In this document: in pieces, positions 1 to 64,000 of the stretch
How the letters are laid out: each line of letters begins with the position of its first letter
Position numbering within the stretch: the first letter of the stretch is position 1
NCBI RefSeq assembly: GCF_001898115.1
Contig: NZ_MKSQ01000011.1
Span: 1-64,000 of the forward strand
DNA length: 64,000 bases
Direction: 5' to 3'
Origin: Allobosea sp. 67-29
GTDB taxonomy: Bacteria; Pseudomonadota; Alphaproteobacteria; Rhizobiales; Beijerinckiaceae
The notes under the pieces: generated by a model
Databases searched by the model: none
Told to the model about the DNA's origin: nothing
The model's input: only the letters and a program-made list of their open reading frames with translations
Translations under genes and position numbers: made by a program

Positions 1-670
1 CCATCGCGCCGCGACACCACGATCCGCTCGATCACGGAGCGAATTGCCTCCAGCTCTTCATCGCGCAAGTCGGGATCGTCCAGAAGGCTCTCCAGATCGG
101 CCACGCGTCGACAATACGCCTCCGCCAAGTTGGGACGCACAAGGACGAGGGAGGGCTCTTTGGTGTCTGAGAGCCGGACGCTCGGCAAACGCTTCTCATC
201 TTCCACGTCGGCCAGTCGCTGCTTCATTGCCGGCCGGTTGCCGGCCGGTACAAGCCGTCCTCAATCGCGGCCATGATCCCATCGATCTTCCGCTGTACGG
301 CGGCCATCGCGGTGGAAGCGGTCGAGCGTAAACCGTCGGCGTCGGCTGCGGCCCGATTGCACTCTTGGTGATAGGTCCGCGAGAACTCCGCCTCGAGTTC
401 AGGCGTCAGCAGCCTCTGTTTGAGGGCGCTGAGGATTCGCTCGTCGAGCTCAACGCGGCCAATGGTGCGGTCGTTGGTGCAGGTGCCTTTGGAGCGCCGC
501 CCAGCACAGCCATAACGACCAGCCGCGACCAGGGTGTAGCCTTCCTGGCAGCATCCGCAGAAAAGCAGGCCAGAGAGCAAGTGCCATGGCAGCCTGATCG
601 GGGCGACAAGCGAACATCCCCAATGTCGGCAAGGGGGGCGGGCGCGGGCGTCTTGCGCCAAAGCCGTCAC
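1..670 (-). pseudogene. Remnant of large serine recombinase (C-terminal half, frameshifted)
   Basis: The reverse strand encodes the zinc beta-ribbon region of a large serine recombinase (LLSGLLFCGCC, then YGCAGRRSKGTC) followed by the helical linker (ILSALKQRLLTPELEAEF). This frame stops shortly after GLYRPA. The protein resumes in another frame at MKQRLADVEDEKRLPS, reading into window position 1 (IRSVIERIVVSRRDG). Frames are split by an exact 11-bp tandem duplication at 227-248; removing one copy restores GLYRPAMKQRL. The N-terminal catalytic serine domain is not visible upstream of about 600, so the gene is also 5' truncated. It marks an old integrative element at this edge. Family identification comes from the CxxC pair and linker and is fairly secure. 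Confidence 0.8.
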
Positions 671-687
671 GGTCAGCTTTCTGGGAA

Positions 688-712
688 TGCGCCAATTTCA
701 GCTATTGGCGCA
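688..712. other. Perfect 9-bp inverted repeat with 7-nt loop
   Basis: TGCGCCAAT (688-696) and ATTGGCGCA (704-712) form a perfect hairpin or palindromic site between the recombinase remnant and the SDR gene. There is no clear T-tract on either side, so it could be a decayed terminator or an operator/recombination half-site. Nothing else was found between 671 and 828. Confidence 0.45.
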
Positions 713-828
713 TCGATCAATGGCTCCGTTTGTGTCATTCCAGGAACTCTGAGACCGTCATTCCTGGACTATCGGAACTCGTCCGCTCAACGCCGCCTGC
801 CCTCTTTGACGAGCTGATGAGGTCGGTC

Positions 829-1650
829 TCATGGCGCCATGACCTTTCGCATCGAAGCGCGTTGCATCGATCGCGTGGTGAAGCGGTTCGAGAGCGCGAC
901 GATCTTGTTGAGCAGACCTGCAATGACGGATGGCTTGGCCTCAGCCAGCGCGCTCAGTCCAGCCTCGGCGACGGGGCGAGGCTTCATGGTCAGCCTGCGC
1001 AGCATCGGCGAGACGCGCGCGTCAGCAGCCGCATCGAATCCCGTTTCGGTATGGCCGGGGCAGAGCGTGGTGACGACGACGCCGCGTGAACGCAACTCAT
1101 CGTGGAGCGCTTCGCCGAAGGAGAGCACATAGGACTTCGTCGCGGCATAGGCCGCATAGGTGGGAACCGGCTGGAAGGCCAACAGGCTGGCGACGAGAAG
1201 CATCTCGCCGGAGCCGCGGCTGGCCATGTCCCGCCCGAAAACGTAGCTCAGCTCCGTCAGCGCCGTGACATTGAGCTGGATCATTTCGGCGGTGCGCGAG
1301 AGCGGCGTGTCGAGAAAGTCGCCGTGCAGGCCGAAGCCGGCATTGTTGACCAGAAGGTCGATCCGCAGCGCCTTCGCGTCCAGATTCTCTTTCAAGCGGC
1401 CGGCGGCACCAGGAGCGGAGAGGTCGACCGGCTCGACATGGATCTCGACGCCGTGCTTCCGGCGAAGCTCGAGGGCGAGCCTTTCCATCGGCTCTCGTCG
1501 CCGCGCTGTGAGGACGAGATTGACCTTTCGCGCCGCCAGAAGCTCGGCGAATTCGACGCCGAGGCCGCTCGATGCGCCCGTTACGAGCGCCCATTTTCCC
1601 GAGGGCGCGCCCAAGGTGCTTTCAGCAGGGGAAACGCTCACGTTCTGCAT
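829..1650 (-). CDS. Short-chain dehydrogenase/reductase (classical SDR)
   Basis: A 273-residue classical SDR. The cofactor motif TGASSGLG lies at residues 24-31 and NNAG at 102-105. The catalytic residues are Ser155, Tyr168 and Lys172 (YAAYAATK). The open frame runs further upstream, but that extension enters the fabF-like coding sequence and has no SDR homology, so the ATG at 1650 (MQNVSVSP) is preferred. The gene follows the fabF-like gene on the same strand after a 166-bp gap and may have its own promoter. The subfamily resembles DltE/YqjQ-type SDRs with a C-terminal extension. The substrate cannot be told; pairing with a ketosynthase suggests reduction of a ketoacyl or lipid intermediate, which is inference. 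Confidence 0.85.
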   Translation of the reverse strand: MQNVSVSPAESTLGAPSGKWALVTGASSGLGVEFAELLAARKVNLVLTARRREPMERLALELRRKHGVEIHVEPVDLSAPGAAGRLKENLDAKALRIDLLVNNAGFGLHGDFLDTPLSRTAEMIQLNVTALTELSYVFGRDMASRGSGEMLLVASLLAFQPVPTYAAYAATKSYVLSFGEALHDELRSRGVVVTTLCPGHTETGFDAAADARVSPMLRRLTMKPRPVAEAGLSALAEAKPSVIAGLLNKIVALSNRFTTRSMQRASMRKVMAP

Positions 1651-1816
1651 GTGAAAACCTTTCGAATAGATGATGCCAGATAGGGCTCTCGCCTCGGCGC
1701 GATCACGCCAGACCGCCTTCGTTCGTTTCCCGAATGTGGTTGATCGCGCGACGCGACCGGAGCCCTGCCGCAGTGAGAGTCTCACCCCGCCGGCGAAGAG
1801 CGAGACGAGCGGCCCC

Positions 1817-3091
1817 TCAACCGCCACCGTTCCAACGCCTGAACAGAAGGCTTCCATTGACTCCGCCGAAGCCGAACCCGTTCGCCATCGCGAATTCCGC
1901 ATCGATCAGCCGAGCGCGTTGCGCCACCAGGTCGACACCAGCGCTCTCGGGATCCGGGTCTTCGAGATTGAGCGTGGGTGGCGCGATCTGATCGCGCAGC
2001 GATAGGATGGCGAAGATGGCGCCCAATCCGCCTGCTGCGCCGAGAAGGTGACCGGTCGCGGATTTGGTCGCGCTCACGGACAACTCGGGGGCGGCACCGA
2101 ATAGACTCTTAATTGCAGCGATCTCGCCGAGATCACCGACCGGCGTCGATGTCGCATGGGCATTTAGATGCCGGATATCCGCCGGCGCGATTCCAGCCTG
2201 GGCGATCGCGATCTCCATCGCGCGGCGGGCGCCGCTGCCATCCTCGGGACCCGAGGTGATGTGGTGAGCGTCGGCGGTCGTGCCGTAGCCGACGAACTCG
2301 GCAATGGGTGCCGCTCCCCGCTCAAGCGCGTGATCGAGCGCTTCGATCACCAACATCCCCGCGCCTTCGCCCATGACGAAGCCGTCGCGTCCGGAATCGA
2401 ATGGCCGGGAGGCCTCGGCCGGCCGGTCGTTGTATCCAGTCGATAGCGAGCGCGCCGCGGCGAAACCGCCGAGGCTGACAATGTTGATACAGGCTTCGGT
2501 GCCGCCGCAGACCGCAATATCGGCCTCGCCAGCGCGGATCATTCGCGCCGCGTCGCCGATCGCCTGGATACCGGCCGCGCATGCCGTCACGGGTGCGCCT
2601 AACGGACCTCTGAAGCCATGGCGGATCGAGACCTGGCCCGCGGCAAGGTTGACGAGAAAGGATGGCACCGTGAAGGGCGAGAGACGGCGCACGCCGCGGG
2701 TATCGACGGTTCGGACAGCGTCGGTGATTGCAGGAAACCCTCCGATGCCGGACGCGATGATGGTGGCCGTGCGAGCCCTCTGCCGCTCATCCTCGGGCTC
2801 CCAGCCGGACTGAGAGATCGCCTCGTCGGCGGCAGCCATGGCGAACAGAATGAAGCGGTCGACCTTTCGCTGGTCCTTGGGCGCGAGGATACGATCGGGA
2901 TCGAAACCGCCCTCGGGATCCTCCTCGATCGATGGCACGACCCCACCGATCTTCGTCGGCAGATCGCCGACGACCTCGTCCGAGAGCCGGCGCAAGCCGG
3001 AGCGGCCAGCGAGGAGACGCTCCCAGGAGTTGCCGACGCCGGAGCCGAGTGGCGTGACGGCGCCCATTCCCGTGATGACGACCCTACGCAT
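1817..3091 (-). CDS. fabF: Beta-ketoacyl-ACP synthase II (FabF-type)
   Basis: A 424-residue condensing enzyme of usual KAS II length. The start is set at MRRVVITGMGAVTPLG (ATG at 3091), because upstream sequence in the same frame overlaps another coding region and lacks homology. The catalytic triad is complete: Cys171 (VTACAAG), His312 (NAHATSTPVGD) and His348, with Lys343 in ATKSATGHLLGAAG. It would elongate acyl-ACP with malonyl-ACP. The start overlaps the end of the MFS stump by 8 bp, so it is translationally placed in the tetR transcript rather than in a fatty-acid synthesis operon. That context suggests a specialised role (membrane lipid adjustment or secondary lipid) and not the housekeeping copy; this is inference. 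Confidence 0.88.
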   Translation of the reverse strand: MRRVVITGMGAVTPLGSGVGNSWERLLAGRSGLRRLSDEVVGDLPTKIGGVVPSIEEDPEGGFDPDRILAPKDQRKVDRFILFAMAAADEAISQSGWEPEDERQRARTATIIASGIGGFPAITDAVRTVDTRGVRRLSPFTVPSFLVNLAAGQVSIRHGFRGPLGAPVTACAAGIQAIGDAARMIRAGEADIAVCGGTEACINIVSLGGFAAARSLSTGYNDRPAEASRPFDSGRDGFVMGEGAGMLVIEALDHALERGAAPIAEFVGYGTTADAHHITSGPEDGSGARRAMEIAIAQAGIAPADIRHLNAHATSTPVGDLGEIAAIKSLFGAAPELSVSATKSATGHLLGAAGGLGAIFAILSLRDQIAPPTLNLEDPDPESAGVDLVAQRARLIDAEFAMANGFGFGGVNGSLLFRRWNGGG

Positions 3092-3413
3092 CGTTCGAGA
3101 TCCGTGCTTCGAGGATGGCGGAAGACTGTGCTTCGCGTGGCGGACGGTCGCGATAGACGGGAGCGAAGGCCGCGAGTGCTCCAACCGAGGCAGCCGTCAT
3201 GACGGCGGCGAGCGAGACCGACGGCGAGAACGGCATCGCACTCGCCAGCGTCGAACCGATGGCGACGCTGCCCATCTGCAGGAAACCGAGCAGCACAGAG
3301 GCCGAACCGGCCTGGCGGCCAAACGGTTGCAGCGCGATCGCTGTGCCGAGCGGGTCGAGGCCGGTTTGGGAAGCCTGCGACGGTCCGTCGAGCGCCGCTT
3401 CCACGGCGCTCAC
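3084..3413 (-). pseudogene. C-terminal stump of an MFS (Bcr/CflA-like) multidrug transporter
   Basis: A 109-codon frame whose middle (IALQPFGRQAGSASVLLGFL, then two hydrophobic segments) matches the last two transmembrane helices of Bcr/CflA-type MFS drug exporters, where the motif is usually MxPxGxxAGTASAxxGF. The first ten or so helices are absent. The frame begins with GTG inside the tetR stop (GTGA overlap) and runs into the fabF-like start, so it is still translationally coupled on both sides. Most likely an internal deletion removed most of a transporter once cotranscribed with its TetR repressor. Confidence 0.65.
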
Positions 3414-4003
3414 TGCACGCCCTCCTGCTTGCCACCGGGCGGCTTCGCATGGGCGGCGATCTGTGAGCCAGCCGCGTTCAGGATCTGGCGTGCCAGCGTC
3501 TCGTCGTTGACCGTGCGCGACAGCAGGACGGCTCCGACCATCATCGACACCTTCGCCAGAAGAGCATCACGATCTTCTTCCGCGGACAGGCCTGCGATCA
3601 TGTCGAGGTTCGCGCGGATGCCGGCCTCGAACTCGGCCTTCACCTCCGGGCCCTGTCGTGCCGCGTCGGATGCGAGCGCGACGAACGGGCATCCTTCGGC
3701 GCGTTCCGCGACATGCTCCGGGCTGAGATAGAACTCCGCCACGGCCGAGAACGGGTCATCCGGCCGAGAAGCGACGGCCGACGACCAGCGCTCGGCCGCA
3801 CTGGCGATCGCTTGCCGCGACGCCAGTGCGGCCAGTTCGTCCTTCGACGCGAACTGCTTGTAGAAGCCGCCCTGCGTCAGGCCGGCGCCCGCCATCAAGT
3901 CCTTGAGACCGATGCCGTCGAAGCCGTGTTCGCGAAAGAGCCGGCTCGCCGTCTCGATTACCCGCTCCCTGTTCTGTGCCGCTTGCTCCCGAGAGACGCG
4001 CAT
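3410..4003 (-). CDS. TetR/AcrR-family transcriptional repressor
   Basis: A 197-residue regulator. The N-terminal helix-turn-helix covers residues ~10-55 (RVIETASRLFREHGFDGIGLKDLMAGAGLTQGGFYKQFASKDEL), followed by an all-helical ligand domain. The ATG at 4003 follows a 49-bp region holding a perfect 10-bp inverted repeat that serves both divergent promoters, so it probably represses itself and the RND efflux operon. It is the first gene of the minus-strand unit tetR, MFS stump, fabF-like gene (and perhaps the SDR). Ligand is unknown. The family call is secure; the target assignment is inferred from operator position. Confidence 0.88.
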   Translation of the reverse strand: MRVSREQAAQNRERVIETASRLFREHGFDGIGLKDLMAGAGLTQGGFYKQFASKDELAALASRQAIASAAERWSSAVASRPDDPFSAVAEFYLSPEHVAERAEGCPFVALASDAARQGPEVKAEFEAGIRANLDMIAGLSAEEDRDALLAKVSMMVGAVLLSRTVNDETLARQILNAAGSQIAAHAKPPGGKQEGVQ

Positions 4004-4020
4004 GCCCTGCTCCGAAAAAT

Positions 4021-4069
4021 TAGATTGCGTCCGAACTCTATAGCAGTCATAGATGTCATACGCAATCTA
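4021..4069. promoter_or_regulatory. Divergent tetR / RND promoter region with symmetric operator
   Basis: TAGATTGCGT (4021-4030) and ACGCAATCTA (4060-4069) are perfect inverted repeats 29 bp apart. Each arm contains a TTGCGT that can serve as a -35 element. On the plus strand TTGCGT (4025-4030) is 17 bp from CATAGA (4048-4053). On the minus strand TTGCGT (4065-4060) is 17 bp from TATAGA (4042-4037). Repressor bound to the arms would cover the -35 boxes of both promoters. This places the plus transcript start near 4060 and rules out the ATG at 4053 as a start codon. Confidence 0.65.
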
Positions 4070-4082
4070 TTTGGTAAGCGCC

Positions 4083-5207
4083 ATGACAAGGAAATCCCGG
4101 CTCGCCCTGCTCGCAGTCGGTGGCATCGTGATCGCCGCTGGAATTGGGGGCGCCGTCCTGTTGATAGGGCACAAGCCCGCTCCTTCGGCGGCCATCGATC
4201 CTCGACAGGAGCCGCCGATCGTCCGCGTGGCGGTGGCGAGTCCGGTCGGTGGCGCTGACCGGCGCTTCACGGGCATCATCGCAGCGCGCGTGCAGAGCAA
4301 TCTCGGCTTTCGCGTCCCGGGGAAAGTCGTCGAGCGGCTCGTCAATGTCGGCCAGTCGGTGAAGGCGGGGCAGCCGCTCTTGCGGGTCGACGAGACGGAC
4401 CTGCGGCTGGCGCTCACCGCCAGGCGCAATGCGGCCATAGCCGCCCGGGCCGTGCTGACGCAGGCGACGGCCGACGAGGCGCGCTACGCGGTGCTCGTGA
4501 AGAACGGGTTCGCCGCCAGCCCCCAGCGCTACGAGCAGGCGAAGGCCGCACTCGACACCGCCAAGGCTCAGGCCGCCGCCGCAGAAGCCGAGGCGAATGT
4601 CGCGGAAAACGAGCTCCACTACGCGGTGCTCGTCGCTGACGCGGACGGGATCATCGTCGAGACCCTGGCGGAGCCCGGCCAGGTGGTCTCCGCGGGACAG
4701 GTGGTCGTCCGCCTGGCGCAGACGGGCGCGCGGGAAGCTCTGGTGGTCTTGCCTGAAACGATAAGACCTCTGATCGGCTCCGCCGCGCAGGCGACGCTCT
4801 ACGGCATGGCGGGACGCAGCTTCCGCGCCACTTTGCGTCAGCTGTCCGATTCAGCCGATCCGCAGACCCGGACCTACGAGGCACGCTATGTCCTCGAAAA
4901 CGAGGCCGCGCTGGCGCCGCTGGGCGCGACCGTGACAATCCGCCTCGCCGATACGGCGACAGACACCGAGACGGAGGTGCCACTCGGCGCGGTTCTCGAC
5001 GACGGACAGAAGACCGGCGTCTGGCTTCTCAACGATGAGGGCTCCGCCGTGACGTTCCAACCCGTGCGTCTCGTTCGCGTCACAAGCGAGACGGCGGTGG
5101 TTTCGGGGCTGCAGGCCGGGCGCCAGATCGTATCCCTCGGGGCGCATCTCCTGCGCGAAGGCCAGCCGGTCCGGGCCTCCTCGAACATCAAGGCGGCCTC
5201 GCGATGA
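4083..5207 (+). CDS. RND efflux periplasmic adaptor (membrane fusion protein, HlyD/AcrA-like)
   Basis: A 374-residue membrane fusion protein with an N-terminal signal/anchor helix (LALLAVGGIVIAAGIGGAVL). A split lipoyl/barrel-sandwich domain follows (GKVVERLVNVGQSVKAGQPLLRVDETDL, then DGIIVETLAEPGQVVSAGQ), with an alpha-hairpin between and beta-barrel and membrane-proximal parts after. It links an inner-membrane RND pump to an outer-membrane channel. ATG 4083 is chosen because an in-frame ATG at 4053 lies inside the operator and probable -10 box. Its stop overlaps the next start (ATGA at 5204). No outer-membrane channel gene is present, so the pump would use one encoded elsewhere. Confidence 0.9.
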   Translation: MTRKSRLALLAVGGIVIAAGIGGAVLLIGHKPAPSAAIDPRQEPPIVRVAVASPVGGADRRFTGIIAARVQSNLGFRVPGKVVERLVNVGQSVKAGQPLLRVDETDLRLALTARRNAAIAARAVLTQATADEARYAVLVKNGFAASPQRYEQAKAALDTAKAQAAAAEAEANVAENELHYAVLVADADGIIVETLAEPGQVVSAGQVVVRLAQTGAREALVVLPETIRPLIGSAAQATLYGMAGRSFRATLRQLSDSADPQTRTYEARYVLENEAALAPLGATVTIRLADTATDTETEVPLGAVLDDGQKTGVWLLNDEGSAVTFQPVRLVRVTSETAVVSGLQAGRQIVSLGAHLLREGQPVRASSNIKAASR

Positions 5208-8200
5208 GCTTCAATCTCTCGGCGATCGCAGTCCGCGAGCGGGCCGTCACCCTGTTCTCGATCATTCTGCTCGTTGCAGCCGGCGCCTACGCCTTCGTCA
5301 AGCTGGGGCGCGCCGAGGATCCGAGCTTCACCATCAAGACGTTGACCGTCACCTCGGTCTGGCCCGGCGCGACCGCCCGCGAGATGCAGGACCTCGTCGC
5401 CGAGCCGCTGGAGAAACGGCTGCAGGAACTCGCCTGGTACGACCGTGTCGAGACCACGACGCGGCCGGGTTATGCCTACCTCACGGTCAATCTGAAGGAT
5501 TCCACCCCGCCATCCCGCGTCCAGGAGGAATTCTACCAGGCGCGCAAGAAGCTCGCCGACGAGGCGCGCAACCTGCCGCCAGGCGTGCTCGGCCCCTTCG
5601 TCAACGACGAATATTCCGATGTGAGCTTCGCGCTCTACGCGCTGAAGGCCAAGGGCATGCCGATGCGCGAATTGGCCCGGCAGGCCGAGGCCGTCCGGCA
5701 AGATCTCCTGCATGTGCCAGGTGTGAAGAAGGTCAACATTCTCGGCGAGCGTCCCCAGCAGATCTTCGTCGAATTCTCCTATGCGAAGCTCGCGACGCTC
5801 GGCATTTCCGCCCAGGACATCGTCACCGCCCTCCAGCGGCAGAACACGGTGACGCCCGCGGGCTCGGTCGACACCAAGGGGCCGCGCGTCTTCATCCGGG
5901 TCGACGGCGCCTATGATGGCGTCCAGGCCATCGCCGACACGCCCATCGTCGCGGGAGGCCGGACGCTGAAGCTGTCCGACATCGCGGATGTCCGCCGCGG
6001 CTACGAGGACCCGCCGAGCTTCGTCATCCGGCATCAGGGCGAGCCCAGTCTCATGCTCGCCGCCGTGATGCAGGATGGCTGGAACGGTCTCGCCCTCGGC
6101 AAGGCGCTCGAAGACAGAACCGCCACGATCGGACGGACATTGCCGCTCGGCATGTCGCTCGAAAAAGTGACGGACCAGGCGGTGAACATCTCGTCGTCCA
6201 TCGACGAGTTCATGATGAAGTTCGCGATGGCGCTGGGCGTCGTGCTGCTCGTCAGCCTCCTGAGCCTGGGCTGGCGCGTCGGTATCGTGGTTGCCGCGGC
6301 GATCCCCATCACCCTGGCCGCCGTCTTCTTCATCATGCTGGAAACGGGGCGCTTCTTCGACCGGATCACGCTCGGCGCGCTGATCCTGGCGCTCGGCCTG
6401 CTCGTCGACGATGCCATCATCGCCATCGAGGTCATGGTCGTGAAGATGGAAGAGGGCATGGACCGCCTCAAGGCGGCGGCCTATGCCTGGAGCCATACAG
6501 CGGCGCCCATGCTCTCGGGCACGCTGGTGACGATCGCAGGCTTCCTGCCCGTCGGGTTCGCCTCTTCCACGGCCGGGGAATACGCCGGCAACATCTTCTG
6601 GGTCGTCGGCTTTGCGCTGATCGTGTCCTGGGTCGTGGCGGTCGTCTTCACGCCCTATCTCGGCGTCAAGATGCTGCCGGAAATCAAACCCGTTTCCGGC
6701 GGCCATCACGCCATCTACGATACCCCGAATTACCGGCGCCTGCGGCGCCTGATCACCTACGCCGTCGATCACAAGTTTCTGACCTGCGCGATCGTCGGCA
6801 TCGCCTTCGCTCTCTCCGGCGTCGGGATGGGCGGGCTTAAGCAGCAATTCTTCCCCACCTCCGACCGCCCCGAAGTGCTCGTCGAAATCCGTCTGCCGGA
6901 AGGCAGCAGCATCGAGACCACCACTGCCGCGGTTCAAAAGGTCGAGCACTGGCTCAACCGGCAGCCGGAAGCCAAGATCGTCACCAGCTATGTCGGCCAG
7001 GGCGCTCCGCGCTTCTTCCTGGCGCTGTCGCCGGAACTTCCCGATCCCGCCTTCGCCAAGATCGTCGTGCTGACGCCCGATGCGCATGCCCGCGAAGAGC
7101 TCAAGCAGCGCCTGCGCGCGGCGATCTCGAACGGCCTCGCGCCCGAGGCCTATGTCCGCGCCACGCAGTTCGTCTTTGGGCCTCCCTCGGTGTTCCCGGT
7201 CGAGTTCCGCATCGTCGGCCCCGATCCCGCGGAGCTCTATAAGATCTCCGAACAAGCCCTGCAGATCATGCACGGTATCCCCGATGTCAGGGAAGCGAAC
7301 CGCGACTGGGGCAATCGCACGCCGGTCCTGCGCTTCGTGCCGGACCAGGACCGCCTCAACCTGATCGGCCTGTCGCCGGCACAGGTCGGTCAGCAGCTCC
7401 AGTTCCTGCTGAGCGGGGTTCCCGTCACGCAGGTCCGGGAAGACATCCGCAACGTGCCGGTCGTTGCACGCAGCGCCGGCGTCGAGCGCCTCGACCCGAC
7501 CCGGCTCGCCGACTTCTCCCTGACGAGCCGGGACGGGCGGCAGATACCCCTCGATCAGATCGGTCACTCAGAGATCCGTCTCGAGGAGCCGATCCTGAAG
7601 CGCCGCGATCGCATGCCCACGATCACGGTTCGCTCGGAGATCAATGAAGCGACACAGCCTCCCGAAGTCTCAAAACAGGTGCGGGCCGCTCTCCAGCCGC
7701 TGATCGCCGCGCTACCGGCCGGCTATCGCATCGACATGGGCGGCTCCATCGAAGAGGCGGCCAAGGCGAACGATGCACTCGGAAAGATCTTTCCGCTGAT
7801 GATCGCCGTGACCTTGATCGTCGTCATGGTCCAGGTGCGCTCGTTCTCGATGATGACGATGGTGCTGTTCACCGCACCACTCGGCCTGATCGGGGTGGTT
7901 CCGACGCTCCTGGCTTTCAATCAGCCCTTTGGCTTCAACGCGATCCTGGGCCTCATCGGGCTCGCTGGCATCCTGATGCGCAACACGCTGATCCTGACCG
8001 ACCAGATCAAGGAGAACCGGATCGCGGGTCTGGATGACTATCATGCGGTCATCGAGGCGACGGTGCAGCGCACGCGACCCGTCATCCTGACGGCGCTTGC
8101 GGCCGTCCTCGCCTTCATTCCGCTGACCCACTCGGTGTTCTGGGGATCGATGGCCTATACGCTCATCGGCGGCACGGCGGTGGGCACGGTGCTCATCCTG

Positions 8201-8326
8201 CTCTTCCTGCCGGCGCTCTATGCGGCCTGGTTCAGGATCAGGCCGGCATCGGAAGCCGCCGACAAGGTCGAAGCACCTTCGAGTGCAGCAACTTCGCCGA
8301 TCGTCTTTGCGGAGGCCGCGGAGTGA
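5204..8326 (+). CDS. RND multidrug efflux permease (AcrB/HAE1 superfamily)
   Basis: A 1040-residue inner-membrane proton/drug antiporter with the standard RND plan: TM1 (residues ~12-32), a periplasmic porter loop, TM2-6 (~335-480, including the TM4 motif LLVDDAIIAIE with the paired aspartates of the proton relay), TM7, a second large loop, then TM8-12. The early VWPGATAREMQDLVAEPLEKRLQEL segment is typical of the subgroup. It is translationally coupled to the adaptor upstream and to marR downstream (GTGA at 8323). Substrates cannot be deduced. Divergence from tetR argues for drug- or metabolite-induced efflux. Confidence 0.92.
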   Translation: MSFNLSAIAVRERAVTLFSIILLVAAGAYAFVKLGRAEDPSFTIKTLTVTSVWPGATAREMQDLVAEPLEKRLQELAWYDRVETTTRPGYAYLTVNLKDSTPPSRVQEEFYQARKKLADEARNLPPGVLGPFVNDEYSDVSFALYALKAKGMPMRELARQAEAVRQDLLHVPGVKKVNILGERPQQIFVEFSYAKLATLGISAQDIVTALQRQNTVTPAGSVDTKGPRVFIRVDGAYDGVQAIADTPIVAGGRTLKLSDIADVRRGYEDPPSFVIRHQGEPSLMLAAVMQDGWNGLALGKALEDRTATIGRTLPLGMSLEKVTDQAVNISSSIDEFMMKFAMALGVVLLVSLLSLGWRVGIVVAAAIPITLAAVFFIMLETGRFFDRITLGALILALGLLVDDAIIAIEVMVVKMEEGMDRLKAAAYAWSHTAAPMLSGTLVTIAGFLPVGFASSTAGEYAGNIFWVVGFALIVSWVVAVVFTPYLGVKMLPEIKPVSGGHHAIYDTPNYRRLRRLITYAVDHKFLTCAIVGIAFALSGVGMGGLKQQFFPTSDRPEVLVEIRLPEGSSIETTTAAVQKVEHWLNRQPEAKIVTSYVGQGAPRFFLALSPELPDPAFAKIVVLTPDAHAREELKQRLRAAISNGLAPEAYVRATQFVFGPPSVFPVEFRIVGPDPAELYKISEQALQIMHGIPDVREANRDWGNRTPVLRFVPDQDRLNLIGLSPAQVGQQLQFLLSGVPVTQVREDIRNVPVVARSAGVERLDPTRLADFSLTSRDGRQIPLDQIGHSEIRLEEPILKRRDRMPTITVRSEINEATQPPEVSKQVRAALQPLIAALPAGYRIDMGGSIEEAAKANDALGKIFPLMIAVTLIVVMVQVRSFSMMTMVLFTAPLGLIGVVPTLLAFNQPFGFNAILGLIGLAGILMRNTLILTDQIKENRIAGLDDYHAVIEATVQRTRPVILTALAAVLAFIPLTHSVFWGSMAYTLIGGTAVGTVLILLFLPALYAAWFRIRPASEAADKVEAPSSAATSPIVFAEAAE

Positions 8327-8772
8327 GCTATCGGCCAAACGCCGCAGGCTCGGGATACGACGCCTCCGCAGGGATGACGGCTTCGATCCTGCGTGCCGCC
8401 AGGGTTGTGTCTCGGAGAACGGACGCGGCTCTCCAACATCTCGACCTCAATACCGGGCAACTGATCCTGTTGAGCTGTCTCGACGCGGATGCGCCGCCAT
8501 CGATCGGTGAGGTCGCCGCTGCTCTAGGCGCCGACCGGACCACCGTCACCGCGAGCCTCAAGCCACTCCTCCGTCGGCGACTGGTCGCCGTTCTTGCCGA
8601 TCCGGAAGATGCCCGATTGAGGCGTCTGTCTTTGACGGGGGAAGGTTACCAGCTGCTCTCCTGCGGGCTTCCGGTCATCCTGGATGCCGATCTTTCAACG
8701 GCAGGCGTCATCCAGCTTCATCAGCAGTTCCGGGCCGATCTGGCGCGGCTGATCAGGAGCTTCCAGGTCTGA
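8323..8772 (+). CDS. MarR-family transcriptional regulator
   Basis: A 149-residue winged-helix regulator. The helix-turn-helix is PSIGEVAAALGADRTTVTASLKPLLRRRLVAVLADPEDARLRRLSLTGEG, with the MarR wing (DPEDARLRRLSLT, usually DxRDxRxxxLxLT). It starts at a GTG overlapping the RND stop (GTGA), which is the only start that keeps coupling. As third gene of the efflux operon it may give feedback control or act on a distant target. The locus therefore carries two regulators of different families (TetR at one end, MarR at the other). Confidence 0.85.
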   Translation: MSYRPNAAGSGYDASAGMTASILRAARVVSRRTDAALQHLDLNTGQLILLSCLDADAPPSIGEVAAALGADRTTVTASLKPLLRRRLVAVLADPEDARLRRLSLTGEGYQLLSCGLPVILDADLSTAGVIQLHQQFRADLARLIRSFQV

Positions 8773-8903
8773 AGATTGCAGGCCGGTGGCACCCGGCTCC
8801 GTCAGCCTCGATACCATGTCCGCTACGCGGCACTGATTAAAGGTCCACTCCTGGCGCAAGCCAGCAACGAGGAGCACGGTCGCTCGGCGGAAACTCCTGC
8901 CTC

Positions 8904-9677
8904 CTAGTTCAGGCTAAACAGTGGTGATGAGGCCGCCGCGGCTCCCAGTTCATTGGCGCTGGCTCGGAGCCATGGGGCGACCTCGGCCATCCTGTCGCGC
9001 GTCATCCGAATCGTCGGCCCGGCGACGCTGATCGTGCCGACCGGATGGCCGACGCCGCGCTTGCGGATGGCGGTGGCCATGGCGGATGTGCCCACCTCGT
9101 AGGCCTCGGTGACGCAGGCGTAGCCGAGCTTGTGCGTCAGAGCGATCTGTTCCAGCAACTGCTCGATCGTGCGCGGCGCGTTCGGCCCCAGATCCGGTCG
9201 ATCCAGGCCTTGCTTCTCGACCACCGCCCGGATCTTCGCCTCATCGAGGGTTGCCAGCCAGGCCTGACCGTTCGCCGTGGCGGCAAGGTACACCTCCGGC
9301 TCGGTGTGCGGGACGTAAAACAAACCGCTCTGGGCGCTCTGGGACTTCGCGACCCAAGTGAGATGATCGCTCTCGACGACGGCGAGCCGCACCAATTCAC
9401 CGGTCCGTTTCGCCAGATCGTCGAGGATTGGCTGGACGAGATCGGTAATGCCGCTGGTGCCGAGATAGGCTAGTCCGAGCGCCGCGAGCTTGACGCTGAG
9501 ACGGACCGCACCGTCTGACGCACGGAACAGGAAGCCGCCATCGATCAGCCCCTGCACCGTTCTCTCGGCGGCAGCTTGCGGAATTTTCAGCACCGCGGCC
9601 AACTCCCGCGGCGGCAGACCGGCCGGCGCCTGAGACAGCACCTCGAGCATGCCAAGAGCTCTGATCCGGCTCGACAT
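8904..9677 (-). CDS. IclR-family transcriptional regulator (distal copy)
   Basis: A 257-residue IclR regulator with an N-terminal winged HTH (LPPRELAAVLKIPQAAAERTVQGLIDGGFLFR) and a C-terminal effector-binding domain ending in the conserved GTISVAGPTIRMT segment. It begins one base after the stop of the other IclR gene. The two proteins have the same length and the same landmark strings (YLAATANGQAWL versus YLAATSNGHAWL; GTISVAGP in both), so they are tandem paralogues. The HTH of this copy is more divergent. Both probably control the divergent catabolic operon from 10556. The 8773-8903 gap upstream of its end contains nothing recognisable. Confidence 0.9.
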   Translation of the reverse strand: MSSRIRALGMLEVLSQAPAGLPPRELAAVLKIPQAAAERTVQGLIDGGFLFRASDGAVRLSVKLAALGLAYLGTSGITDLVQPILDDLAKRTGELVRLAVVESDHLTWVAKSQSAQSGLFYVPHTEPEVYLAATANGQAWLATLDEAKIRAVVEKQGLDRPDLGPNAPRTIEQLLEQIALTHKLGYACVTEAYEVGTSAMATAIRKRGVGHPVGTISVAGPTIRMTRDRMAEVAPWLRASANELGAAAASSPLFSLN

Positions 9678-9678
9678 C

Positions 9679-10452
9679 TCAGCTCACCGCCTCGGCAAAG
9701 ATCGGAAGGTCCTGGCTGACCTCGGCGATCGCCGCCGCCCCTTCGCGAAGCTGGGGCAGCAGACGGTCCATCGCCTCGCTGGTCATGCGGATGACCGGGC
9801 CGGCGACGCTGATCGTACCGATCGGGCGCTGCGAGCCGACGCCGAACACGGGAATGGCAATGGCTGACGTCCCCCGCTCATAGGTCTCGAAGATCTTGGC
9901 GTAGCCGAGCGCGCGCGCCGTCTCGACGAAACCGAGCAGCTCGCGCATCGAGCGAGGGGCATGTGGGCCGTATCCGTCCCGTTTCAGACCCTGCCTCGCA
10001 ACGAGCTGCATGGCTTCGTCCTCATCGAGGCAAGAGAGCCAGGCATGACCATTCGACGTCGCAGCGAGATAAACCTCGGCGCCTTCGTCCGGATTGTAGA
10101 GCAGGCCGCGCCTTGCTCCCTGCGCCTTTGCCACACGGATCAGCTTGCGGTCGTGGATGACGGCCATGGTCACGAGCTCGCCGGTGTGGTCGGCGAGCCC
10201 GTCGAGGATCGGCTGAATCCGCGCGGTGACGCCGGTGGCCGCGAGATGGCTGAAACCCAGTGCGACGATCTTCGCCGTAAGCCGATAGGCGCCCCCGTCG
10301 AACTCCTGGCGGACATAACCCTCTTCCTTGAGATCGGCGAGGAGCCGGTGCGTCGCGCTGCGTGGGATCGCCAATGAGTCGGCGATCGCCATCAGCGGCA
10401 GACCGCCGGCATGGCGCGACAAAAGCTCAATGATCGCGATCGCCCGATCCAT
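9679..10452 (-). CDS. IclR-family transcriptional regulator (proximal copy)
   Basis: A 257-residue IclR regulator. The HTH (LPLMAIADSLAIPRSATHRLLADLKEEGYVRQ) is close to the family consensus. The effector domain carries YLAATSNGHAWLSCLDEDEA and PIGTISVAGPVIRMT. It is the first gene of the minus-strand pair and is divergent from the AroE-like gene. The 103-bp intergenic region contains palindromes resembling IclR boxes. Effectors of this family are often aromatic or hydroaromatic acids, which fits the ring-cleavage genes across the divergent promoter; the specific ligand is unknown. Confidence 0.92.
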   Translation of the reverse strand: MDRAIAIIELLSRHAGGLPLMAIADSLAIPRSATHRLLADLKEEGYVRQEFDGGAYRLTAKIVALGFSHLAATGVTARIQPILDGLADHTGELVTMAVIHDRKLIRVAKAQGARRGLLYNPDEGAEVYLAATSNGHAWLSCLDEDEAMQLVARQGLKRDGYGPHAPRSMRELLGFVETARALGYAKIFETYERGTSAIAIPVFGVGSQRPIGTISVAGPVIRMTSEAMDRLLPQLREGAAAIAEVSQDLPIFAEAVS

Positions 10453-10462
10453 GGGTGCTCCA

Positions 10463-10490
10463 TTCCAATTGGACTGTATTCAAATTGGAA
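10463..10490. promoter_or_regulatory. Putative IclR operator (distal box)
   Basis: Contains the perfect palindrome TCCAATTGGA (10464-10473). The longer inverted pair TTCCAATT (10463-10470) and AATTGGAA (10483-10490) overlaps it. It lies 11 bp upstream of the proximal iclR start, a place suited to autoregulation. Assignment to IclR is from position and resemblance to IclR-family boxes (TGGAA...TTCCA). Confidence 0.55.
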
Positions 10491-10533
10491 CGCTGTGTCA
10501 CTCATCTTGACCTGTCTGGAATTATGATCTTTA

Positions 10534-10547
10534 TGGAATCAATTCCA
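10534..10547. promoter_or_regulatory. Putative IclR operator (proximal to AroE-like gene)
   Basis: TGGAAT-CA-ATTCCA is a perfect interrupted palindrome close to the known IclR consensus (TGGAAATNATTTCCA). It lies 8 bp upstream of the GTG start of the AroE-like gene, where binding would block transcription or initiation. A weak promoter candidate (TTGACC 10507-10512, 17-bp spacer, TTTATG 10530-10535) overlaps it. Confidence 0.6.
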
Positions 10548-10555
10548 GTTCTGAT

Positions 10556-11407
10556 GTGAGCGGATCGGTGGCGACCAGGTTGCGAGTTTCCGGCACGGAT
10601 AACGGCGTTCATGGCGGGCGCGAGATCACGGGGCGCACCCGCCTCTTCGCCGTGATCGGCGACCCAGTCACGCAGGTCATGGCGCCGGAGCTGATGAACC
10701 GCCTCTTTGCCGAGCGGGGTATGGATGCGGTGCTTGTGCCGATTTCCGCGACGGCCGGTGATCTGGAGATCGTCGTCGACGGCTTGAAGCACATGGGTAA
10801 TCTCGATGGCTTTCTTGTCACGGTGCCGCACAAGCTCGCCCTCGGCCGGCAGGCCGATCGCCTTACCGGCGCCGCGAAGATGGCCGGTTCCGTGAATGCG
10901 ATGCGGCGCGAGCCGGACGGCGCCTGGCTGGGCGATAATTTCGACGGGCAAGGCTTCGTCCGCGGCCTGCTCAGCGCCGGCCACAGTATCGCCGGCAAGC
11001 GCTTCACGCTCGTTGGTGCAGGCGGCGCCGGCGTCTCGATCGCGGCCGCCATACTGGGCGCCGGTGCATCGGCGCTGTCGATCGTCGATGTCGAGCATTC
11101 GCGCGCCCAGGCACTCGTTGTTCGGCTCGGTGCGCATTGGCCCGATCTGGCCCGAGCGTCGGACTCTCCCGATCCTGCCAGCGACGTCGTCGTGAACGCG
11201 ACACCTCTGGGTCTGCGCGAGACCGATCCGCTGCCATTCGCGATCGACGGGCTGAAGCCGGACGTCGTCATCGCCGACATCATCATGAAGCCGCCGCAGA
11301 CGCGGCTGCTGCGCGAGTCCGCTCGGCGCGGGATGCGCACGCATCCCGGTCTGCCGATGCTCGCCGAGCAGATTCCCCTCTACCGGGAGTTTTTCCGCAT
11401 CCCTTGA
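10556..11407 (+). CDS. Shikimate dehydrogenase-like (AroE family) oxidoreductase
   Basis: A 283-residue AroE-fold protein. Seen: the substrate-domain lysine in VTVPHK (Lys93), the catalytic-aspartate region GDNFDGQG (126-133, usually GxNTDGxG) and the dinucleotide loop VGAGGAGV (153-160). The N-terminal signature that holds the shikimate carboxylate (S-x-S in HSxSP) is replaced by QVMAP (residues 40-44), so both serines are missing. Known divergent AroE relatives act on other hydroaromatic acids. As first gene of a plus-strand catabolic operon with an importer and ring-cleavage enzymes, a catabolic role is likelier than shikimate synthesis. The start is a GTG; no ATG in frame precedes the conserved region. 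Confidence 0.78.
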   Translation: MSGSVATRLRVSGTDNGVHGGREITGRTRLFAVIGDPVTQVMAPELMNRLFAERGMDAVLVPISATAGDLEIVVDGLKHMGNLDGFLVTVPHKLALGRQADRLTGAAKMAGSVNAMRREPDGAWLGDNFDGQGFVRGLLSAGHSIAGKRFTLVGAGGAGVSIAAAILGAGASALSIVDVEHSRAQALVVRLGAHWPDLARASDSPDPASDVVVNATPLGLRETDPLPFAIDGLKPDVVIADIIMKPPQTRLLRESARRGMRTHPGLPMLAEQIPLYREFFRIP

Positions 11408-11449
11408 ACCCGCGACCCTGGCGAAAGACCGGGGCGCCCGGAGGAAACC

Positions 11450-12118
11450 TTGACGTATCAGTTCGATTTCTCGGTGCTGCTTCCCTATTGGGAGCAGTTG
11501 CTGCGGGGCTGCTGGCTCACCGTCCTGCTGTCGGCGATCTCGATCGCGGCGGGGCTAATGATCGGCATCCTGACCGCGCTGGCCAAGCAGAGCCGCTTCG
11601 CGGCGGCACGGATGGCCGCCGGCACCTATGTCGAGGTCATCCGGAACACGCCGTTCCTGGTGCAGGTCTTCTTCATCTTCTTCGGCCTGCCGGCGCTGGG
11701 CATCAGCTTTCAGCCCTGGAGCGCCGCCGTCCTGGCGTTGAGCCTCAACTGCGGCGCGTTCTCAGCGGAAGTGATCCGCGGCGGCATCGATGCGATCGCG
11801 CGCGGCCAGTACGAGGCTGGCACGGCGCTCGGCCTGAAGCCGCTGCAGGTCTTCCGCTACATCGTGCTGAAGCCTGCCTTGCGGATCATCTTTCCCGCTC
11901 TGTCGGGCCAGTTCGTCCTGACCCTGCTGACGACCAGCATCGTCTCGTCGATCTCGGCTGAGGAACTGACATCCATCGCCCAGTCGATCGATACGCTGAC
12001 CTTCCGCAGCTTCGAAATCTACATCGTCGCGACGATCCTCTACCTGACGATGTCGTTCGGCTTTGCGACATTGTTCAAGCTCGTTGACCGTCTCTATTTC
12101 TCGTACCCGGTGAAGTGA
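11450..12118 (+). CDS. Polar amino-acid-type ABC transporter permease (1)
   Basis: A 222-residue HisM/GlnP-type permease with about five transmembrane helices. The EAA loop is intact (YEAGTALGLKPLQVFRYIVLKPALRIIFPAL), as is the family motif VIRNTPFLVQVFFIFFGLPALG. It uses a TTG start at 11450, supported by a strong GGAGGA site 7-8 bp upstream and by the length of the N-terminus. It follows the AroE-like gene by 42 bp and precedes the second permease by 6 bp. Together they would form the heterodimeric membrane channel. Confidence 0.9.
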   Translation: MTYQFDFSVLLPYWEQLLRGCWLTVLLSAISIAAGLMIGILTALAKQSRFAAARMAAGTYVEVIRNTPFLVQVFFIFFGLPALGISFQPWSAAVLALSLNCGAFSAEVIRGGIDAIARGQYEAGTALGLKPLQVFRYIVLKPALRIIFPALSGQFVLTLLTTSIVSSISAEELTSIAQSIDTLTFRSFEIYIVATILYLTMSFGFATLFKLVDRLYFSYPVK

Positions 12119-12124
12119 GGCGGC

Positions 12125-12775
12125 ATGATCAGGCAATTCGGCCTGCCGGAAGCGCTCGCCATCCTCTCCGGCGTGCAGGCAACGATCCTTCTCTCTCTCA
12201 TCGCCTTCGCCGGCGGTGGCATCGTCGGGCTCGCCATCGCGCTGATGCGCACCTCGGAGAAGACGTGGCTTCAGCGCTGCGCGGCCTTCTACATCGACTT
12301 CTTCCAGGGAACGCCGCTGCTGATGCAGCTCTTCCTGGTGTTCTACGGACTGCCTGTGCTCGGCTACAAGGTGAATCCCTGGGTCGCGGTCGCGATCGGC
12401 TTCACGCTGCACGCCAGCGCCTTCCTCGGCGAGATCTGGCGCGGCAGCATCCAGGCCGTACCGCGCGGGCAGAGCGAAGCCGCCTATGCGCTCGGCCTGA
12501 GCTACGTCTCCCGCATGCGCAACGTGGTGCTGCCGCAGGCGATGCGGATCTCGGTCGCTCCGACCGTCGGCTTCATGGTGCAGCTGATCAAGGGCACCTC
12601 GCTCGCCGCCATCATCGGCTTCGTCGAACTCTCCCGCTCGGCCCAGATCATCGCCAGCGCGACCTACAAGCCGCTGCTCGCCTATGGCTGTGCAGGGCTT
12701 GTCTACTTCGTTCTCTGCTTCCCGCTTTCACGCCTGAGCATGCGCCTCGAGAAGCGCTTCGCCGTGAAGACCTGA
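12125..12775 (+). CDS. Polar amino-acid-type ABC transporter permease (2)
   Basis: A 216-residue partner permease with the motif FFQGTPLLMQLFLVFYGLPVLG and an EAA loop (SEAAYALGLSYVSRMRNVVLPQAMRISVAP). About five membrane helices are predicted. The ATG at 12125 lies 7 bp after the first permease. PAAT-type importers usually carry polar or charged amino acids or related organic acids; the neighbouring enzymes suggest an aromatic or hydroaromatic carboxylate here, which is inference. Confidence 0.9.
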   Translation: MIRQFGLPEALAILSGVQATILLSLIAFAGGGIVGLAIALMRTSEKTWLQRCAAFYIDFFQGTPLLMQLFLVFYGLPVLGYKVNPWVAVAIGFTLHASAFLGEIWRGSIQAVPRGQSEAAYALGLSYVSRMRNVVLPQAMRISVAPTVGFMVQLIKGTSLAAIIGFVELSRSAQIIASATYKPLLAYGCAGLVYFVLCFPLSRLSMRLEKRFAVKT

Positions 12776-12810
12776 CGACCCCGAAACAAGACCAACCGGA
12801 GGAAACAGCA

Positions 12811-13656
12811 ATGACATGGGTTCAATCGTTCCGTCGCACCGCCCTGGCCTCGGCTATGCTGCTGGCCGCGGCTTCGGCCCTGGCGGGCGCGGCAGCCGCG
12901 CAGACCGTCGAGTCCATCAAGAAGGGCGGCGTACTCAAGATCGGCTCGCAGGTCTCCCAGGTTCCGTGGGGCTTCAGCGACGCCTCGGGCAAGCTGACCG
13001 GCTTCGACATCGAGCTCGGCGAGATGCTCGCCAAGGATCTCGGCGTCAAGGCAGAGGTGACGCCGGTCACCTCCAGCAACCGCGTCGCGGCGCTGCTGAC
13101 CGGCCAGGTCGACGTGCTGGCGGCGGTGATGGGCATCTTCGCCGATCGGCAGAAGGTCGTGCTGTTCTCGCGGCCCTACACCACCAACGACACGATCTAT
13201 ATCGGCAAGGTCGGCGCCAACATCAAAGGCTGGGATGACCTGAAGGGCGTGCGCGTCGGCGTTCCGCGCGGCACGCCGCAGGACATCGCCATCACCAAGG
13301 CGGCACCGGCGGGCGCGACGATCCAGCGCTTCGACGACGACGCCAGCACCGTGCAGGCGCTGATCGCCGGGCAGGTGGACATGATCGGTGGCGCGGCGAC
13401 GCAGGTGCCCAACATCGCCCAGGTGGTCGGACCCGGCAAGTTCGAGCAGAAGTTCGTCGTGGCGCGAGCCTACAACGCCTTCGCAGTGCGCCCCGGATCG
13501 CGCGAATGGGCCGATTACCTCAGCGATTTCGTCGCCCGCAAGCTCGCCAGCGGTGAATTGCCTGCCCTCTACAAGAAGTGGATCGGCGGCGAGCTCGCCA
13601 AGATGCCGACGACTGGCGAGGGCGAGGCCGCTCTTCCGATCTCGGTGGTGCAGTAA
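12811..13656 (+). CDS. Periplasmic substrate-binding protein, family 3 (PAAT importer)
   Basis: A 281-residue family-3 solute-binding protein. The Sec signal peptide is followed by A-A-A-A-Q cleavage (ALAGAAAAQ). Signature SDASGKLTGFDIELGEMLAKDLGVKAEVTPV and the hinge segment VLAAVMGIFADRQKVVLFSRPY follow. A GGAGGA site sits 9 bp before the ATG. The gene is followed within 8 bp by a strong terminator-like hairpin, which would give more binding protein than ATPase and enzymes. Substrate is not determinable by eye. Confidence 0.92.
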   Translation: MTWVQSFRRTALASAMLLAAASALAGAAAAQTVESIKKGGVLKIGSQVSQVPWGFSDASGKLTGFDIELGEMLAKDLGVKAEVTPVTSSNRVAALLTGQVDVLAAVMGIFADRQKVVLFSRPYTTNDTIYIGKVGANIKGWDDLKGVRVGVPRGTPQDIAITKAAPAGATIQRFDDDASTVQALIAGQVDMIGGAATQVPNIAQVVGPGKFEQKFVVARAYNAFAVRPGSREWADYLSDFVARKLASGELPALYKKWIGGELAKMPTTGEGEAALPISVVQ

Positions 13657-13663
13657 GCGGCGC

Positions 13664-13692
13664 GCGGGCGGCGTCATGCCGCCCGCCTTTTT
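13664..13692 (+). terminator. Intrinsic terminator/attenuator after the binding-protein gene
   Basis: Perfect 9-bp stem GCGGGCGGC / GCCGCCCGC (13664-13672, 13678-13686) with a GTCAT loop and a CTTTTT tail ending at 13692. It sits inside the operon, 15 bp upstream of the ATPase start, so partial termination is expected. Confidence 0.85.
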
Positions 13693-13707
13693 CCAAACGA
13701 GTAACTC

Positions 13708-14478
13708 ATGTCTGATCAAAAAAGCCGCGCGGATCTGTCCGCCCAGGCGCCGATCGTCGAGATCGCGGCGCTTCAAAAATGGTTCGGCGACTTCCAGGTC
13801 CTGAAGGACATCTCCCTGACGGTCGCCCGCGGCGAGCGCATCGTGATCTGCGGCCCGTCCGGCTCGGGCAAGTCGACGCTGATCCGCTGCATCAACAGCC
13901 TCGAGCGCTATCAGCAGGGTCGGCTCGTCGTCGATGGCTACGACCTGGGTGCCGGGCAGAAGAATATCGATGCCGTGCGGGCCGAGGTCGGCATGGTCTT
14001 CCAGCAGTTCAACCTCTTCCCCCATCTGACCGTGATCGAGAACTGCATGCTGGCGCCGATGAAGGTGCGCGGCACCTCCAAAAAGGAGGCGCTGGAACTG
14101 GCTCTGCGCTTCCTCGCCCGGGTGCGGATCGGGGACCAGGCGCAGAAATATCCGGCGCAGCTCTCCGGCGGCCAGCAGCAGCGGGTGGCGATCGCACGCG
14201 CCTTGTGCATGACGCCTAAGATCATGCTGTTCGACGAGCCGACCTCCGCCCTTGATCCCGAGATGGTCAAGGAGGTGCTCGACACCATGGTCGGCCTCGC
14301 CGAGGACGGCATGACTATGCTCTGCGTCACCCATGAGATGGGCTTTGCCCGCATGGTGGCCGATCGCGTGATCTTCATGGATCGCGGCGAGATCATCGAG
14401 AGCGGACAGCCGGAGCCCTTCTTCGCGAACCCGCAAAACCCCCGCACACAGGCCTTTCTTGGCCAGCTCCTGCACTGA
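13708..14478 (+). CDS. Polar amino-acid-type ABC transporter ATPase
   Basis: A 256-residue GlnQ/HisP-type ATPase with Walker [11 protein letters not shown]-loop [13 protein letters not shown], signature LSGGQQQR, Walker B IMLFDEP and the switch histidine in CVTHEMGFA. The ATG at 13708 follows the internal terminator, so its expression depends on read-through or a weak promoter in the short gap. It powers the importer formed with the two upstream permeases. Confidence 0.93.
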
Positions 14479-14532
14479 CGACCGCGTTGCGCTGCGTGCC
14501 CGCTAGGGCGACCGTTTTCCAAAGGACCCATC

Positions 14533-15000
14533 ATGCTCCCGGGCAAGTTTTACGACGAGATCGAGATCGGCGACGAGCGCCTGACGCCGCGCGTCACCGT
14601 CACCGAGGGCCATGTCCTGGCCTATGCCGGCGTCGCGGGCGATTTCTCGCCGATCCACATGGACGAGGTCTATGCGCAGTCGACCGTCTTCGGCGGGCGT
14701 ATCGCCCATGGGCTGATGGGCCTTTCCCTCACCGACGGCATGAAGGTGCAGTCCGGCTTCTTCCGCGATGGCATCGCGCTGGGCTGGAGCTGGAAGTTCA
14801 GGAAGCCAATCCGCATCGGCGACACGCTGCAGGTGAAGTTCCGCGTCGCCGACATGCGCATTCCGAAGAGCCGAGACGACATGGGCATCCTGATCATCGC
14901 CATCGAGCTCCTCAACCAGCATGGCGAGGTGGTGCAGGAGGGTGAGCACCAGCTGATGGTTCCCCGCAAGCCAGACGCCGCGCCGGCGGAGACCGTCTGA
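14533..15000 (+). CDS. MaoC-like (R)-enoyl-CoA hydratase/dehydratase
   Basis: A 155-residue single hot-dog-fold MaoC domain. The hydratase motif with catalytic Asp and His is AGVAGDFSPIHMDEVYA (residues ~36-52), followed by FGGRIAHGLMG. It would add or remove water on an enoyl-CoA-type intermediate. Its stop overlaps the start of the CoA-transferase (TGATG at 14998-15002), so the two are coupled; acyl-CoA formation followed by hydration is a sensible pairing. Position in the operon suggests a lower step after ring cleavage. Confidence 0.87.
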   Translation: MLPGKFYDEIEIGDERLTPRVTVTEGHVLAYAGVAGDFSPIHMDEVYAQSTVFGGRIAHGLMGLSLTDGMKVQSGFFRDGIALGWSWKFRKPIRIGDTLQVKFRVADMRIPKSRDDMGILIIAIELLNQHGEVVQEGEHQLMVPRKPDAAPAETV

Positions 15001-16529
15001 TGGCCCGCAACAAGTTCAAGACGGCCGATCAGGCCGTCGCGATGATCAAGGACGGCGACACCGTTGCGCTGATCGGTGGTGGTGGTGGCCTGATGGAGGC
15101 CACGCACACCTTTCGCGCTGTCTCGCGTCGCTTCCTCTCGACCGGCTATCCGCGCAACCTCACCGTGCTGCACGCGCTCGGGATCGGCGACAAGAAGACC
15201 GAGGGGATGAACCATTTCGCCCATGAGGGGCTCGTCAAGCGCGTCATCGGCGGCCATTGGGTCTGGTCGCCGAAAATGCAGGAGATGGCGCGCGACGAGA
15301 AGATCGAGGCCTATGTCCTGCCGAGCGGCTGCGTGATGCAGCTTTATCGCGAGATCGGCGGGCAGCGACCGGGGCTGTTCACCCATGTCGGCCTGGGCAC
15401 CTTCGTCGATCCGCGGCACCAGGGCGGCAAGATGAACGCCTCCGCCAAGGAGGACCTGGTCGAGGTCGTCAATCTCGGCGGGCAGGAGTTGCTCTGGTAC
15501 AAATCCTTCCCGATCAACGTCGCGATCATCCGCGGCTCCTTTGGCGATGCCGACGGCAATATCAGCCTCGATCAGGAGGCGGCGAATGTGGATGTCTACG
15601 CCGCGGCGCTTGCGGCGCATAATTCCGGCGGCATCGTCATCGCGCAGGTTCGCACGGCGGTGGATGTGAATTCGCTTCCGGCACGCTCGGTCCGGGTTCC
15701 CGGCGCCATCGTCGATGCCGTGGTGGTCGATCCCGACCAGCGCATGAGCTACGATCTGCCCTATGATCCGCTGATCTCCGGCGAGCGCCGCGGCCCGACG
15801 CCGCTCAATCCGCCGGATCCGCTCAACATCCGCTCGCTGATCGCACGCCGTGCCTATCAGGAACTGACCGAGGGCGACGTCATCAATTTCGGCGTCGGCA
15901 TCGGTGAGGGCGTCGCCAAGATGGTCGCCGAGCGCGGCGAGGTGGGGCGCTACTACCAGACCATCGAGCACGGAACCTATGGCGGCTCGCTGCTCGTGGG
16001 ACTGCTCTTCGGCTTCGCGAGGAGCGCCTCGGCCATGATCGACGGTCCCTCGCAGTTCGACTTCTATGCCGGCGGCGGGCTCGATACCGCCTTTCTCGGC
16101 TTCGGCGAATTGGACGAAGCGGGCGACGTCAACGTCTCGAAGCTCGGCGGTCTGACGGTCGGCCCCGGCGGCTTCATGGACATCGCCCAGAACGCCAAGA
16201 AGGTCGTGTTCTGCGGCACCTTCGACACCAAGGGCAGCAAGCTGGAGGTCGGTGGCGGCAAGCTCGCCATCTCCCAGCACGGCAGCGTGCGCAAGCTTGT
16301 CCGCAAGGTCGAGCAGATCACCTATTCCGGCAAGCAGGCGCTGAAGCGCGGCCACAAGGCTGTCTTTGTCACGGAGCGGGCCGTCTTCCATCTCGAGAAC
16401 GAGGGGCTTGTCCTGAGCGAGGTCGCGCCCGGCATCGACATTCGCCACGATATCCTCGAGCGCATGGACTTCATGCCGCTGATCCCGCGCGATCCGCAGC
16501 TTATGGACAGCGCGATCTTCACCGACTGA
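15000..16529 (+). CDS. Family I CoA-transferase (acetate/propionate CoA-transferase-like, fused alpha-beta)
   Basis: A 509-residue protein with both halves of a family I CoA-transferase. The N-terminal half has ALIGGGGGLMEATHTFRAV and an IIRGSFGDADGNIS motif. The C-terminal half has NFGVGIGEGVAKMVAERG and YYQTIEHGTYGG, where the Glu of IEHG matches the catalytic glutamate that forms the acyl-CoA thioester (usually ENG or E-x-G). Closest familiar architecture is YdiF/PCT. It would activate a carboxylic acid with CoA from a donor. It is coupled to maoC upstream. Confidence 0.85.
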   Translation: MARNKFKTADQAVAMIKDGDTVALIGGGGGLMEATHTFRAVSRRFLSTGYPRNLTVLHALGIGDKKTEGMNHFAHEGLVKRVIGGHWVWSPKMQEMARDEKIEAYVLPSGCVMQLYREIGGQRPGLFTHVGLGTFVDPRHQGGKMNASAKEDLVEVVNLGGQELLWYKSFPINVAIIRGSFGDADGNISLDQEAANVDVYAAALAAHNSGGIVIAQVRTAVDVNSLPARSVRVPGAIVDAVVVDPDQRMSYDLPYDPLISGERRGPTPLNPPDPLNIRSLIARRAYQELTEGDVINFGVGIGEGVAKMVAERGEVGRYYQTIEHGTYGGSLLVGLLFGFARSASAMIDGPSQFDFYAGGGLDTAFLGFGELDEAGDVNVSKLGGLTVGPGGFMDIAQNAKKVVFCGTFDTKGSKLEVGGGKLAISQHGSVRKLVRKVEQITYSGKQALKRGHKAVFVTERAVFHLENEGLVLSEVAPGIDIRHDILERMDFMPLIPRDPQLMDSAIFTD

Positions 16530-16558
16530 ACCGGCCTTCGATCCATTCCGAGGACATC

Positions 16559-17545
16559 ATGGAATACCGCAATCTCGGCCGTACCGGTCTGAAAGTCTCC
16601 CGCATCGCGCTGGGCTGCATGAGCTATGGCGATCCGACGCGCGGCAATCACAGCTGGGTGATGCGCGAGGAGGAGGGCCGTCCCTTCATCCGCACGGCGC
16701 TGGACGCCGGCATCAACTTCTTCGACACGGCCAATGTCTATTCGGACGGGGCGAGCGAGGAGGTGCTCGGCCGCGCCATCCGCGACTTCACCACGCGCGA
16801 GGCCGTGGTCATCGCCACCAAGGTCTATGGCCGCATGCGTCCCGATGCGAACGGGCAGGGCCTGTCGCGCAAGGCGATCTTCGCGGAGATCGACGCCAGC
16901 CTGAAGCGCCTTGGTACCGATTATGTTGATCTCTACCAGATTCACCGCTGGGACTACGAGACGCCGATCGAGGAGACACTGGAGGCCCTCAGCGACGTCG
17001 TGAAGGCCGGCAAGGCCCGCTATCTCGGCGGGTCATCGATGCATGCCTGGCAGTTCATGAAGGTGCTCGGGCTGCAGCGCCAGCACGGCTGGGCCCCGTT
17101 CGTCTCGATGCAGAACCATCTCAATCTGCTCTATCGGGAAGAAGAGCGGGAGATGCTGCCGCTGTGCCGCTCCGAGGGGATCGGCGTGGTACCCTGGTCG
17201 CCGCTGGCGCGTGGGCGCCTGACGCGGCCCTGGCAGGACGAGCCGGCGACGGCCCGCGCCGCCACCGACGAGGTCGGCAAGGGCTTCTACGACAAGTCCA
17301 AGAACGCCGACCGCGCGGTGGTCGATCGCCTCGGCGTGATCGCCGACGAACGCGGCGTGCCGCGGGCCCAGATCGCTCTCGCCTGGCTGCTTCACAAAGA
17401 GGGCGTCACGGCGCCGCTGGTGGGCGCTACCAAGATGGCACAGCTCGACGACGCGCTCTCGGCATTGTCGGTGACGCTATCGCCAGCCGATATCGCCGCT
17501 TTGGAGGAGCCCTACGTCGCTCATGAGGTCTCGGGCTTCGCCTGA
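16559..17545 (+). CDS. Aldo/keto reductase
   Basis: A 328-residue AKR of the YajO/YdjG-like group with the (alpha/beta)8 signature residues: FFDTANVYSDG (Asp and Tyr), VIATKVYG (Lys) and QIHRWDY (His). The C-terminal NADPH-binding stretch is TAPLVGATKMAQLDDAL. The N-terminus MEYRNLGRTGLKVSRIALGCMSYG is typical, fixing the start. It is 29 bp after the CoA-transferase. In this operon it may reduce a carbonyl intermediate; substrate unknown. Confidence 0.88.
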   Translation: MEYRNLGRTGLKVSRIALGCMSYGDPTRGNHSWVMREEEGRPFIRTALDAGINFFDTANVYSDGASEEVLGRAIRDFTTREAVVIATKVYGRMRPDANGQGLSRKAIFAEIDASLKRLGTDYVDLYQIHRWDYETPIEETLEALSDVVKAGKARYLGGSSMHAWQFMKVLGLQRQHGWAPFVSMQNHLNLLYREEEREMLPLCRSEGIGVVPWSPLARGRLTRPWQDEPATARAATDEVGKGFYDKSKNADRAVVDRLGVIADERGVPRAQIALAWLLHKEGVTAPLVGATKMAQLDDALSALSVTLSPADIAALEEPYVAHEVSGFA

Positions 17546-17702
17546 CCGGTAGGGGAGTCATGGGCGATGCTCCAATAGGAGCGACCGAAGGAGATGATGA
17601 AGAACTGGCAAGCCAGGTAAGGCTTCGACAGAGGTCGGTGCCCGGACTTGGACAACCGGGTGCGCTATCGGCACCAGCGGTGAAGCTGACGGAGATGGAT
17701 CG

Positions 17703-18596
17703 ATGCTGATCAGAGGGCACCACGACGTCACGCCGGCCGTGTTGGAGGTCATGCAGCGGACGCGCGACCTACGGATGCGTGAGATCATGACGTCGCTGGT
17801 AACGCATCTGCACGGCTTCGTCCGCGATGTTCGCCTAACCGAGGCCGAGTTTCGCGAAGCGACGGCGGTGCTGAACGAGATCGGGGCGCTCGTCTCCGAC
17901 ACACATAACGAGTTCGTATTGATGGCGGGCTCGCTCGGTATCTCCTCGCTCGTCTGCCTTCTGAACAATGGCGATGGCGGCAACACGGAAACCTCGCAGT
18001 CCTTGCTCGGCCCGTTCTGGCGGCTGAACGCGCCGCATGTCGCTAATGGCGGCACGATCGTCAGGTCGGACACGCCTGGCGAGCCGCTTTTCGTCACGGC
18101 GAGGGTGGTGGATGGCTCAGGCCAGCCGATCGAGGGCGCCGAGGTCGATGTCTGGCATGCCTCGCCTGTCGGCCTTTATGAAAACCAGGACCCTGAGCAG
18201 GCTGAGATGAACCTGCGCGGCAAGTTCACGACGGATGCCGAGGGACGCTTCTGGTTCAGCTCGGTGATGATGGTCGGCTATCCGATCCCGACCAATGGCG
18301 TGGTCGGTCGTCTGCTGGAGGCACAAGGCCGCCACCCGATGCGGCCGGCGCATCTGCATGCGCTGATCTTCAAGCCCGGCTTCAAGGTGCTGGTTTCCCA
18401 AGTCTACGACGCCAATGATCCCCACATCGATTCCGACGTGCAGTTCGGCGTGACCAAGGCGCTGTTGGGCGACTTCGTTCGCCATGACGAGCCGCATCCG
18501 GCCGATGGCACCGTCGCGTCGCCCTGGTACGCGCTCGACTACACCTATGTGATGGAGCCGGGAGAGGCTGTCCTGCCCCGGCCGCCAATCAAGTAG
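17703..18596 (+). CDS. Intradiol ring-cleavage dioxygenase (hydroxyquinol/catechol 1,2-dioxygenase type)
   Basis: A 297-residue non-haem Fe(III) dioxygenase. The N-terminal helical dimer domain is followed by SLLGPFWRLNAP and the catalytic core EVDVWHASPVGLYEN. Iron ligands are Tyr159, Tyr193 (GYPIP), His217 and His219 (PAHLHAL). Length and the SLLGPFW segment match hydroxyquinol 1,2-dioxygenases more than protocatechuate enzymes. It opens a catechol or hydroxyquinol ring between the two hydroxyls. No maleylacetate reductase or muconate cycloisomerase is nearby, so downstream processing is unclear. A 157-bp gap separates it from the reductase gene and holds no recognised site. Confidence 0.88.
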   Translation: MLIRGHHDVTPAVLEVMQRTRDLRMREIMTSLVTHLHGFVRDVRLTEAEFREATAVLNEIGALVSDTHNEFVLMAGSLGISSLVCLLNNGDGGNTETSQSLLGPFWRLNAPHVANGGTIVRSDTPGEPLFVTARVVDGSGQPIEGAEVDVWHASPVGLYENQDPEQAEMNLRGKFTTDAEGRFWFSSVMMVGYPIPTNGVVGRLLEAQGRHPMRPAHLHALIFKPGFKVLVSQVYDANDPHIDSDVQFGVTKALLGDFVRHDEPHPADGTVASPWYALDYTYVMEPGEAVLPRPPIK

Positions 18597-18611
18597 GCCT
18601 GACCGAAAAGG

Positions 18612-19403
18612 ATGCCTGCCGTGCTGACCGAAGACGACCGCCACAAGGCTGCGGACGCCATCCTGCGAGCGGAGCGCGAACGCATAGCGTGCCCTCAATT
18701 GTCGAAGACCTTCCCAGAGATGGAGATCGAGGACGCCTATCGCGTGCAGGATCTGTGGGCCGAGGCACGGATCGCTGCCGGTGCGAGGCTGGCCGGCCAC
18801 AAGATCGGGCTGACCTCCCGAGCGATGCAAATGGCGTCGAAGATGACCGAGCCGGATTATGGCCGCATCCTCGACGACGCGCTCTACAACGACGGCGCCC
18901 AGATCAAGGCCGAGACCTTCATCAAGCCGCGGCTCGAAGTCGAGCTGGCCTTCATCATGGGCGAAGACCTTTCCGGCCCGTCCTGCCGCGTCCATGACGT
19001 GATGCGTGCCGCCGAGTTCGTCGTGCCGGCGCTGGAAATCATCGACTACCGCACGGAAGTGCCGCGCGCGATCGTCGACACGATCGCCGACAACGCCGCC
19101 TTTGGCGCGATTGTGCTCGGCGGTCGCACGATCCGCCCTTTCGACGTCGATGTTCGCTGGATCGGTGCCACGCTGGCCCAGAACGGCATCATCGAGGAAA
19201 GCGGCGTCTCGGCCGCGATCATGGGCCACCCCGCCGCCGGCATCGCCTGGCTGGTCAATAAGCTTCACGCTGTCGGGGCCGGGCTGAAGAAGGGACAGAT
19301 CGTACTCGGCGGCTCCTTCACCCGCCCGGTGGACATCAGGAGAGGTGATGTGATCCACGCCGATTACGGGCCGTTGGGCGCGATTGGTGTTTCATTCTTC
19401 TGA
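18612..19403 (+). CDS. 2-oxo-hepta-3-ene-1,7-dioate / 2-keto-4-pentenoate hydratase-like protein
   Basis: A 263-residue member of the HpaH/MhpD/FAA-hydrolase-related family. Seen: GHKIGLTSRAMQMASKMTEPDYGRILDD, the metal-ligand glutamates in PRLEVELAFIMGEDL, and the C-terminal GSFTRPVDIRRGDVIHADYGPLGAI. HpaH hydrates 2-oxohept-3-enedioate in the meta (extradiol) pathway of homoprotocatechuate. Here it follows an intradiol dioxygenase by 15 bp, an unusual combination. It is the last gene of the plus-strand operon. Confidence 0.87.
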   Translation: MPAVLTEDDRHKAADAILRAERERIACPQLSKTFPEMEIEDAYRVQDLWAEARIAAGARLAGHKIGLTSRAMQMASKMTEPDYGRILDDALYNDGAQIKAETFIKPRLEVELAFIMGEDLSGPSCRVHDVMRAAEFVVPALEIIDYRTEVPRAIVDTIADNAAFGAIVLGGRTIRPFDVDVRWIGATLAQNGIIEESGVSAAIMGHPAAGIAWLVNKLHAVGAGLKKGQIVLGGSFTRPVDIRRGDVIHADYGPLGAIGVSFF

Positions 19404-20178
19404 CGGCCGGCCATACCGATCGCTGCCGATCCGCAGTTGCCGTTACTTTCTCGGAAGCTATGCCGCTCCAACTACCGGGGCAGCAGTCCGCCGGCTGCAT
19501 CAGCTTGGAGTGTCCGCTTGCGGGCAAGGCGCGAACGGCAGCCAGTGGCGCAACGCGGAAGCGGATGTTCCCATAATCTGGAGAAGCAGTCGGAAGACTT
19601 CATCCTTCAAACGACTGTCGGTGTTTCAGGCCCCGCAACCAACCAAAACCAAAACCCCGCCTCGCCACGAGACGGGGTTCTTGTGTTCTGGCCATGGCCA
19701 ACGCCTCGTCGCCACGTTCAGTCCAGGATGGTGCCCAGCGTGGCGGCCAGCGCGTGCACCGGCCGCGTATGGGTCCGGGCGTCAGTACGAGCCTATGAGG
19801 GTCGCGGCGCAGCTTCGGCATCCGAGCCTCGATCGCGTGGCAGCCTCAATCGGATCGGCAAGGCCCATCTCTCTCGCCCTCATCATGTACGCCATGCTGC
19901 GCGGGGCACCTTGTTCGAAGCCCGAGATAGCGTGGCCTTCCTCTTGCCCGCGGTGATGCTCCCAAGCCGACCCGATGGCGGCGCCTGGTGAGGGAACGCA
20001 GGGACGGACGATCCGCGAGGGTCGACGGATGGGCTTCGAAGCCCGCTTCGAGACAATGCAACCTCCGGCCCTGTGAGACCCGATGTAGCACCACCGGCCC
20101 CCAAATCGGCGAGCGCGGACAGAACCTTGAAACCCTCAAGGGACAGCCGCCAAGCAGCCCAAAATCACAGTCTCGACC
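19404..20178. other. 775-bp gap with no supported gene
   Basis: No convincing gene, tRNA or repeat was recognised. It contains a terminator-like hairpin (19653-19679). On the minus strand a stop-free frame ends at 19782 and reads protein-like sequence (for example QGAPRSMAYMMRARE and LGCRSCAATLIGSY), but no good start or family could be assigned. It may hold a decayed gene between the catabolic operon and the nitrate locus. Confidence 0.6.
19653..19688. terminator. Intrinsic terminator-like hairpin (possibly bidirectional)
   Basis: AACCCCG-CTCG pairs with CGAG-CGGGGTT (19653-19679) with one C/A mismatch and a CCA loop, followed by CTTGTGTT. The left flank is A-rich, so the reverse strand would also have T-rich sequence after the stem. 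It is placed to end the plus operon finishing at 19403. Confidence 0.6.
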
Positions 20179-21759
20179 CTAATATACATCCACCTGATAG
20201 CGTCCGGCCCTCCGCAGGGACGCGACATAGGCGATTGCGTCTTCGGCAGAGCGTCCGCCATGCTCCGCGACGACGTCGATGAGAGTGCGCTCGACATCCT
20301 TCGCCATGCGCTTGGCGTCGCCGCAGACGTAGAAATGCGCACCCATTTCAAGCCACGACCAGATTTCGCCGCCGCGTTCGCGCATGCGGTCCTGGACGTA
20401 GACCTTCTCGCCGTCGCGCGACCAGGCGAGCGTCAGGTTGGAGAGGAAGCCCGAATCCTTCATCGCCTGCAGCTCGTCCTCGTAGAAGAAATCGCAGGCC
20501 CGGCGCTGATGGCCGAAGAACAGCCAGTTGCGGCCCGGCGCCTTGGTCGCCTGCCGATCGTGCAGGAAGGCGCGGAAGGGCGCCACGCCCGTACCCGGAC
20601 CGCACATGATGATCGGAGTCGCCGGGTCGGGCGGCAGGGCGAAACCATGGGCGCGCTGGACATAAACGGGCACCTTGTCACCGGGAGCGACGCGCTCTGC
20701 TAGGAAGGTCGAGGCGACGCCCCAGCGCGGGCGCGAGCCGACCTTGTAGCGCACTGCATCGACCGTCAGGGTGATGCGGCGGGGTGTGGCGTGGTGCGAG
20801 GACGAGATCGAATAGAGCCGCGGCTGGAGCGGATCGAGCGCCTCGACGAAGGCCTCCGCCGAGAGGCGCGCCTGCGAGAACTTGTGCAGCGCGCCGAGCA
20901 CGTCGAGTCGGTCGAGATCGCCGTCGGGGTCGTCGCCCGCGGCAAGGCGCCGGGCTTTTGCACGCGCCTCGCCGCCGGTGACATAGGACATGAGCTGAAA
21001 CAGGGCGTCCGGCGCCGGGCCGAGCGCGCAGTCGGTCATCAGTTTTTCGCGCAACGGCTTGCCGGCGATCTCGGCATCCGGCCGCGCGCCCAGGAGCGCG
21101 ACCACGGCGTCGACGAGGCGCGGATCGTTCTGCGCGACGACGCCGAACGCATCGCCGACGATGTAGTCGAGGCCGCATTCCGAGAGATCGAACTCGACGT
21201 GCCAAGTCTCCTTTTCCGAGCCGGGGCCATTGAGCTTTCTGCGGGACAGGAAGGTGGCGAGCGCGGGATTCTCGCGGCAACGGCCCTTCGGAACCGGTTC
21301 CGCAGCTGGTGCGGCCCCGGCAGGAACGGCGGGGGCGGCGGCCCCGGGCTCCTCCATCAATGTCTTGATCTGGCGCAGCGTTTCCTTGCCGCCCGGCGCG
21401 CAGAGATTGAGCCGCCCTTCGGCGCCTGATGCGATGGCCGCGGAATAGGTCTCGCAGACATAGCCGCATTGCCCGCAATCCTGCTGGGCCATCGCCGCAT
21501 AGAGCCGGCGGGGCAGGGGCTTGCCTTCGGCCAGCGTCATGCGCTCGGCCATTTCGAGCGACGGGTCGTGCCAGGGCGCACCATCCTCGGCCTCGGTCAT
21601 GACCGCGGCGTTCTCGGTGGGCGACAGCGCCGTGACGCCGGCGTTGTCGAGCGAGAGCAGGCCGGCGAAGAATCCGTTGAGCCAGGAGCGCTGCTCGTCG
21701 CTGAAAGGAGCAGTCGCGGGGATGACCTGGACGATGGGGGCAGGCGTCTGGACGGTCAC
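20179..21759 (-). CDS. CysJ/CPR-like FAD-NADPH reductase with N-terminal 4Fe-4S domain (nitrite reductase electron donor)
   Basis: A 526-residue protein. The C-terminal ~380 residues form a sulfite-reductase-alpha/cytochrome-P450-reductase-type module: FAD motif RLYSISSS, then GVASTFL, NADPH motifs IIMCGPGTGVAPFRAFL and FFGHQRRACDFFYEDEL, and a terminal YVASLRRAGRYQVDVY. The usual flavodoxin (FMN) domain is absent. In its place residues 95-120 carry Cys95, Cys98, Cys102 and Cys120 in a CGQCGYVC...CAPGG pattern typical of the RnfB/acetyl-CoA synthase 4Fe-4S domain. Its start overlaps the nirA stop (ATGA), so it very likely passes NADPH electrons to the siroheme reductase. Last gene of the nitrate locus. 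Confidence 0.85.
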   Translation of the reverse strand: MTVQTPAPIVQVIPATAPFSDEQRSWLNGFFAGLLSLDNAGVTALSPTENAAVMTEAEDGAPWHDPSLEMAERMTLAEGKPLPRRLYAAMAQQDCGQCGYVCETYSAAIASGAEGRLNLCAPGGKETLRQIKTLMEEPGAAAPAVPAGAAPAAEPVPKGRCRENPALATFLSRRKLNGPGSEKETWHVEFDLSECGLDYIVGDAFGVVAQNDPRLVDAVVALLGARPDAEIAGKPLREKLMTDCALGPAPDALFQLMSYVTGGEARAKARRLAAGDDPDGDLDRLDVLGALHKFSQARLSAEAFVEALDPLQPRLYSISSSHHATPRRITLTVDAVRYKVGSRPRWGVASTFLAERVAPGDKVPVYVQRAHGFALPPDPATPIIMCGPGTGVAPFRAFLHDRQATKAPGRNWLFFGHQRRACDFFYEDELQAMKDSGFLSNLTLAWSRDGEKVYVQDRMRERGGEIWSWLEMGAHFYVCGDAKRMAKDVERTLIDVVAEHGGRSAEDAIAYVASLRRAGRYQVDVY

Positions 21760-23567
21760 GCTGCAGCCTCCGTCCTTGCGACCAGAACCGTCAGCGCCTC
21801 CATGTCGTGGCGCCGCGCGAAGGCGACGAAACTCTCGTCAGGGGTGGCCCGGTGCATCTGCCACGCATCCAGGATCGACTTGACGACGGCCGGCGCCTCC
21901 TCGGCCTTGATCTTCTCGCGAAAGGCCCGGGCGATGCCGCCATCGACGCCGTAACCGCCGCCGACATAGAGGTCGTACCCCTCGACCGTGTCGCCTTCTT
22001 CCCCCACCGGGACCCTGGCGCCGATCAGCCCGATATCGCCGATATAGTGCTGCGCGCAGGAGTTGTGGCAGCCGGTGAGATGGATGTTGACCGGCTGGTC
22101 CAGCACGATCTGCGGCTCGCAATGCGCGGCGATGGCGAGTGCGTCTTCCTTGGTGTGGGCGGCCGCGAACTTGCAGCCGGTGGCGCCGGTGCAGGCGATC
22201 AGCCCGGCCCGCAGCAGAGAGGCTTCGGCCGAAAGCCCGATGGCCTCGAGGTTGGCGAGCACATCATCGACGCTTGCATCCGGCACGCCAGAGATCAGCA
22301 GGTTCTGCCAGACGGTGAGGCGGATATCGCCGTCGCCACTGTGTCGGGCGATTGCGGCGATGACGCGCATCTGTGCCACGGTGAGCTTGCCGACCGGCAG
22401 CGCGACACCGATCCAGTTCAGCCCGGCCTGCGCCTGCGCGTGGACGCCGATATGGGCCAGGCGGTCATAGGCCGGACGCGGCGCGACGAACGTTGCTCCG
22501 ACCCGGACCAGCCTGCGGCCGAGCTTCTCCTCCACTGCGACTAGAAACCTGTCGAACCCCCAATCGTCCAGGACGTATTTCAGCCGGGCCTTGTTGCGGT
22601 CGCTGCGGTTGCCGTTCGCCGTAAAGACGCGGATGACGGCATCGGCTACCGCGACCGCGTCCGAGGGAGCCACGACGACGCCGGTGTCGCGCGCCAGATC
22701 CCTGTGGCCGGTGATGCCGCCGAGCGCGAGCCGATACCAGACGCCGGGACGGACCGGCTCGCCTTCGAAGCTCGCGCCTTCGACGACCTCGATCGCCTGG
22801 AAGCCGATGTCGTTGGTGTCCTCGAGCGTCGCGATCGAGCCGGCGCCGTCGAAGGCGACGTTGAACTTGCGCGGCAGCCCGTAGAGCGAGCGGTCGTTCA
22901 GGATGTGATGATGCCAGGCCCTGGCATGCGGCCTTGTATCCAGCAGTTCGCGCGGGTCGATCCCGGCGGTGGCCGAGCCGGTGACGTTACGGATGTTGTC
23001 GGCACCGGAGCCCTTCGCCGTCAGGCCGAGATCGCTCAGCGCTTCGATGAACGCAGGAGCGTTCTGCGCCTCGATTTCTCGGACCTGCAGGTTGGCCCGG
23101 GTGGTGACATGCGCATAGCCACCTCCGAGGTGCTCGGCGAGATCGGCGACGCCGGCGAACTGCCAGTGCGTCAGGATGCCGTTGGGAATGCGCAGCCGGC
23201 ACATGTAGCTGTTCTGCGCCGGCGCCACATAGAAAAGGCCCTGATAGCGCCAGCGGAAATTATCGTCCGGTTTGGGATAGGTGCCGCTTTCGGCCTGGGC
23301 CTTGAAGCGGGCATAGGCATCGAAGGGGTGCTCGGTCGCCTTCCACTTCTCCTGTTCGGCGAGCTTGCCGCCTTTTGCGATCGTCCTCGCCTGCGCCTCC
23401 CGATGCTCCTTGTCCGGCCCGGCCGGCACGGAGGCCGCGCTGCCGGGGCCCGAGCCGAGCGGCGCCAGCCCGCGCGCCGTGCGGGTGGACTGCATGCCGC
23501 TGACGAAGCCTTCGAGATAGCGCTTCTGGTCGGGCGTGAAATCGTCGCTCATGACCGGATCCGTCAC
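21756..23567 (-). CDS. nirA: Assimilatory nitrite reductase, siroheme/4Fe-4S (NirA-type)
   Basis: A 603-residue member of the nitrite/sulfite reductase family, which reduces nitrite to ammonium with six electrons. The 4Fe-4S/siroheme cysteines are Cys459, Cys465, Cys500 and Cys504 (CTGATGC ... TGCHNSC). The two ferredoxin-like half domains and the siroheme loop (HVTTRANLQVREI) are visible. An N-terminal extension (FTPDQKRYLEGFVSGMQS) resembles the N-terminus of the downstream reductase (FSDEQRSWLNGFFAGLLS), possibly a docking element. Its start overlaps the nrtC stop and its stop overlaps the flavoprotein start. Context makes nitrite rather than sulfite the substrate. Confidence 0.9.
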   Translation of the reverse strand: MTDPVMSDDFTPDQKRYLEGFVSGMQSTRTARGLAPLGSGPGSAASVPAGPDKEHREAQARTIAKGGKLAEQEKWKATEHPFDAYARFKAQAESGTYPKPDDNFRWRYQGLFYVAPAQNSYMCRLRIPNGILTHWQFAGVADLAEHLGGGYAHVTTRANLQVREIEAQNAPAFIEALSDLGLTAKGSGADNIRNVTGSATAGIDPRELLDTRPHARAWHHHILNDRSLYGLPRKFNVAFDGAGSIATLEDTNDIGFQAIEVVEGASFEGEPVRPGVWYRLALGGITGHRDLARDTGVVVAPSDAVAVADAVIRVFTANGNRSDRNKARLKYVLDDWGFDRFLVAVEEKLGRRLVRVGATFVAPRPAYDRLAHIGVHAQAQAGLNWIGVALPVGKLTVAQMRVIAAIARHSGDGDIRLTVWQNLLISGVPDASVDDVLANLEAIGLSAEASLLRAGLIACTGATGCKFAAAHTKEDALAIAAHCEPQIVLDQPVNIHLTGCHNSCAQHYIGDIGLIGARVPVGEEGDTVEGYDLYVGGGYGVDGGIARAFREKIKAEEAPAVVKSILDAWQMHRATPDESFVAFARRHDMEALTVLVARTEAAA

Positions 23568-24355
23568 GCCGCCTCGACGAAGCGATGGCGCTCGTAGAGG
23601 AATTTCAGCACCGCCTCGCGCGCGGCGATGTAGGTCCGGTCCGAGACCAGTTCGAGCCGCCGCCGCGGGCGGACGAGCTTGACGTCGAGCACCTCGCCGA
23701 TGCGGGCCGAAGGGCCGTTCGTCATCATCACGATCCGGTCGGAAAGCAGCACGGCTTCATCGACGTCGTGGGTGATCATGATCATGGTGTTGCCGAGTGC
23801 GGCGTGGATCTGCATCACGGAATCCTGCAGGTGGGCGCGGGTCAGCGCGTCGAGCGCGCCGAAGGGCTCGTCGAGCAGCAGGATCTTCGGCTCCATGGCG
23901 AGCCCGCGCGCGATGCCGACGCGCTGCTTCATGCCGCCGGAAATCTCGCCGGGTCGCCTGTCCTTCGCATGGGCCATCTGGACGAGGTCGAGATTGTGCA
24001 TGATCCAGTCATGCCGATCGGCCTTGCTCTTCCTGCCGCCGAAGACCTTGTTCACGGCGAGCGCGACATTGTCGTAGACCGTGAGCCACGGCAGCAGCGA
24101 GTGGTTCTGGAACACCACGGCGCGGTCCGGCCCGGGCGCGTTGACCTCCTTGCCTTCCAGCAGGATGCCGCCGGTCGTCGCAGGCGTCAGCCCCGCGACG
24201 ATGTTGAGCAGGGTCGACTTGCCGCAGCCGGAATGCCCGATGATCGAGACGAACTCGCCCTTGTCGATGACGAGGTTGATATCCTTGAGCACTTCGGTGG
24301 TGGCGGCGCCCCGCTGGAAGCGCTTGTCGACATGGTCGATCTTCAGATAGCTCAT
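23564..24355 (-). CDS. nrtC: Nitrate ABC transporter ATPase (NrtC/D-type)
   Basis: A 263-residue NitT/TauT-type ATPase with Walker A GHSGCGKST, Q-loop VFQNHSLLPWLTV, signature ISGGMKQR, Walker B ILLLDEP and switch region MITHDVDEAV. The start at 24355 (MSYLKIDHV) is chosen for its GAGGGG site. An in-frame start 42 bp upstream would overlap the permease stop and add an unconserved tail. It lacks the C-terminal NrtA-like domain of cyanobacterial NrtC and so is the short form. It pairs with NrtB 10 bp upstream. Confidence 0.92.
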   Translation of the reverse strand: MSYLKIDHVDKRFQRGAATTEVLKDINLVIDKGEFVSIIGHSGCGKSTLLNIVAGLTPATTGGILLEGKEVNAPGPDRAVVFQNHSLLPWLTVYDNVALAVNKVFGGRKSKADRHDWIMHNLDLVQMAHAKDRRPGEISGGMKQRVGIARGLAMEPKILLLDEPFGALDALTRAHLQDSVMQIHAALGNTMIMITHDVDEAVLLSDRIVMMTNGPSARIGEVLDVKLVRPRRRLELVSDRTYIAAREAVLKFLYERHRFVEAA

Positions 24356-24365
24356 CGCTTGCCCC

Positions 24366-25274
24366 TCAGTTGGTTGCGGTGCCGCGGGTGACGACATGGC
24401 CGATGAGGGCGACGAGGCGGTCGAGCAGGAAGCCGACCACGCCGATATAGACCAGCGCCACGATGATGTCGGAGAGGCGGGACGAGTTCCATGCGTCCCA
24501 GATGAAGAAGCCGATGCCGACGCCGCCGGTCAGCATCTCGGCGGCGACGATGGCGAGCCACGACAGCCCGACGCCGATCCGCAGGCCCGTGAAGATGTAA
24601 GGCGCCGCCGCCGGCACCATGATCCTGTAGAAGAACTCGATCTGGTTCAGACGCAGCACCTGCGCCACATTGCGATAGTCCTGCGGGATGTTGCGGATGC
24701 CGACGGCCGTATTGATGATCACCGGCCAGATCGCGGTGATGAAGATCACGAAGATCGCCGAGGGCTGGCTGTCGCGGAAGGCGGCGAGCGAGAGCGGCAG
24801 CCAGGCCAGCGGCGGCACGGTGCGCAACACCTGGAAAATCGGGTCGAGCCCGCGCATCGCCCAGACCGACTGGCCGACCAGCACGCCGAGCAGGATGCCG
24901 ACGACCGCCGCGAGGCTGAAGCCGATGGCGACCCGCTGCAGCGAGACGAGAATGCGCCAGCCCAGCCCGATATCCTGCGAGCCCGCCCAGTAGAACGGTT
25001 GGACGATCAGATCCTTCGCCTCTTCCCAAATCTTCGTCGGAGGCGGCAGTGAGGATTGCGGTCCATGCGCGGCGAGCTGCCAGAACAGCAGGATCAGCGC
25101 GACCGTGATCAGCGGCGGCAGCAGGTTGGCGAGAGCGCCTCTTGCCAAGGGAGCGAGCTTTGCCAGGAAGGGCTTGGCAGGCCCCACCGGCAACGGCACG
25201 ACCTCGGACGGTTTGCCCGGGAGCGCGACGACCGCGGCGCCCGCACCCGCATCTTTCAAGACAGGCTGACCCAT
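24366..25274 (-). CDS. nrtB: Nitrate ABC transporter permease (NrtB)
   Basis: A 302-residue permease of the NrtB/SsuC/TauC family with about six membrane helices. The ABC loop is complete (YRNVAQVLRLNQIEFFYRIMVPAAAPYIFTGLRIGVGLSWLAIVAAEML, the diagnostic LSWLxIVxAEM of nitrate permeases). The N-terminal ~60 residues are hydrophilic. It lies between nasA and nrtC, away from its binding protein nrtA, which is three genes upstream. Confidence 0.92.
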   Translation of the reverse strand: MGQPVLKDAGAGAAVVALPGKPSEVVPLPVGPAKPFLAKLAPLARGALANLLPPLITVALILLFWQLAAHGPQSSLPPPTKIWEEAKDLIVQPFYWAGSQDIGLGWRILVSLQRVAIGFSLAAVVGILLGVLVGQSVWAMRGLDPIFQVLRTVPPLAWLPLSLAAFRDSQPSAIFVIFITAIWPVIINTAVGIRNIPQDYRNVAQVLRLNQIEFFYRIMVPAAAPYIFTGLRIGVGLSWLAIVAAEMLTGGVGIGFFIWDAWNSSRLSDIIVALVYIGVVGFLLDRLVALIGHVVTRGTATN

Positions 25275-25314
25275 GTTTCAGTCTCTCCTTTGACCGAGCG
25301 TTCGGTTGCGTTCG

Positions 25315-27996
25315 TCATGCCGTCTCGCGCGCCTGCGCACCGATGCGGCGGATTTCAGGGAGGCAGGAGCCGCAATTGGTCCCCGCCTTGAGTTGAACGC
25401 CGATCTCCTCGGCCGTCGCCGCGCCTGCCTCGAAGGCGGTGCGGATCGCGTTCAGCCCCACCCCGAAGCAGGCACAGACGGTCGGGCCGGGCGCCGGTCC
25501 CCCGGGCTGACGTCCAGAGAGGAGGGAGAGCCGGCGTTCCACGATCGACGCCGGATCGGCGAAGACGGTCTTGACGGTGTCCCAGAGAGGCGCGTGGCCC
25601 GCCCGTGCGAGGAAGAGCGTGGCGACGAGCCGCCCCGCCCGGAACACGGCGCAGCGATAATGGCCGCCTTCATGGTCGACCAGCTCGGTCAGTTCGTCCG
25701 TGCCGAAGCGTTCGCGCACCAGCGCCGCGAGCGCATCGACGGCGGCGTCGGTCGCGAAAAGCCGGCCTTCGCCGCCCTGCACCGCAAGCCGCGACCACCA
25801 GCCTCCCGACGGCAGGTCGAAGGGGCCGCGTGACAGGACAAAGCCTTCGAAACGATAGGCCACTGCTGCAATGGAGACCGGTGTCGCCTTCAATTCGGGC
25901 TGCCCTGAGAAGGGGTCGCAGCACGGCTGCGCGAGGGCGCCGATACGGGCATCGGAGGCCGTCTCGCCGGACCAGTGGATCGGCGCGAATACGGTCCCCT
26001 CGGTTACGCCGGTGTCTGCTGCCACCCTCAGCACCGCGCTGCCGTAAGCGCTGGCGAGCCGGGCGAACCCACCCTCGGCCAGCCCGAAGCGAGCGATCTC
26101 GGCCGGATGGACGTGCACCGAGGGCTCGGCGGCATGGACGCTGAGCCGGGGGCTGAGGCCGGTCCGGGTCATGCTGTGCCAGTGGTCTCGAACCCGCCCG
26201 GTGTTCAGCAGCAGCGGGAAAATCTCGCTCACCGGCGAGGCGAGCTTGGGTCCGGCGAGCAGGCTCATCCGTGCGCGGCGCTCCGGACCGAAGAACGAGC
26301 CGTCCCCGAAGAGCCGCGCGGTGCCATGCGGCCGATCGGCCGGCGCGGGCCATTGCACCGGCTTGAGCGCATCATAGGCGGCTCTTGTAAGGTCGGCGTG
26401 GGCGCCGATGTCGAAATCGCGCGTTCCCTCGTTCTCGAAGGCCGAGAGAGCGGCGTGCTCGGCATGGATCTCGTACGGGCCGGCATGGGCGAAGCTCTTC
26501 CCGAAGCCGAGACGCTTGGCGACCTCGCAGATGATCCACCAGTCCGGCCTTGCTTCGCCGGGGAGGGGCAGGAAGGGGCGCTGGCGCGAGATCCGGCGTT
26601 CGGAATTGGTGACGGTCCCGTCCTTCTCGCCCCAGGCAGCGGCCGGCAGGATGTAGTGAGGCCCGGCCGCGAGCGTGTCGTTCGAGAGCACGTTCTCCGA
26701 GACGATGAAGAGGTCGAGGCCGGCGAGCGTGTCGCGTACCTTGTCCGCATCCGGCAGGGAGACAGCAGGATTCGTCGCCATCACCCACATCGCGCGGATG
26801 CGGCGTCGGGCGACCGCTTCCAGCATCTGGACGGCCTTCAGACCTTCGTCGCGTGCCATGTTCGGCGCGTTCCAGAAGCGGCGGACGCGGTCGATCTCCT
26901 CGGCGCCATAGCCCATATGGGCGGCGAGCATATTGGCGAGCCCGCCGACTTCGCGCCCACCCATGGCGTTCGGCTGCCCGGTGAGCGAAAACGGTCCGCA
27001 GCCGGCGCGCCCGATCCGCCCCGTCGCGAGGTGGCAGTTCAGGATCGCGGCCACCTTGTCCGTGCCCTGCGCCGACTGGTTGACGCCCTGGCTCCAGGCC
27101 GTGACCACGCGCGGCGTGCTCGCCCAGAGCTCGTAGAAGGCCGCGATCCGGTCGGCCGGAACACCGGTTGCAAGGGATACCGAGGCCAACGCGGGCGCGA
27201 TTGCGCGCGCATTGGCCAGCGCCTCCTCGAGACCCGTCACATGACACGTTACATAGCCCCGGTCGACGAGGCCACGATCGCAGAGGTGAACGAGCAGTCC
27301 GGCGAAGAGCACGGCGTCGGAGCCGGGCTTCAGCGTCAGCACCATGTCGGCTTCTTCCGCCGTCGCGGTCAGGCGTGGGTCGAGGACGACGAGGCGCGCG
27401 CCACGTTCGCGCCGGTTGTCCTGCATCCGCCGGAACAGGATCGGGTGGCACCAGGCCGTGTTCGAGCCGACCAGGACGATCAGGTCGGCGCTGTCGAAAT
27501 CCTCATACGCGCCGGGCACGGTGTCCGAGCCGAAGACCCGCCGCTGCGCCGCGACCGTCGAGGACATGCAGAGCCGCGAATTGGTGTCGACATGCGGCGT
27601 GCCGATGAAGCCCTTCGCCAGCTTGTTGGCGACGTAGTAGTCCTCCGTCAGAAGCTGGCCCGATAGATAAAAGGCGACCGCCTCCGGGCCGTGCTCGGCG
27701 GCGATGGTCCGCAAACCTGTGGCGACGGCGCCGAGAGCTTCGTCCCAGCCGATCCTGTCGTAGCCGCCGGCGATGTTGCGCTTCAGCGGATGCAGCACCC
27801 GCCCGCCGAGCCCCAGCGTCTCGCCGAGCGCCGAGCCCTTCGAGCAGAGCCGTCCGCGATTGGCCGGGTGCTCCGGATCGCCGGCGATCGCGGCGCCGCC
27901 CAGCGCGTCGGGCGTGGCCACTACGCCGCAGCCGACACCGCAATAGGGGCAGGTCGTACGCACCGCCGCCGGGGCAAGGGGAGCGTCGTGGCGCAT
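25315..27996 (-). CDS. nasA: Assimilatory nitrate reductase, molybdopterin catalytic subunit (NasA) with C-terminal BFD-like 2Fe-2S domain
   Basis: An 893-residue bis-MGD enzyme reducing nitrate to nitrite in the cytoplasm. The N-terminal 4Fe-4S ligands are Cys16, Cys19, Cys23 and Cys51. Molybdopterin-binding segments follow, including NSRLCMSS (with the Mo-ligand-type Cys), GSNTAWCHPI, WSQGVNQSAQGTDK and MWVMATNPAVSLPDA. The last ~60 residues (CACFGVGLNAIRTAFEAGAA...CGSCLPEI) form a BFD-like 2Fe-2S domain that receives electrons. The ATG at 27996 overlaps the preceding stop (ATGA) and is preferred to an in-frame ATG at 28017. No signal peptide, as expected for an assimilatory enzyme. Confidence 0.93.
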   Translation of the reverse strand: MRHDAPLAPAAVRTTCPYCGVGCGVVATPDALGGAAIAGDPEHPANRGRLCSKGSALGETLGLGGRVLHPLKRNIAGGYDRIGWDEALGAVATGLRTIAAEHGPEAVAFYLSGQLLTEDYYVANKLAKGFIGTPHVDTNSRLCMSSTVAAQRRVFGSDTVPGAYEDFDSADLIVLVGSNTAWCHPILFRRMQDNRRERGARLVVLDPRLTATAEEADMVLTLKPGSDAVLFAGLLVHLCDRGLVDRGYVTCHVTGLEEALANARAIAPALASVSLATGVPADRIAAFYELWASTPRVVTAWSQGVNQSAQGTDKVAAILNCHLATGRIGRAGCGPFSLTGQPNAMGGREVGGLANMLAAHMGYGAEEIDRVRRFWNAPNMARDEGLKAVQMLEAVARRRIRAMWVMATNPAVSLPDADKVRDTLAGLDLFIVSENVLSNDTLAAGPHYILPAAAWGEKDGTVTNSERRISRQRPFLPLPGEARPDWWIICEVAKRLGFGKSFAHAGPYEIHAEHAALSAFENEGTRDFDIGAHADLTRAAYDALKPVQWPAPADRPHGTARLFGDGSFFGPERRARMSLLAGPKLASPVSEIFPLLLNTGRVRDHWHSMTRTGLSPRLSVHAAEPSVHVHPAEIARFGLAEGGFARLASAYGSAVLRVAADTGVTEGTVFAPIHWSGETASDARIGALAQPCCDPFSGQPELKATPVSIAAVAYRFEGFVLSRGPFDLPSGGWWSRLAVQGGEGRLFATDAAVDALAALVRERFGTDELTELVDHEGGHYRCAVFRAGRLVATLFLARAGHAPLWDTVKTVFADPASIVERRLSLLSGRQPGGPAPGPTVCACFGVGLNAIRTAFEAGAATAEEIGVQLKAGTNCGSCLPEIRRIGAQARETA

Positions 27997-29210
27997 CAGG
28001 CGGCCGCCTCGATGCAATGGCTTTCGCCGAAAGGCAGGTCGGCGCGGATCGCGCCGACATCCTGGCCCGAGCGGATCAACCCCAGATAGAACAGGGCGCC
28101 GTGCGTATCGCCGACCAGCACGCAGCCGGCGAGCCGCCCGCCGCGTAGCACGAACTTGCGGTAGACGCCCGCGGCGGGATCGCGCAGCACGACCGTCTCG
28201 GCGCCGTCCCCCGCCTCGAACTCGCCGGCCGAGAACACGCCGACCCCGGAGACCTTGAGATTGGTCGAGAGCAGCGACCCCAGATAGGCGCCGTCGCGCC
28301 CGGCAAGGCGGGCGGCGAGCACCCGCGCCTGCTCATAGGCCGGCTCGACCAGCCCGTAGGCCAGTCCGCGATGCTCGGCGCACTCACCGATGGCGAAGAT
28401 CGCGGGGTCGCTGGTGGCGAGGCCGTCATCGACCAGGATGCCGCGTCCGACGCCAAGTCCGGCCGCTTGCGCGATCTCGATATTCGGGCGCACGCCGATG
28501 GCGATGACCACCAGATCGGCGGGAATCTCGGTGCCGTCCGTGAGTTCGACGGCCTCGACATGGTCCCGGCCACGGAAGCCTTTCGTCTCGGCACGGAGGC
28601 GCACGTCGACGCCGCGCGCCGCCATCGCCGCGGCGAGCAGGCCCGCGCCCTCGCGGTCGAGCTGGCGCTCCATCAGGCGGTCGACGAGATGCAACAGCGT
28701 CACCTCCGCCCCGGCACGGGCAAGGCCATGGGCGGCCTCCAGCCCGAGCAGGCCGCCCCCGATGACGGCGACACGGGCGCCGCGCGCCGCATAGGACCGC
28801 ATCATTCCGACATCGGCCGTATCGCGAAACGTCACGACACCCCTGAGCGCGCCGCCGGGGAAGGGCGGACGCAGCGGCGTCGAGCCGGTCGCGAGCACGA
28901 GCTTGCCGTAGGGCAGGTTCGACCCGCCGCGAAGCGTCACCACCCGGGCCGCCCGGTCGATGCGCTCGACGGAGCGGCCGTAGAAGGTGGATATGCCGCG
29001 ATCGCGCCACCAGGCCGGGGGCTTGAGGTCGATGTCGTTCTCGCCGATCTCCCCGGCCAGCAGAGGCGAGAGCAGCACCCGGTTATAGGCCGGTCGGGGT
29101 TCGTCCCCGATCACCGCGACGGAATAGCGGCCGAGCGCGCGCTGGCTGAGCTCCTCAGCCAGCCGGGTCGCGGCCATGCCGTTGCCGACGATGATCAGGG
29201 GTTCGGCCAT
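27996..29210 (-). CDS. FAD/NAD(P)-dependent oxidoreductase (NirB N-terminal/NasC-like), nitrate reductase electron donor
   Basis: A 404-residue pyridine-nucleotide-disulfide-type flavoprotein with FAD-binding IIVGNGMAATRLAEEL, NAD-binding VAVIGGGLLGLEAAHGLARAG and the second FAD motif IFAIGECAEH. It resembles the N-terminal half of NirB and the NasC/NasB small subunits that transfer NAD(P)H electrons to NasA. The upstream reading frame continues into the nrtA region without homology, so the start is ATG 29210 (MAEPLIIVG), 2 bp after the nrtA stop. Its stop overlaps the nasA start. Together they make a two-component nitrate reductase. Confidence 0.88.
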   Translation of the reverse strand: MAEPLIIVGNGMAATRLAEELSQRALGRYSVAVIGDEPRPAYNRVLLSPLLAGEIGENDIDLKPPAWWRDRGISTFYGRSVERIDRAARVVTLRGGSNLPYGKLVLATGSTPLRPPFPGGALRGVVTFRDTADVGMMRSYAARGARVAVIGGGLLGLEAAHGLARAGAEVTLLHLVDRLMERQLDREGAGLLAAAMAARGVDVRLRAETKGFRGRDHVEAVELTDGTEIPADLVVIAIGVRPNIEIAQAAGLGVGRGILVDDGLATSDPAIFAIGECAEHRGLAYGLVEPAYEQARVLAARLAGRDGAYLGSLLSTNLKVSGVGVFSAGEFEAGDGAETVVLRDPAAGVYRKFVLRGGRLAGCVLVGDTHGALFYLGLIRSGQDVGAIRADLPFGESHCIEAAA

Positions 29211-29212
29211 GG

Positions 29213-30541
29213 TCAGGCGATCCGCTTGATCTTCAGCGCGTTGAGGTAGTCCATCGGCGCCGCCGGATCGAATTTGACACCGTCGAAGAAGGTTTCGACG
29301 CCGCGGGAATCCGAGCTCGGCGTGCCCGCGATGCCGAGCGTCTTCGCGGCTTCCAGCCAGAGATCGGAGCGGTTGACCTTGTCGACGAGCGCCTTGACGT
29401 TGGTGTTCGCCTCGAACTTGCCCCAGCGGATGTTTTCGGTCACGAACCAGGTGTCGAGGCTCTTCCAGGGGTAGGAGACCGAGCCGCCTTCGCCCCAGAA
29501 CTTCATCAGCAGGTTCGTCCCCTTGGCGACCTTGCCGCGCCCGTAATTGATGTCGCCCTTGATGCGGCCGATGATGTCCGGAACGGGAACGTTGAACCAC
29601 TGGCGACGGCCGATGATCTCGGCCATCTCCTGCTTGTTCTCCATCTTCTCGCACCAGATCTGGGCTTCCATCGTCGCCATCATGATCGCCATCGCGGCCT
29701 TGGGATTCTGGTCGACGAAGTCGGCGCGCATGCCGAGCACCTTCTCGGGATGCTTGAACCAGATCTCGCCGGTGGTCGCGGCCGTGAAGCCGATGTTCTG
29801 GTTGACGAGCTGCTCGTTCCACGGCTCGCCGACGCAGAAGCAGTCCATGGTGCCGACCTTCATGTTCGCCACCATCTGCGGCGGCGGCACGACGATGGTC
29901 GAGACGTCCTTGTCGGGGTCGATGCCGCCGGCGGCGAGCCAGTAGCGCAGCCAGAGATCGTGCGTGCCGCCGGGGAAGGTCATCGCCGCCTTCACCTCCT
30001 TGCCCGCTGCCTTCTTCTTCTCGAAGGCCTCTTTCAGTGCCGAGCAATCGGTGCCGACCGGCAGATCCTTGTATTCGTTGGAGACCGAGAGGCCCTGGCA
30101 GTCCTCGTTCAGCCGCAGCAGCGTGTACATCGGGAGCGGCTGCCCGTTCTGCATGACCTTGCCGGTGCTGTAGAGATAGGGCTTTGGCGAGAGAATATGG
30201 CCGCCGTCGATGCCGTTGGCCTTGAAGCCGAGCGCCATGTTGTCCCGCGTCGCACCCCAGGAGGCCTGCTTGGCGATGTCCATGTCGGGCAGGCCGTATT
30301 TGGCGTATATGCCCTTTTCCTTGGCGATGATCAGAGGCGCGGCGTCGGTCAGCGCGATATAGCCGAGGCGCGTGCCCTTCACCTCCGGCCCGGAGCCCTG
30401 CGCGAACGCGCCGGAGGGCAGGGCGGATTTCGCCGCCGCGAGCAAGGCGGCGGTGCCGGACAGCCGGAGAAAGTGCCGGCGGCTGGTGCCGGGCTTCCGG
30501 GATGCGGCCGCCCTGGTTCCGGTCTTGAAGCTATGCGTCAT
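29213..30541 (-). CDS. nrtA: Nitrate-binding periplasmic protein (NrtA)
   Basis: A 442-residue NitT/TauT-type binding protein. The N-terminus carries a Tat signal (SRRHFLRLSG, then an alanine-rich h-region ending GAFAQG), so it is exported folded. Core landmarks are RLGYIALTDAAPLIIAKEKG, AKQASWGATRDNMALG, MTFPGGTHDLWLRYWLAAGGIDPDKDVSTIVVPPPQMV and CVGEPWNEQLV, as in NrtA/NasF. It is the first gene after the regulatory leader and so heads the structural operon. A GAGAGG site precedes the ATG. Confidence 0.93.
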   Translation of the reverse strand: MTHSFKTGTRAAASRKPGTSRRHFLRLSGTAALLAAAKSALPSGAFAQGSGPEVKGTRLGYIALTDAAPLIIAKEKGIYAKYGLPDMDIAKQASWGATRDNMALGFKANGIDGGHILSPKPYLYSTGKVMQNGQPLPMYTLLRLNEDCQGLSVSNEYKDLPVGTDCSALKEAFEKKKAAGKEVKAAMTFPGGTHDLWLRYWLAAGGIDPDKDVSTIVVPPPQMVANMKVGTMDCFCVGEPWNEQLVNQNIGFTAATTGEIWFKHPEKVLGMRADFVDQNPKAAMAIMMATMEAQIWCEKMENKQEMAEIIGRRQWFNVPVPDIIGRIKGDINYGRGKVAKGTNLLMKFWGEGGSVSYPWKSLDTWFVTENIRWGKFEANTNVKALVDKVNRSDLWLEAAKTLGIAGTPSSDSRGVETFFDGVKFDPAAPMDYLNALKIKRIA

Positions 30542-30607
30542 CGATCGCCTCTCGGTTGCTGGAAAGCTGCCTGCGTAGATCGGGCCGAAATGCAGAAAAC
30601 GCCGCGC

Positions 30608-30627
30608 GAAAGACGCCCGGGCGGGCG
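30608..30627 (-). terminator. Leader terminator upstream of nrtA (NasT-controlled)
   Basis: On the minus strand CGCCC-GCCC-GGGCG forms a short GC-rich hairpin (30627-30614) followed by TCTTTC. It lies downstream of the two hexaloop hairpins and 67 bp before the nrtA start, the expected position of the terminator in ANTAR-regulated leaders. Confidence 0.6.
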
Positions 30628-30634
30628 CATTCCG

Positions 30635-30688
30635 ACAGCGACGTTGCTGTGTCTTCCGGATTGGGGAGCGCGGGCAGCATTGGCCGCG
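30635..30688 (-). promoter_or_regulatory. ANTAR-type RNA antiterminator element (two hexaloop hairpins) in the nrtA leader
   Basis: Reading the minus strand, hairpin 1 (30688-30669) has stem CGCGGCC/GCCCGCG with one C-C mismatch and loop AAUGCU. Hairpin 2 (30650-30635) has stem ACAGC/GCUGU and loop AACGUC. Both are six-nucleotide loops with A at position 1 and G at position 4, the known recognition feature for ANTAR proteins such as NasT. The linker is 18 nt and a terminator follows. NasT, freed from NasS by nitrate, would bind here and let transcription proceed into nrtA. Confidence 0.72.
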
Positions 30689-30702
30689 TCGCAGCAGGTG
30701 TT

Positions 30703-30717
30703 ACAAGGATCGTGCCA
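30703..30717 (-). promoter_or_regulatory. Sigma54 (RpoN) promoter of the nitrate operon
   Basis: TGGCACG-ATCC-TTGT on the minus strand matches the sigma54 consensus TGGCACG-N4-TTGC at all but one fixed base. The transcript would begin near 30692, just 5' of the first hexaloop hairpin. Upstream, a 10-bp inverted repeat (ATCGCAACAA 30746-30755, TTGTTGCGAT 30797-30806) and an NtrC-like half-palindrome (TGCATC-N5-AATGCG, 30809-30793) are candidate enhancer sites. This implies joint control by nitrogen status and nitrate. Confidence 0.75.
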
Positions 30718-30839
30718 ACCGTGAGAGCCAACCGGCTGCTTTGGAATCGCAACAACTTGAATTGGGGATGACACCGGTTCGGCCTGGGCGACCGCATTGT
30801 TGCGATGCAAAATGGAGATGCATCTGCCTTCTTTTTAGG

Positions 30840-31901
30840 CTAGCGCCCCTCGGCGGCCGAAATGCCCTCGAAAGATGCAGGCAGGAAGACGCCTCGCGCG
30901 ATCTCGCGGATCTCCGAAGTCACTGCGATCTGCCCGGCGCGCTGCATGCCTGACAGAACCCAGTCGGCGTCGTCGGGCTCGGGCCGCAGCGCCTCGCGAT
31001 CGAAGCGCACGAAGGGCGCGATCCGGCGGGCCGGCCGGCCGGCACCTTGAATAAGATCGCCCTGCAGGATGCGCTCGATCAGCGCCGTCGGCAGCGCCAG
31101 CCGGTCCGGCGCCGAAAGATGCTGCGCCATGCGCGCGAAATTCTCCGGTCGGCAAGCCCAGGCGCTGGCCTTGAGGATCGCGACGCCGAGTTTCGTGACC
31201 GCCGCCGGACGGCGCAGCACGTCGTCGGCACGCCAGGCAAGAATCTTGTCGTGGCAGCCGCGCCTGAGATCGACGCCCGCATGCACCATGGCGCCGACGC
31301 CGGCCGCGACCGCGGCAGAGTTCCAGGGCGCACCGGCGCAGAAGCCGTCGATCCGCCCGCCGGCGAGCGCCTCGGCGGTCTGCGGCGGCGGAACGACCTC
31401 GCAGCGGACGTCTTCGCCCAGGACCAGCCCGCTCTTTGCGAGCCATTCCCCCAGCAGGTAGATGTGGGTCGAAAAACCGAACACGGCCGCGAAGGTCAGC
31501 GCCGGCAGGCCGGAGGCCCTGCGACGGGCGACCATCGCGGCGAGCGCGCGGGCCGAGACGGCGGTGTCGGACAAGTCGCCCTCCGCCAGGCGTGACAGCT
31601 CCTCGAAGCAGGGCAGCGACAGTGTGATCGCGGCCCCGTCGCGATTAAGGGCCAGCGGCGCCGCCATCGGCGCCCGGACGCCGCCGATGCCCAGCGTCGC
31701 GGCGATGGCTGCCGGTCCGAGCATATGGGCGGCATCGAACAGGCGCACGTTCAGCTTGTCGCGCAGGTTCGACCAGGAGACTTCGCGCACCAGCTCGAGA
31801 TTGAGGCCTTCCGCTTCGGCGAAGCCTTCGTCCTTCGCCAGCACGAGCAGCGCGCAATCGACCAGCGGCATGAAGCCGACCCGCAGGTGCAGCGTCGTCA
31901 T
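30840..31901 (-). CDS. nasS: NasS-type cytoplasmic nitrate sensor (NrtA-like, no signal peptide)
   Basis: A 353-residue protein of the nitrate-binding NrtA/NasF fold. It starts directly in the mature domain (MTTLHLRVGFMPLVDCALLVLAKDEGF) with no export signal, the mark of NasS. Motifs VSWSNLRDKLNVRLFDAAHMLGP, CEVVPPPQTAEALAGGRIDGFCAGAPWN and ILAWRADDVLRRPAAVTKL are present. NasS binds NasT and releases it when nitrate is bound. Its ATG overlaps the nasT stop (ATGA at 31898-31901). Confidence 0.9.
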   Translation of the reverse strand: MTTLHLRVGFMPLVDCALLVLAKDEGFAEAEGLNLELVREVSWSNLRDKLNVRLFDAAHMLGPAAIAATLGIGGVRAPMAAPLALNRDGAAITLSLPCFEELSRLAEGDLSDTAVSARALAAMVARRRASGLPALTFAAVFGFSTHIYLLGEWLAKSGLVLGEDVRCEVVPPPQTAEALAGGRIDGFCAGAPWNSAAVAAGVGAMVHAGVDLRRGCHDKILAWRADDVLRRPAAVTKLGVAILKASAWACRPENFARMAQHLSAPDRLALPTALIERILQGDLIQGAGRPARRIAPFVRFDREALRPEPDDADWVLSGMQRAGQIAVTSEIREIARGVFLPASFEGISAAEGR

Positions 31902-32482
31902 TTCAGCATCTCCGCGGCGGTGATGAGGGAGCGGGCGATGTCGACGAGCTTGCGCTTCTCGTTCATCGCGGTGCGGCGCATCAGGGCGTAGGCCTCGTCT
32001 TCGGAGAGACCCTTCAGGCGCATGACGATGCGCTTGGCCTGATCGATCGTTCGGCGGTCCTCGAGCTGCGAGCGCGCCTCGTCCAACTCCTCGCGCAGCC
32101 TGCGGAAGGCATTGAAGCGGCTGATGCAGGTTTGCAGGATCGGCTGCATCCGCTCCTTCTTGAGTCCGTCGACGATATAGGCGGAGACGCCGGCCTCGAC
32201 CGCCGCCTCGATCGAGGCCGAGTCCGACTGGTCGACGAACATGGTGATGGGGCGGCGGATATGCCGGCTCACGAGGAACATGTCGGCGAGCGCATCGCGG
32301 CTGGGATCCTCGAGATCGATCACCACGACATCCGGGTCATGGGTTTCGATGGCGGCGACCAGACCCGTCGTCGCCGTCATGCGGACGAGCTGATCGTATC
32401 CCGCTTCCCGCAGGCCTTCCTCGATGATCGCGGCCCGGACTTGGTTGGCGTCCACGATGAGGATCCGCAGGTTGGGCTGCAT
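31898..32482 (-). CDS. nasT: NasT-type ANTAR response-regulator-like antiterminator
   Basis: A 194-residue protein with an N-terminal receiver-like domain (ILIVDANQVRAAIIEEGL ... VVVIDLEDPSRDALADM) and a C-terminal ANTAR RNA-binding domain (RTIDQAKRIVMRLKGLSEDEAYALMRRTAMNEKRKLVDIARSLI). The usual receiver acidic pocket is degenerate (VDAN), as in other NasT. The start at 32482 (MQPNLRIL) is preferred; an in-frame ATG 36 bp upstream adds an unconserved arginine-rich stretch. It binds the two-hexaloop leader at 30635-30688. Confidence 0.9.
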   Translation of the reverse strand: MQPNLRILIVDANQVRAAIIEEGLREAGYDQLVRMTATTGLVAAIETHDPDVVVIDLEDPSRDALADMFLVSRHIRRPITMFVDQSDSASIEAAVEAGVSAYIVDGLKKERMQPILQTCISRFNAFRRLREELDEARSQLEDRRTIDQAKRIVMRLKGLSEDEAYALMRRTAMNEKRKLVDIARSLITAAEMLK

Positions 32483-32522
32483 GCCTTTCGATCGTTCCCT
32501 TGTCGTGATCCGCATCACTCAA

Positions 32523-32537
32523 TCAGGAATCGTGCCA
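32523..32537 (-). promoter_or_regulatory. Sigma54-like promoter upstream of nasT
   Basis: TGGCACG-ATTC-CTGA on the minus strand keeps the -24 TGGCACG and the -12 TG, but has CTGA where TTGC is usual. It would start transcription near 32511, about 30 bp before the nasT ATG. It lies at the junction with the IS3 remnant. Weaker than the nrtA promoter, so tentative. Confidence 0.4.
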
Positions 32538-32955
32538 CCGCTACTCTCTGGAGGGCGAGGCCTGGCGGCTCCCGATCGCGATGGACACCGCCTTTCGCAT
32601 CGAAGCCGTCGAGGACGCCATGGCCCGCTTCGGCGAGCCGGAGAGCTTCAATACGCGCCAGCGCTCGCAGTTCACCAGCCGCGAGTTCACCGCCTTGCTG
32701 ATCGCAGTCGACATCAGGATCAGCATGGACGGGAACGGCGCCTGGCGCGACGACGTGTTCGTCGAGCGCCTCTGGAAATCGGTCAAATGCGAGGAGCTCT
32801 GTCCCGCGGGCCTATGCCAGCGTGTCGGAGGCCCGTGCCTCGATCGGCCGGCATCTCGAGTTCTCCACCGCACGAAGGCCTCATCGGGGCCTGGGATGGC
32901 TGACGCCCGACCAGGCTTCCTTCAACGCGCTGCCGCCAATCCGGCGGCGGCATAG
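32529..32955 (+). mobile_element. IS3-family OrfB transposase remnant
   Basis: The plus strand encodes the C-terminal third of an IS3-family transposase: MDTAFRIEAVEDAMARFG, SQFTSREFTALL, ISMDGNGAWRDDVFVERLWKSVK. After a one-base frameshift near 32806 it continues as AYASVSEARASIGRHLEF, then RPHRGLGWLTPDQASFNALPP. The catalytic Asp of the usual NTDQGSQ is Arg here (NTRQRSQ), so the enzyme is dead by substitution as well as by truncation. OrfA and the left end are missing. A possible right inverted repeat lies near 32990-33015. Confidence 0.85.
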
Positions 32956-33017
32956 CCGAGACGGAAACCCACTTAGCAAACAGCGCCGAAGCTGTTCAGA
33001 TAATCCGAGTCAGCTCG

Positions 33018-33053
33018 CAGGAAACACGCCGCCAGAGGCGGTCTGGCGGCGTG
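33018..33053 (-). terminator. Intrinsic terminator of the NitT/TauT-type ABC operon
   Basis: A 12-bp perfect stem, CACGCCGCCAGA paired with TCTGGCGGCGTG (33025-33036 and 33042-33053), with a 5-nt loop. Read on the minus strand it is followed by TTTCCTG. It lies 24 bp beyond the stop of the last gene of the operon. Confidence 0.85.
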
Positions 33054-33076
33054 GTGTCTCCCTCGCTCGCGAAGAT

Positions 33077-34096
33077 TTAGCTTCCCGAGCGCCCGGCGAG
33101 CTGCGGTACGAACATGTCGCTCCACTTGGCGGGCTTCACCTTGATCGAGCCGGCCTTGTGCATGAATTCGGCGAACTTCATCACGCCCTCGGGAGTCGTG
33201 GTGAAGCGAGCATCCTTGTCCTCGATCATCTCCTGCACATCGGCTGGGTCGACCTTCACCTTGGAGCCTTTGGCGAAGATCTCGGCGGCGAGCTTCTTGT
33301 CCTTGGCGATCAGGGCGTTGGCGTCGTCCATCGCGTCGATGAAGGCCTGCGTCATCTTCGGGTTGGCGTCGACGAACTTCTTCGGCGCGAAGGTTACGTC
33401 CAGCGTGAGGTTGCCGAGATAGTCGACCGAGTTGAGCACGCGGTGGATGCCGGGGCTCTTGGCCTCGATGTACTGGAAGGGCGGAGAGGTGAAATGCGCC
33501 TTGATCTCGGTCTTGCCGCCGACCAGCGCGGCGAGCGCCTCCGGATGCGGCAGGCTCACGGTCATGGGGTCCATCTTGGCGTAGTTGGCGTCGCCGAATT
33601 CCTTGGCGGCAATCATCTGAAGCACGACGGCGGCGAGCGAAGTCTTGATGCCGGGCAGGGCGATCTTGTCGCCCGACGTGAAGTCCTTCAGTGATTTCAG
33701 CTCCGGCTTGTTCGACATCATCCACAGCGCGGTCGAGCTCATCCCGGAGACGCCGACGACCTCGACGCCCGGGATACCCTTGGCCTTGGCCCAGAGGGTG
33801 ACGAAGCCCGGCGCGCCGGTGCCGGCGAAGTCGAGCGTGCCGGCCATCATCGCGTCGTTGATGACGTTGCCGCCGTCGAGCATCAGCCAGGTGACCTTGA
33901 TGTCGCCGAGGCCGGCGGCCTTGGCGCGCTTCTCCAGGAACTGCTGGTCCTGCATCACGATGAGCGGCAGGTAGAGGATGCCGAAGCCCTTGGAGATGCG
34001 GACCTCCGAGACTTCGGCCCGGGCCGGGGCGGTGGCGAGCGCTGCGCCGAGGGCTGCGATCGTGAAGGCGGTGCGCAGGAATGTCTTGAATGCCAT
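33077..34096 (-). CDS. NitT/TauT-type ABC transporter periplasmic binding protein
   Basis: A 339-residue NMT1/TauA-like solute-binding protein with a Sec signal peptide (TAFTIAALGAALATAPARA, then EVSEVRIS). Core features are VSEVRISKGFGILYLPLIVMQD, GGNVINDAMMAGTLDFAGTGAPGF and the C-terminal VDPADVQEMIEDKDARFTTTPEGVMKFAEFM. Such proteins bind sulfonates, nitrate, pyrimidine precursors or aromatic acids; the ligand here cannot be read from sequence. It is the last gene of its operon (ATPase, permease, binding protein), followed by a strong terminator. Confidence 0.9.
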   Translation of the reverse strand: MAFKTFLRTAFTIAALGAALATAPARAEVSEVRISKGFGILYLPLIVMQDQQFLEKRAKAAGLGDIKVTWLMLDGGNVINDAMMAGTLDFAGTGAPGFVTLWAKAKGIPGVEVVGVSGMSSTALWMMSNKPELKSLKDFTSGDKIALPGIKTSLAAVVLQMIAAKEFGDANYAKMDPMTVSLPHPEALAALVGGKTEIKAHFTSPPFQYIEAKSPGIHRVLNSVDYLGNLTLDVTFAPKKFVDANPKMTQAFIDAMDDANALIAKDKKLAAEIFAKGSKVKVDPADVQEMIEDKDARFTTTPEGVMKFAEFMHKAGSIKVKPAKWSDMFVPQLAGRSGS

Positions 34097-34146
34097 GGGT
34101 TGCTTTCCTCCGAGTGACGGCCGTTCGGCCTTGTGAAGTTCCGATA

Positions 34147-35013
34147 TCAGTGCTGCATGCCCCAGCGGCGGATCGTCCTGCGCTCGATCGTGGCGAAGAC
34201 GACGTTCTCGACGAAGAGGCCGATCAGGATGACGGTGAACAGGCCGGCGAAGACGTTGGCCGTCTCGAGCTGGTTGCGGTTCTCGAAGATGAACCAGCCG
34301 AGGCCGCCGGAGCCCGAGGAGACGCCGAAGACGAGCTCGGCCGCGATCAGGGTGCGCCAGGCGAAGGCCCAGCCGACCTTGAGGCCGGTCAGGATCGCCG
34401 GGAAGGCGGCCGGGATCAGGATGAGCCGTACCAGCTTCAGGCCGCGCAACCCGTAGTTCTGCCCGACCATGCGCAGCGTGTTCGAGACCGAGCGGAAGCC
34501 GGCATGGGTGTTGAGCGCGATCGCCCAGAGCACGGAATGGACGAGCACGAAGATGACGCTGCCGGTGCCGAGCCCGAACCAGATCAGCGCCAGCGGCAGG
34601 AGCGCGATCGCCGGCAGCGGGTTGAACATCGAGGTCAGGGTTTCCAGGAGGTCGGCGCCGATGCGCGAGCCGATCGCCAGCGTCGTCAGCAGGGCGGCGA
34701 GCACGATGCCGATGCCGTAGCCGATGACAAGGGTCTGCAGCGAGACCAGCGTGCGCGCCGGAATGACGCCGTTGGCGATGTTCTCGACGAAGGCCTGGAC
34801 GGTCTGGCCGAAGGTCGGGAAGAGCAGGGGGTTGCCGAGCCAGCGGCCATAGGCCTCCCAGGCGAGGGCGAGCACCGCGAGGATCAGGCCCTTGCGGACG
34901 AAGCCGAGGCGATAGACCCGCTCGGCCCAGCCGATGGTCTTGGCGACAACGGGGGCGTCGCTGGAATTGACGTCGCGGATGATTTCCGGACGGAAGCTGA
35001 CGAGGTCGGTCAT
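34147..35013 (-). CDS. NitT/TauT-type ABC transporter permease
   Basis: A 288-residue SsuC/TauC-type permease with about six helices and the cytoplasmic EAA-like loop (FRSVSNTLRMVGQNYGLRGLKLVRLILIPAAFPAILTGLKVGWAFAWRTLIAAEL). The N-terminal ~40 residues precede TM1 (GLILAVLALAWEAYG). It is 16 bp downstream of the ATPase gene and 50 bp upstream of the binding-protein gene. Confidence 0.92.
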   Translation of the reverse strand: MTDLVSFRPEIIRDVNSSDAPVVAKTIGWAERVYRLGFVRKGLILAVLALAWEAYGRWLGNPLLFPTFGQTVQAFVENIANGVIPARTLVSLQTLVIGYGIGIVLAALLTTLAIGSRIGADLLETLTSMFNPLPAIALLPLALIWFGLGTGSVIFVLVHSVLWAIALNTHAGFRSVSNTLRMVGQNYGLRGLKLVRLILIPAAFPAILTGLKVGWAFAWRTLIAAELVFGVSSGSGGLGWFIFENRNQLETANVFAGLFTVILIGLFVENVVFATIERRTIRRWGMQH

Positions 35014-35029
35014 GTCGGTCTCCTCCGGT

Positions 35030-35809
35030 TCAATGATGCGCGAACAGCATGTCGTTGATGCGGGTTTCGAGCGCGGCCTGCTTGCCCGAGCCCATCTCCT
35101 CGGGCGGCACGCTGTTGAGCTCGGCCTTGACCTCGCCCGGATGCGGCGAGAGCAGCAGGATGCGGGTGCCGATCTTGATCGCCTCCTCGATCGAGTGGGT
35201 GACGAAGAGCACGGTGAACTTCGTGTCGTCCCAGAGCCGCAGCAGCTCGTCCTGCATCTTGCGGCGGGTGAGGGCGTCGAGGGCGGCGAAGGGCTCGTCC
35301 ATCAGCAGGACGTCTGGCTCCATCGCCATGCCGCGCGCGATGGCAACGCGCTGCTTCATGCCGCCCGAGAGCATATGCGGATAGCTGTCGATGAACTTGG
35401 AGAGCCCGACCTTGTCGATATAGGAGCGGGCGCGCTCCTCGGCCTCGGCCTGCGTGGCGCGGCCCGAGGCGGTCAGCGCGAAGACAACGTTCTCGCGCAC
35501 CGTCTTCCAGGGCAGGAGCTGGTCGAATTCCTGGAACACCATCATCCGGTCGGGGCCGGGGCCTGAGACCTTGCGGCCCTTCAGGCTGATTTCGCCCTCG
35601 ACCGGCGTGAGATAGCCGCCGATCGCCTTGAGCAGGGTCGACTTGCCGCAGCCAGACGGGCCGAGCAGGACGAAGCGGTCGGACGGATAGACGTCGAACG
35701 AGACGCGCCGCGTCGCGGTCACGACCACGTCGGGCGTCTTGTATTGCAGCGTCACGCCCTTCACCGAGAGGAGCGGAGTCGCGGTTGCAGCGTCGAACGG
35801 GGCCAGCAT
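35030..35809 (-). CDS. NitT/TauT-type ABC transporter ATPase
   Basis: A 259-residue ATPase with Walker A GPSGCGKST, Q-loop VFQEFDQLLPWKTV, signature LSGGMKQR, Walker B VLLMDEP and VTHSIEEAIKIG. It is the first gene of the operon and divergent from the two-component system, with 104 bp between starts. Local regulation by that pair is likely but not proven by any visible binding repeat. Confidence 0.92.
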   Translation of the reverse strand: MLAPFDAATATPLLSVKGVTLQYKTPDVVVTATRRVSFDVYPSDRFVLLGPSGCGKSTLLKAIGGYLTPVEGEISLKGRKVSGPGPDRMMVFQEFDQLLPWKTVRENVVFALTASGRATQAEAEERARSYIDKVGLSKFIDSYPHMLSGGMKQRVAIARGMAMEPDVLLMDEPFAALDALTRRKMQDELLRLWDDTKFTVLFVTHSIEEAIKIGTRILLLSPHPGEVKAELNSVPPEEMGSGKQAALETRINDMLFAHH

Positions 35810-35913
35810 GTACCCTCCCTTGTTTCGTTTCCCTGCGCACTTATGGGCGCTTGCCGAGGGTGATAATCTGCGAGACTGACTCCAGCCTGACTCGGAGCCG
35901 GGAGGAGATCCGC

Positions 35914-36579
35914 TTGCGCGTGCTGGTTGTCGAGGACACCGCCGATATCGCCGAGGCCGTGGTGATGCGGCTGGAGAAGATCGGCCACGCCGTCGATTGG
36001 GAGCAGGACGGCATCACGGCCTCCGAGCTCCTGCATGTGCAGGCCTATGACCTCGTCGTGCTCGATCTGAGCTTGCCCGGTCAGGACGGTCTGGCGGTGC
36101 TCCGCCAGATGCGGGCGCGGCGCCTGAAGACGCCGGTGCTGGTGCTGACGGCGCGCTCGGCGGTCGACGAGCGGATCGGCGCGCTCGATCTCGGTGCCGA
36201 CGATTACCTGGTCAAGCCTTTCGACTATGGCGAGCTTGAAGCCCGTGCGCGGGCGCTGCTGCGGCGCAGTGCCGGGCAGTCCGACAATCTCCTGCGCGTC
36301 GGGCCGCTCGTCATCGACCGGGCAGGGCGCGTCGCCAGCGTCAATGAAAGGCCGCTCAACCTCACCAGGCGGGAACTGACCGTCCTCGAAATCCTCGCCG
36401 CGCGCCCGGACCGGATCGTGCCGAAGGAGGAGCTGGTCGAGCAGCTCTTCAATTTTGACCAGGAGGCGAGCCCCAACGCTGTCGAGCAGTTCGTCGCGCG
36501 CTTGCGCCGCAAGCTCGCGGATGCCTCGGTCGAGATCAGGACCCTGCGCGGATTGGGGTACCAGCTTGCGGTTGTCTGA
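35914..36579 (+). CDS. OmpR/TctD-like response regulator
   Basis: A 221-residue response regulator. The receiver domain has paired acids in VEDTAD, the phospho-acceptor in DLVVLDLSLPGQDG and the conserved Lys in LVKPFDYGE. A winged-helix OmpR/PhoB effector domain follows (LTRRELTVLEILAARPDRIVPKEELVEQLF ... VEQFVARLRRKL). The preferred start is TTG at 35914, with GGAGGA 8 bp upstream and the receiver beginning immediately (RVLVVEDT). Open frame further upstream overlaps the divergent promoter region. Paired with the sensor kinase by overlap. Confidence 0.9.
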   Translation: MRVLVVEDTADIAEAVVMRLEKIGHAVDWEQDGITASELLHVQAYDLVVLDLSLPGQDGLAVLRQMRARRLKTPVLVLTARSAVDERIGALDLGADDYLVKPFDYGELEARARALLRRSAGQSDNLLRVGPLVIDRAGRVASVNERPLNLTRRELTVLEILAARPDRIVPKEELVEQLFNFDQEASPNAVEQFVARLRRKLADASVEIRTLRGLGYQLAVV

Positions 36580-37978
36580 ACTGCGCCTGTCGCTGCGCTT
36601 CCGCATCATCGCCGTGCTCACGGCGGTGCTGGCAGCGGGGGCGGTCGTGCTCGGAGCCGCCGCCTGGCATTCCTCGTCGCTCGCCGCCCAGCATGCCTAT
36701 GACCGGCTCCTGCGCGGCGGCGCGGTGCAGATCGCCGAGAATGTCTATATCCAGGGCGGTGTCGTGACCGTCGATCCGCCGGTCTCCACGATCGCGACGC
36801 TCGCCGATTACGACCTCGTTTTCTACAAGGTGGTCGATCCGCGCGGCATCGTCGTCGCCGGCTACGACGATGTCCCGTCGGACGCCGACCCGGTGGAAAC
36901 ACGCGCGGGAGTCGTTCTCGAAGACGGAGTTTATCAAGGCCAGCCGGTGCGCATCGCCACGCTGGCACGCCAGATCGACCTTCCCGGCACGAACAACTGG
37001 GCGACGATCGTCGTCGCCCAGACAACCGAGGCGCGGCGCGCTCTGGCGCGCGACCTGACGCTGAAAGCGCTCGGCGTCATCGCCGTGATGAGCGTGCTGG
37101 CTCTGGCCGCGGCGGCCTATGCCGTGACCTTGGCACTGAAGCCGTTGACCCGCATCGAGCGCGAGATCGCCGCACGACGGTCGGACGACCTGCGCCCGAT
37201 CGGAGTCGAGCCGCCGCTGGAAATCCGCAATCTCGTCGAAGCCATCGACGATTTCATGCGCCGTCTTTCCGAGCGGATGGCGGTCATGCAGCGCTTCATC
37301 GCCGATGCCGCGCATCAGATCCGCACGCCGCTTGCCGCGCTCGATGCCCAGGTCGAGATCCTGATCGGCACGCCCGCCTCGCGGCGCAAGGCCGACACCG
37401 TCAAGCGCATCCATGAGCGGACGGCGGAACTCGGACGCCTGACCGGCCAGTTGCTGGATCATGCGATGGTCATCCACCGCAAGGACGCGGCTGCCGCCGC
37501 GCCGGTCGATCTCAACGAGCTCGCGAAGTCGGTTCTGGCCAAGGCCGTGCCACTCTCGCTGCCCCGCGAGGTCGACATCGCCTTCGTGCCGGCCGAGACA
37601 TCAGCGGTGGTGAACGGCGATGCCGTGAGCCTGCGTGAAGCTCTCGGCAATCTCATCGACAATGCTCTGACACACGGCGCCCGAAGCCGCCTTCTCGTTA
37701 CGGTCGGCGCTGACGAAACCAGAGCCTGGATCGAAGTGGTCGACGACGGCGACGGCTTTTCCGCTTCGCCAGCGGAGCTCATGCGGCCCTTCGTCAAGGG
37801 CACCGCCTCTCGTGGCTCAGGTCTAGGCCTCGCGATCGCATCGGAGGTCGCAGCAGCACACGGAGGCGAACTTTCCATAGCGCATGAAGGCGGCATTACC
37901 CGAGCCCGGCTCGTTCTCAGGCAAGGAGTGGCGCTCCCGATATCGCTGCGAGCGACATCCGCTGCGCGTGAGATGTGA
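36566..37978 (+). CDS. TctE-like sensor histidine kinase
   Basis: A ~470-residue membrane kinase. TM1 is IIAVLTAVLAAGAVVLGAAAW, followed by a ~140-residue periplasmic sensor of the 2CSK_N type and TM2 (ALGVIAVMSVLALAAAAYAVTLAL). A linker and the H-box FIADAAHQIRTPLAALD, N-box NLIDNALTHG, DDGDGFS and GSGLGLAIA complete the kinase. The start is uncertain: TTG at 36566 or 36572, both overlapping the regulator's end. TctE-type kinases sense carboxylates such as tricarboxylates. Adjacent to the divergent importer, it may sense the importer's substrate. Confidence 0.88.
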   Translation: MRLSELRLSLRFRIIAVLTAVLAAGAVVLGAAAWHSSSLAAQHAYDRLLRGGAVQIAENVYIQGGVVTVDPPVSTIATLADYDLVFYKVVDPRGIVVAGYDDVPSDADPVETRAGVVLEDGVYQGQPVRIATLARQIDLPGTNNWATIVVAQTTEARRALARDLTLKALGVIAVMSVLALAAAAYAVTLALKPLTRIEREIAARRSDDLRPIGVEPPLEIRNLVEAIDDFMRRLSERMAVMQRFIADAAHQIRTPLAALDAQVEILIGTPASRRKADTVKRIHERTAELGRLTGQLLDHAMVIHRKDAAAAAPVDLNELAKSVLAKAVPLSLPREVDIAFVPAETSAVVNGDAVSLREALGNLIDNALTHGARSRLLVTVGADETRAWIEVVDDGDGFSASPAELMRPFVKGTASRGSGLGLAIASEVAAAHGGELSIAHEGGITRARLVLRQGVALPISLRATSAAREM

Positions 37979-38270
37979 TGAAGCTGGGCTCGTTCCGCTA
38001 TCGGAAGGCGCGTGTCTGGCTGAAGTGCCGAATGTCTCTTTTCGGAAGGCCGTTTGACGTCAGCTCCCGGCGCGGCGGCGGCGGAGACCCGCGCCGGCCC
38101 TTCCGCGATCATCCTGCCGCAGGAGAGTGTCGGCGGCGGGGCGCCGAGTCCGAGGAAGGGCAGAGCGGCCTCCAGAGCGACGCAGCGAGGCGCGCCCAGC
38201 TTTTGTTTTACCCTGTCAGCTGCGACGTTAGCTCTCGAACGGGCGCCGAGGCGGCCGGGGCGCCTTCGCG

Positions 38271-39143
38271 TCAGGGAAAGGCGCCCGGGGGCAGCGGCGG
38301 CTCCGCATTGAGCAGCGTGATCGTCACCCGCCGGTTCGGCGGAATATAGGGATTGTCGAGGAAGAGCGGCTCGGTGTCGGCGCGTCCCACCACGGAGGTG
38401 AAGCGATCGTTGGGAAGTCCCGCGCCCGACAGGATCTCGCGCACGGCGAGCGCGCGGCCCGCGGTGAGCCCCCAGGAATCGACGGCCTGCACCGAGCCCG
38501 GGCGCGCCGCGGCCGTGTGGCCGCTGACGGAGAGCTGGTTGGGCAGCCGGCGCAGGGTGGGCGCGATCGCCTCCAGCACGAGGCGGGTGCGCTCGTAGGG
38601 CTTAACCGAGCCCTCGGGGAACATGGAACGGCCGTTATCGTCCACGAGGGAAACGTTCACCCCCTCCTTGGTCTGCTCGATCACGATGTTGCGCGACAGA
38701 TCGGCGATCTCGGGCATGTTCTGGATCGCCTGCCGCAGGCTGGCTATGGCGCTGTAGTTGACCTGCGTGCCGGCGGCCGGGCGGCTGACCTCGCGGTCAC
38801 TGGCGCCGCCCGAGCTGGTCGGCCGCGCTTTGGCGTCCTGCCCGGACGTACCCCTTGCCGCGTCGCGGGGGGCCGACGGCTTGTTGCCTGCCTTGTCGAG
38901 GGCGGTGCCCATCAGCACGCCGCCAGAGCCACTGGTCGAAGGGCTGAGAGCGGCCGGCGCGAAGTATTCCGCCAAGCCTTCCTTCTGCTCCTGCGTCGTC
39001 ATGCTGATCAGCCACATCAGCAGAAAGAACGCCATCATGGCGGTCACGAAGTCCGCATAGGCGATCTTCCAGGCCCCGCCGTGGTGCGCGTGCGCGGCCC
39101 TCTTGACCTTCTTGATGATGATCGGCTGGGTGGGGTCGGCCAT
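38271..39143 (-). CDS. motB: Flagellar stator protein MotB
   Basis: A 290-residue stator subunit. The basic N-terminus is followed by the single membrane helix with the proton-accepting Asp31 (AYADFVTAMMAFFLLMWL). A proline/serine-rich linker leads to an OmpA-like periplasmic domain (LSVSGHTAAARPG ... NRRVTITLL). The Asp normally found in the GHTD peptidoglycan-binding motif is Ala here. It is 21 bp downstream of motA. The 37979-38270 gap between it and the convergent kinase gene holds only GC-rich inverted repeats. Confidence 0.88.
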   Translation of the reverse strand: MADPTQPIIIKKVKRAAHAHHGGAWKIAYADFVTAMMAFFLLMWLISMTTQEQKEGLAEYFAPAALSPSTSGSGGVLMGTALDKAGNKPSAPRDAARGTSGQDAKARPTSSGGASDREVSRPAAGTQVNYSAIASLRQAIQNMPEIADLSRNIVIEQTKEGVNVSLVDDNGRSMFPEGSVKPYERTRLVLEAIAPTLRRLPNQLSVSGHTAAARPGSVQAVDSWGLTAGRALAVREILSGAGLPNDRFTSVVGRADTEPLFLDNPYIPPNRRVTITLLNAEPPLPPGAFP

Positions 39144-39164
39144 CGAAGTCCTGCTGGAGATGGG

Positions 39165-40028
39165 TCAGATGTTGGCGGGCAGAGCGGCGGTCGCCGCTTC
39201 CACTTCGCTGAAGGTCGGGCGCACGTCGCTCATCAGGGCCTTGCGCGCAAATTCGACCGCCATCACCGGCGGCTGGCCGCTCATATGGGCGAGGAGTCCC
39301 GCCTTGAGCGACTGGAAATATTTCGATTCCGCCTCGAAGGTGCTCTTGAGCGAGGACGCCATGGGCGCGAAGAAACCGTAGGCGACGAAGACGCCGAAGA
39401 AGGTGCCGACGAGTGCGCCGCCGATCAGATGCCCCAGCACCTCCGGCGGCTCCTTGATCGCCCCCATCGTCTTGATCACGCCGAGCACGGCGGCGACGAT
39501 GCCGAGCGCCGGTGTCCCGTCGGCGAGCGACTGCATCGCCGAAACGATCCGCTCCTGCTCCTGGTGGTGCGTCTCCAGCTCCTCGTCCATGAGAGCGTCG
39601 ATCTCGTGGACGTTGTTGGCGCCCAGCGTCAACATGCGCATGTAGTCGCAGACGAATTCGACCGCGTGATGGTTCGCTGCAAAAGTCGGGAAGGCGTTGA
39701 ACAGCGTCGATTCACTCGGATTTTCAATGTGCTGCTCGACCGCCAGCATGCCCTTCTGCTTCACCAGCTTGTACAGGGAATATTGCATGCCCAGCAGTTC
39801 GACATAGCATTCCTGCTTGTACTTGGGCCCCTTCACGATCGTGCCGAGCATGCCGGGCACGGCCTTGAGCACCGGGCCGGGGTTGCCGATGACAAAGGCG
39901 CCGATCGCGGCACCGAGGATGATGACGAACTCGAAAGGCTGCCAAAGTACCTCGAGGTGGCCACCCATCGCCGCGTAGCTGCCCAGGACACAGACGAAGA
40001 CGATGATTGTGCCGACGATCAGCCGCAT
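39165..40028 (-). CDS. motA: Flagellar stator protein MotA
   Basis: A 287-residue four-helix stator subunit starting MRLIVGTIIVFVCVLGSYAAMGGHLEVLWQP, with the large cytoplasmic loop (ALMDEELETHHQE, containing torque-generating charged residues) and the C-terminal helix pair GTPALGIVAAVLGVIKTMGAI / GALVGTFFGVFVAYGF. The open frame extends upstream, but without homology, so ATG 40028 is used. With MotB it forms the proton-driven stator. No other flagellar gene is in the window. Confidence 0.93.
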   Translation of the reverse strand: MRLIVGTIIVFVCVLGSYAAMGGHLEVLWQPFEFVIILGAAIGAFVIGNPGPVLKAVPGMLGTIVKGPKYKQECYVELLGMQYSLYKLVKQKGMLAVEQHIENPSESTLFNAFPTFAANHHAVEFVCDYMRMLTLGANNVHEIDALMDEELETHHQEQERIVSAMQSLADGTPALGIVAAVLGVIKTMGAIKEPPEVLGHLIGGALVGTFFGVFVAYGFFAPMASSLKSTFEAESKYFQSLKAGLLAHMSGQPPVMAVEFARKALMSDVRPTFSEVEAATAALPANI

Positions 40029-40719
40029 GGTCTGCCACCCTCGCACCGCAACAGGTACAGCCCGCGCGAAGCCACTACTGCTCCGACGAAATGACCGATC
40101 AGGGTTAAGGTCGAGTTTACGGCCATTATCTCGGCGTTTCCGGAGCGCGATCAGGCCTGGACCGTGCGGCTGTATCTGTGCCGCGAACCGGCTTCCGCAT
40201 CGTGTTTTCGACGCCTGGGCCAACCTCCTGGGCGCGGCCTGCGGCAAGCTCACTGCGCAGCACTCCGGGATCGTTTCCCTGCCCGCGCAGACGGCCGCAT
40301 GGGCCAATCACGGAGGCTTTTGCCGGGATTTATCGGGGCGGCCGCGGGGATCCTTCGATTCCGGGGCGCGTGACCCGGGCCTGCGCCTGCTGCCGGAGTC
40401 CCTCAGCGCAATCCCGCCAGTCGAAGCCGGAGGGCGAAATTCGCGATGCTGGACGGGGCAGTGATACCGGCTGCCTCAAACGAAACGGATGGCGGCGCCA
40501 CTGCGGCGATTTGCCCCGCCGAGCCCGCCCATCGATCGATCCCTGCCGCGTCTCGATGCCAGCTGCGCGCTGTCCTGAACCCTCGTCGCGGCGAGTAGTG
40601 CAGCTCCTTCAGGAGCCGTCGATGCAGCGCCCGCAGGGGCGCGCCGAACGCCGCGCTCCTGTCACCGGCCACGCTCCGCATGAGCGAGCACCGCGGGCGA
40701 TTGCTCCGGTCCGGCAGGC
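40029..40719. other. 691-bp gap upstream of motA with no supported gene
   Basis: No gene, RNA or mobile element was recognised on either strand. Open frames here have compositions expected from random GC-rich sequence and match no family by eye. It presumably contains the motAB promoter, but no flagellar sigma-type element could be assigned. Confidence 0.6.
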
Positions 40720-41136
40720 TCACGCCTGCACCACGATATAATCCTGCTCGATGCTGACGACGATCGTCTCTGCCTGGTACGGGCCGTCGAAGAGCTCTGC
40801 GCCGGACTTAACCTCGACATCGTAGGTCTTCGCCCGTACCCGCGCAGGCTCGGCGCGCGATCGCCCGGTCCGAATGTCGAACTCCCAGCCATGCCAGGGG
40901 CAGCGCAGGATCTCGCCGCGGCGTGTATAGCTGTACTCACCCGGTTCGGCGCCGGCTTCGACCAGACCCGTCGTCCGGCCAAGGCAGAGATCGCCTCCCT
41001 GATGGGGGCAGCGGCCGAACAGGCCGAAATACGCTCCATCGAGGTTGAAGATCACGACCTTCCGGCCGGCGACCTCTGCGACGAGGCGCTCTCCGGGTGG
41101 GAGTGCGGAGGCCGGTGCGATGACATGCCTCGCCAT
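40720..41136 (-). CDS. Rieske-type 2Fe-2S ferredoxin
   Basis: A 138-residue single-domain Rieske protein. Ligand boxes are CPHQGGDL (C-x-H) and CPWHGWEFD (C-x2-H), with an insertion between them (GRTTGLVEAGAEPGEYSYTRRGEI). It resembles the NirD/BphF-type soluble Rieske ferredoxins that feed ring-hydroxylating oxygenases. No oxygenase alpha subunit or ferredoxin reductase is near. It is the last gene of the long LacI-headed operon, 1 bp after the amidohydrolase stop. Confidence 0.88.
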   Translation of the reverse strand: MARHVIAPASALPPGERLVAEVAGRKVVIFNLDGAYFGLFGRCPHQGGDLCLGRTTGLVEAGAEPGEYSYTRRGEILRCPWHGWEFDIRTGRSRAEPARVRAKTYDVEVKSGAELFDGPYQAETIVVSIEQDYIVVQA

Positions 41137-41137
41137 C

Positions 41138-42244
41138 TCAGGCGCGCCCGTAGAGCGCCTTGGCGTTGTCCAGAAACAAGGCTTGCCGTGCGGCCTCGTC
41201 GAGCTTGACCGGCACGGCCCAGAGCGGGTCGTCGAAGTCCCAGTGCGGATAATCCGTGGCGAAGAGCAGCCGATCGATGCCGATCCATTCGACGATGTCG
41301 TGGAAGTGCTTGCGCTTCTCCGGCTCCTCCATCGGCTGCGTCGTCAGCCAGACGTGATCGCGGATGTACTCGCTCGGGGGGCGCCGCAGATGGGGCGTCT
41401 CATCGCGCATCCGGGACCAGTGCTTGTCGAGCCGCCAGCTCAGCGAAGGCAGCCAGGCGAGTCCGGCCTCGATCAGCACCATGCGGGTGCCGGGATAGCG
41501 CTCGAAGACGCCCTCGATCACCATCGAGGTCAGCAGCGCCTGGCAGCACTGCGAATGCCCGACCATTTCCTCGATGTAGTAGGACGGCCAGCCGCCGGCG
41601 GTAACCGGATAGCCGCCATAGCCGAATGCGTGGACGCCGACCGGCAGCCTGGCGCGCTGTGCCGCTTCGTAGATCGGCCAGTAGCGTCGTTGCCCGAGCG
41701 GCTCCGCGGTCCGGCTGAGCAGCAGCACCTGCACGAAGGCGTCATGCCCGGCCCAATGATCGATCTCGGCCGCGGCGGCTGCGCCGTCCTCATAGGGTAT
41801 CACGATCGACGCCTTGAGCCGGCTGTCCTTGCTCGCCCACTCGGCGACCTGCCACTCGTTCAGTGCACGCGCGAGCGCGGCTGAATAGTCGAGGTTCTGG
41901 GCGGCGCCCGCGGCCGGCGCGATCACCGTCATGATGCCGAGCTCGACCTGATTGGCGTCGAGATGCTGGGCCTGCATGAAGGAGAGATCGGAGCCGGGGC
42001 GCCCGTCCGGAGGCCAGGAATCGAGGCGCGCGGCATCGGGCTGGCCCTTGGGGTAGGCCGGGCCGCTCTGATAGCCGTGGCGCGGCAGCATGCCGTAGGT
42101 CATGGCGTGGTCCTGCCAGCGCTTCGGCAGATAGGGCAGGATGTCGGAAGGCTTGGCCAGGCAGGGATGGATGTCGCAATCGGCAATGGTCGGCCTGACG
42201 ATGGCGGACCCGGGCTTCGGCCGCGCCGGAAGCTCCATGTTCAT
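41138..42244 (-). CDS. Amidohydrolase-2 family protein (first of pair)
   Basis: A 368-residue metal-dependent hydrolase/decarboxylase-like protein of the amidohydrolase-2 family. Metal-site motifs are the D-x-H-like DCDIHP near residue 23, VHAFGYGG, VGHSQCCQALL, and the C-terminal FATDYPHWDFDD (catalytic Asp). Relatives include gamma-resorcylate and ACMS decarboxylases and 4-oxalomesaconate hydratase. It shares landmarks with the upstream neighbour (GWPSY, VLIEAGLAWLP), so the two are paralogues. Its ATG overlaps the other's stop. Substrate unknown. Confidence 0.85.
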   Translation of the reverse strand: MNMELPARPKPGSAIVRPTIADCDIHPCLAKPSDILPYLPKRWQDHAMTYGMLPRHGYQSGPAYPKGQPDAARLDSWPPDGRPGSDLSFMQAQHLDANQVELGIMTVIAPAAGAAQNLDYSAALARALNEWQVAEWASKDSRLKASIVIPYEDGAAAAAEIDHWAGHDAFVQVLLLSRTAEPLGQRRYWPIYEAAQRARLPVGVHAFGYGGYPVTAGGWPSYYIEEMVGHSQCCQALLTSMVIEGVFERYPGTRMVLIEAGLAWLPSLSWRLDKHWSRMRDETPHLRRPPSEYIRDHVWLTTQPMEEPEKRKHFHDIVEWIGIDRLLFATDYPHWDFDDPLWAVPVKLDEAARQALFLDNAKALYGRA

Positions 42245-43311
42245 GCGAAATCCTCCTTCAGACGGGGATACGTCGCGAACGGATTGTCGATCAGGATCTT
42301 GGCCTTGAGGCTATCGGCCAAAAGCGGCGGCAGCGCGTCCTGCCCGTCGAACTGCCAATGCGGATAATCGGTCGAGAACAGCAGCAGATCGTCCGATCCC
42401 ACCTGATCGAGGATGCGCAGCAAAGCATCCCCTTCCATCGGAGCATCGACGGGCTGCAGCGTGAAGCGCACCTGTTCGCGGATGATGTCCGGCGGTGGGC
42501 GGTCGACCCAGGGTATCTCCATGCGCAGGCCGCGCCAGTATTTGTGCAGGCGCCAGAGATAGGCCGGCAGCCAGGTGAAGCCGGATTCGATCAGCACGAC
42601 CTTGAGCATCGGGAATTTCGAGAAAACGCCCTCGCAGACCAGGCTCGTCAACTGTGTCTGGAAGCCTTGCGCCTGGTTGACGTAATCCTCCGTGAAATAG
42701 GACGGCCAGCCCACCGGCGTCACCGGATGGCGATAGGTCGAGCCGGCATGAATGCCGATGGGCAGGCCGTGCCGCGCCGCGGCTTCGTAGATCGGCCACA
42801 GGCTGCGCCGGCCGAGCGGCTGGTCCGCGAGGCAGGGCAGCAGCACCTGGACGAAGCGCCTGTCGGCCGCGCGCCGCTCGATCTCGGCGGCCGCGAGTTG
42901 CGGGCTCTGGATCGGCACGACGATCGAGGCGCGCAGCCGCTTGTCGACATCGAGCCATTCGGCCGCCAGCCAGTCGTTCACGGCGCGGGCGAAGGCGGCA
43001 GCCATGTCCTCGCTGAACAGCGTGGTCACCGCGTAAAGGCAGTTCAGGATGCCGGCGCGGCTGCCGAAGGCGTCGAGCGCCTGGGCGCCGAGCTGCGCAG
43101 GACTGGAGCCAGCCTTGGCTCCGGCGGTGCGCCAGTCGGGCCTTGAGGTCAGGGGCGCGCGCAGCGGGTAGCTCGTGGGTTCCAGATCGTGCACCCCGCG
43201 CTGCGCCACCGCCTCGGCCCATTGCGGCTCGAGATAAGGCACGAGCGCCGCAATCCCGGGCACGGCCGGGTGCAGGTCGCAGTCGATGCCGCCGGTGGCC
43301 GTCGCGCTCAT
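42241..43311 (-). CDS. Amidohydrolase-2 family protein (second of pair)
   Basis: A 356-residue paralogue of the adjacent amidohydrolase: DCDLHP at the N-terminus, GIHAGSTYRHPVTPVGWPSY, VLIESGFTWLPAYLWRLHKYW, and LLFSTDYPHWQFDG near the end. The start is ATG 43311, overlapping the glycosidase stop (ATGA). Frame upstream of this start belongs to another gene's territory. Two related amidohydrolases in tandem suggest sequential or heteromeric action, perhaps on a decarboxylation or hydrolysis step of an aromatic aglycone; that is inference. Confidence 0.85.
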   Translation of the reverse strand: MSATATGGIDCDLHPAVPGIAALVPYLEPQWAEAVAQRGVHDLEPTSYPLRAPLTSRPDWRTAGAKAGSSPAQLGAQALDAFGSRAGILNCLYAVTTLFSEDMAAAFARAVNDWLAAEWLDVDKRLRASIVVPIQSPQLAAAEIERRAADRRFVQVLLPCLADQPLGRRSLWPIYEAAARHGLPIGIHAGSTYRHPVTPVGWPSYFTEDYVNQAQGFQTQLTSLVCEGVFSKFPMLKVVLIESGFTWLPAYLWRLHKYWRGLRMEIPWVDRPPPDIIREQVRFTLQPVDAPMEGDALLRILDQVGSDDLLLFSTDYPHWQFDGQDALPPLLADSLKAKILIDNPFATYPRLKEDFA

Positions 43312-44560
43312 CTGCCTTCGCCCTCGCCGAGCAGGAGATCGATCGCCGCGGTCCACGAGAAGGCCTCGCCGCCGATGCCCGCGCGGTCGAGTGGGTTGAA
43401 ATACTCGCTGAAGCCGGCGTCGCCGATCAACCGCCGGGTATCCGCGGCGACCGAGCGGGCGGCGGCGGCTTCTCCGGCCTCCTGCAGCCCGCTGGCGATC
43501 ATCCAGTTGACGACCGCCCAAACCGGGCCGCGCCAGTAGCGCTGCGGCTCGAACGACGGCGCGTCGGGGTCGGTGGAAGGCACGAGGGCGATCCCGCGAT
43601 CGCGCCAGCCTTCGAGCCGCCCGGCGAGGGCAGGCGCGCGCCCGTGCAGCCCGGCGAAGATCGGCAGAAACCCGGCCGAGGTGCGGATGGGGATGAGATG
43701 GCCGCCGATCAGGTCGCGCGACAGATAATGGCCGAGCGCCTCGTCCCAGAGCCCCCCGAGCAGGGTCTCCTTGCGGGCGATCCGCTCCGCGATGGCCGCG
43801 CATTCCCCACCGTCTCCGAATTGCTCCGCCAATGCCAGCAGGTCACGCTCGGCCCGCAGCAGGATCGCGTTGGTGCCGACATCCGCGATCTTGAAAGGTG
43901 ATATCTCCAGCATGCGCCGCGCCTTCCACCCGGTCTCTCGAAACAGATCGACGAGATGGATGAAGCGCTGGTACTCGATGCCGCGCGGCCGGAACGCGGC
44001 GTCGACATGGCCGATGTCGCGACGGCGGATTTCCGTCGTCGTCTCCGTCGGGACCCGGTCGAGCGCGGCGTCCCAGGCCGGACTGTTGTCCATCCCCGTC
44101 TCCCAGGGATGCAGCGTCGCGACAAGGCCGCTGCGCTCCGGATCGCGCGCCCGTTCCCACCACAGATGATTGCGGACGAGCTTCGGATAGGTCGCCCGGG
44201 CGCGCTCGATGCCGGCCGGGCCCTGGCGCTCCAGCACGAAGCGCACCGCGGTCGCCAGCACCGGCGGCTGCGGGATGCCCGAGGTCGGCGGGGTATGTTC
44301 GACGCCCCAGACCTCGGGGCCCGGGAAATAATCGTCGGAAGGGGCGTGGAAGACGATCTGCGGAACGAGCCCGTCCTCCCATTGGCCTTCGAGCAGCCGC
44401 TCGATCTCGCGCCAGGCCCGCGCGGCGTCGAAGGTGGCCCAGCCCATCGCGACGAAGGCCGAATCCCAGTTCCACTGAAAGGGATAGAGCCGGTCGGTCG
44501 GGACCGTGTAGCCGCCGCGGTCATTGGCGGCGAGGATGGCGCGGGCGCTGGCGATACGGT

Positions 44561-44564
<4 letters not shown>
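43308..44564 (-). CDS. GH63-like glycoside hydrolase (glucosyl/mannosylglycerate hydrolase type)
   Basis: A 418-residue (alpha/alpha)6-barrel glycosidase without a signal peptide, so cytoplasmic. Family landmarks are LYPFQWNWDSAFVAMGW, HPWETGMDNSPAWD, YWRGPVWAVVNWMI and GFSEYFNPLDRAGIGGEAFSWTAA, where the glutamate of SEYFNP is the probable general base. Bacterial relatives hydrolyse glucosylglycerate, mannosylglycerate or other small alpha-glucosides. The start is ATG 44564, overlapping the ATPase stop. It sits directly after a sugar importer, so it likely splits the imported glycoside. Confidence 0.85.
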
Positions 44565-45628
<1,064 letters not shown>

Positions 45629-45634
45629 GCCGCC

Positions 45635-46456
45635 TTACCGATTGCCGATGCCCCACATCGCGAAGAGGCGACGGCGGACGAGGAAGATGAAGAGGACCGA
45701 AGGCACGATCAGTACGAGGCCCCCGGCGAACTGCAGGTGCAGCGGCGATTCGGAGAGAACCGAGAGCAGATACGCCGTCAGCGTGCGCTGCCTCACCGTC
45801 AGCACCGAGGCGGCGAACACCTCGTTCCAGGACAGCACGAAGGCGAAGATCGACGCGGCGGCGATCCCCGGCAGCGCAAGCGGCAGCACTACGCGCAGGA
45901 AGCCGGTGAAGCGCGAGCAGCCGAAGACCCATGCCGCCTCCTCCAGCTCCTTCGGAATGCCCATGAACAGGCTGGCGCAGACCAGGGTCGCAAAGGGTGT
46001 CGCGAGCACCGCATGTACCAGCGCGACGCCGAGCGGCGTGTCATAGACGCCGAGCCGGATGAAGGAGACGGTGAGTGGCAGCGCGAGGATCGCGACCGGG
46101 AAGGCCCGCGTCATCAGGATCAGGACGCGATAGGCACCAGCGCCTCTGAAACGGAAGCGCGCGAGCGCGTATCCAGCGGGGACGCCGAGCGCGAGCGCCA
46201 TCGCCATGGTCAGCGCGGCAGCCTTGACGCTGACCCATGTCGCCCGCCAGACGCCCTCGATCGCCAGGAAGGTCCCGAGCGTCTGGAGGGAAAGCCCGAG
46301 AGGAGCGAAGGGCTTGGGCCATTGCGAGACGATCTCGCGGCCGCCGAGGGCCCCCAGCGCCAGCAGATAGATCGGCAGCAAGGTCCAGGCGCAGAGCACG
46401 GCGACGCCGGCCCAGAGCAGTGCGCGATTTGAAGAGGGCGGGCGGGCCTCGCTCAT
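45635..46456 (-). CDS. Sugar ABC transporter permease (MalG-type)
   Basis: A 273-residue CUT1 permease with six helices and the EAA loop (KELEEAAWVFGCSRFTGFLRVVLPLALPGIAAASIFAFVLSWNEVFAA, the MalG-type SWNE motif). Start ATG 46456 overlaps the preceding permease stop; the frame is open further upstream but non-homologous. Confidence 0.9.
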   Translation of the reverse strand: MSEARPPSSNRALLWAGVAVLCAWTLLPIYLLALGALGGREIVSQWPKPFAPLGLSLQTLGTFLAIEGVWRATWVSVKAAALTMAMALALGVPAGYALARFRFRGAGAYRVLILMTRAFPVAILALPLTVSFIRLGVYDTPLGVALVHAVLATPFATLVCASLFMGIPKELEEAAWVFGCSRFTGFLRVVLPLALPGIAAASIFAFVLSWNEVFAASVLTVRQRTLTAYLLSVLSESPLHLQFAGGLVLIVPSVLFIFLVRRRLFAMWGIGNR

Positions 46457-47304
46457 CAGCGCTGCTCCGCCGGAACCCGCAACGCAACGAGATAGAGCAC
46501 TGTCGCCGCGACCGAGATCGTCATCACCAGAACGGCATAGGCCGCCGCGACCCCGTAGTCCTGGCTGAAATACTGTGCGTTGAAGGCTTCGCTGACGAGC
46601 ACCGGGAAGTTGCGGCCGCCGAGCGCCATCGCCATGGCGAACATTTCGAAGGCGAGCACGGTGCGCAGGATCAGCGCCGTCTGGATCGATGGTTTCAGCA
46701 AGGGCACGGTGATGCGGAAAAAGCGCTGCCACGGCGTGGCGCCGAACACATCCGCCGCTTCCTCGTACTCTTTCGGCAGGAGCTGCACGCCGGCAAGGAG
46801 GATGACGAAGACGATCGCGGTCGCCCGCCAGATCTCGGCGATCACGATCGCTGCGAGAAGCGCCGCCGGCGTCTCGTAGGTCAGCCAGGCCTGCGGCTGT
46901 GCGATCAGCCCGAGTCGGAAGAGGGCCGAGTTGAGCCAGCCCTGGTCGTTGAGGATGGCGAGCCACACGAGGCCGGCCGCCAGATCGGAGATGCCGAGCG
47001 GAATCGACCACACCCAGACCAGCAGGTCGCGGCCGCGCCGGATATTGCGCAGGGCCATCGTCATGCCGAGGGCCAGCACGAGCTGCAGCGGCACGGCGAG
47101 CAGCACGACCTTGAAAGTGTTGGCCAGCGCGTCGGGGAAGTTGAGCTCGTCGGTCATCCGGCGCAGGTTGCCGAGCCCCCAGGCGCCGCCGCTCTCCTGA
47201 AAGGCGAGCACCGCGGTCTGCGCTAGGGGGATGAGGAACAGGCCCGTCAGGAAGAGCGCCGAAGGGGCGATCAGCAGATAAGGCAGTGCCTTCGGCTCGC
47301 GCAT
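46456..47304 (-). CDS. Sugar ABC transporter permease (MalF-type)
   Basis: A 282-residue CUT1 permease with TM1 at LIAPSALFLTGLFLIPLAQTAVLAF and the EAA loop KEYEEAADVFGATPWQRFFRITVPLLKPSIQTALILRTVLAFEMFAMA. It follows the binding-protein gene by 16 bp and overlaps the partner permease. Confidence 0.9.
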   Translation of the reverse strand: MREPKALPYLLIAPSALFLTGLFLIPLAQTAVLAFQESGGAWGLGNLRRMTDELNFPDALANTFKVVLLAVPLQLVLALGMTMALRNIRRGRDLLVWVWSIPLGISDLAAGLVWLAILNDQGWLNSALFRLGLIAQPQAWLTYETPAALLAAIVIAEIWRATAIVFVILLAGVQLLPKEYEEAADVFGATPWQRFFRITVPLLKPSIQTALILRTVLAFEMFAMAMALGGRNFPVLVSEAFNAQYFSQDYGVAAAYAVLVMTISVAATVLYLVALRVPAEQR

Positions 47305-47320
47305 CGCTGCAGCCTCCGCC

Positions 47321-48613
47321 TCATTCGACCGGGCAGGGGCCGTCGCTCGGCTTGTCCGGCAGCCAGCAGCGCGCCTTCGTCTCGGCGATGATGCGCTTCA
47401 ACGCCTGGCCTTGCCGATCGAGCGCAGCCTTGGGATCCTCGCCGCGCAGGACGATGCGCTGGAAGGTATCGAGATACACCTTGTCGAACTCGCCGCCGCG
47501 CTGGTCGAGGCCGACGGGCAGCAGGCTGACCAGCGCATTCTTGGCGCTCGTCATCTTCTGCACCGCGTCGATCTCGAGCTTGAGGCCGGGGTCGATGTCG
47601 CCCGGAAGATCGACCTTGACCACGGGGAAGAACGCGACGGCCTTGGCCGTCTTGACCTGCATGTCGGGCCGCGTGAGGTAGGCGATCAACTGCTTCGCCT
47701 CTTCCGCCTGTGGCGCGCCCTTGGCGATGGCCAGCCCCGCGACGACCGGCATGTAGCCTAGTCCCTTCGGGCCCGAAGGGGCGGGGAAGGCGACGAAATC
47801 GTCGGGCTTGCGCGAGAGCGCGTCGATCAGCCTCGCGACATGGTCGAATGCGATCCAGACGTCTCCGGAGAGCAGCGGCTCCTGCATGAAGCCGTAATTG
47901 GTCGAGTTCGGATTGACGGTCTTCCAGAGATCGCGGAACGTCGTCCACATCGCCACGGCGTCCGGCGACTTGAAGGTCGTGACCACGCCGCCGGTGTAGG
48001 ACGGATAGAGATAGCCCTCGAAGAAGCGGTGCATCAGCCCGGTCGGCCCCGCCGGGAAGCCGATCATGCGTTTGCCCGTCTTGGCCTGGATGTTCGCGCC
48101 CCACTGCGCCAGCTGGTCGTAGGTGAGGGCGTTGATGTCGGCGCCCGCAGGCAGGAAGGGGAGCGCCTGCTTGTTGGCGACCATGATGTAGGTCGCCTGC
48201 ATCCAGGGGATGAACATCTGCTTGGTGGTGCCGAGCTTGCCGGCCTCGACCATGCCGGGATTGAGCCCGCGGTCCTTGAGCGTCTCCAGCACGTCGTCGA
48301 GCGGTACAAGCGACTCCGCCGCCAGGGGCTGCAATTCGCCATGGAGGGCGCCGATGAGGCTCGAGACCGGCTTGCCTGCCTGCTGCTCGGCCCGGATGTG
48401 CACGCCGAGTTGCGGCGGCTGCTCGGTGACGAACTCGGCGCCGCCGGGGAAGTCCTTGAGGATCTCCGAGCGCAGCTTCTGGGCCGACTCGATCGGGCGC
48501 AGCTGCGTCGACAGGAAGACGACCTCGGCAGCGGCTGGCGTCGCGAGCCAGGCGAACGTCAGGGCGGCGAGGACGGCGGAATGCCTAAGCCGCGTCGTGG
48601 GGCCTTTCGTCAT
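47321..48613 (-). CDS. Sugar ABC transporter periplasmic binding protein (family 1)
   Basis: A 430-residue CUT1-type binding protein with a Sec signal peptide (SAVLAALTFAWLATPAAAEV). Mature features include EFVTEQPPQLGVHIRAEQQAG, KQMFIPWMQATYIMVANKQAL, TGKRMIGFPAGPTGLMHRFFEGYLYPSYTGG and YMPVVAGLAIAKGAPQAEEAKQLIAYLT. The start is ATG 48613, just inside the end of lacI (29-bp overlap) with a GGAGACATCC site. It likely binds a di- or oligosaccharide or small glycoside. Confidence 0.9.
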   Translation of the reverse strand: MTKGPTTRLRHSAVLAALTFAWLATPAAAEVVFLSTQLRPIESAQKLRSEILKDFPGGAEFVTEQPPQLGVHIRAEQQAGKPVSSLIGALHGELQPLAAESLVPLDDVLETLKDRGLNPGMVEAGKLGTTKQMFIPWMQATYIMVANKQALPFLPAGADINALTYDQLAQWGANIQAKTGKRMIGFPAGPTGLMHRFFEGYLYPSYTGGVVTTFKSPDAVAMWTTFRDLWKTVNPNSTNYGFMQEPLLSGDVWIAFDHVARLIDALSRKPDDFVAFPAPSGPKGLGYMPVVAGLAIAKGAPQAEEAKQLIAYLTRPDMQVKTAKAVAFFPVVKVDLPGDIDPGLKLEIDAVQKMTSAKNALVSLLPVGLDQRGGEFDKVYLDTFQRIVLRGEDPKAALDRQGQALKRIIAETKARCWLPDKPSDGPCPVE

Positions 48614-49664
48614 CGGATGTCTCCTCCCTGGAGATGGTGCGGCTCTTGTTGCGGCCGTTATCGCTCGGAACAGGTCCATCGGACCGGCGGGGTATCAGGG
48701 TCGCGTCGCGCAGCTCGCTCATCGTGGCGCCGTCGCCGCCCGCGAGCTGGGCCAGCAGCATGTCGAGCATGCGTTTGGCGGCGCCTTCGATATCGGGCTC
48801 GAAGCTGGTCAGCGGCGTTGCCGCATAGCTCGCGACGGGGGAATTGTCGTAGCCGATGACCGAGACGTCGCGGCCGGGACGAAGGCCGGCGTCGCCGAGC
48901 GCATGCAGGGCGCCGATCGCGAGGCGATCCGTGGCGCAAAGCAGCGCGGTCGGGCGCTCCGGCTCCTGCAGCAGTTCGCGCGTCAGCCGATGGCCGTTCT
49001 CCTCGCTCGGTTCGGCGAAGCGGGCCGGGCCGGGCGGCAGGTCCGCCTCGAGCAATGCCGAGCGCCAGCCGGCTTCGCGAAAGAAGCCGAAGCCGTATTC
49101 GAGCGGTGCCCCGATGAACCCGATGTGGCGATGGCCGAAGGCGAGGAGGCGCCGCGTCGCCATCTGGAAGGCGGCCGTCCCGTCGACATCCACGCTCGCA
49201 TGGCCGCCGGCTCGCGTGCGGCCATGGGTAACGAACGGCAGGCGCGCCTCGCGCAGATAGCCGATGCGGTCGTCGTCGAGCCGGGTCCGCGCGACGATCA
49301 TCGCATCGACACGGCGGTTCTCGACCAGTTGACGGTAGAGCGCCAGCTCGGTCGCGCCGGCATGGGCGCTGGACACGATGAGGTCGAGACCGGCCTGGGC
49401 CAGCAGCGGTCCGATCGCCGCGATCAGGCGCAGGTAGAACGGCTCGCCCAGCTGGCCGGGCGCTGTCGGCAGCACGATTCCGACGGCGTCGCTGCGGCCA
49501 CCGCGCAAGCGCCGCGCCGCGGAATTCGCGCGGTAGCCGATCCGTTGCGCCTCCGCCTCCACGCGGCAGCGCGTCGCCTCCGCGACATCGCTGAAGCCGC
49601 CGAGCGCCCGCGATACGGTCGTGATGGAGAGGCTGAGATTGGCGGCGATCTTGGCTAGCGACAC
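48585..49664 (-). CDS. LacI-family transcriptional repressor of the glycoside operon
   Basis: A 359-residue LacI/GalR regulator: DNA-binding head VSLAKIAANLSLSITTVSRALGGFSDVAEATRCRVEAEAQRIGYRANSAARRLR, then a periplasmic-binding-like effector domain (RGGRSDAVGIVLPTA ... DVSVIGYDNSPVASYAATPLTSFEPD). The GTG at 49664 begins the head domain exactly; upstream frame has no homology and crosses the operator. It is the first gene of the operon and overlaps the binding-protein gene, so the repressor is made with its own targets. Confidence 0.9.
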   Translation of the reverse strand: MSLAKIAANLSLSITTVSRALGGFSDVAEATRCRVEAEAQRIGYRANSAARRLRGGRSDAVGIVLPTAPGQLGEPFYLRLIAAIGPLLAQAGLDLIVSSAHAGATELALYRQLVENRRVDAMIVARTRLDDDRIGYLREARLPFVTHGRTRAGGHASVDVDGTAAFQMATRRLLAFGHRHIGFIGAPLEYGFGFFREAGWRSALLEADLPPGPARFAEPSEENGHRLTRELLQEPERPTALLCATDRLAIGALHALGDAGLRPGRDVSVIGYDNSPVASYAATPLTSFEPDIEGAAKRMLDMLLAQLAGGDGATMSELRDATLIPRRSDGPVPSDNGRNKSRTISREETSDDERPHDAA

Positions 49665-49689
49665 GGGCAGCGACCTCGACCAGAACGCT

Positions 49690-49714
49690 ATTCCGAAACG
49701 TTTCGGAATGTCAA
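49690..49714 (-). promoter_or_regulatory. LacI operator inside the promoter of the glycoside operon
   Basis: A perfect 20-bp palindrome at 49690-49709 centred on GAAACGTTTC, the classic LacI/GalR-type core. A consensus -35 TTGACA (minus strand, 49714-49709) abuts it, so the palindrome fills the -35/-10 spacer; a -10 such as ATAGCG would follow after 17 bp. The operator centre is about 36 bp upstream of the lacI GTG. Repressor binding would exclude RNA polymerase. Confidence 0.85.
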
Positions 49715-49988
49715 TCGAGCCGAATCTTCGCCGCGCCGCGCTACTCGGCGTACCTCGCCGGAAATGCCGACCGTGCTTATCCGGCCCGCGTTCGGCCCTG
49801 GGGCTCGCAACGCTGCAATCGCGCAGACAGGACGTCCGCGCTTCCTCTCTCGGGGAGTCGAGCCGACCGTCCGCTCGACCGCTGGCAGCCGGGCTGCCGG
49901 TCTGGGCCACTGCGGCGGCCGCGCGGCGCGGCTATATATCTTGGCGTCGCACGGCTCTGCGTTGCGGAAGCCGCCGGCTCCGGCGACT

Positions 49989-50921
49989 TCAGAACGCGAC
50001 CTTGTCTGCCCCCTTGAGCTGGAGCGTGGCGCGTGCATCCGCAGGCGTTGCGACCTCGAGCCCGAGTCCCTCGACGATCTGGCGGGCCGCACGGACCTGG
50101 TCGGCGTTCGATTTCGCGAGCTGGCCGGGGCCGAGCCACAGCGAATCCTCGAGGCCGACGCGCAGGTTGCCGCCCATCGAGACGGCCATCGCCGCGATGG
50201 CGAGCTGATGGCGTCCGGCCCCGAGGACCGACCACTGGTAGTCATCCCCGAAGAGCCGGTCCGCCGTGCGCTTCATATGGGCGACATCCTCCGGATGCGG
50301 GCCGATGCCGCCGAGGATTCCGAAGACCGACTGCACGAAGAAGGGCGGCTTCACCAGCCCGCGGTCGGCGAAATGGGCGAGGGTGTAGAGATGGCCGATG
50401 TCGTAGCACTCGATCTCGAAGCGCGTGCCGTTTTCAGCGCAGGTCGTCAGGATGTTCTCGATGTCCTGGAAGGTGTTCTTGAAGATCCGGTCCTTCGAGC
50501 CTTCGAGATAGGGGCGCTCCCACTCATGCTCGAACGTCTTGAAGCGTCCCAGCATCGGGTAGAGGCCGAAATTCATCGAGCCCATGTTGAGCGAGGCAAC
50601 CTCCGGCTTGAAATGGGCGCAAGGACCAAGCCGCTCCTCGACGCCCATGGTCGGCGCGCCGCCGGTGGTGATGTTGATGACGGCGTCGCAGCGCTGCTTG
50701 ATCACCTTGAGGAACGGCTCGAAGGCTTCTGGCGACTGGTCGGGCTGGCCGGTCTTCGGATTGCGGGCGTGGACATGCACCAGCGCCGCGCCCGCTTCCG
50801 CCGCGCCCACGGCGGCGTCGATGATCTGCTCCGGCGTCACCGGCAGATGCGGCGACATCGAGGGTGTGTGGATCGCGCCGGTGACCGCGCAGGTGATCAT
50901 GACTTTGCGGTTCTTCGCCAT
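49989..50921 (-). CDS. BKACE-family beta-keto acid cleavage enzyme (DUF849)
   Basis: A 310-residue TIM-barrel Zn enzyme of the 3-keto-5-aminohexanoate-cleavage (BKACE) family: MITCAVTGAIHTPSMSPHLPVTPEQI, metal ligands His49 and His51 in LVHVHARNPKTGQP, NITTGGAPTMGVEERL and the C-terminal NLRVGLEDSLWLGPG. These condense a beta-keto acid with acetyl-CoA to give acetoacetate and a new acyl-CoA. Beside a carnitine-dehydrogenase-like gene the likely substrate is 3-dehydrocarnitine or a similar betaine keto acid. The 49711-49988 stretch beyond it holds only the lacI promoter. Confidence 0.88.
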   Translation of the reverse strand: MAKNRKVMITCAVTGAIHTPSMSPHLPVTPEQIIDAAVGAAEAGAALVHVHARNPKTGQPDQSPEAFEPFLKVIKQRCDAVINITTGGAPTMGVEERLGPCAHFKPEVASLNMGSMNFGLYPMLGRFKTFEHEWERPYLEGSKDRIFKNTFQDIENILTTCAENGTRFEIECYDIGHLYTLAHFADRGLVKPPFFVQSVFGILGGIGPHPEDVAHMKRTADRLFGDDYQWSVLGAGRHQLAIAAMAVSMGGNLRVGLEDSLWLGPGQLAKSNADQVRAARQIVEGLGLEVATPADARATLQLKGADKVAF

Positions 50922-50954
50922 GCTTCGGCTCCTCTTCTCGCGCGGCTCTGCGTT

Positions 50955-51896
50955 TCAGTCCGGCTTGCGTGCAGCGGTGCGCTTGTGCGCTCGCAGCGCC
51001 GCGAGCCTGCCGTCGCGCCAGTCGCTCAGGCGCTTGACGCGGTCGGGGGACTGGGCGCCGCGCCATTCGCGCATCACCTCGGCCACGGTCGTCGTCTCGA
51101 ACGGGTTTGCCAGGCCTTCCGACGATTTCACCATCCGATCGAGCGAGGCGGCGTAGCGGGAACAGTAGTCAGGAATGCCGCCGGGCGCATTGAGCTCGAT
51201 GGTTTCGAACGGCCCCATGAAGGCCCAGCGCAGTCCGAGGCCGTCACGGATCGTCTTGTCGACATCCTCGGCGCTGGCGACGCCTTCGCCGACGAGGCGG
51301 AAGGCCTCGGCCAGCAGCACCGCCTGCAGCCGGTTGAGGACGAAGCCGGCCTTCTCCTTGCGCAGGGTGATCGGTACCTGACCCGCTTTCTCATAGATCG
51401 CCTTGGCGCGCTCGACGACGGCCGGATCGGTCCAGGGGGCCGGCGCGATCTCGACGATCGGGACGAGATGGGGAGGGTTCACGGGATGTCCGACGAGGCA
51501 GCGGGCGCGGCCCTTCAGTCCCTCGCTGACGACCGAGGCCATGATGAAGGAGGTTGATGAAGACAGGATGGCTTCGGGAGTGGCAAGCGAGTCCATCTCC
51601 GCGAAGAGCGCACGCTTCGCCTCGACGGTCTCCGGCCCGTTCTCCTGCACGAAGTCGGCGCCGGCCAGGGCGTCGGCGAGGCCCGACGCCACCCGGATGC
51701 GGGCGAGGGAGCCCTTCGGATCGTCGACCAGCCCGTGCTCGGCCAGCTCCCGGAGATTGGTTGCGATGTGCGTTCGTGCCGCCTCGGCGGCACCTGGCGC
51801 GACGTCCTGCAGCGCGACGTCGAAGCCGTGGCTGGCGAAGACGGTGGCCCAGGCGCGGCCGATCAGGCCGGAACCGACGATGGCGATCTTGGTCAT
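50955..51896 (-). CDS. 3-hydroxyacyl-CoA dehydrogenase family (L-carnitine dehydrogenase-like)
   Basis: A 313-residue two-domain NAD-dependent dehydrogenase: Rossmann motif IAIVGSGLIGRAWATVFASHGF, ENGPETVEAKRALFAEMD, catalytic histidine in LVGHPVNPPHLVPIVEI, and a helical C-domain (GFVLNRLQAVLLAEAFRLVGEGVASAEDVDKTIRDGLGLRWAFMGPFETIELN). This length and the GHPVNPPHLVPIVE motif suit lambda-crystallin/carnitine dehydrogenases rather than full FadB proteins. It would oxidise a 3-hydroxy acid to the 3-keto acid used by the BKACE enzyme 33 bp downstream. Confidence 0.87.
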   Translation of the reverse strand: MTKIAIVGSGLIGRAWATVFASHGFDVALQDVAPGAAEAARTHIATNLRELAEHGLVDDPKGSLARIRVASGLADALAGADFVQENGPETVEAKRALFAEMDSLATPEAILSSSTSFIMASVVSEGLKGRARCLVGHPVNPPHLVPIVEIAPAPWTDPAVVERAKAIYEKAGQVPITLRKEKAGFVLNRLQAVLLAEAFRLVGEGVASAEDVDKTIRDGLGLRWAFMGPFETIELNAPGGIPDYCSRYAASLDRMVKSSEGLANPFETTTVAEVMREWRGAQSPDRVKRLSDWRDGRLAALRAHKRTAARKPD

Positions 51897-51942
51897 GGCA
51901 ACGGGTCCTTGCCGCGGCTCGGGAGGGGAAACATCGCAATGC

Positions 51943-54474
<2,532 letters not shown>

Positions 54475-54475
54475 C

Positions 54476-55351
54476 TCACTCGAAGCGCTGGATGCGCTCG
54501 CCGAACAGGCCGCGCGGGCGGAACAGGAGGACGAGCAGCATCATCAGATAGATCACCGCCGTCGACCATTGCGTGTAGCCGAGCCCAATGGTGATGCCCT
54601 TGACGAGGCCGACCATCAGCGCCGCGACCACGACGCCCCAGAACGAGCCGAGGCCGCCGATCACGACCACGACGAAGGCCGGCGTGATGATCTCCTGCCC
54701 CATGGCCGGGTGGATCGAATAGATCGGCGCCAGCAGCACGCCGGCCAGGCCGGCGAGCCCGATGCCGATCCCGGCCACGGCCATCATGTAGGGCTGCAAC
54801 GAGATGCCGAGCGCTCCGACCATGTCCGGATTCTGCACGCCGGCTCGCACGACCCGGCCGAAGGCCGTCCGCTGCAGCAGGAACCAGAGGCCGAGGACAC
54901 AGACGGCTGCGATGGCGATCAGCAGCGCGCGGTAGCGTGAATAGATGAAGTCGCCGATGAAGATCTGGCCGCGCAGCGCCGGCGGGATCGAGAAGGAGAG
55001 CGGCGGCGCGCCGAAGATCATGCGCAGCGACTGTTCCGCGACCATGGCCAGCCCGAAGGTGAGGAGCAGCGACAGGATCGGATCGCGCCTGTAGAAGTGG
55101 CGGAACAATCCGCGTTCGATGACGATGCCGATGAGCGCGACGAGCACGGGAGAGGCGAAGATCGCCCCGCCGAAGCCGACATGCGGCGCCAGCACGATGG
55201 TGAGATAGGCCCCGATCGCATAGAAGGCGCCGTGCGCCAGGTTGACGATCCCGCCGAGCGAGAAGATCAGCGACAGTCCGAGCGCGATCAGGAGGTAATA
55301 GACCCCGTCGAGCAACCCGTTCAGCACCTGCTGGATGAAGAGGGTAAGCAA
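54476..55351 (-). CDS. LIV-type ABC transporter permease (LivH)
   Basis: A 291-residue LivH-type permease with about eight helices: LLDGVYYLLIALGLSLIFSLGGIVNLAHGAFYAIGAYL, the loop FGRVVRAGVQNPDMVGALGI and GQEIITPAFVVVVIGGLGSFWG. It is the partner of the fused LivMGF protein immediately downstream. It is separated from the binding-protein gene by 157 bp containing a stable hairpin. Confidence 0.92.
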   Translation of the reverse strand: MLTLFIQQVLNGLLDGVYYLLIALGLSLIFSLGGIVNLAHGAFYAIGAYLTIVLAPHVGFGGAIFASPVLVALIGIVIERGLFRHFYRRDPILSLLLTFGLAMVAEQSLRMIFGAPPLSFSIPPALRGQIFIGDFIYSRYRALLIAIAAVCVLGLWFLLQRTAFGRVVRAGVQNPDMVGALGISLQPYMMAVAGIGIGLAGLAGVLLAPIYSIHPAMGQEIITPAFVVVVIGGLGSFWGVVVAALMVGLVKGITIGLGYTQWSTAVIYLMMLLVLLFRPRGLFGERIQRFE

Positions 55352-55431
55352 GGGATGGCCTTTGCGGGATGGTGCGGTGTGACAGGCGCCGCGGCGACTC
55401 CCGGGCTTGGCCCGGCCATCGCGGAGCGGAC

Positions 55432-55455
55432 GGGAGGCGCCGAACGGCGCCTCCC
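55432..55455. repeat. Stable hairpin between binding-protein and livH genes
   Basis: A 10-bp perfect stem GGGAGGCGCC / GGCGCCTCCC with a GAAC loop. It has no T-tract on the minus strand, so it is more likely an mRNA-stabilising or attenuating hairpin than a full terminator. Confidence 0.7.
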
Positions 55456-55508
55456 GGTCGTGAGATTCGCGAGGCCGCGCCTCGCCGCCCTGAAGCGGCG
55501 GCGCGCGA

Positions 55509-56774
55509 TCAGCTCATCTTGCAGACGGCTTCGTCGCCCTGCGTCGCGATCACTTCCAGATCCTCGTTCGGGCCGGGCACCGGCGGCGAGGAGGTGAAGA
55601 GATCCCACTGGTTCTTGACCTGGGCCGCCGGCAGGGCGGTGATCGTGTACATCTCGCTGATGAGCTGGTGGTCTGAGGCGCGGAAGTACCCCTCGCGGGA
55701 TTTCATGACGTCGAATTTCGCGCCTTTCTCCCAGTGCTCGAGAATCTTGGCCGTGTCGGTGCTCTTCAGCTCGTTCATCGACTGCGCCATGATCTTCACG
55801 GCCATGTAGTCGCCCCAGGCCTGGTTCTCCGGCGGCTTGCCGTATTTCTTGGTGAAGGCGGCGACGAAAGCCTTGCTCGCCGGCGTGTCGATCAGGTGAT
55901 GCCAGACGCAGGGCCAGATGCCGCCGAAATTGTCCTTGCCGGCAGCCCAGGCGAGCGCGGTATCGAAGCCGAAGCCGGCGACCGGGAAGGACAGGCCGAA
56001 TTCCGCATATTGCTTGAGGAAATTGGTGATCTGGTTGCCGGCGAGGTTGGAGATCACGATATCCGGCTTCGCGGCCCTGATCTCCAGCAGCAAGGCGGAG
56101 AAATCGGTCGCGTCCGTCGGCACCAGCTTGTCGGCGGCGAACTGGCCGCCATTGCTCTCCATGAAGCGCTTGGCGACCTTGAGCAGATCATGGCCGAAGG
56201 CGTAGTCGGCGGTCAGGGAGAACCATTTCTTGCCCTTGACCAGGCCCTGCTGCATCAGCGAACGGCCGCAGCTCTTCACATACATCGAGTTCTGGTGCTC
56301 GACATGGAACATGTAGCGGTTGCAGCTTTCGCCCCGCAGCGCGTCGGAGTTGCCGCCGGTATTGACGAAGAGCTTCTTGTTGCGCGCGGCGACCTGGGAG
56401 ATCGTCAGGCAGGAGGCCGACGAGATCTCGCCGAGGATACAGGCGACCTGGTCACGCTCGAACATCCGCTCGGCCTTGGTGGAGGCGGTCTGGGGATTGA
56501 CCGAATCCTCCTTCAGCACCTCGAGCTTGCGTCCGTTGACGCCGCCCCCTGCGTTGATCTCCTCGACCGCCAGATCGACGGCCATCACGCCGTATTCACC
56601 GAGAGGGCCCAGGAAGCCGGTGCGCGGCGTCAGGTGGCCGAAGCGGATGGCGTCGGCCGTCTGGGCGCGGATGAGCGACGGGCTCGCGATGATGCCGGCC
56701 GCTGCTCCGGCGCCGAGGCCGGCCAGGGTCTGTCGTCGCGAAAGGCGGAATGTCGGGTGCTGTCGATCTGTCAT
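55509..56774 (-). CDS. LIV-type ABC transporter periplasmic binding protein
   Basis: A 421-residue family-4 binding protein with a Tat-like signal (LSRRQTLAGLGAGAAAGIIASPSLIRAQ). Mature features include IRFGHLTPRTGFLGPLGEYGVMAVDLAVEEINAGGGVNGRKLEV and ASCLTISQVAARNKKLFVNTGGNSDALRGESCNRYMFHVEHQNSMY. It resembles the urea/amide and branched-chain amino-acid group; with the downstream carnitine-like enzymes a quaternary amine or hydroxy acid is possible. It is the first gene of the minus operon and divergent from the GntR gene. Confidence 0.9.
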   Translation of the reverse strand: MTDRQHPTFRLSRRQTLAGLGAGAAAGIIASPSLIRAQTADAIRFGHLTPRTGFLGPLGEYGVMAVDLAVEEINAGGGVNGRKLEVLKEDSVNPQTASTKAERMFERDQVACILGEISSASCLTISQVAARNKKLFVNTGGNSDALRGESCNRYMFHVEHQNSMYVKSCGRSLMQQGLVKGKKWFSLTADYAFGHDLLKVAKRFMESNGGQFAADKLVPTDATDFSALLLEIRAAKPDIVISNLAGNQITNFLKQYAEFGLSFPVAGFGFDTALAWAAGKDNFGGIWPCVWHHLIDTPASKAFVAAFTKKYGKPPENQAWGDYMAVKIMAQSMNELKSTDTAKILEHWEKGAKFDVMKSREGYFRASDHQLISEMYTITALPAAQVKNQWDLFTSSPPVPGPNEDLEVIATQGDEAVCKMS

Positions 56775-56865
56775 GGCGTTCCTCCCAGAACGGTGCGCGC
56801 TTGAGCGCTGCTGTTTCGAAAGCTGCGTGTTCCCGTTTTGCGGTCGTGATCCTCTTGTCGTGATC

Positions 56866-56875
56866 TGTGATCACA
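56866..56875. promoter_or_regulatory. Putative GntR operator between divergent LIV operon and gntR
   Basis: TGTGATCACA is a perfect 10-bp palindrome, with an extra GTGAT half 7 bp to the left. It lies 15 bp upstream of the likely gntR ATG (56891) and 91 bp upstream of the LIV binding-protein start. Similar T-N-GT-N-AC-N-A sites are bound by FadR-subfamily GntR proteins. Confidence 0.5.
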
Positions 56876-56890
56876 GTTAGGTTGGCAGAC

Positions 56891-57657
56891 ATGGTTGCCC
56901 CTGTCCAGTCCCCCGCAACGTCAGGCGGAGTTGCCGCCGGACGCCGACCCGCGCGAATGGATCCCTCCGGTCTCGACGCGGTCGGCGCGCTGAGCCATGA
57001 GACGCTTGGCGACCGCGTCACCGGGGAATTGCGGATGCTCTTGATCGCCGGCCGGCTGGGGCCGGGCGAAAAGCTTTCGCTCAGGCGCGTGGCCGAGGCG
57101 CTGGGCGTCTCCATGATGCCGGTTCGGGAAGCCGTCAGCCGGCTTGCCGCCGACGGAGCACTCGAGGTCTTGCCGGGCCGGGCCGGGCCGTGCGCGTGCC
57201 TGTGCTCACGCTGGCGCAGTTTCGCGAGCTCACGCGGCTGCGGCTGCTGGTCGAGGGCTTTGCCGCCGAGGAGGCGGCGCGCGTTGCCGATGAGGCCGGG
57301 ATCGAGGTGCTTGCCGGCCATGAAGCCGCCTTTCAGCGGGCGGCTCGTGCTGCTCTCCCTGATGCCGCGGCGGCGGTTGCCGCCAACCGCGAGCTGCATT
57401 TCGCGCTCTATCGGTCGGCGGGAATGCCCAGTCTGGTCGAGATGATCGAGCGGCTCTGGCTTAAGGCCGGTCCCATTCTCAATCTCGACATGCGTCACGA
57501 ACCGCGCCGTCTCGACGGAGGCAGCGCCGTCGTCGCCCATGCCGCTCTGCTCGACGCGCTGCGGCGGCGCGACGCCGCCGCAGCGCGCGCGGCGCTCGTG
57601 GCCGACATCTCGGCGGCTGCGGCCCATATCGAAAGCACGGGGCGGCTCGCGCCCTGA
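56891..57657 (+). pseudogene. GntR (FadR/FCD) regulator split by CCGGG repeat expansion
   Basis: Frame 1 encodes the winged HTH (TLGDRVTGELRMLLIAGRLGPGEKLSLRRVAEALGVSMMPVREAVSRLAADGALEVLPGRA). The FCD ligand domain continues in another frame from 57190 (RVPVLTLAQFRELTRLRLLVEGFAAEEA ... NRELHFALYR ... VAHAALLDALRRRDA). The frames are separated by three tandem CCGGG units (57173-57187). With two units the protein would be continuous, about 253 residues. It is either a true inactivation or slippage variant, or a sequencing error in a GC-rich run. Regulation of the divergent LIV operon and the SDR is its likely role. Confidence 0.8.
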
Positions 57658-57707
57658 AGCAACGCGGGCCCGGCGCGCCCTTCCGGCCGGATGACGAGGA
57701 GGAACGG

Positions 57708-58484
57708 ATGGATCTGGACATCAAGGGCCTGCGGGTGCTGGTCACCGCGGGGGCGAGCGGCATCGGCCGGGCGACTGCCCGTGCCTTTGCGGCCGAAGGC
57801 GCCAGCGTCCATATCTGTGACGTCGACCGTGACGCTCTGGCCGCCATGGCGCAGAGCGACCCCGCGATCACGCGCTCGGTCTGCGACGTCTCGGACCGTA
57901 CCGCGGTGGCGCGGTTGTTCGAGGAGGCGCTGGCGGTCCTCGGCGGGCTGGATTGCCTCGTCAACAATGCCGGCGTGGCCGGGCCGACCGGGCGCGTCGA
58001 CGAGATCGACCCGGTCGATTGGGACCAATGCATCGCGGTCGATCTGACCGGTCAGTTCAATTGTACGCGTCTGGCCGTCGCGCACCTCAAGCAGTCGGGA
58101 AACGCCAGCATCGTCAACCTGTCGAGCCAGGCCGGCAAGCACGGGTTTCCGTTGCGCTCGCCCTATGGCGCAGCGAAGTGGGGCGTGATCGGCTTCACCA
58201 AGGCGCTTGCGGCCGAGCTGGGCGAATTCGGTATCCGGGCGAATGCGATCTGTCCCGGCCTCGTCGAAGGGCCGCGCATCCAGAGCGTGATCGCCAACAA
58301 GGCGCGCAGCTTCAACATCTCGCATGAGGAGATGACGGAACGGCTGTTCGGCGGCGTCTCGATCAAGCGCTTTGTCGACCCCGGCGACATCGCACGGCAC
58401 ATCGTCTTCCTCGCTTCGCCCTTCGGCAGGACGACGTCGGGTCAGGAGATTTCCGTCTGCGGCGACACCAGGATGCTGGCCTAG
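57708..58484 (+). CDS. Short-chain dehydrogenase/reductase (classical SDR)
   Basis: A 258-residue classical SDR: TAGASGIG cofactor loop (residues 13-20), NNAG, catalytic Ser in IVNLSSQAG, and YGAAKWGV (Tyr, Lys). It ends ISVCGDTRMLA. A GAGGAGG site precedes ATG 57708. It lies 50 bp after the split gntR and probably belongs to the same transcription unit, acting on a hydroxy acid or sugar-derived alcohol. Substrate unknown. Confidence 0.9.
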   Translation: MDLDIKGLRVLVTAGASGIGRATARAFAAEGASVHICDVDRDALAAMAQSDPAITRSVCDVSDRTAVARLFEEALAVLGGLDCLVNNAGVAGPTGRVDEIDPVDWDQCIAVDLTGQFNCTRLAVAHLKQSGNASIVNLSSQAGKHGFPLRSPYGAAKWGVIGFTKALAAELGEFGIRANAICPGLVEGPRIQSVIANKARSFNISHEEMTERLFGGVSIKRFVDPGDIARHIVFLASPFGRTTSGQEISVCGDTRMLA

Positions 58485-58529
58485 CTTCCGCTTCTCCCGC
58501 GGGCGCGGCGACTCCGCGGGCAGGAAGCG
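58484..58529 (+). terminator. Nested hairpin after the SDR gene
   Basis: CCCGCGG pairs with CCGCGGG across an 11-nt loop, enclosed by an outer GCTTCC/GGAAGC stem. No strong T-tract follows, so termination strength is uncertain. Confidence 0.45.
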
Positions 58530-58678
58530 TCAGGAGCGGGCGTGGCTCGAACCGGGTGACGCCTGAGCCAGCAGGGCGCCGCATCGATCGAGCCTGGCCC
58601 CCGGGCACTTGAAGGAAAGAGGCGACGAAGACGCTGCAAGAGAGCGAGCCTTCGCTGTTGCCAACCGCCGATCTCGCT

Positions 58679-58707
58679 GTTAAACGTTTTACAGTTAAAC
58701 GTTTAAC
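58679..58707. promoter_or_regulatory. Tandem LacI-type operators upstream of the second lacI gene
   Basis: GTTAAACGTTTTAC (58679-58692, one mismatch from symmetry) and GTTAAACGTTTAAC (58694-58707, perfect palindrome) lie side by side with centres 15 bp apart. They end 10 bp before the ATG at 58718. Binding here would autoregulate lacI and, through it, the downstream transporter. The core differs from the 49690 operator (TTAAACGTTTAA versus CGAAACGTTTCG). Confidence 0.8.
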
Positions 58708-58717
58708 AGGATGCAGC

Positions 58718-59809
58718 ATGAGCGGCAGGCGCGTGACGATCCGGGATGTCGCTGGTCGCGCCGGTGTGTCCATCGCGACGGTCTCGAACGTCTTCAGCGG
58801 CAACAAGCCGGTGAACGAGGATTTGCGGGAGCGCGTGCTGCTGGCCGCGAAGGAGCTCGCCTATCAGGTGGATCGGGCGGCGTCGCAGCTGCGCTCCGGT
58901 CAGGCGCGAGTCGTCGGCGTGCTCGTGCCCGATCTCGACGACGTCTTCTTTACCTCGCTCGTCTCGCGGATCGAGGTTCTCGCGCAGGCGGACGGCTACG
59001 ATATCCTCGTCGCCAGCTCGCGCGACGATGCCGGCCTGGAGCAATCGCGTCTGCGCACCCTGCTCGCATGGCGCCCGTCCGGCCTCATCGTGGTGCCCTG
59101 CCTCGGCGAGCCGCCGCAGGTCCTTGCCGGAGAGATCGGCAGGCTGCCGATGGTTTTTGCCGACCGCGTGCCGCCGGAAGGCTCGGTCGTCGACACGGTC
59201 GCGATCGACAATCGCGAGGCGGGCGAGATCGCGGCACGCCATCTGCTCGGCCTCGGCCATCGTGACATCGTCATCGCCGCCTCAAGCCTTGCCATCTCTC
59301 CGATCCGGGAGCGAATTCGCGGCGCCTGCGATCTGATCCGGGCCATGACGGGCCGTGACGCGAGGGTGATCGAGCTCGGTTCGGTAGCCGAGCCTGGGGC
59401 GGAAATCTTCCGGCATTGGCTGGAGCGGCACGAGCAGCCCAGCGCCGTGATCGCGCTGACCAACGTCACGACGCTCAGCGCATTGTCGGCGCTGGCGCGG
59501 CTCAGGGTGGATATTCCCGATCCCGTCTCGGTGGTCGGCTTCGACGACTACCCCTGGATGAGCGCCCGTAAGACCGGGCTGACCGCGATCCGGCAGCCGA
59601 TAGCCGAGCTTGCGGCGGCGGCCTGGCAACGCCTGCGCGCGCGCATGGCCGGCGAAGAGGCGGCGCCTCGGACCATCGTGCTGCCAGCGAGCCTGCAAGT
59701 CCGCGATTCCGTGCGCGAACTCTCGCCCCGCGCTGCCGATGAGAGTGATGGTCTCGATGCTTCGCCGCGCATGGAGGAAAGGGCAGCCGCGCCCAAAGCC
59801 GTTCACTGA
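58718..59809 (+). CDS. LacI-family transcriptional regulator (second)
   Basis: A 363-residue LacI/GalR regulator with HTH VTIRDVAGRAGVSIATVSNVFSGNKPVNEDLRERVLLAAKELAYQVDRAASQLRSG and an effector domain with VGVLVPDLDDVFFTSLVSRIE and VSVVGFDDYPWMSARKTGLTAIRQP. The start is the ATG 58718 at the beginning of the head domain (MSGRRVT). Upstream frame reads through the operators. It is followed by an importer on the same strand after 68 bp. The ~35-residue C-terminal tail is low-complexity. Confidence 0.92.
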   Translation: MSGRRVTIRDVAGRAGVSIATVSNVFSGNKPVNEDLRERVLLAAKELAYQVDRAASQLRSGQARVVGVLVPDLDDVFFTSLVSRIEVLAQADGYDILVASSRDDAGLEQSRLRTLLAWRPSGLIVVPCLGEPPQVLAGEIGRLPMVFADRVPPEGSVVDTVAIDNREAGEIAARHLLGLGHRDIVIAASSLAISPIRERIRGACDLIRAMTGRDARVIELGSVAEPGAEIFRHWLERHEQPSAVIALTNVTTLSALSALARLRVDIPDPVSVVGFDDYPWMSARKTGLTAIRQPIAELAAAAWQRLRARMAGEEAAPRTIVLPASLQVRDSVRELSPRAADESDGLDASPRMEERAAAPKAVH

Positions 59810-59877
59810 CGGGCGCATGGCGCCCGCAATCACCGGGCCGAGAGAGCCCGGAGCGAAAGACATTCTGGAGGAAACGC

Positions 59878-60753
59878 GTGCAGCTTCAACGAACCGCACG
59901 TCTCTTGCCGCTGCTGGCGCCGGTGCATCTGCTCATCCTGAGCGTCATCGTGCTGCCGTCGCTTTATGTCGTCTGGCTGAGCCTGAACACGTCGAGCTTC
60001 GGCCAGGCGCCGAGCTTTGTCGGCCTGCAGAACTATTGGCGCGTCCTCACCGATCCGGCTTTCCATTCCGCGCTCGTGAACACGGTCGTCCTCGTCGTCG
60101 TGGCCGTGCATCTGGAATTGGCGATCGGCCTCGGCATGGCATTGCTCTTCGCCAGCGGCCTGCCGTTTCGCCGCTTCCTGCTCGTCGCTGTCCTCGCGCC
60201 CTATGCCGTCAGCGAGGTCACCGCGGTGGTGATGTGGCGCTTCCTGTTCGATCCCGATGCCGGGCCGATCACGCTGGCCTTGCGGGCGCTGCACCTGCCG
60301 ACGCTCGACTGGTCGTTCGAACCCTCGCACGCGATGATCCTGATCGGCCTTTTGACGATGTGGCTGCATCTGCCCTTTACCTTCGTCATCGTCTATGCGG
60401 CGCGCCTCGCCATCCCCGCCGAGCTCTACGAGGCCGCCCGGATCGACGGCGCGACGCGCTGGCAGGCGTTTCGGCGGGTGACATTGCCGCTGCTCGGCCC
60501 GGCCATGCTGATCGCGCTGCTCTTCCGCTACATCTTCGCCTTCCGGCTGTTCTCGGAGGCCTGGCTCCTGACCAAAGGCGGCCCGGCGCGCTCGACCGAG
60601 GTGGTTGCGATCTACCTTTACCAGGAAGCTTTCAGCTTCAACGCCTTCGGCACCGCGTCCGCGACCGCCTGGATCATGGTCCTGATCTCGCTAGCCCTGG
60701 CCGGCGCCTATCTCTTCCTGCTCAAGCGCGGAGGGCTCGGCCATGCGCATTGA
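59878..60753 (+). CDS. Sugar ABC transporter permease (MalF-type)
   Basis: A 291-residue CUT1 permease (TM1 LLPLLAPVHLLILSVIVLPSLYVVWLSL; EAA loop AELYEAARIDGATRWQAFRRVTLPLLGPAMLIALLFRYIFAFRLF). GTG start at 59878 with a GGAGGA site 6 bp upstream. It overlaps the next permease by 11 bp. Confidence 0.9.
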   Translation: MQLQRTARLLPLLAPVHLLILSVIVLPSLYVVWLSLNTSSFGQAPSFVGLQNYWRVLTDPAFHSALVNTVVLVVVAVHLELAIGLGMALLFASGLPFRRFLLVAVLAPYAVSEVTAVVMWRFLFDPDAGPITLALRALHLPTLDWSFEPSHAMILIGLLTMWLHLPFTFVIVYAARLAIPAELYEAARIDGATRWQAFRRVTLPLLGPAMLIALLFRYIFAFRLFSEAWLLTKGGPARSTEVVAIYLYQEAFSFNAFGTASATAWIMVLISLALAGAYLFLLKRGGLGHAH

Positions 60754-61576
60754 GCGGCTTCTGGCCGGGCTGGGGAAGGCGGTCGCGGTCGTTGCGATCC
60801 TGTTCTGGTCGCTGTTCCCGATCCTGTTCATCGCGATGTCGTCGCTGAAGCCCGGCCAGGACATCTTTGCGGTGCCGCCGAAATGGCTGTTCACGCCGAC
60901 GTTCCGGCATTATGCCGAGCTGTGGCGCTCCTGGGGCGTATTCTTCGACGGGCTGATGAACAGCCTGCTGATCACGGTCGGCGCGACGCTGCTCGCCATC
61001 GTCGCCAGCGCCTGCGCCGGCTACGTCTACTCGCGCCATTCTGGCCGCTGGCTGAACGCCAGCATGGGCGGGCTCATCATCGCCCGCCTGATCCCGCCGA
61101 TCGTGGTGACGTTGCCGCTCTTCCCAATCGTGAACTGGCTCGGGCTCAATGACACGCATCTGGTGCTGATCCTGCTCTACGCGACCTTCTTCGTGTCGCT
61201 GGGCACGGTGCTGATGCGCACCTTCATGGACCAGATCCCGCGCGAGCTGGACGAGGCGGCGTCGATGGACGGCGCCAGCCGCTTGACCATCCTGCGCAAG
61301 GTCATCGCGCCGCTGGCGATGCCAGGCGTGCTGGCGGTCGCGGTCTTCGTCATCGTCTTCTCGTGGAACGAGTTCCTCTTCGCCTTCATCTTCACCGCGA
61401 CCAGGGCCAAGACCGCCCCGCTCGTGATCTCCGAGATGATCGGCTCCATCGACGGCGTCGACTGGGGAATCCTCTTCGCCGCCGCGACGGTGCAGCTCGT
61501 GCCCGTCCTTCTCTTCGTCGTCTTCATGAACCGCTACCTCGTGGCCGGCCTCACCGCCGGTTCGACGAAGGGGTAG
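60743..61576 (+). CDS. Sugar ABC transporter permease (MalG-type)
   Basis: A 277-residue CUT1 permease with six helices and the EAA loop RELDEAASMDGASRLTILRKVIAPLAMPGVLAVAVFVIVFSWNEFLFA (SWNE motif). It overlaps the partner permease and is 25 bp upstream of the binding-protein gene. No ATPase of this type occurs in this cluster before the window ends. Confidence 0.92.
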   Translation: MRIERLLAGLGKAVAVVAILFWSLFPILFIAMSSLKPGQDIFAVPPKWLFTPTFRHYAELWRSWGVFFDGLMNSLLITVGATLLAIVASACAGYVYSRHSGRWLNASMGGLIIARLIPPIVVTLPLFPIVNWLGLNDTHLVLILLYATFFVSLGTVLMRTFMDQIPRELDEAASMDGASRLTILRKVIAPLAMPGVLAVAVFVIVFSWNEFLFAFIFTATRAKTAPLVISEMIGSIDGVDWGILFAAATVQLVPVLLFVVFMNRYLVAGLTAGSTKG

Positions 61577-61601
61577 CCAACCAAAAAAGAGGGAGGAAAC
61601 C

Positions 61602-62897
61602 ATGTCGAACAAGCCTGCAACCAAGCTCACCCGCCGTGCTTTCGTCGCCGGAGCCACGGGCGCTGCCGCCGCGCTCGCCGTCCGGCCCGCATTCGCAGCT
61701 GGCAAGACGCTGAACGTCCTCAGCCACAAGGTCCACCAGACCGTGCTCGGCAGCGGCGATGGCGACCTGATGGCAGGCTGGCGCAAGGCCAACGATGCCG
61801 AGATCGCCTTCACCACCTTCGATTCCAATCCTTTGCAGGACCGGCTCTTCCGTGAGGCCAGCCTGAACGAGACCGACTACGGCGTCGGTTATCTCATCGA
61901 CAACCGGCCGACCTCGCAGATCGCCGCGCTGTTCGAACCGCTCGGCCCCTATCAGGACAAGGACGCGATCGAGGACTTCGGCGATATCGCGCCCGGCCTT
62001 GTCCAGGGCATGACCGTCGACGGCAAGCTGATCGGAATCCCGGTCCGCCACGCGACGCAAGGCCTGTTCTACAACGAGGCGCTGCTGGAGGAGGCCGGCA
62101 TCTCCGCCCCGCCGACGACTCTGGAAGAGCTGATCGAGCAGGCGAAGAAGACCACCTTCACCTCCAAGGCCGGCACGCCAGTGACCGGCATGGTGCTGGC
62201 GAGCGACCTCGCCGTCTTCCCCGTGATGTTCGCCCGCGCCTATGGCGGAGACTTCATCAGCCCCGATCTCAAGCTGGTGCCGAACCGCGAGGCGCTGGAG
62301 CAGGGCCTCAACGCCCTGCGCGGCATGTTCGAGGCCGGCAGCCTGCCGCGCAGCTACGCCACGACCAAGAACGACGATCAGGTGACTTGGCTGCAGCAGG
62401 GCCGCGCCGCCTTCACCGTCCTGCCCTTCGCCCGGGGGGCGCAGCTCAACAATGCCGAGCAGAGCAAGTTCCCCGGCAAGATCAAGGCCGTGCCCTTCCC
62501 GGGTTCCACGGCGATTCAGGGCAAGATGCCGATGGCTTCCGTCGTCGAGGCCTGGGCCATGGTCATCCCGAAGAACGCCAGGGACAAGGCGCTGGCCTGG
62601 AGCTTCATCAGGGAGGTCTCCAGCAAGCGCGTGACGCTCGGCATGGCCATCAACGGCAACGGCCCGGTCCGCGTCTCCTCCTATGCCGACGAAGGCCTGA
62701 AGGCGAAGAACCCGCTCGCCGCGGTCGAGGCCAAGGTGCTGGCGACGGCGCGCGGCGCCTTCCCACCTTTCCCGGAAGCGGCCCGGGCCCAGGCGACCTT
62801 CCTGGAGGAGGTTCAGCTCGCCGTACTCGGCCGCAAGCCGGTCAAGGACGCCGTCTCCGCCATCATCGAACGCGTCAAACCGATGATGCCGGCCTGA
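61602..62897 (+). CDS. Sugar ABC transporter periplasmic binding protein (family 1)
   Basis: A 431-residue binding protein with a twin-arginine-like signal (KLTRRAFVAGATGAAAALAVRPAFAAG). Features include FDSNPLQDRLFREASLNETDYGVGYLID, LIGIPVRHATQGLFYNEALLEEAGI and VTWLQQGRAAFTVLPFARGAQLNN. A GGGAGGA site precedes ATG 61602. It is followed by a stable hairpin before the FAD oxidoreductase. Ligand unknown, probably a carbohydrate or polyol. Confidence 0.9.
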   Translation: MSNKPATKLTRRAFVAGATGAAAALAVRPAFAAGKTLNVLSHKVHQTVLGSGDGDLMAGWRKANDAEIAFTTFDSNPLQDRLFREASLNETDYGVGYLIDNRPTSQIAALFEPLGPYQDKDAIEDFGDIAPGLVQGMTVDGKLIGIPVRHATQGLFYNEALLEEAGISAPPTTLEELIEQAKKTTFTSKAGTPVTGMVLASDLAVFPVMFARAYGGDFISPDLKLVPNREALEQGLNALRGMFEAGSLPRSYATTKNDDQVTWLQQGRAAFTVLPFARGAQLNNAEQSKFPGKIKAVPFPGSTAIQGKMPMASVVEAWAMVIPKNARDKALAWSFIREVSSKRVTLGMAINGNGPVRVSSYADEGLKAKNPLAAVEAKVLATARGAFPPFPEAARAQATFLEEVQLAVLGRKPVKDAVSAIIERVKPMMPA

Positions 62898-62906
62898 TCG
62901 CTCTCC

Positions 62907-62934
62907 GCCTGCGGGGCAAAGCCGCTCCGCAGGC
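62907..62934 (+). terminator. Attenuator-like hairpin after the binding-protein gene
   Basis: GCCTGCGG (62907-62914) pairs perfectly with CCGCAGGC (62927-62934) across a 12-nt loop, followed by ATTTGC. It lies between the binding-protein gene and the FAD oxidoreductase, so it could reduce downstream expression; the short T-run makes full termination unlikely. Confidence 0.6.
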
Positions 62935-62971
62935 ATTTGCTCCATCCGTGACACCCCGAAGGAACCTAGCC

Positions 62972-64000
62972 ATGTCGACCGCTGCGACCCGCTTCATTGA
63001 GGAGCCGGCCCGCTCCATCCCCGTCTCGGCCGAATACGACGTGCTCATCGTCGGCGGCGGGCCATCCGGCATCACGGCTGCGCTGGCCGCCTCCGAGGAC
63101 GGCCTGCGCGTCGGGCTGATCGAGAGCCGCAGCTTCGTCGGCGGCAACATGACGATCGGCCTGCCCGTGCTCGGCTTCCTCGGCCAGAAGGGCAACCAGA
63201 TCATCGACGGTCTCCCGCAGAAATTCATCGAGCGCCTGCGCAAGGAGCGCGACGGGGCGAGCGAACACCGACCCTGCCCGCTGCATATGGGGATCACGCT
63301 GGTCGAGCCCGAGGCGGTGAAGACGGTGGCGCTGGAGATGCTGACGGAAGCCGGCGTCGACGTGCTGTTCTACACCTTCTTCGCCGGCGCCCTGGTCGAG
63401 AACGACACGATCCGCGGCGTCATCACCGAGAGCAAGAGCGGCCGCAACGCCATTCTCGCCAAGGTTGTGATCGATTGCAGCGGCGATGCCGATGTCGCCT
63501 ACAGCGCCGGCGTCCCCACAGAGAAGGGCAACGAGCATGGCGGCATGCAGCCGCCGACGCTGATGTTCTGCCTCGCCGGCGTCGACACCGATACACTCAG
63601 GCTCTCCATCGCCAACGCTCCGCCGGCGGCGCGCACCTATCTCACCGACTTCATTCCCGCCGAGTATTTCGGCCAGAACCACCAGTTCATCGTCGTCGGC
63701 ATGCGCGAACTGATGGCCAAGGCCAAAGCCGAGCGCGGCCTGCAGATCCCGAACGAGCGCACCATCATCATCACCGGCCTGAAGAAGGGCGAGGTCTGGA
63801 TCAACATGACCCGCGTCAAGGGCACCGATGGCACGGACGCCCGCAGCCTGACCAAGGGCGAGATCGAGGGCCGCGCCCAGATCGACGACATCGTCACCTA
63901 TCTGGTCAATTACGTGCCGGGCTTCGAGAAGGCCTATTTCACCAAAACCGCGCCCTTCCTCGGCATCCGCGAGACGCGCCGCATCCGCGGCCAATACGTG
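62972..64000 (+). CDS. FAD-dependent oxidoreductase (FAD_oxidored family), 3' end outside window
   Basis: A 343-codon open frame with no stop before the window edge. N-terminal FAD motif is YDVLIVGGGPSGITAALAASEDGLRVGLIESRSFVGGNMT, followed by a second dinucleotide-associated segment VVIDCSGDADVAYSAGVP and a substrate region ending ETRRIRGQYV. The GGNMTIGLPVLGF and CSGDADVA strings match the FAD_oxidored (PF12831-like) group, which often sits in sugar or polyol catabolic clusters. It follows the sugar binding protein by 74 bp. Full length is unknown. Confidence 0.85.
   Translation, partial: MSTAATRFIEEPARSIPVSAEYDVLIVGGGPSGITAALAASEDGLRVGLIESRSFVGGNMTIGLPVLGFLGQKGNQIIDGLPQKFIERLRKERDGASEHRPCPLHMGITLVEPEAVKTVALEMLTEAGVDVLFYTFFAGALVENDTIRGVITESKSGRNAILAKVVIDCSGDADVAYSAGVPTEKGNEHGGMQPPTLMFCLAGVDTDTLRLSIANAPPAARTYLTDFIPAEYFGQNHQFIVVGMRELMAKAKAERGLQIPNERTIIITGLKKGEVWINMTRVKGTDGTDARSLTKGEIEGRAQIDDIVTYLVNYVPGFEKAYFTKTAPFLGIRETRRIRGQYV

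Follow-up and report, generated by a model that had tools for sequence, protein, structure and literature searches.

The 298-nt gap between nasS and nrtA in Allobosea sp. 67-29 raises the question of whether one noncoding region can make a set of nitrate assimilation genes answer to two signals at once. An earlier note on this DNA proposed that it can, by placing a sigma54 promoter ahead of a two-hexaloop RNA read by NasT. We followed up this proposal in the window (the whole stretch of DNA analyzed, 64,000 nt long) and in related genomes. The core idea is supported in outline, with corrections to the extent of the terminator, the enhancer sites, and the letters of the -12 element. In all likelihood, the gap puts nitrate assimilation under a two-condition switch, in which an NtrC/sigma54-dependent start is combined with NasT antitermination. 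Such a control region would probably confine expression of the nitrate-use genes to conditions of nitrogen scarcity in which nitrate is available.

In this 4.86-Mb genome, the locus runs nasT-nasS-gap-nrtA on the minus strand. The first gene after the leader encodes an NrtA-like substrate-binding protein (29213 to 30541; PF13379 NMT1_2, 340.7 bits), and by eye its ATG is preceded by GAGAGG at 30548 to 30553. It is followed by the presumed controlled genes (21756 to 29210), identified by Pfam and assigned to the operon by adjacency, in the order FAD/NAD reductase, molybdopterin nitrate-reductase-like protein with a BFD-like iron-sulfur domain, ABC permease, ABC ATPase, and nitrite/sulfite-reductase-like protein. 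On the other side of the gap lies the presumed nitrate/nitrite sensor partner (30840 to 31901; PF13379, 193 bits), named nasS because of its position and the Paracoccus system. Beyond it, nasT (31898 to 32518) encodes a response-regulator-like domain (PF00072, 33.6 bits) and an ANTAR domain (PF03861, 64.2 bits); its true start is more likely the ATG at 32482. All four of these features are on the minus strand. The nasT gene, next to the leader, is the only ANTAR match in the genome, which also holds one match to sigma54 (PF04552) and one NtrC protein above the curated cutoff. Among the genomes of the same genus (here called the Bosea group), 10 of the 36 searched have no ANTAR match. Just upstream of nasT, an integrase-core (rve) transposase remnant occupies 32581 to 32952 on the plus strand (24.1 bits, below the Pfam cutoff), and this insertion may have displaced the upstream sites of nasT in this strain. 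Between the remnant and nasT lies a sigma54-like motif, TGGCACGATTCCTGATT (32521 to 32537, minus strand), and a similar motif occurs 47 to 57 bp before the nasT start, as set in that scan, in 10 of 29 Bosea relatives.

For this genome, we infer the binding events, the start site, and the responses to nitrate and nitrogen as follows. When nitrogen runs short, phosphorylated NtrC on upstream sites would help sigma54 RNA polymerase start near 30692, and the new RNA would fold by default into a terminator (30596 to 30645) ahead of nrtA. Once nitrate or nitrite is detected, NasS would release NasT, which would bind both A1/G4 hexaloops and hold the second hairpin (P2), keeping its loop and 3' arm from the terminator. 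With the terminator prevented, the nrtA operon could be read.

The RNA elements of this scheme can be located precisely. Hairpin P1, CGCGGCC-AAUGCU-GCCCGCG, spans 30669 to 30688 on the minus strand (loop, 30676 to 30681) and has a stem of five pairs, an internal C.C mismatch that had previously gone unmentioned, and one closing pair. Hairpin P2, ACAGC-AACGUC-GCUGU, spans 30635 to 30650 on the same strand, with a 5-bp stem and its loop at 30640 to 30645. Both six-base loops carry A at position 1 and G at position 4, as the earlier note had read them, and these letters are kept throughout the 31 aligned Bosea leaders. Alignment with related leaders had been proposed as a check, and it bore the hairpins out: the P1-P2 linker varies, whereas both stems are invariant letter for letter. 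In loop 1, A1, A2, G4, and U6 are invariant while positions 3 and 5 vary; in loop 2, variation is confined to position 5. Thirty distinct leaders, read from the nasS stop, remained after removal of duplicates, and the P1-P2 alignment comprises 31 with the inclusion of L024. The P1-linker-P2 pattern was present in all 43 Bosea-group nasS loci (L010 to L052, with several genomes represented twice) and lacking in L008, a same-genus ANTAR locus with nasS not in reach.

Folding energy contributes little to this picture. Neither hairpin is unusually stable by itself (z of -1.21 for P1 and -1.40 for P2), nor is the whole 98-nt leader (z of -0.83, with 44 of 200 shuffles as stable). Furthermore, the isolated RNA favors other folds: P1 and P2 as drawn reach -14.2 kcal/mol, compared with -17.7 for the best fold up to P2 and -20.2 with P1-P2 cross-pairing. 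The case for the hairpins rests on conservation and register, not energy.

The register concerns the terminator that follows. The predicted intrinsic terminator, AACGUCGC...GCGGCGUUUU, spans 30596 to 30645 on the minus strand; AACGUCGC (from 30645) pairs with GCGGCGUU (to 30598), then U. Its 3' arm, GCGGCGTT, lies at 30598 to 30605 and its T run at 30596 to 30599. The stretch from 30595 to 30646 folds at -28.6 kcal/mol (z of -3.13), and 1 of 200 shuffles was as stable. A simple terminator scan, with a rule that needs a loop of 3 to 8 nt and five T in eight, gave none in 30500 to 30900. A terminator had previously been placed at 30608 to 30627; a terminator-like fold does lie before nrtA, but that span is its inner stem only, and we reject the inner stem as the whole terminator in favor of the fuller fold at 30596 to 30645. 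The 5' arm of this fold was computed to consist of loop 2 and the 3' arm of P2. Therefore, P2 and the terminator are mutually exclusive, and this exclusion would be the switch.

The same register is found in relatives. Loop 2 begins exactly at the 5' end of the terminator in 28 of the 29 Bosea leaders with a terminator by our rule; in L035, the one outlier, the terminator call is misplaced and hairpin 2 is intact. At offset +11, a three-pair stem appears in 11 Bosea leaders, never with A1/G4. The outer eight pairs of the terminator are 99.6% kept in 28 Bosea leaders; the only changes are C-G to U-G and G-C to G-U, and none of these leaders has a double change in the outer stem. Promoter, hairpins, and terminator beside nasT-nasS had been read as parts of one leader RNA, and their joint occurrence in Bosea agrees, with the promoter motif in 30 of 30 leaders, the hairpins in 43 of 43 loci, and the terminator overlap in 28 of 29.

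Across the order as a whole, 134 of the 297 genomes, counting this one, encode a NasT-like protein. We fetched 60 loci from different genera, 59 of which gave usable leaders (L119 was too short). In 59 of the 60, the position after nasT is taken by nasS or by a gene whose product matches the nrtA query better; in L095, such a match starts farther off. Thirty-eight of the 59 leaders, versus 16 of 1,180 shuffles, have an A1/G4 hexaloop hairpin whose loop or 3' arm doubles as the 5' arm of a T-run terminator, leaving 21 leaders with no match in this joint search. For a register test, terminators were located first, blind to hairpins, and were found in 37 of the 59 leaders; the other 22 had none by our rule. 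A six-base loop on a stem of at least three pairs begins at the first base of the terminator in 29 of the 37, and 25 of these loops are A1/G4. At offset -3, a hexaloop stem occurs in 7 of the 37; the two offsets together account for 34, both being occupied in 2, and L102, L105, and L108 have a hexaloop stem at neither. At any other offset from -14 to +14, such stems appear in at most 4 of the 37. When Bosea and the other genera are taken together, A1/G4 stands at offset 0 or -3 in 63 of the 66 leaders with a terminator, being absent in L088, L102, and L110. An upstream P1-like hexaloop hairpin is also present in 29 of the 37 other-genus leaders versus 78 of 1,850 shuffles.

The spread across genera also allowed covariation to be assessed. 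A lack of covariation in the two stems had been named as evidence against the leader, and the outcome depends on the depth of comparison. Inside Bosea, the P1 and P2 stems show no variation and hence no covariation; such invariance carries no information on covariation either way, and it is strong evidence of constraint. Across the order, P2 shows compensatory changes. For P2, 63 rows (Bosea and other genera, without L088, L102, and L110, which lack A1/G4) gave 39 distinct 18-mers, and 37 after dropping L035 (terminator misplaced) and L105 (gapped). Against shuffles that do not preserve relatedness, three of five measures stood above expectation: 13 cells were changed on both sides (shuffle mean, 3.4), 87.2% of cells paired (79.4% shuffled), and the covariation score was 0.287 (0.156 shuffled), with 0 of 500 shuffles reaching the observed value in each case. 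Two measures did not rise above shuffles, namely how many pairs carried a double change (reached by 63 of 500 shuffles) and how many pair types were seen (361 of 500); in addition, 18 of the 37 sequences leave the outermost counted pair unpaired. Since P1 stems across genera were picked for pairing, we draw no covariation from them.

Upstream of the hairpins lies a sigma54-type -24/-12 promoter, TGGCACG-ATCC-TTG followed by TA (30704 to 30717, minus strand). TGGCACG-N4-TTG has one match in the 64 kb, where the shuffle mean is 0.09 and 8 of 100 shuffles have at least one. The sigma54 consensus has GG at -24, a set spacing to -12, and GC at -12. The GG and the spacing are found in all 30 distinct Bosea leaders, in which TGGCA(C/T)-N5-TTG is kept. 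The base following TTG is T in 25 and A in 5 leaders and never C, so that the GC at -12 is absent in 30 of 30 (GT in 25, GA in 5). Consequently, we call this promoter sigma54-type by form rather than a member of the consensus; the near-consensus promoter previously proposed is present as a motif, but its -12 element reads TTGT, not TTGC. Counting 12 nt after the -12 G places the estimated start at about 30692 (minus strand), 4 nt before hairpin 1, in agreement with the start formerly predicted right before that hairpin. Hairpin 1 lies 16 nt from the -12 G in 27 of the 30 Bosea leaders, 17 nt in two, and 15 nt in one. The glnK-amtB promoter of the same genome (a P-II gene beside the ammonium transporter) reads TTGGCACG-TCCC-TTGAAT, with GA at -12, and its -24/-12 form (TTGGCACG-N4-TTGA) is common to the promoter in the nasS-nrtA gap. 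The other P-II locus of the genome (L065) has no match to the promoter pattern.

Candidate NtrC sites were scored with the motif quoted in the Paracoccus work (PMC5424462). Site A, AGCCTAAAAAGAAGGCA (30825 to 30841, minus strand), overlaps the nasS stop codon and, read on its reverse strand, agrees with the motif at 9 of 11 positions, a score also reached by 8 of 50 shuffles of that upstream stretch. Site B, TGCATCTCCATTTTGCA (30806 to 30822, minus strand), lies 19 bp after site A, with 8 of 11 positions and TGC-N11-GCA spacing. Upstream of glnK-amtB, TGCCCGAAAAGAAGGCA, identical to site A in 14 of 17 letters, is followed 19 bp on by GGCCTTTATTTTAGGCA, by eye the same tandem offset as sites A and B. 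The motif scores in Bosea leaders are weak, with a mean of 8.53 versus 8.05 for shuffles, and a score of 9 is reached in 13 of 30 leaders versus 22% of shuffles. In 16 of the 30 leaders, the best match falls 121 to 126 bp upstream of the promoter, a count inflated by relatedness; position, rather than score, is what stands out. An NtrC-like site previously marked at 30793 to 30809 reaches 8 of 11 on the better-matching strand, equal to site B but below site A. The inverted repeat of 30746 to 30755 with 30797 to 30806, which the earlier note had listed as a candidate enhancer, is exact here, but an exact 10-bp inverted repeat upstream of the promoter exists in 1 of 30 Bosea leaders, the one in the window itself, and we reject this repeat as an enhancer. 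Separately, an element like TTGCAATTCAA (about 30745 to 30757 in the window, minus strand), some 30 bp upstream of the -24 box, is seen repeatedly in the aligned Bosea leaders, 26 of 30 having it by an ad hoc pattern; it is possibly a site for an IHF-type or other factor.

The alternative with most room concerns initiation rather than the RNA. The leader could be a NasT antiterminator whose promoter does not depend on NtrC and sigma54, or it could be transcribed by read-through from nasTS. The missing canonical GC at -12, the weak motif scores of the NtrC sites, and the sigma54-like motif of nasT itself, with its counterparts in 10 of 29 relatives, speak for it. We nevertheless regard this alternative as unlikely, given that TGGCA(C/T)-N5-TTG is retained in all 30 leaders with hardly any change in its spacing to hairpin 1, that the promoter form is shared with glnK-amtB of the same genome, and that a search of 30500 to 30900 found no sigma70-type promoter.

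It is considerably less probable that the hairpins serve as an ordinary attenuator, or within an RNA stability element, with no part played by NasT. The leader does fold into the terminator by default, and its binding by NasT is a prediction. However, invariant stems with A1/G4 loops stand beside nasT, the terminator register is exact across genera, and a P1-like hairpin lies upstream in 29 of 37 leaders, all of which speaks against this view. Chance fold-backs in GC-rich DNA would agree with single-sequence z scores that are unremarkable for each hairpin and for the leader as a whole, yet stems that stay invariant in 31 leaders while their linker varies, and above all the joint search (38 of 59 leaders, 16 of 1,180 shuffles), strongly disfavor this last reading and reduce it to a negligible prospect. 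A two-condition switch with a NasT-read leader is the reading we retain.

Searches for further copies of the RNA suggest how specific this switch may be. No Rfam family reached its gathering cutoff in the window, and the best subthreshold matches in the region were unrelated. A covariance model of P1-P2 run on the own genome scored the window locus at 1.3e-13 and the next candidate at 0.07, among the best 150 of 9,458 candidates scored; an earlier model, with the hairpin 2 brackets one column off, gave 8.5e-11 and 0.23, again among the best 150 of 9,458. The genome has one strong predicted NasT target among the best 150 of 9,458 candidates, with room for a further weak one. The single ANTAR gene and the single strong RNA match within that best 150 suggest a dedicated pair. 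When 297 genomes of the order, the present genome among them, were scanned, the off-by-one model with strict filters matched the window locus alone. This result is no sign that the RNA is absent from relatives, because hand inspection showed diverged forms there. A seven-column match with the 12-base core AGCAACGNCGCT was uninformative in the genome (4 versus 9 for the control). In the literature, no description of a NasT leader in Bosea appeared among the matches listed.

The antitermination mechanism is already known from Klebsiella, Paracoccus, and Bradyrhizobium, and the leader described here is an ordinary, finely conserved example of it. In Paracoccus denitrificans, as here, nasT-nasS lies directly upstream and hairpins occupy the noncoding gap before the structural operon (PMC3795266, PMC5424462). 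There, NasT binds the nasA leader and NasS-NasT release has been shown (PMC3795266), hairpin HI is required for growth on nitrate (PMC5424462), and nitrate assimilation also needs NtrBC (PMC3795266, PMC5424462). The NtrC site identified in Paracoccus is before nasT, a site in the nasA leader having been left unidentified by the authors, whereas in the present locus it is the nasS-nrtA gap that contains the NtrC-like sites and a sigma54-type promoter; furthermore, the first gene is nasA in Paracoccus and nrtA (ABC import) here. The Klebsiella nasF/NasR system likewise joins general nitrogen control to nitrate-released antitermination through an A1/G4 hexaloop RNA, but its sensor and RNA-binding parts are in one NIT-ANTAR protein, while here they are divided between NasS and NasT (PMC3369931, PMC5424462). 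The A1/G4 rule and the overlap of P2 with the terminator are described in PMC3369931 and PMC8164766. The EutV RNAs of Enterococcus share P1/P2 hexaloops with A1 and G4 and a P2 that overlaps the terminator, and they differ in their ethanolamine signal, two-component kinase, and genes (PMC3369931). Bradyrhizobium diazoefficiens has the same gene order, and there NasT prevents the terminator of the nosR leader; NasT hairpins are also predicted at nirA and others, giving several targets, in contrast to the one strong target found here among the best 150 of 9,458 candidates (PMC6759348).

The locus offers a clean, densely sampled case of a two-condition genetic switch in Hyphomicrobiales, and the register test, in which hexaloop start coincides with terminator start, can find NasT targets where sequence models fail. 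Points of specialist note are the long Bosea linker, the frozen and mismatched P1, and the order-wide register rule. The loop-to-loop distance is 36 to 40 nt in 28 Bosea leaders; in other genera, it is 18 to 28 nt in 23 of 29 leaders and 40 to 60 nt in six. We tentatively suggest, as a less probable extension of the main reading, that the Bosea leader is a long-linker NasT RNA with a frozen, mismatched P1, that NasT may read its loops in a different geometry, and that an as yet uncurated RNA family may be made up of nasTS leaders across the order. The natural variation in linker length and loop letters is material for testing how an ANTAR protein reads two loops. Apparent exceptions to the A1 rule, with G at position 1 of the hairpin 2 loop, occur in L088 (GAAGCC), L105 (GACGCC), and L110 (GATGCC).
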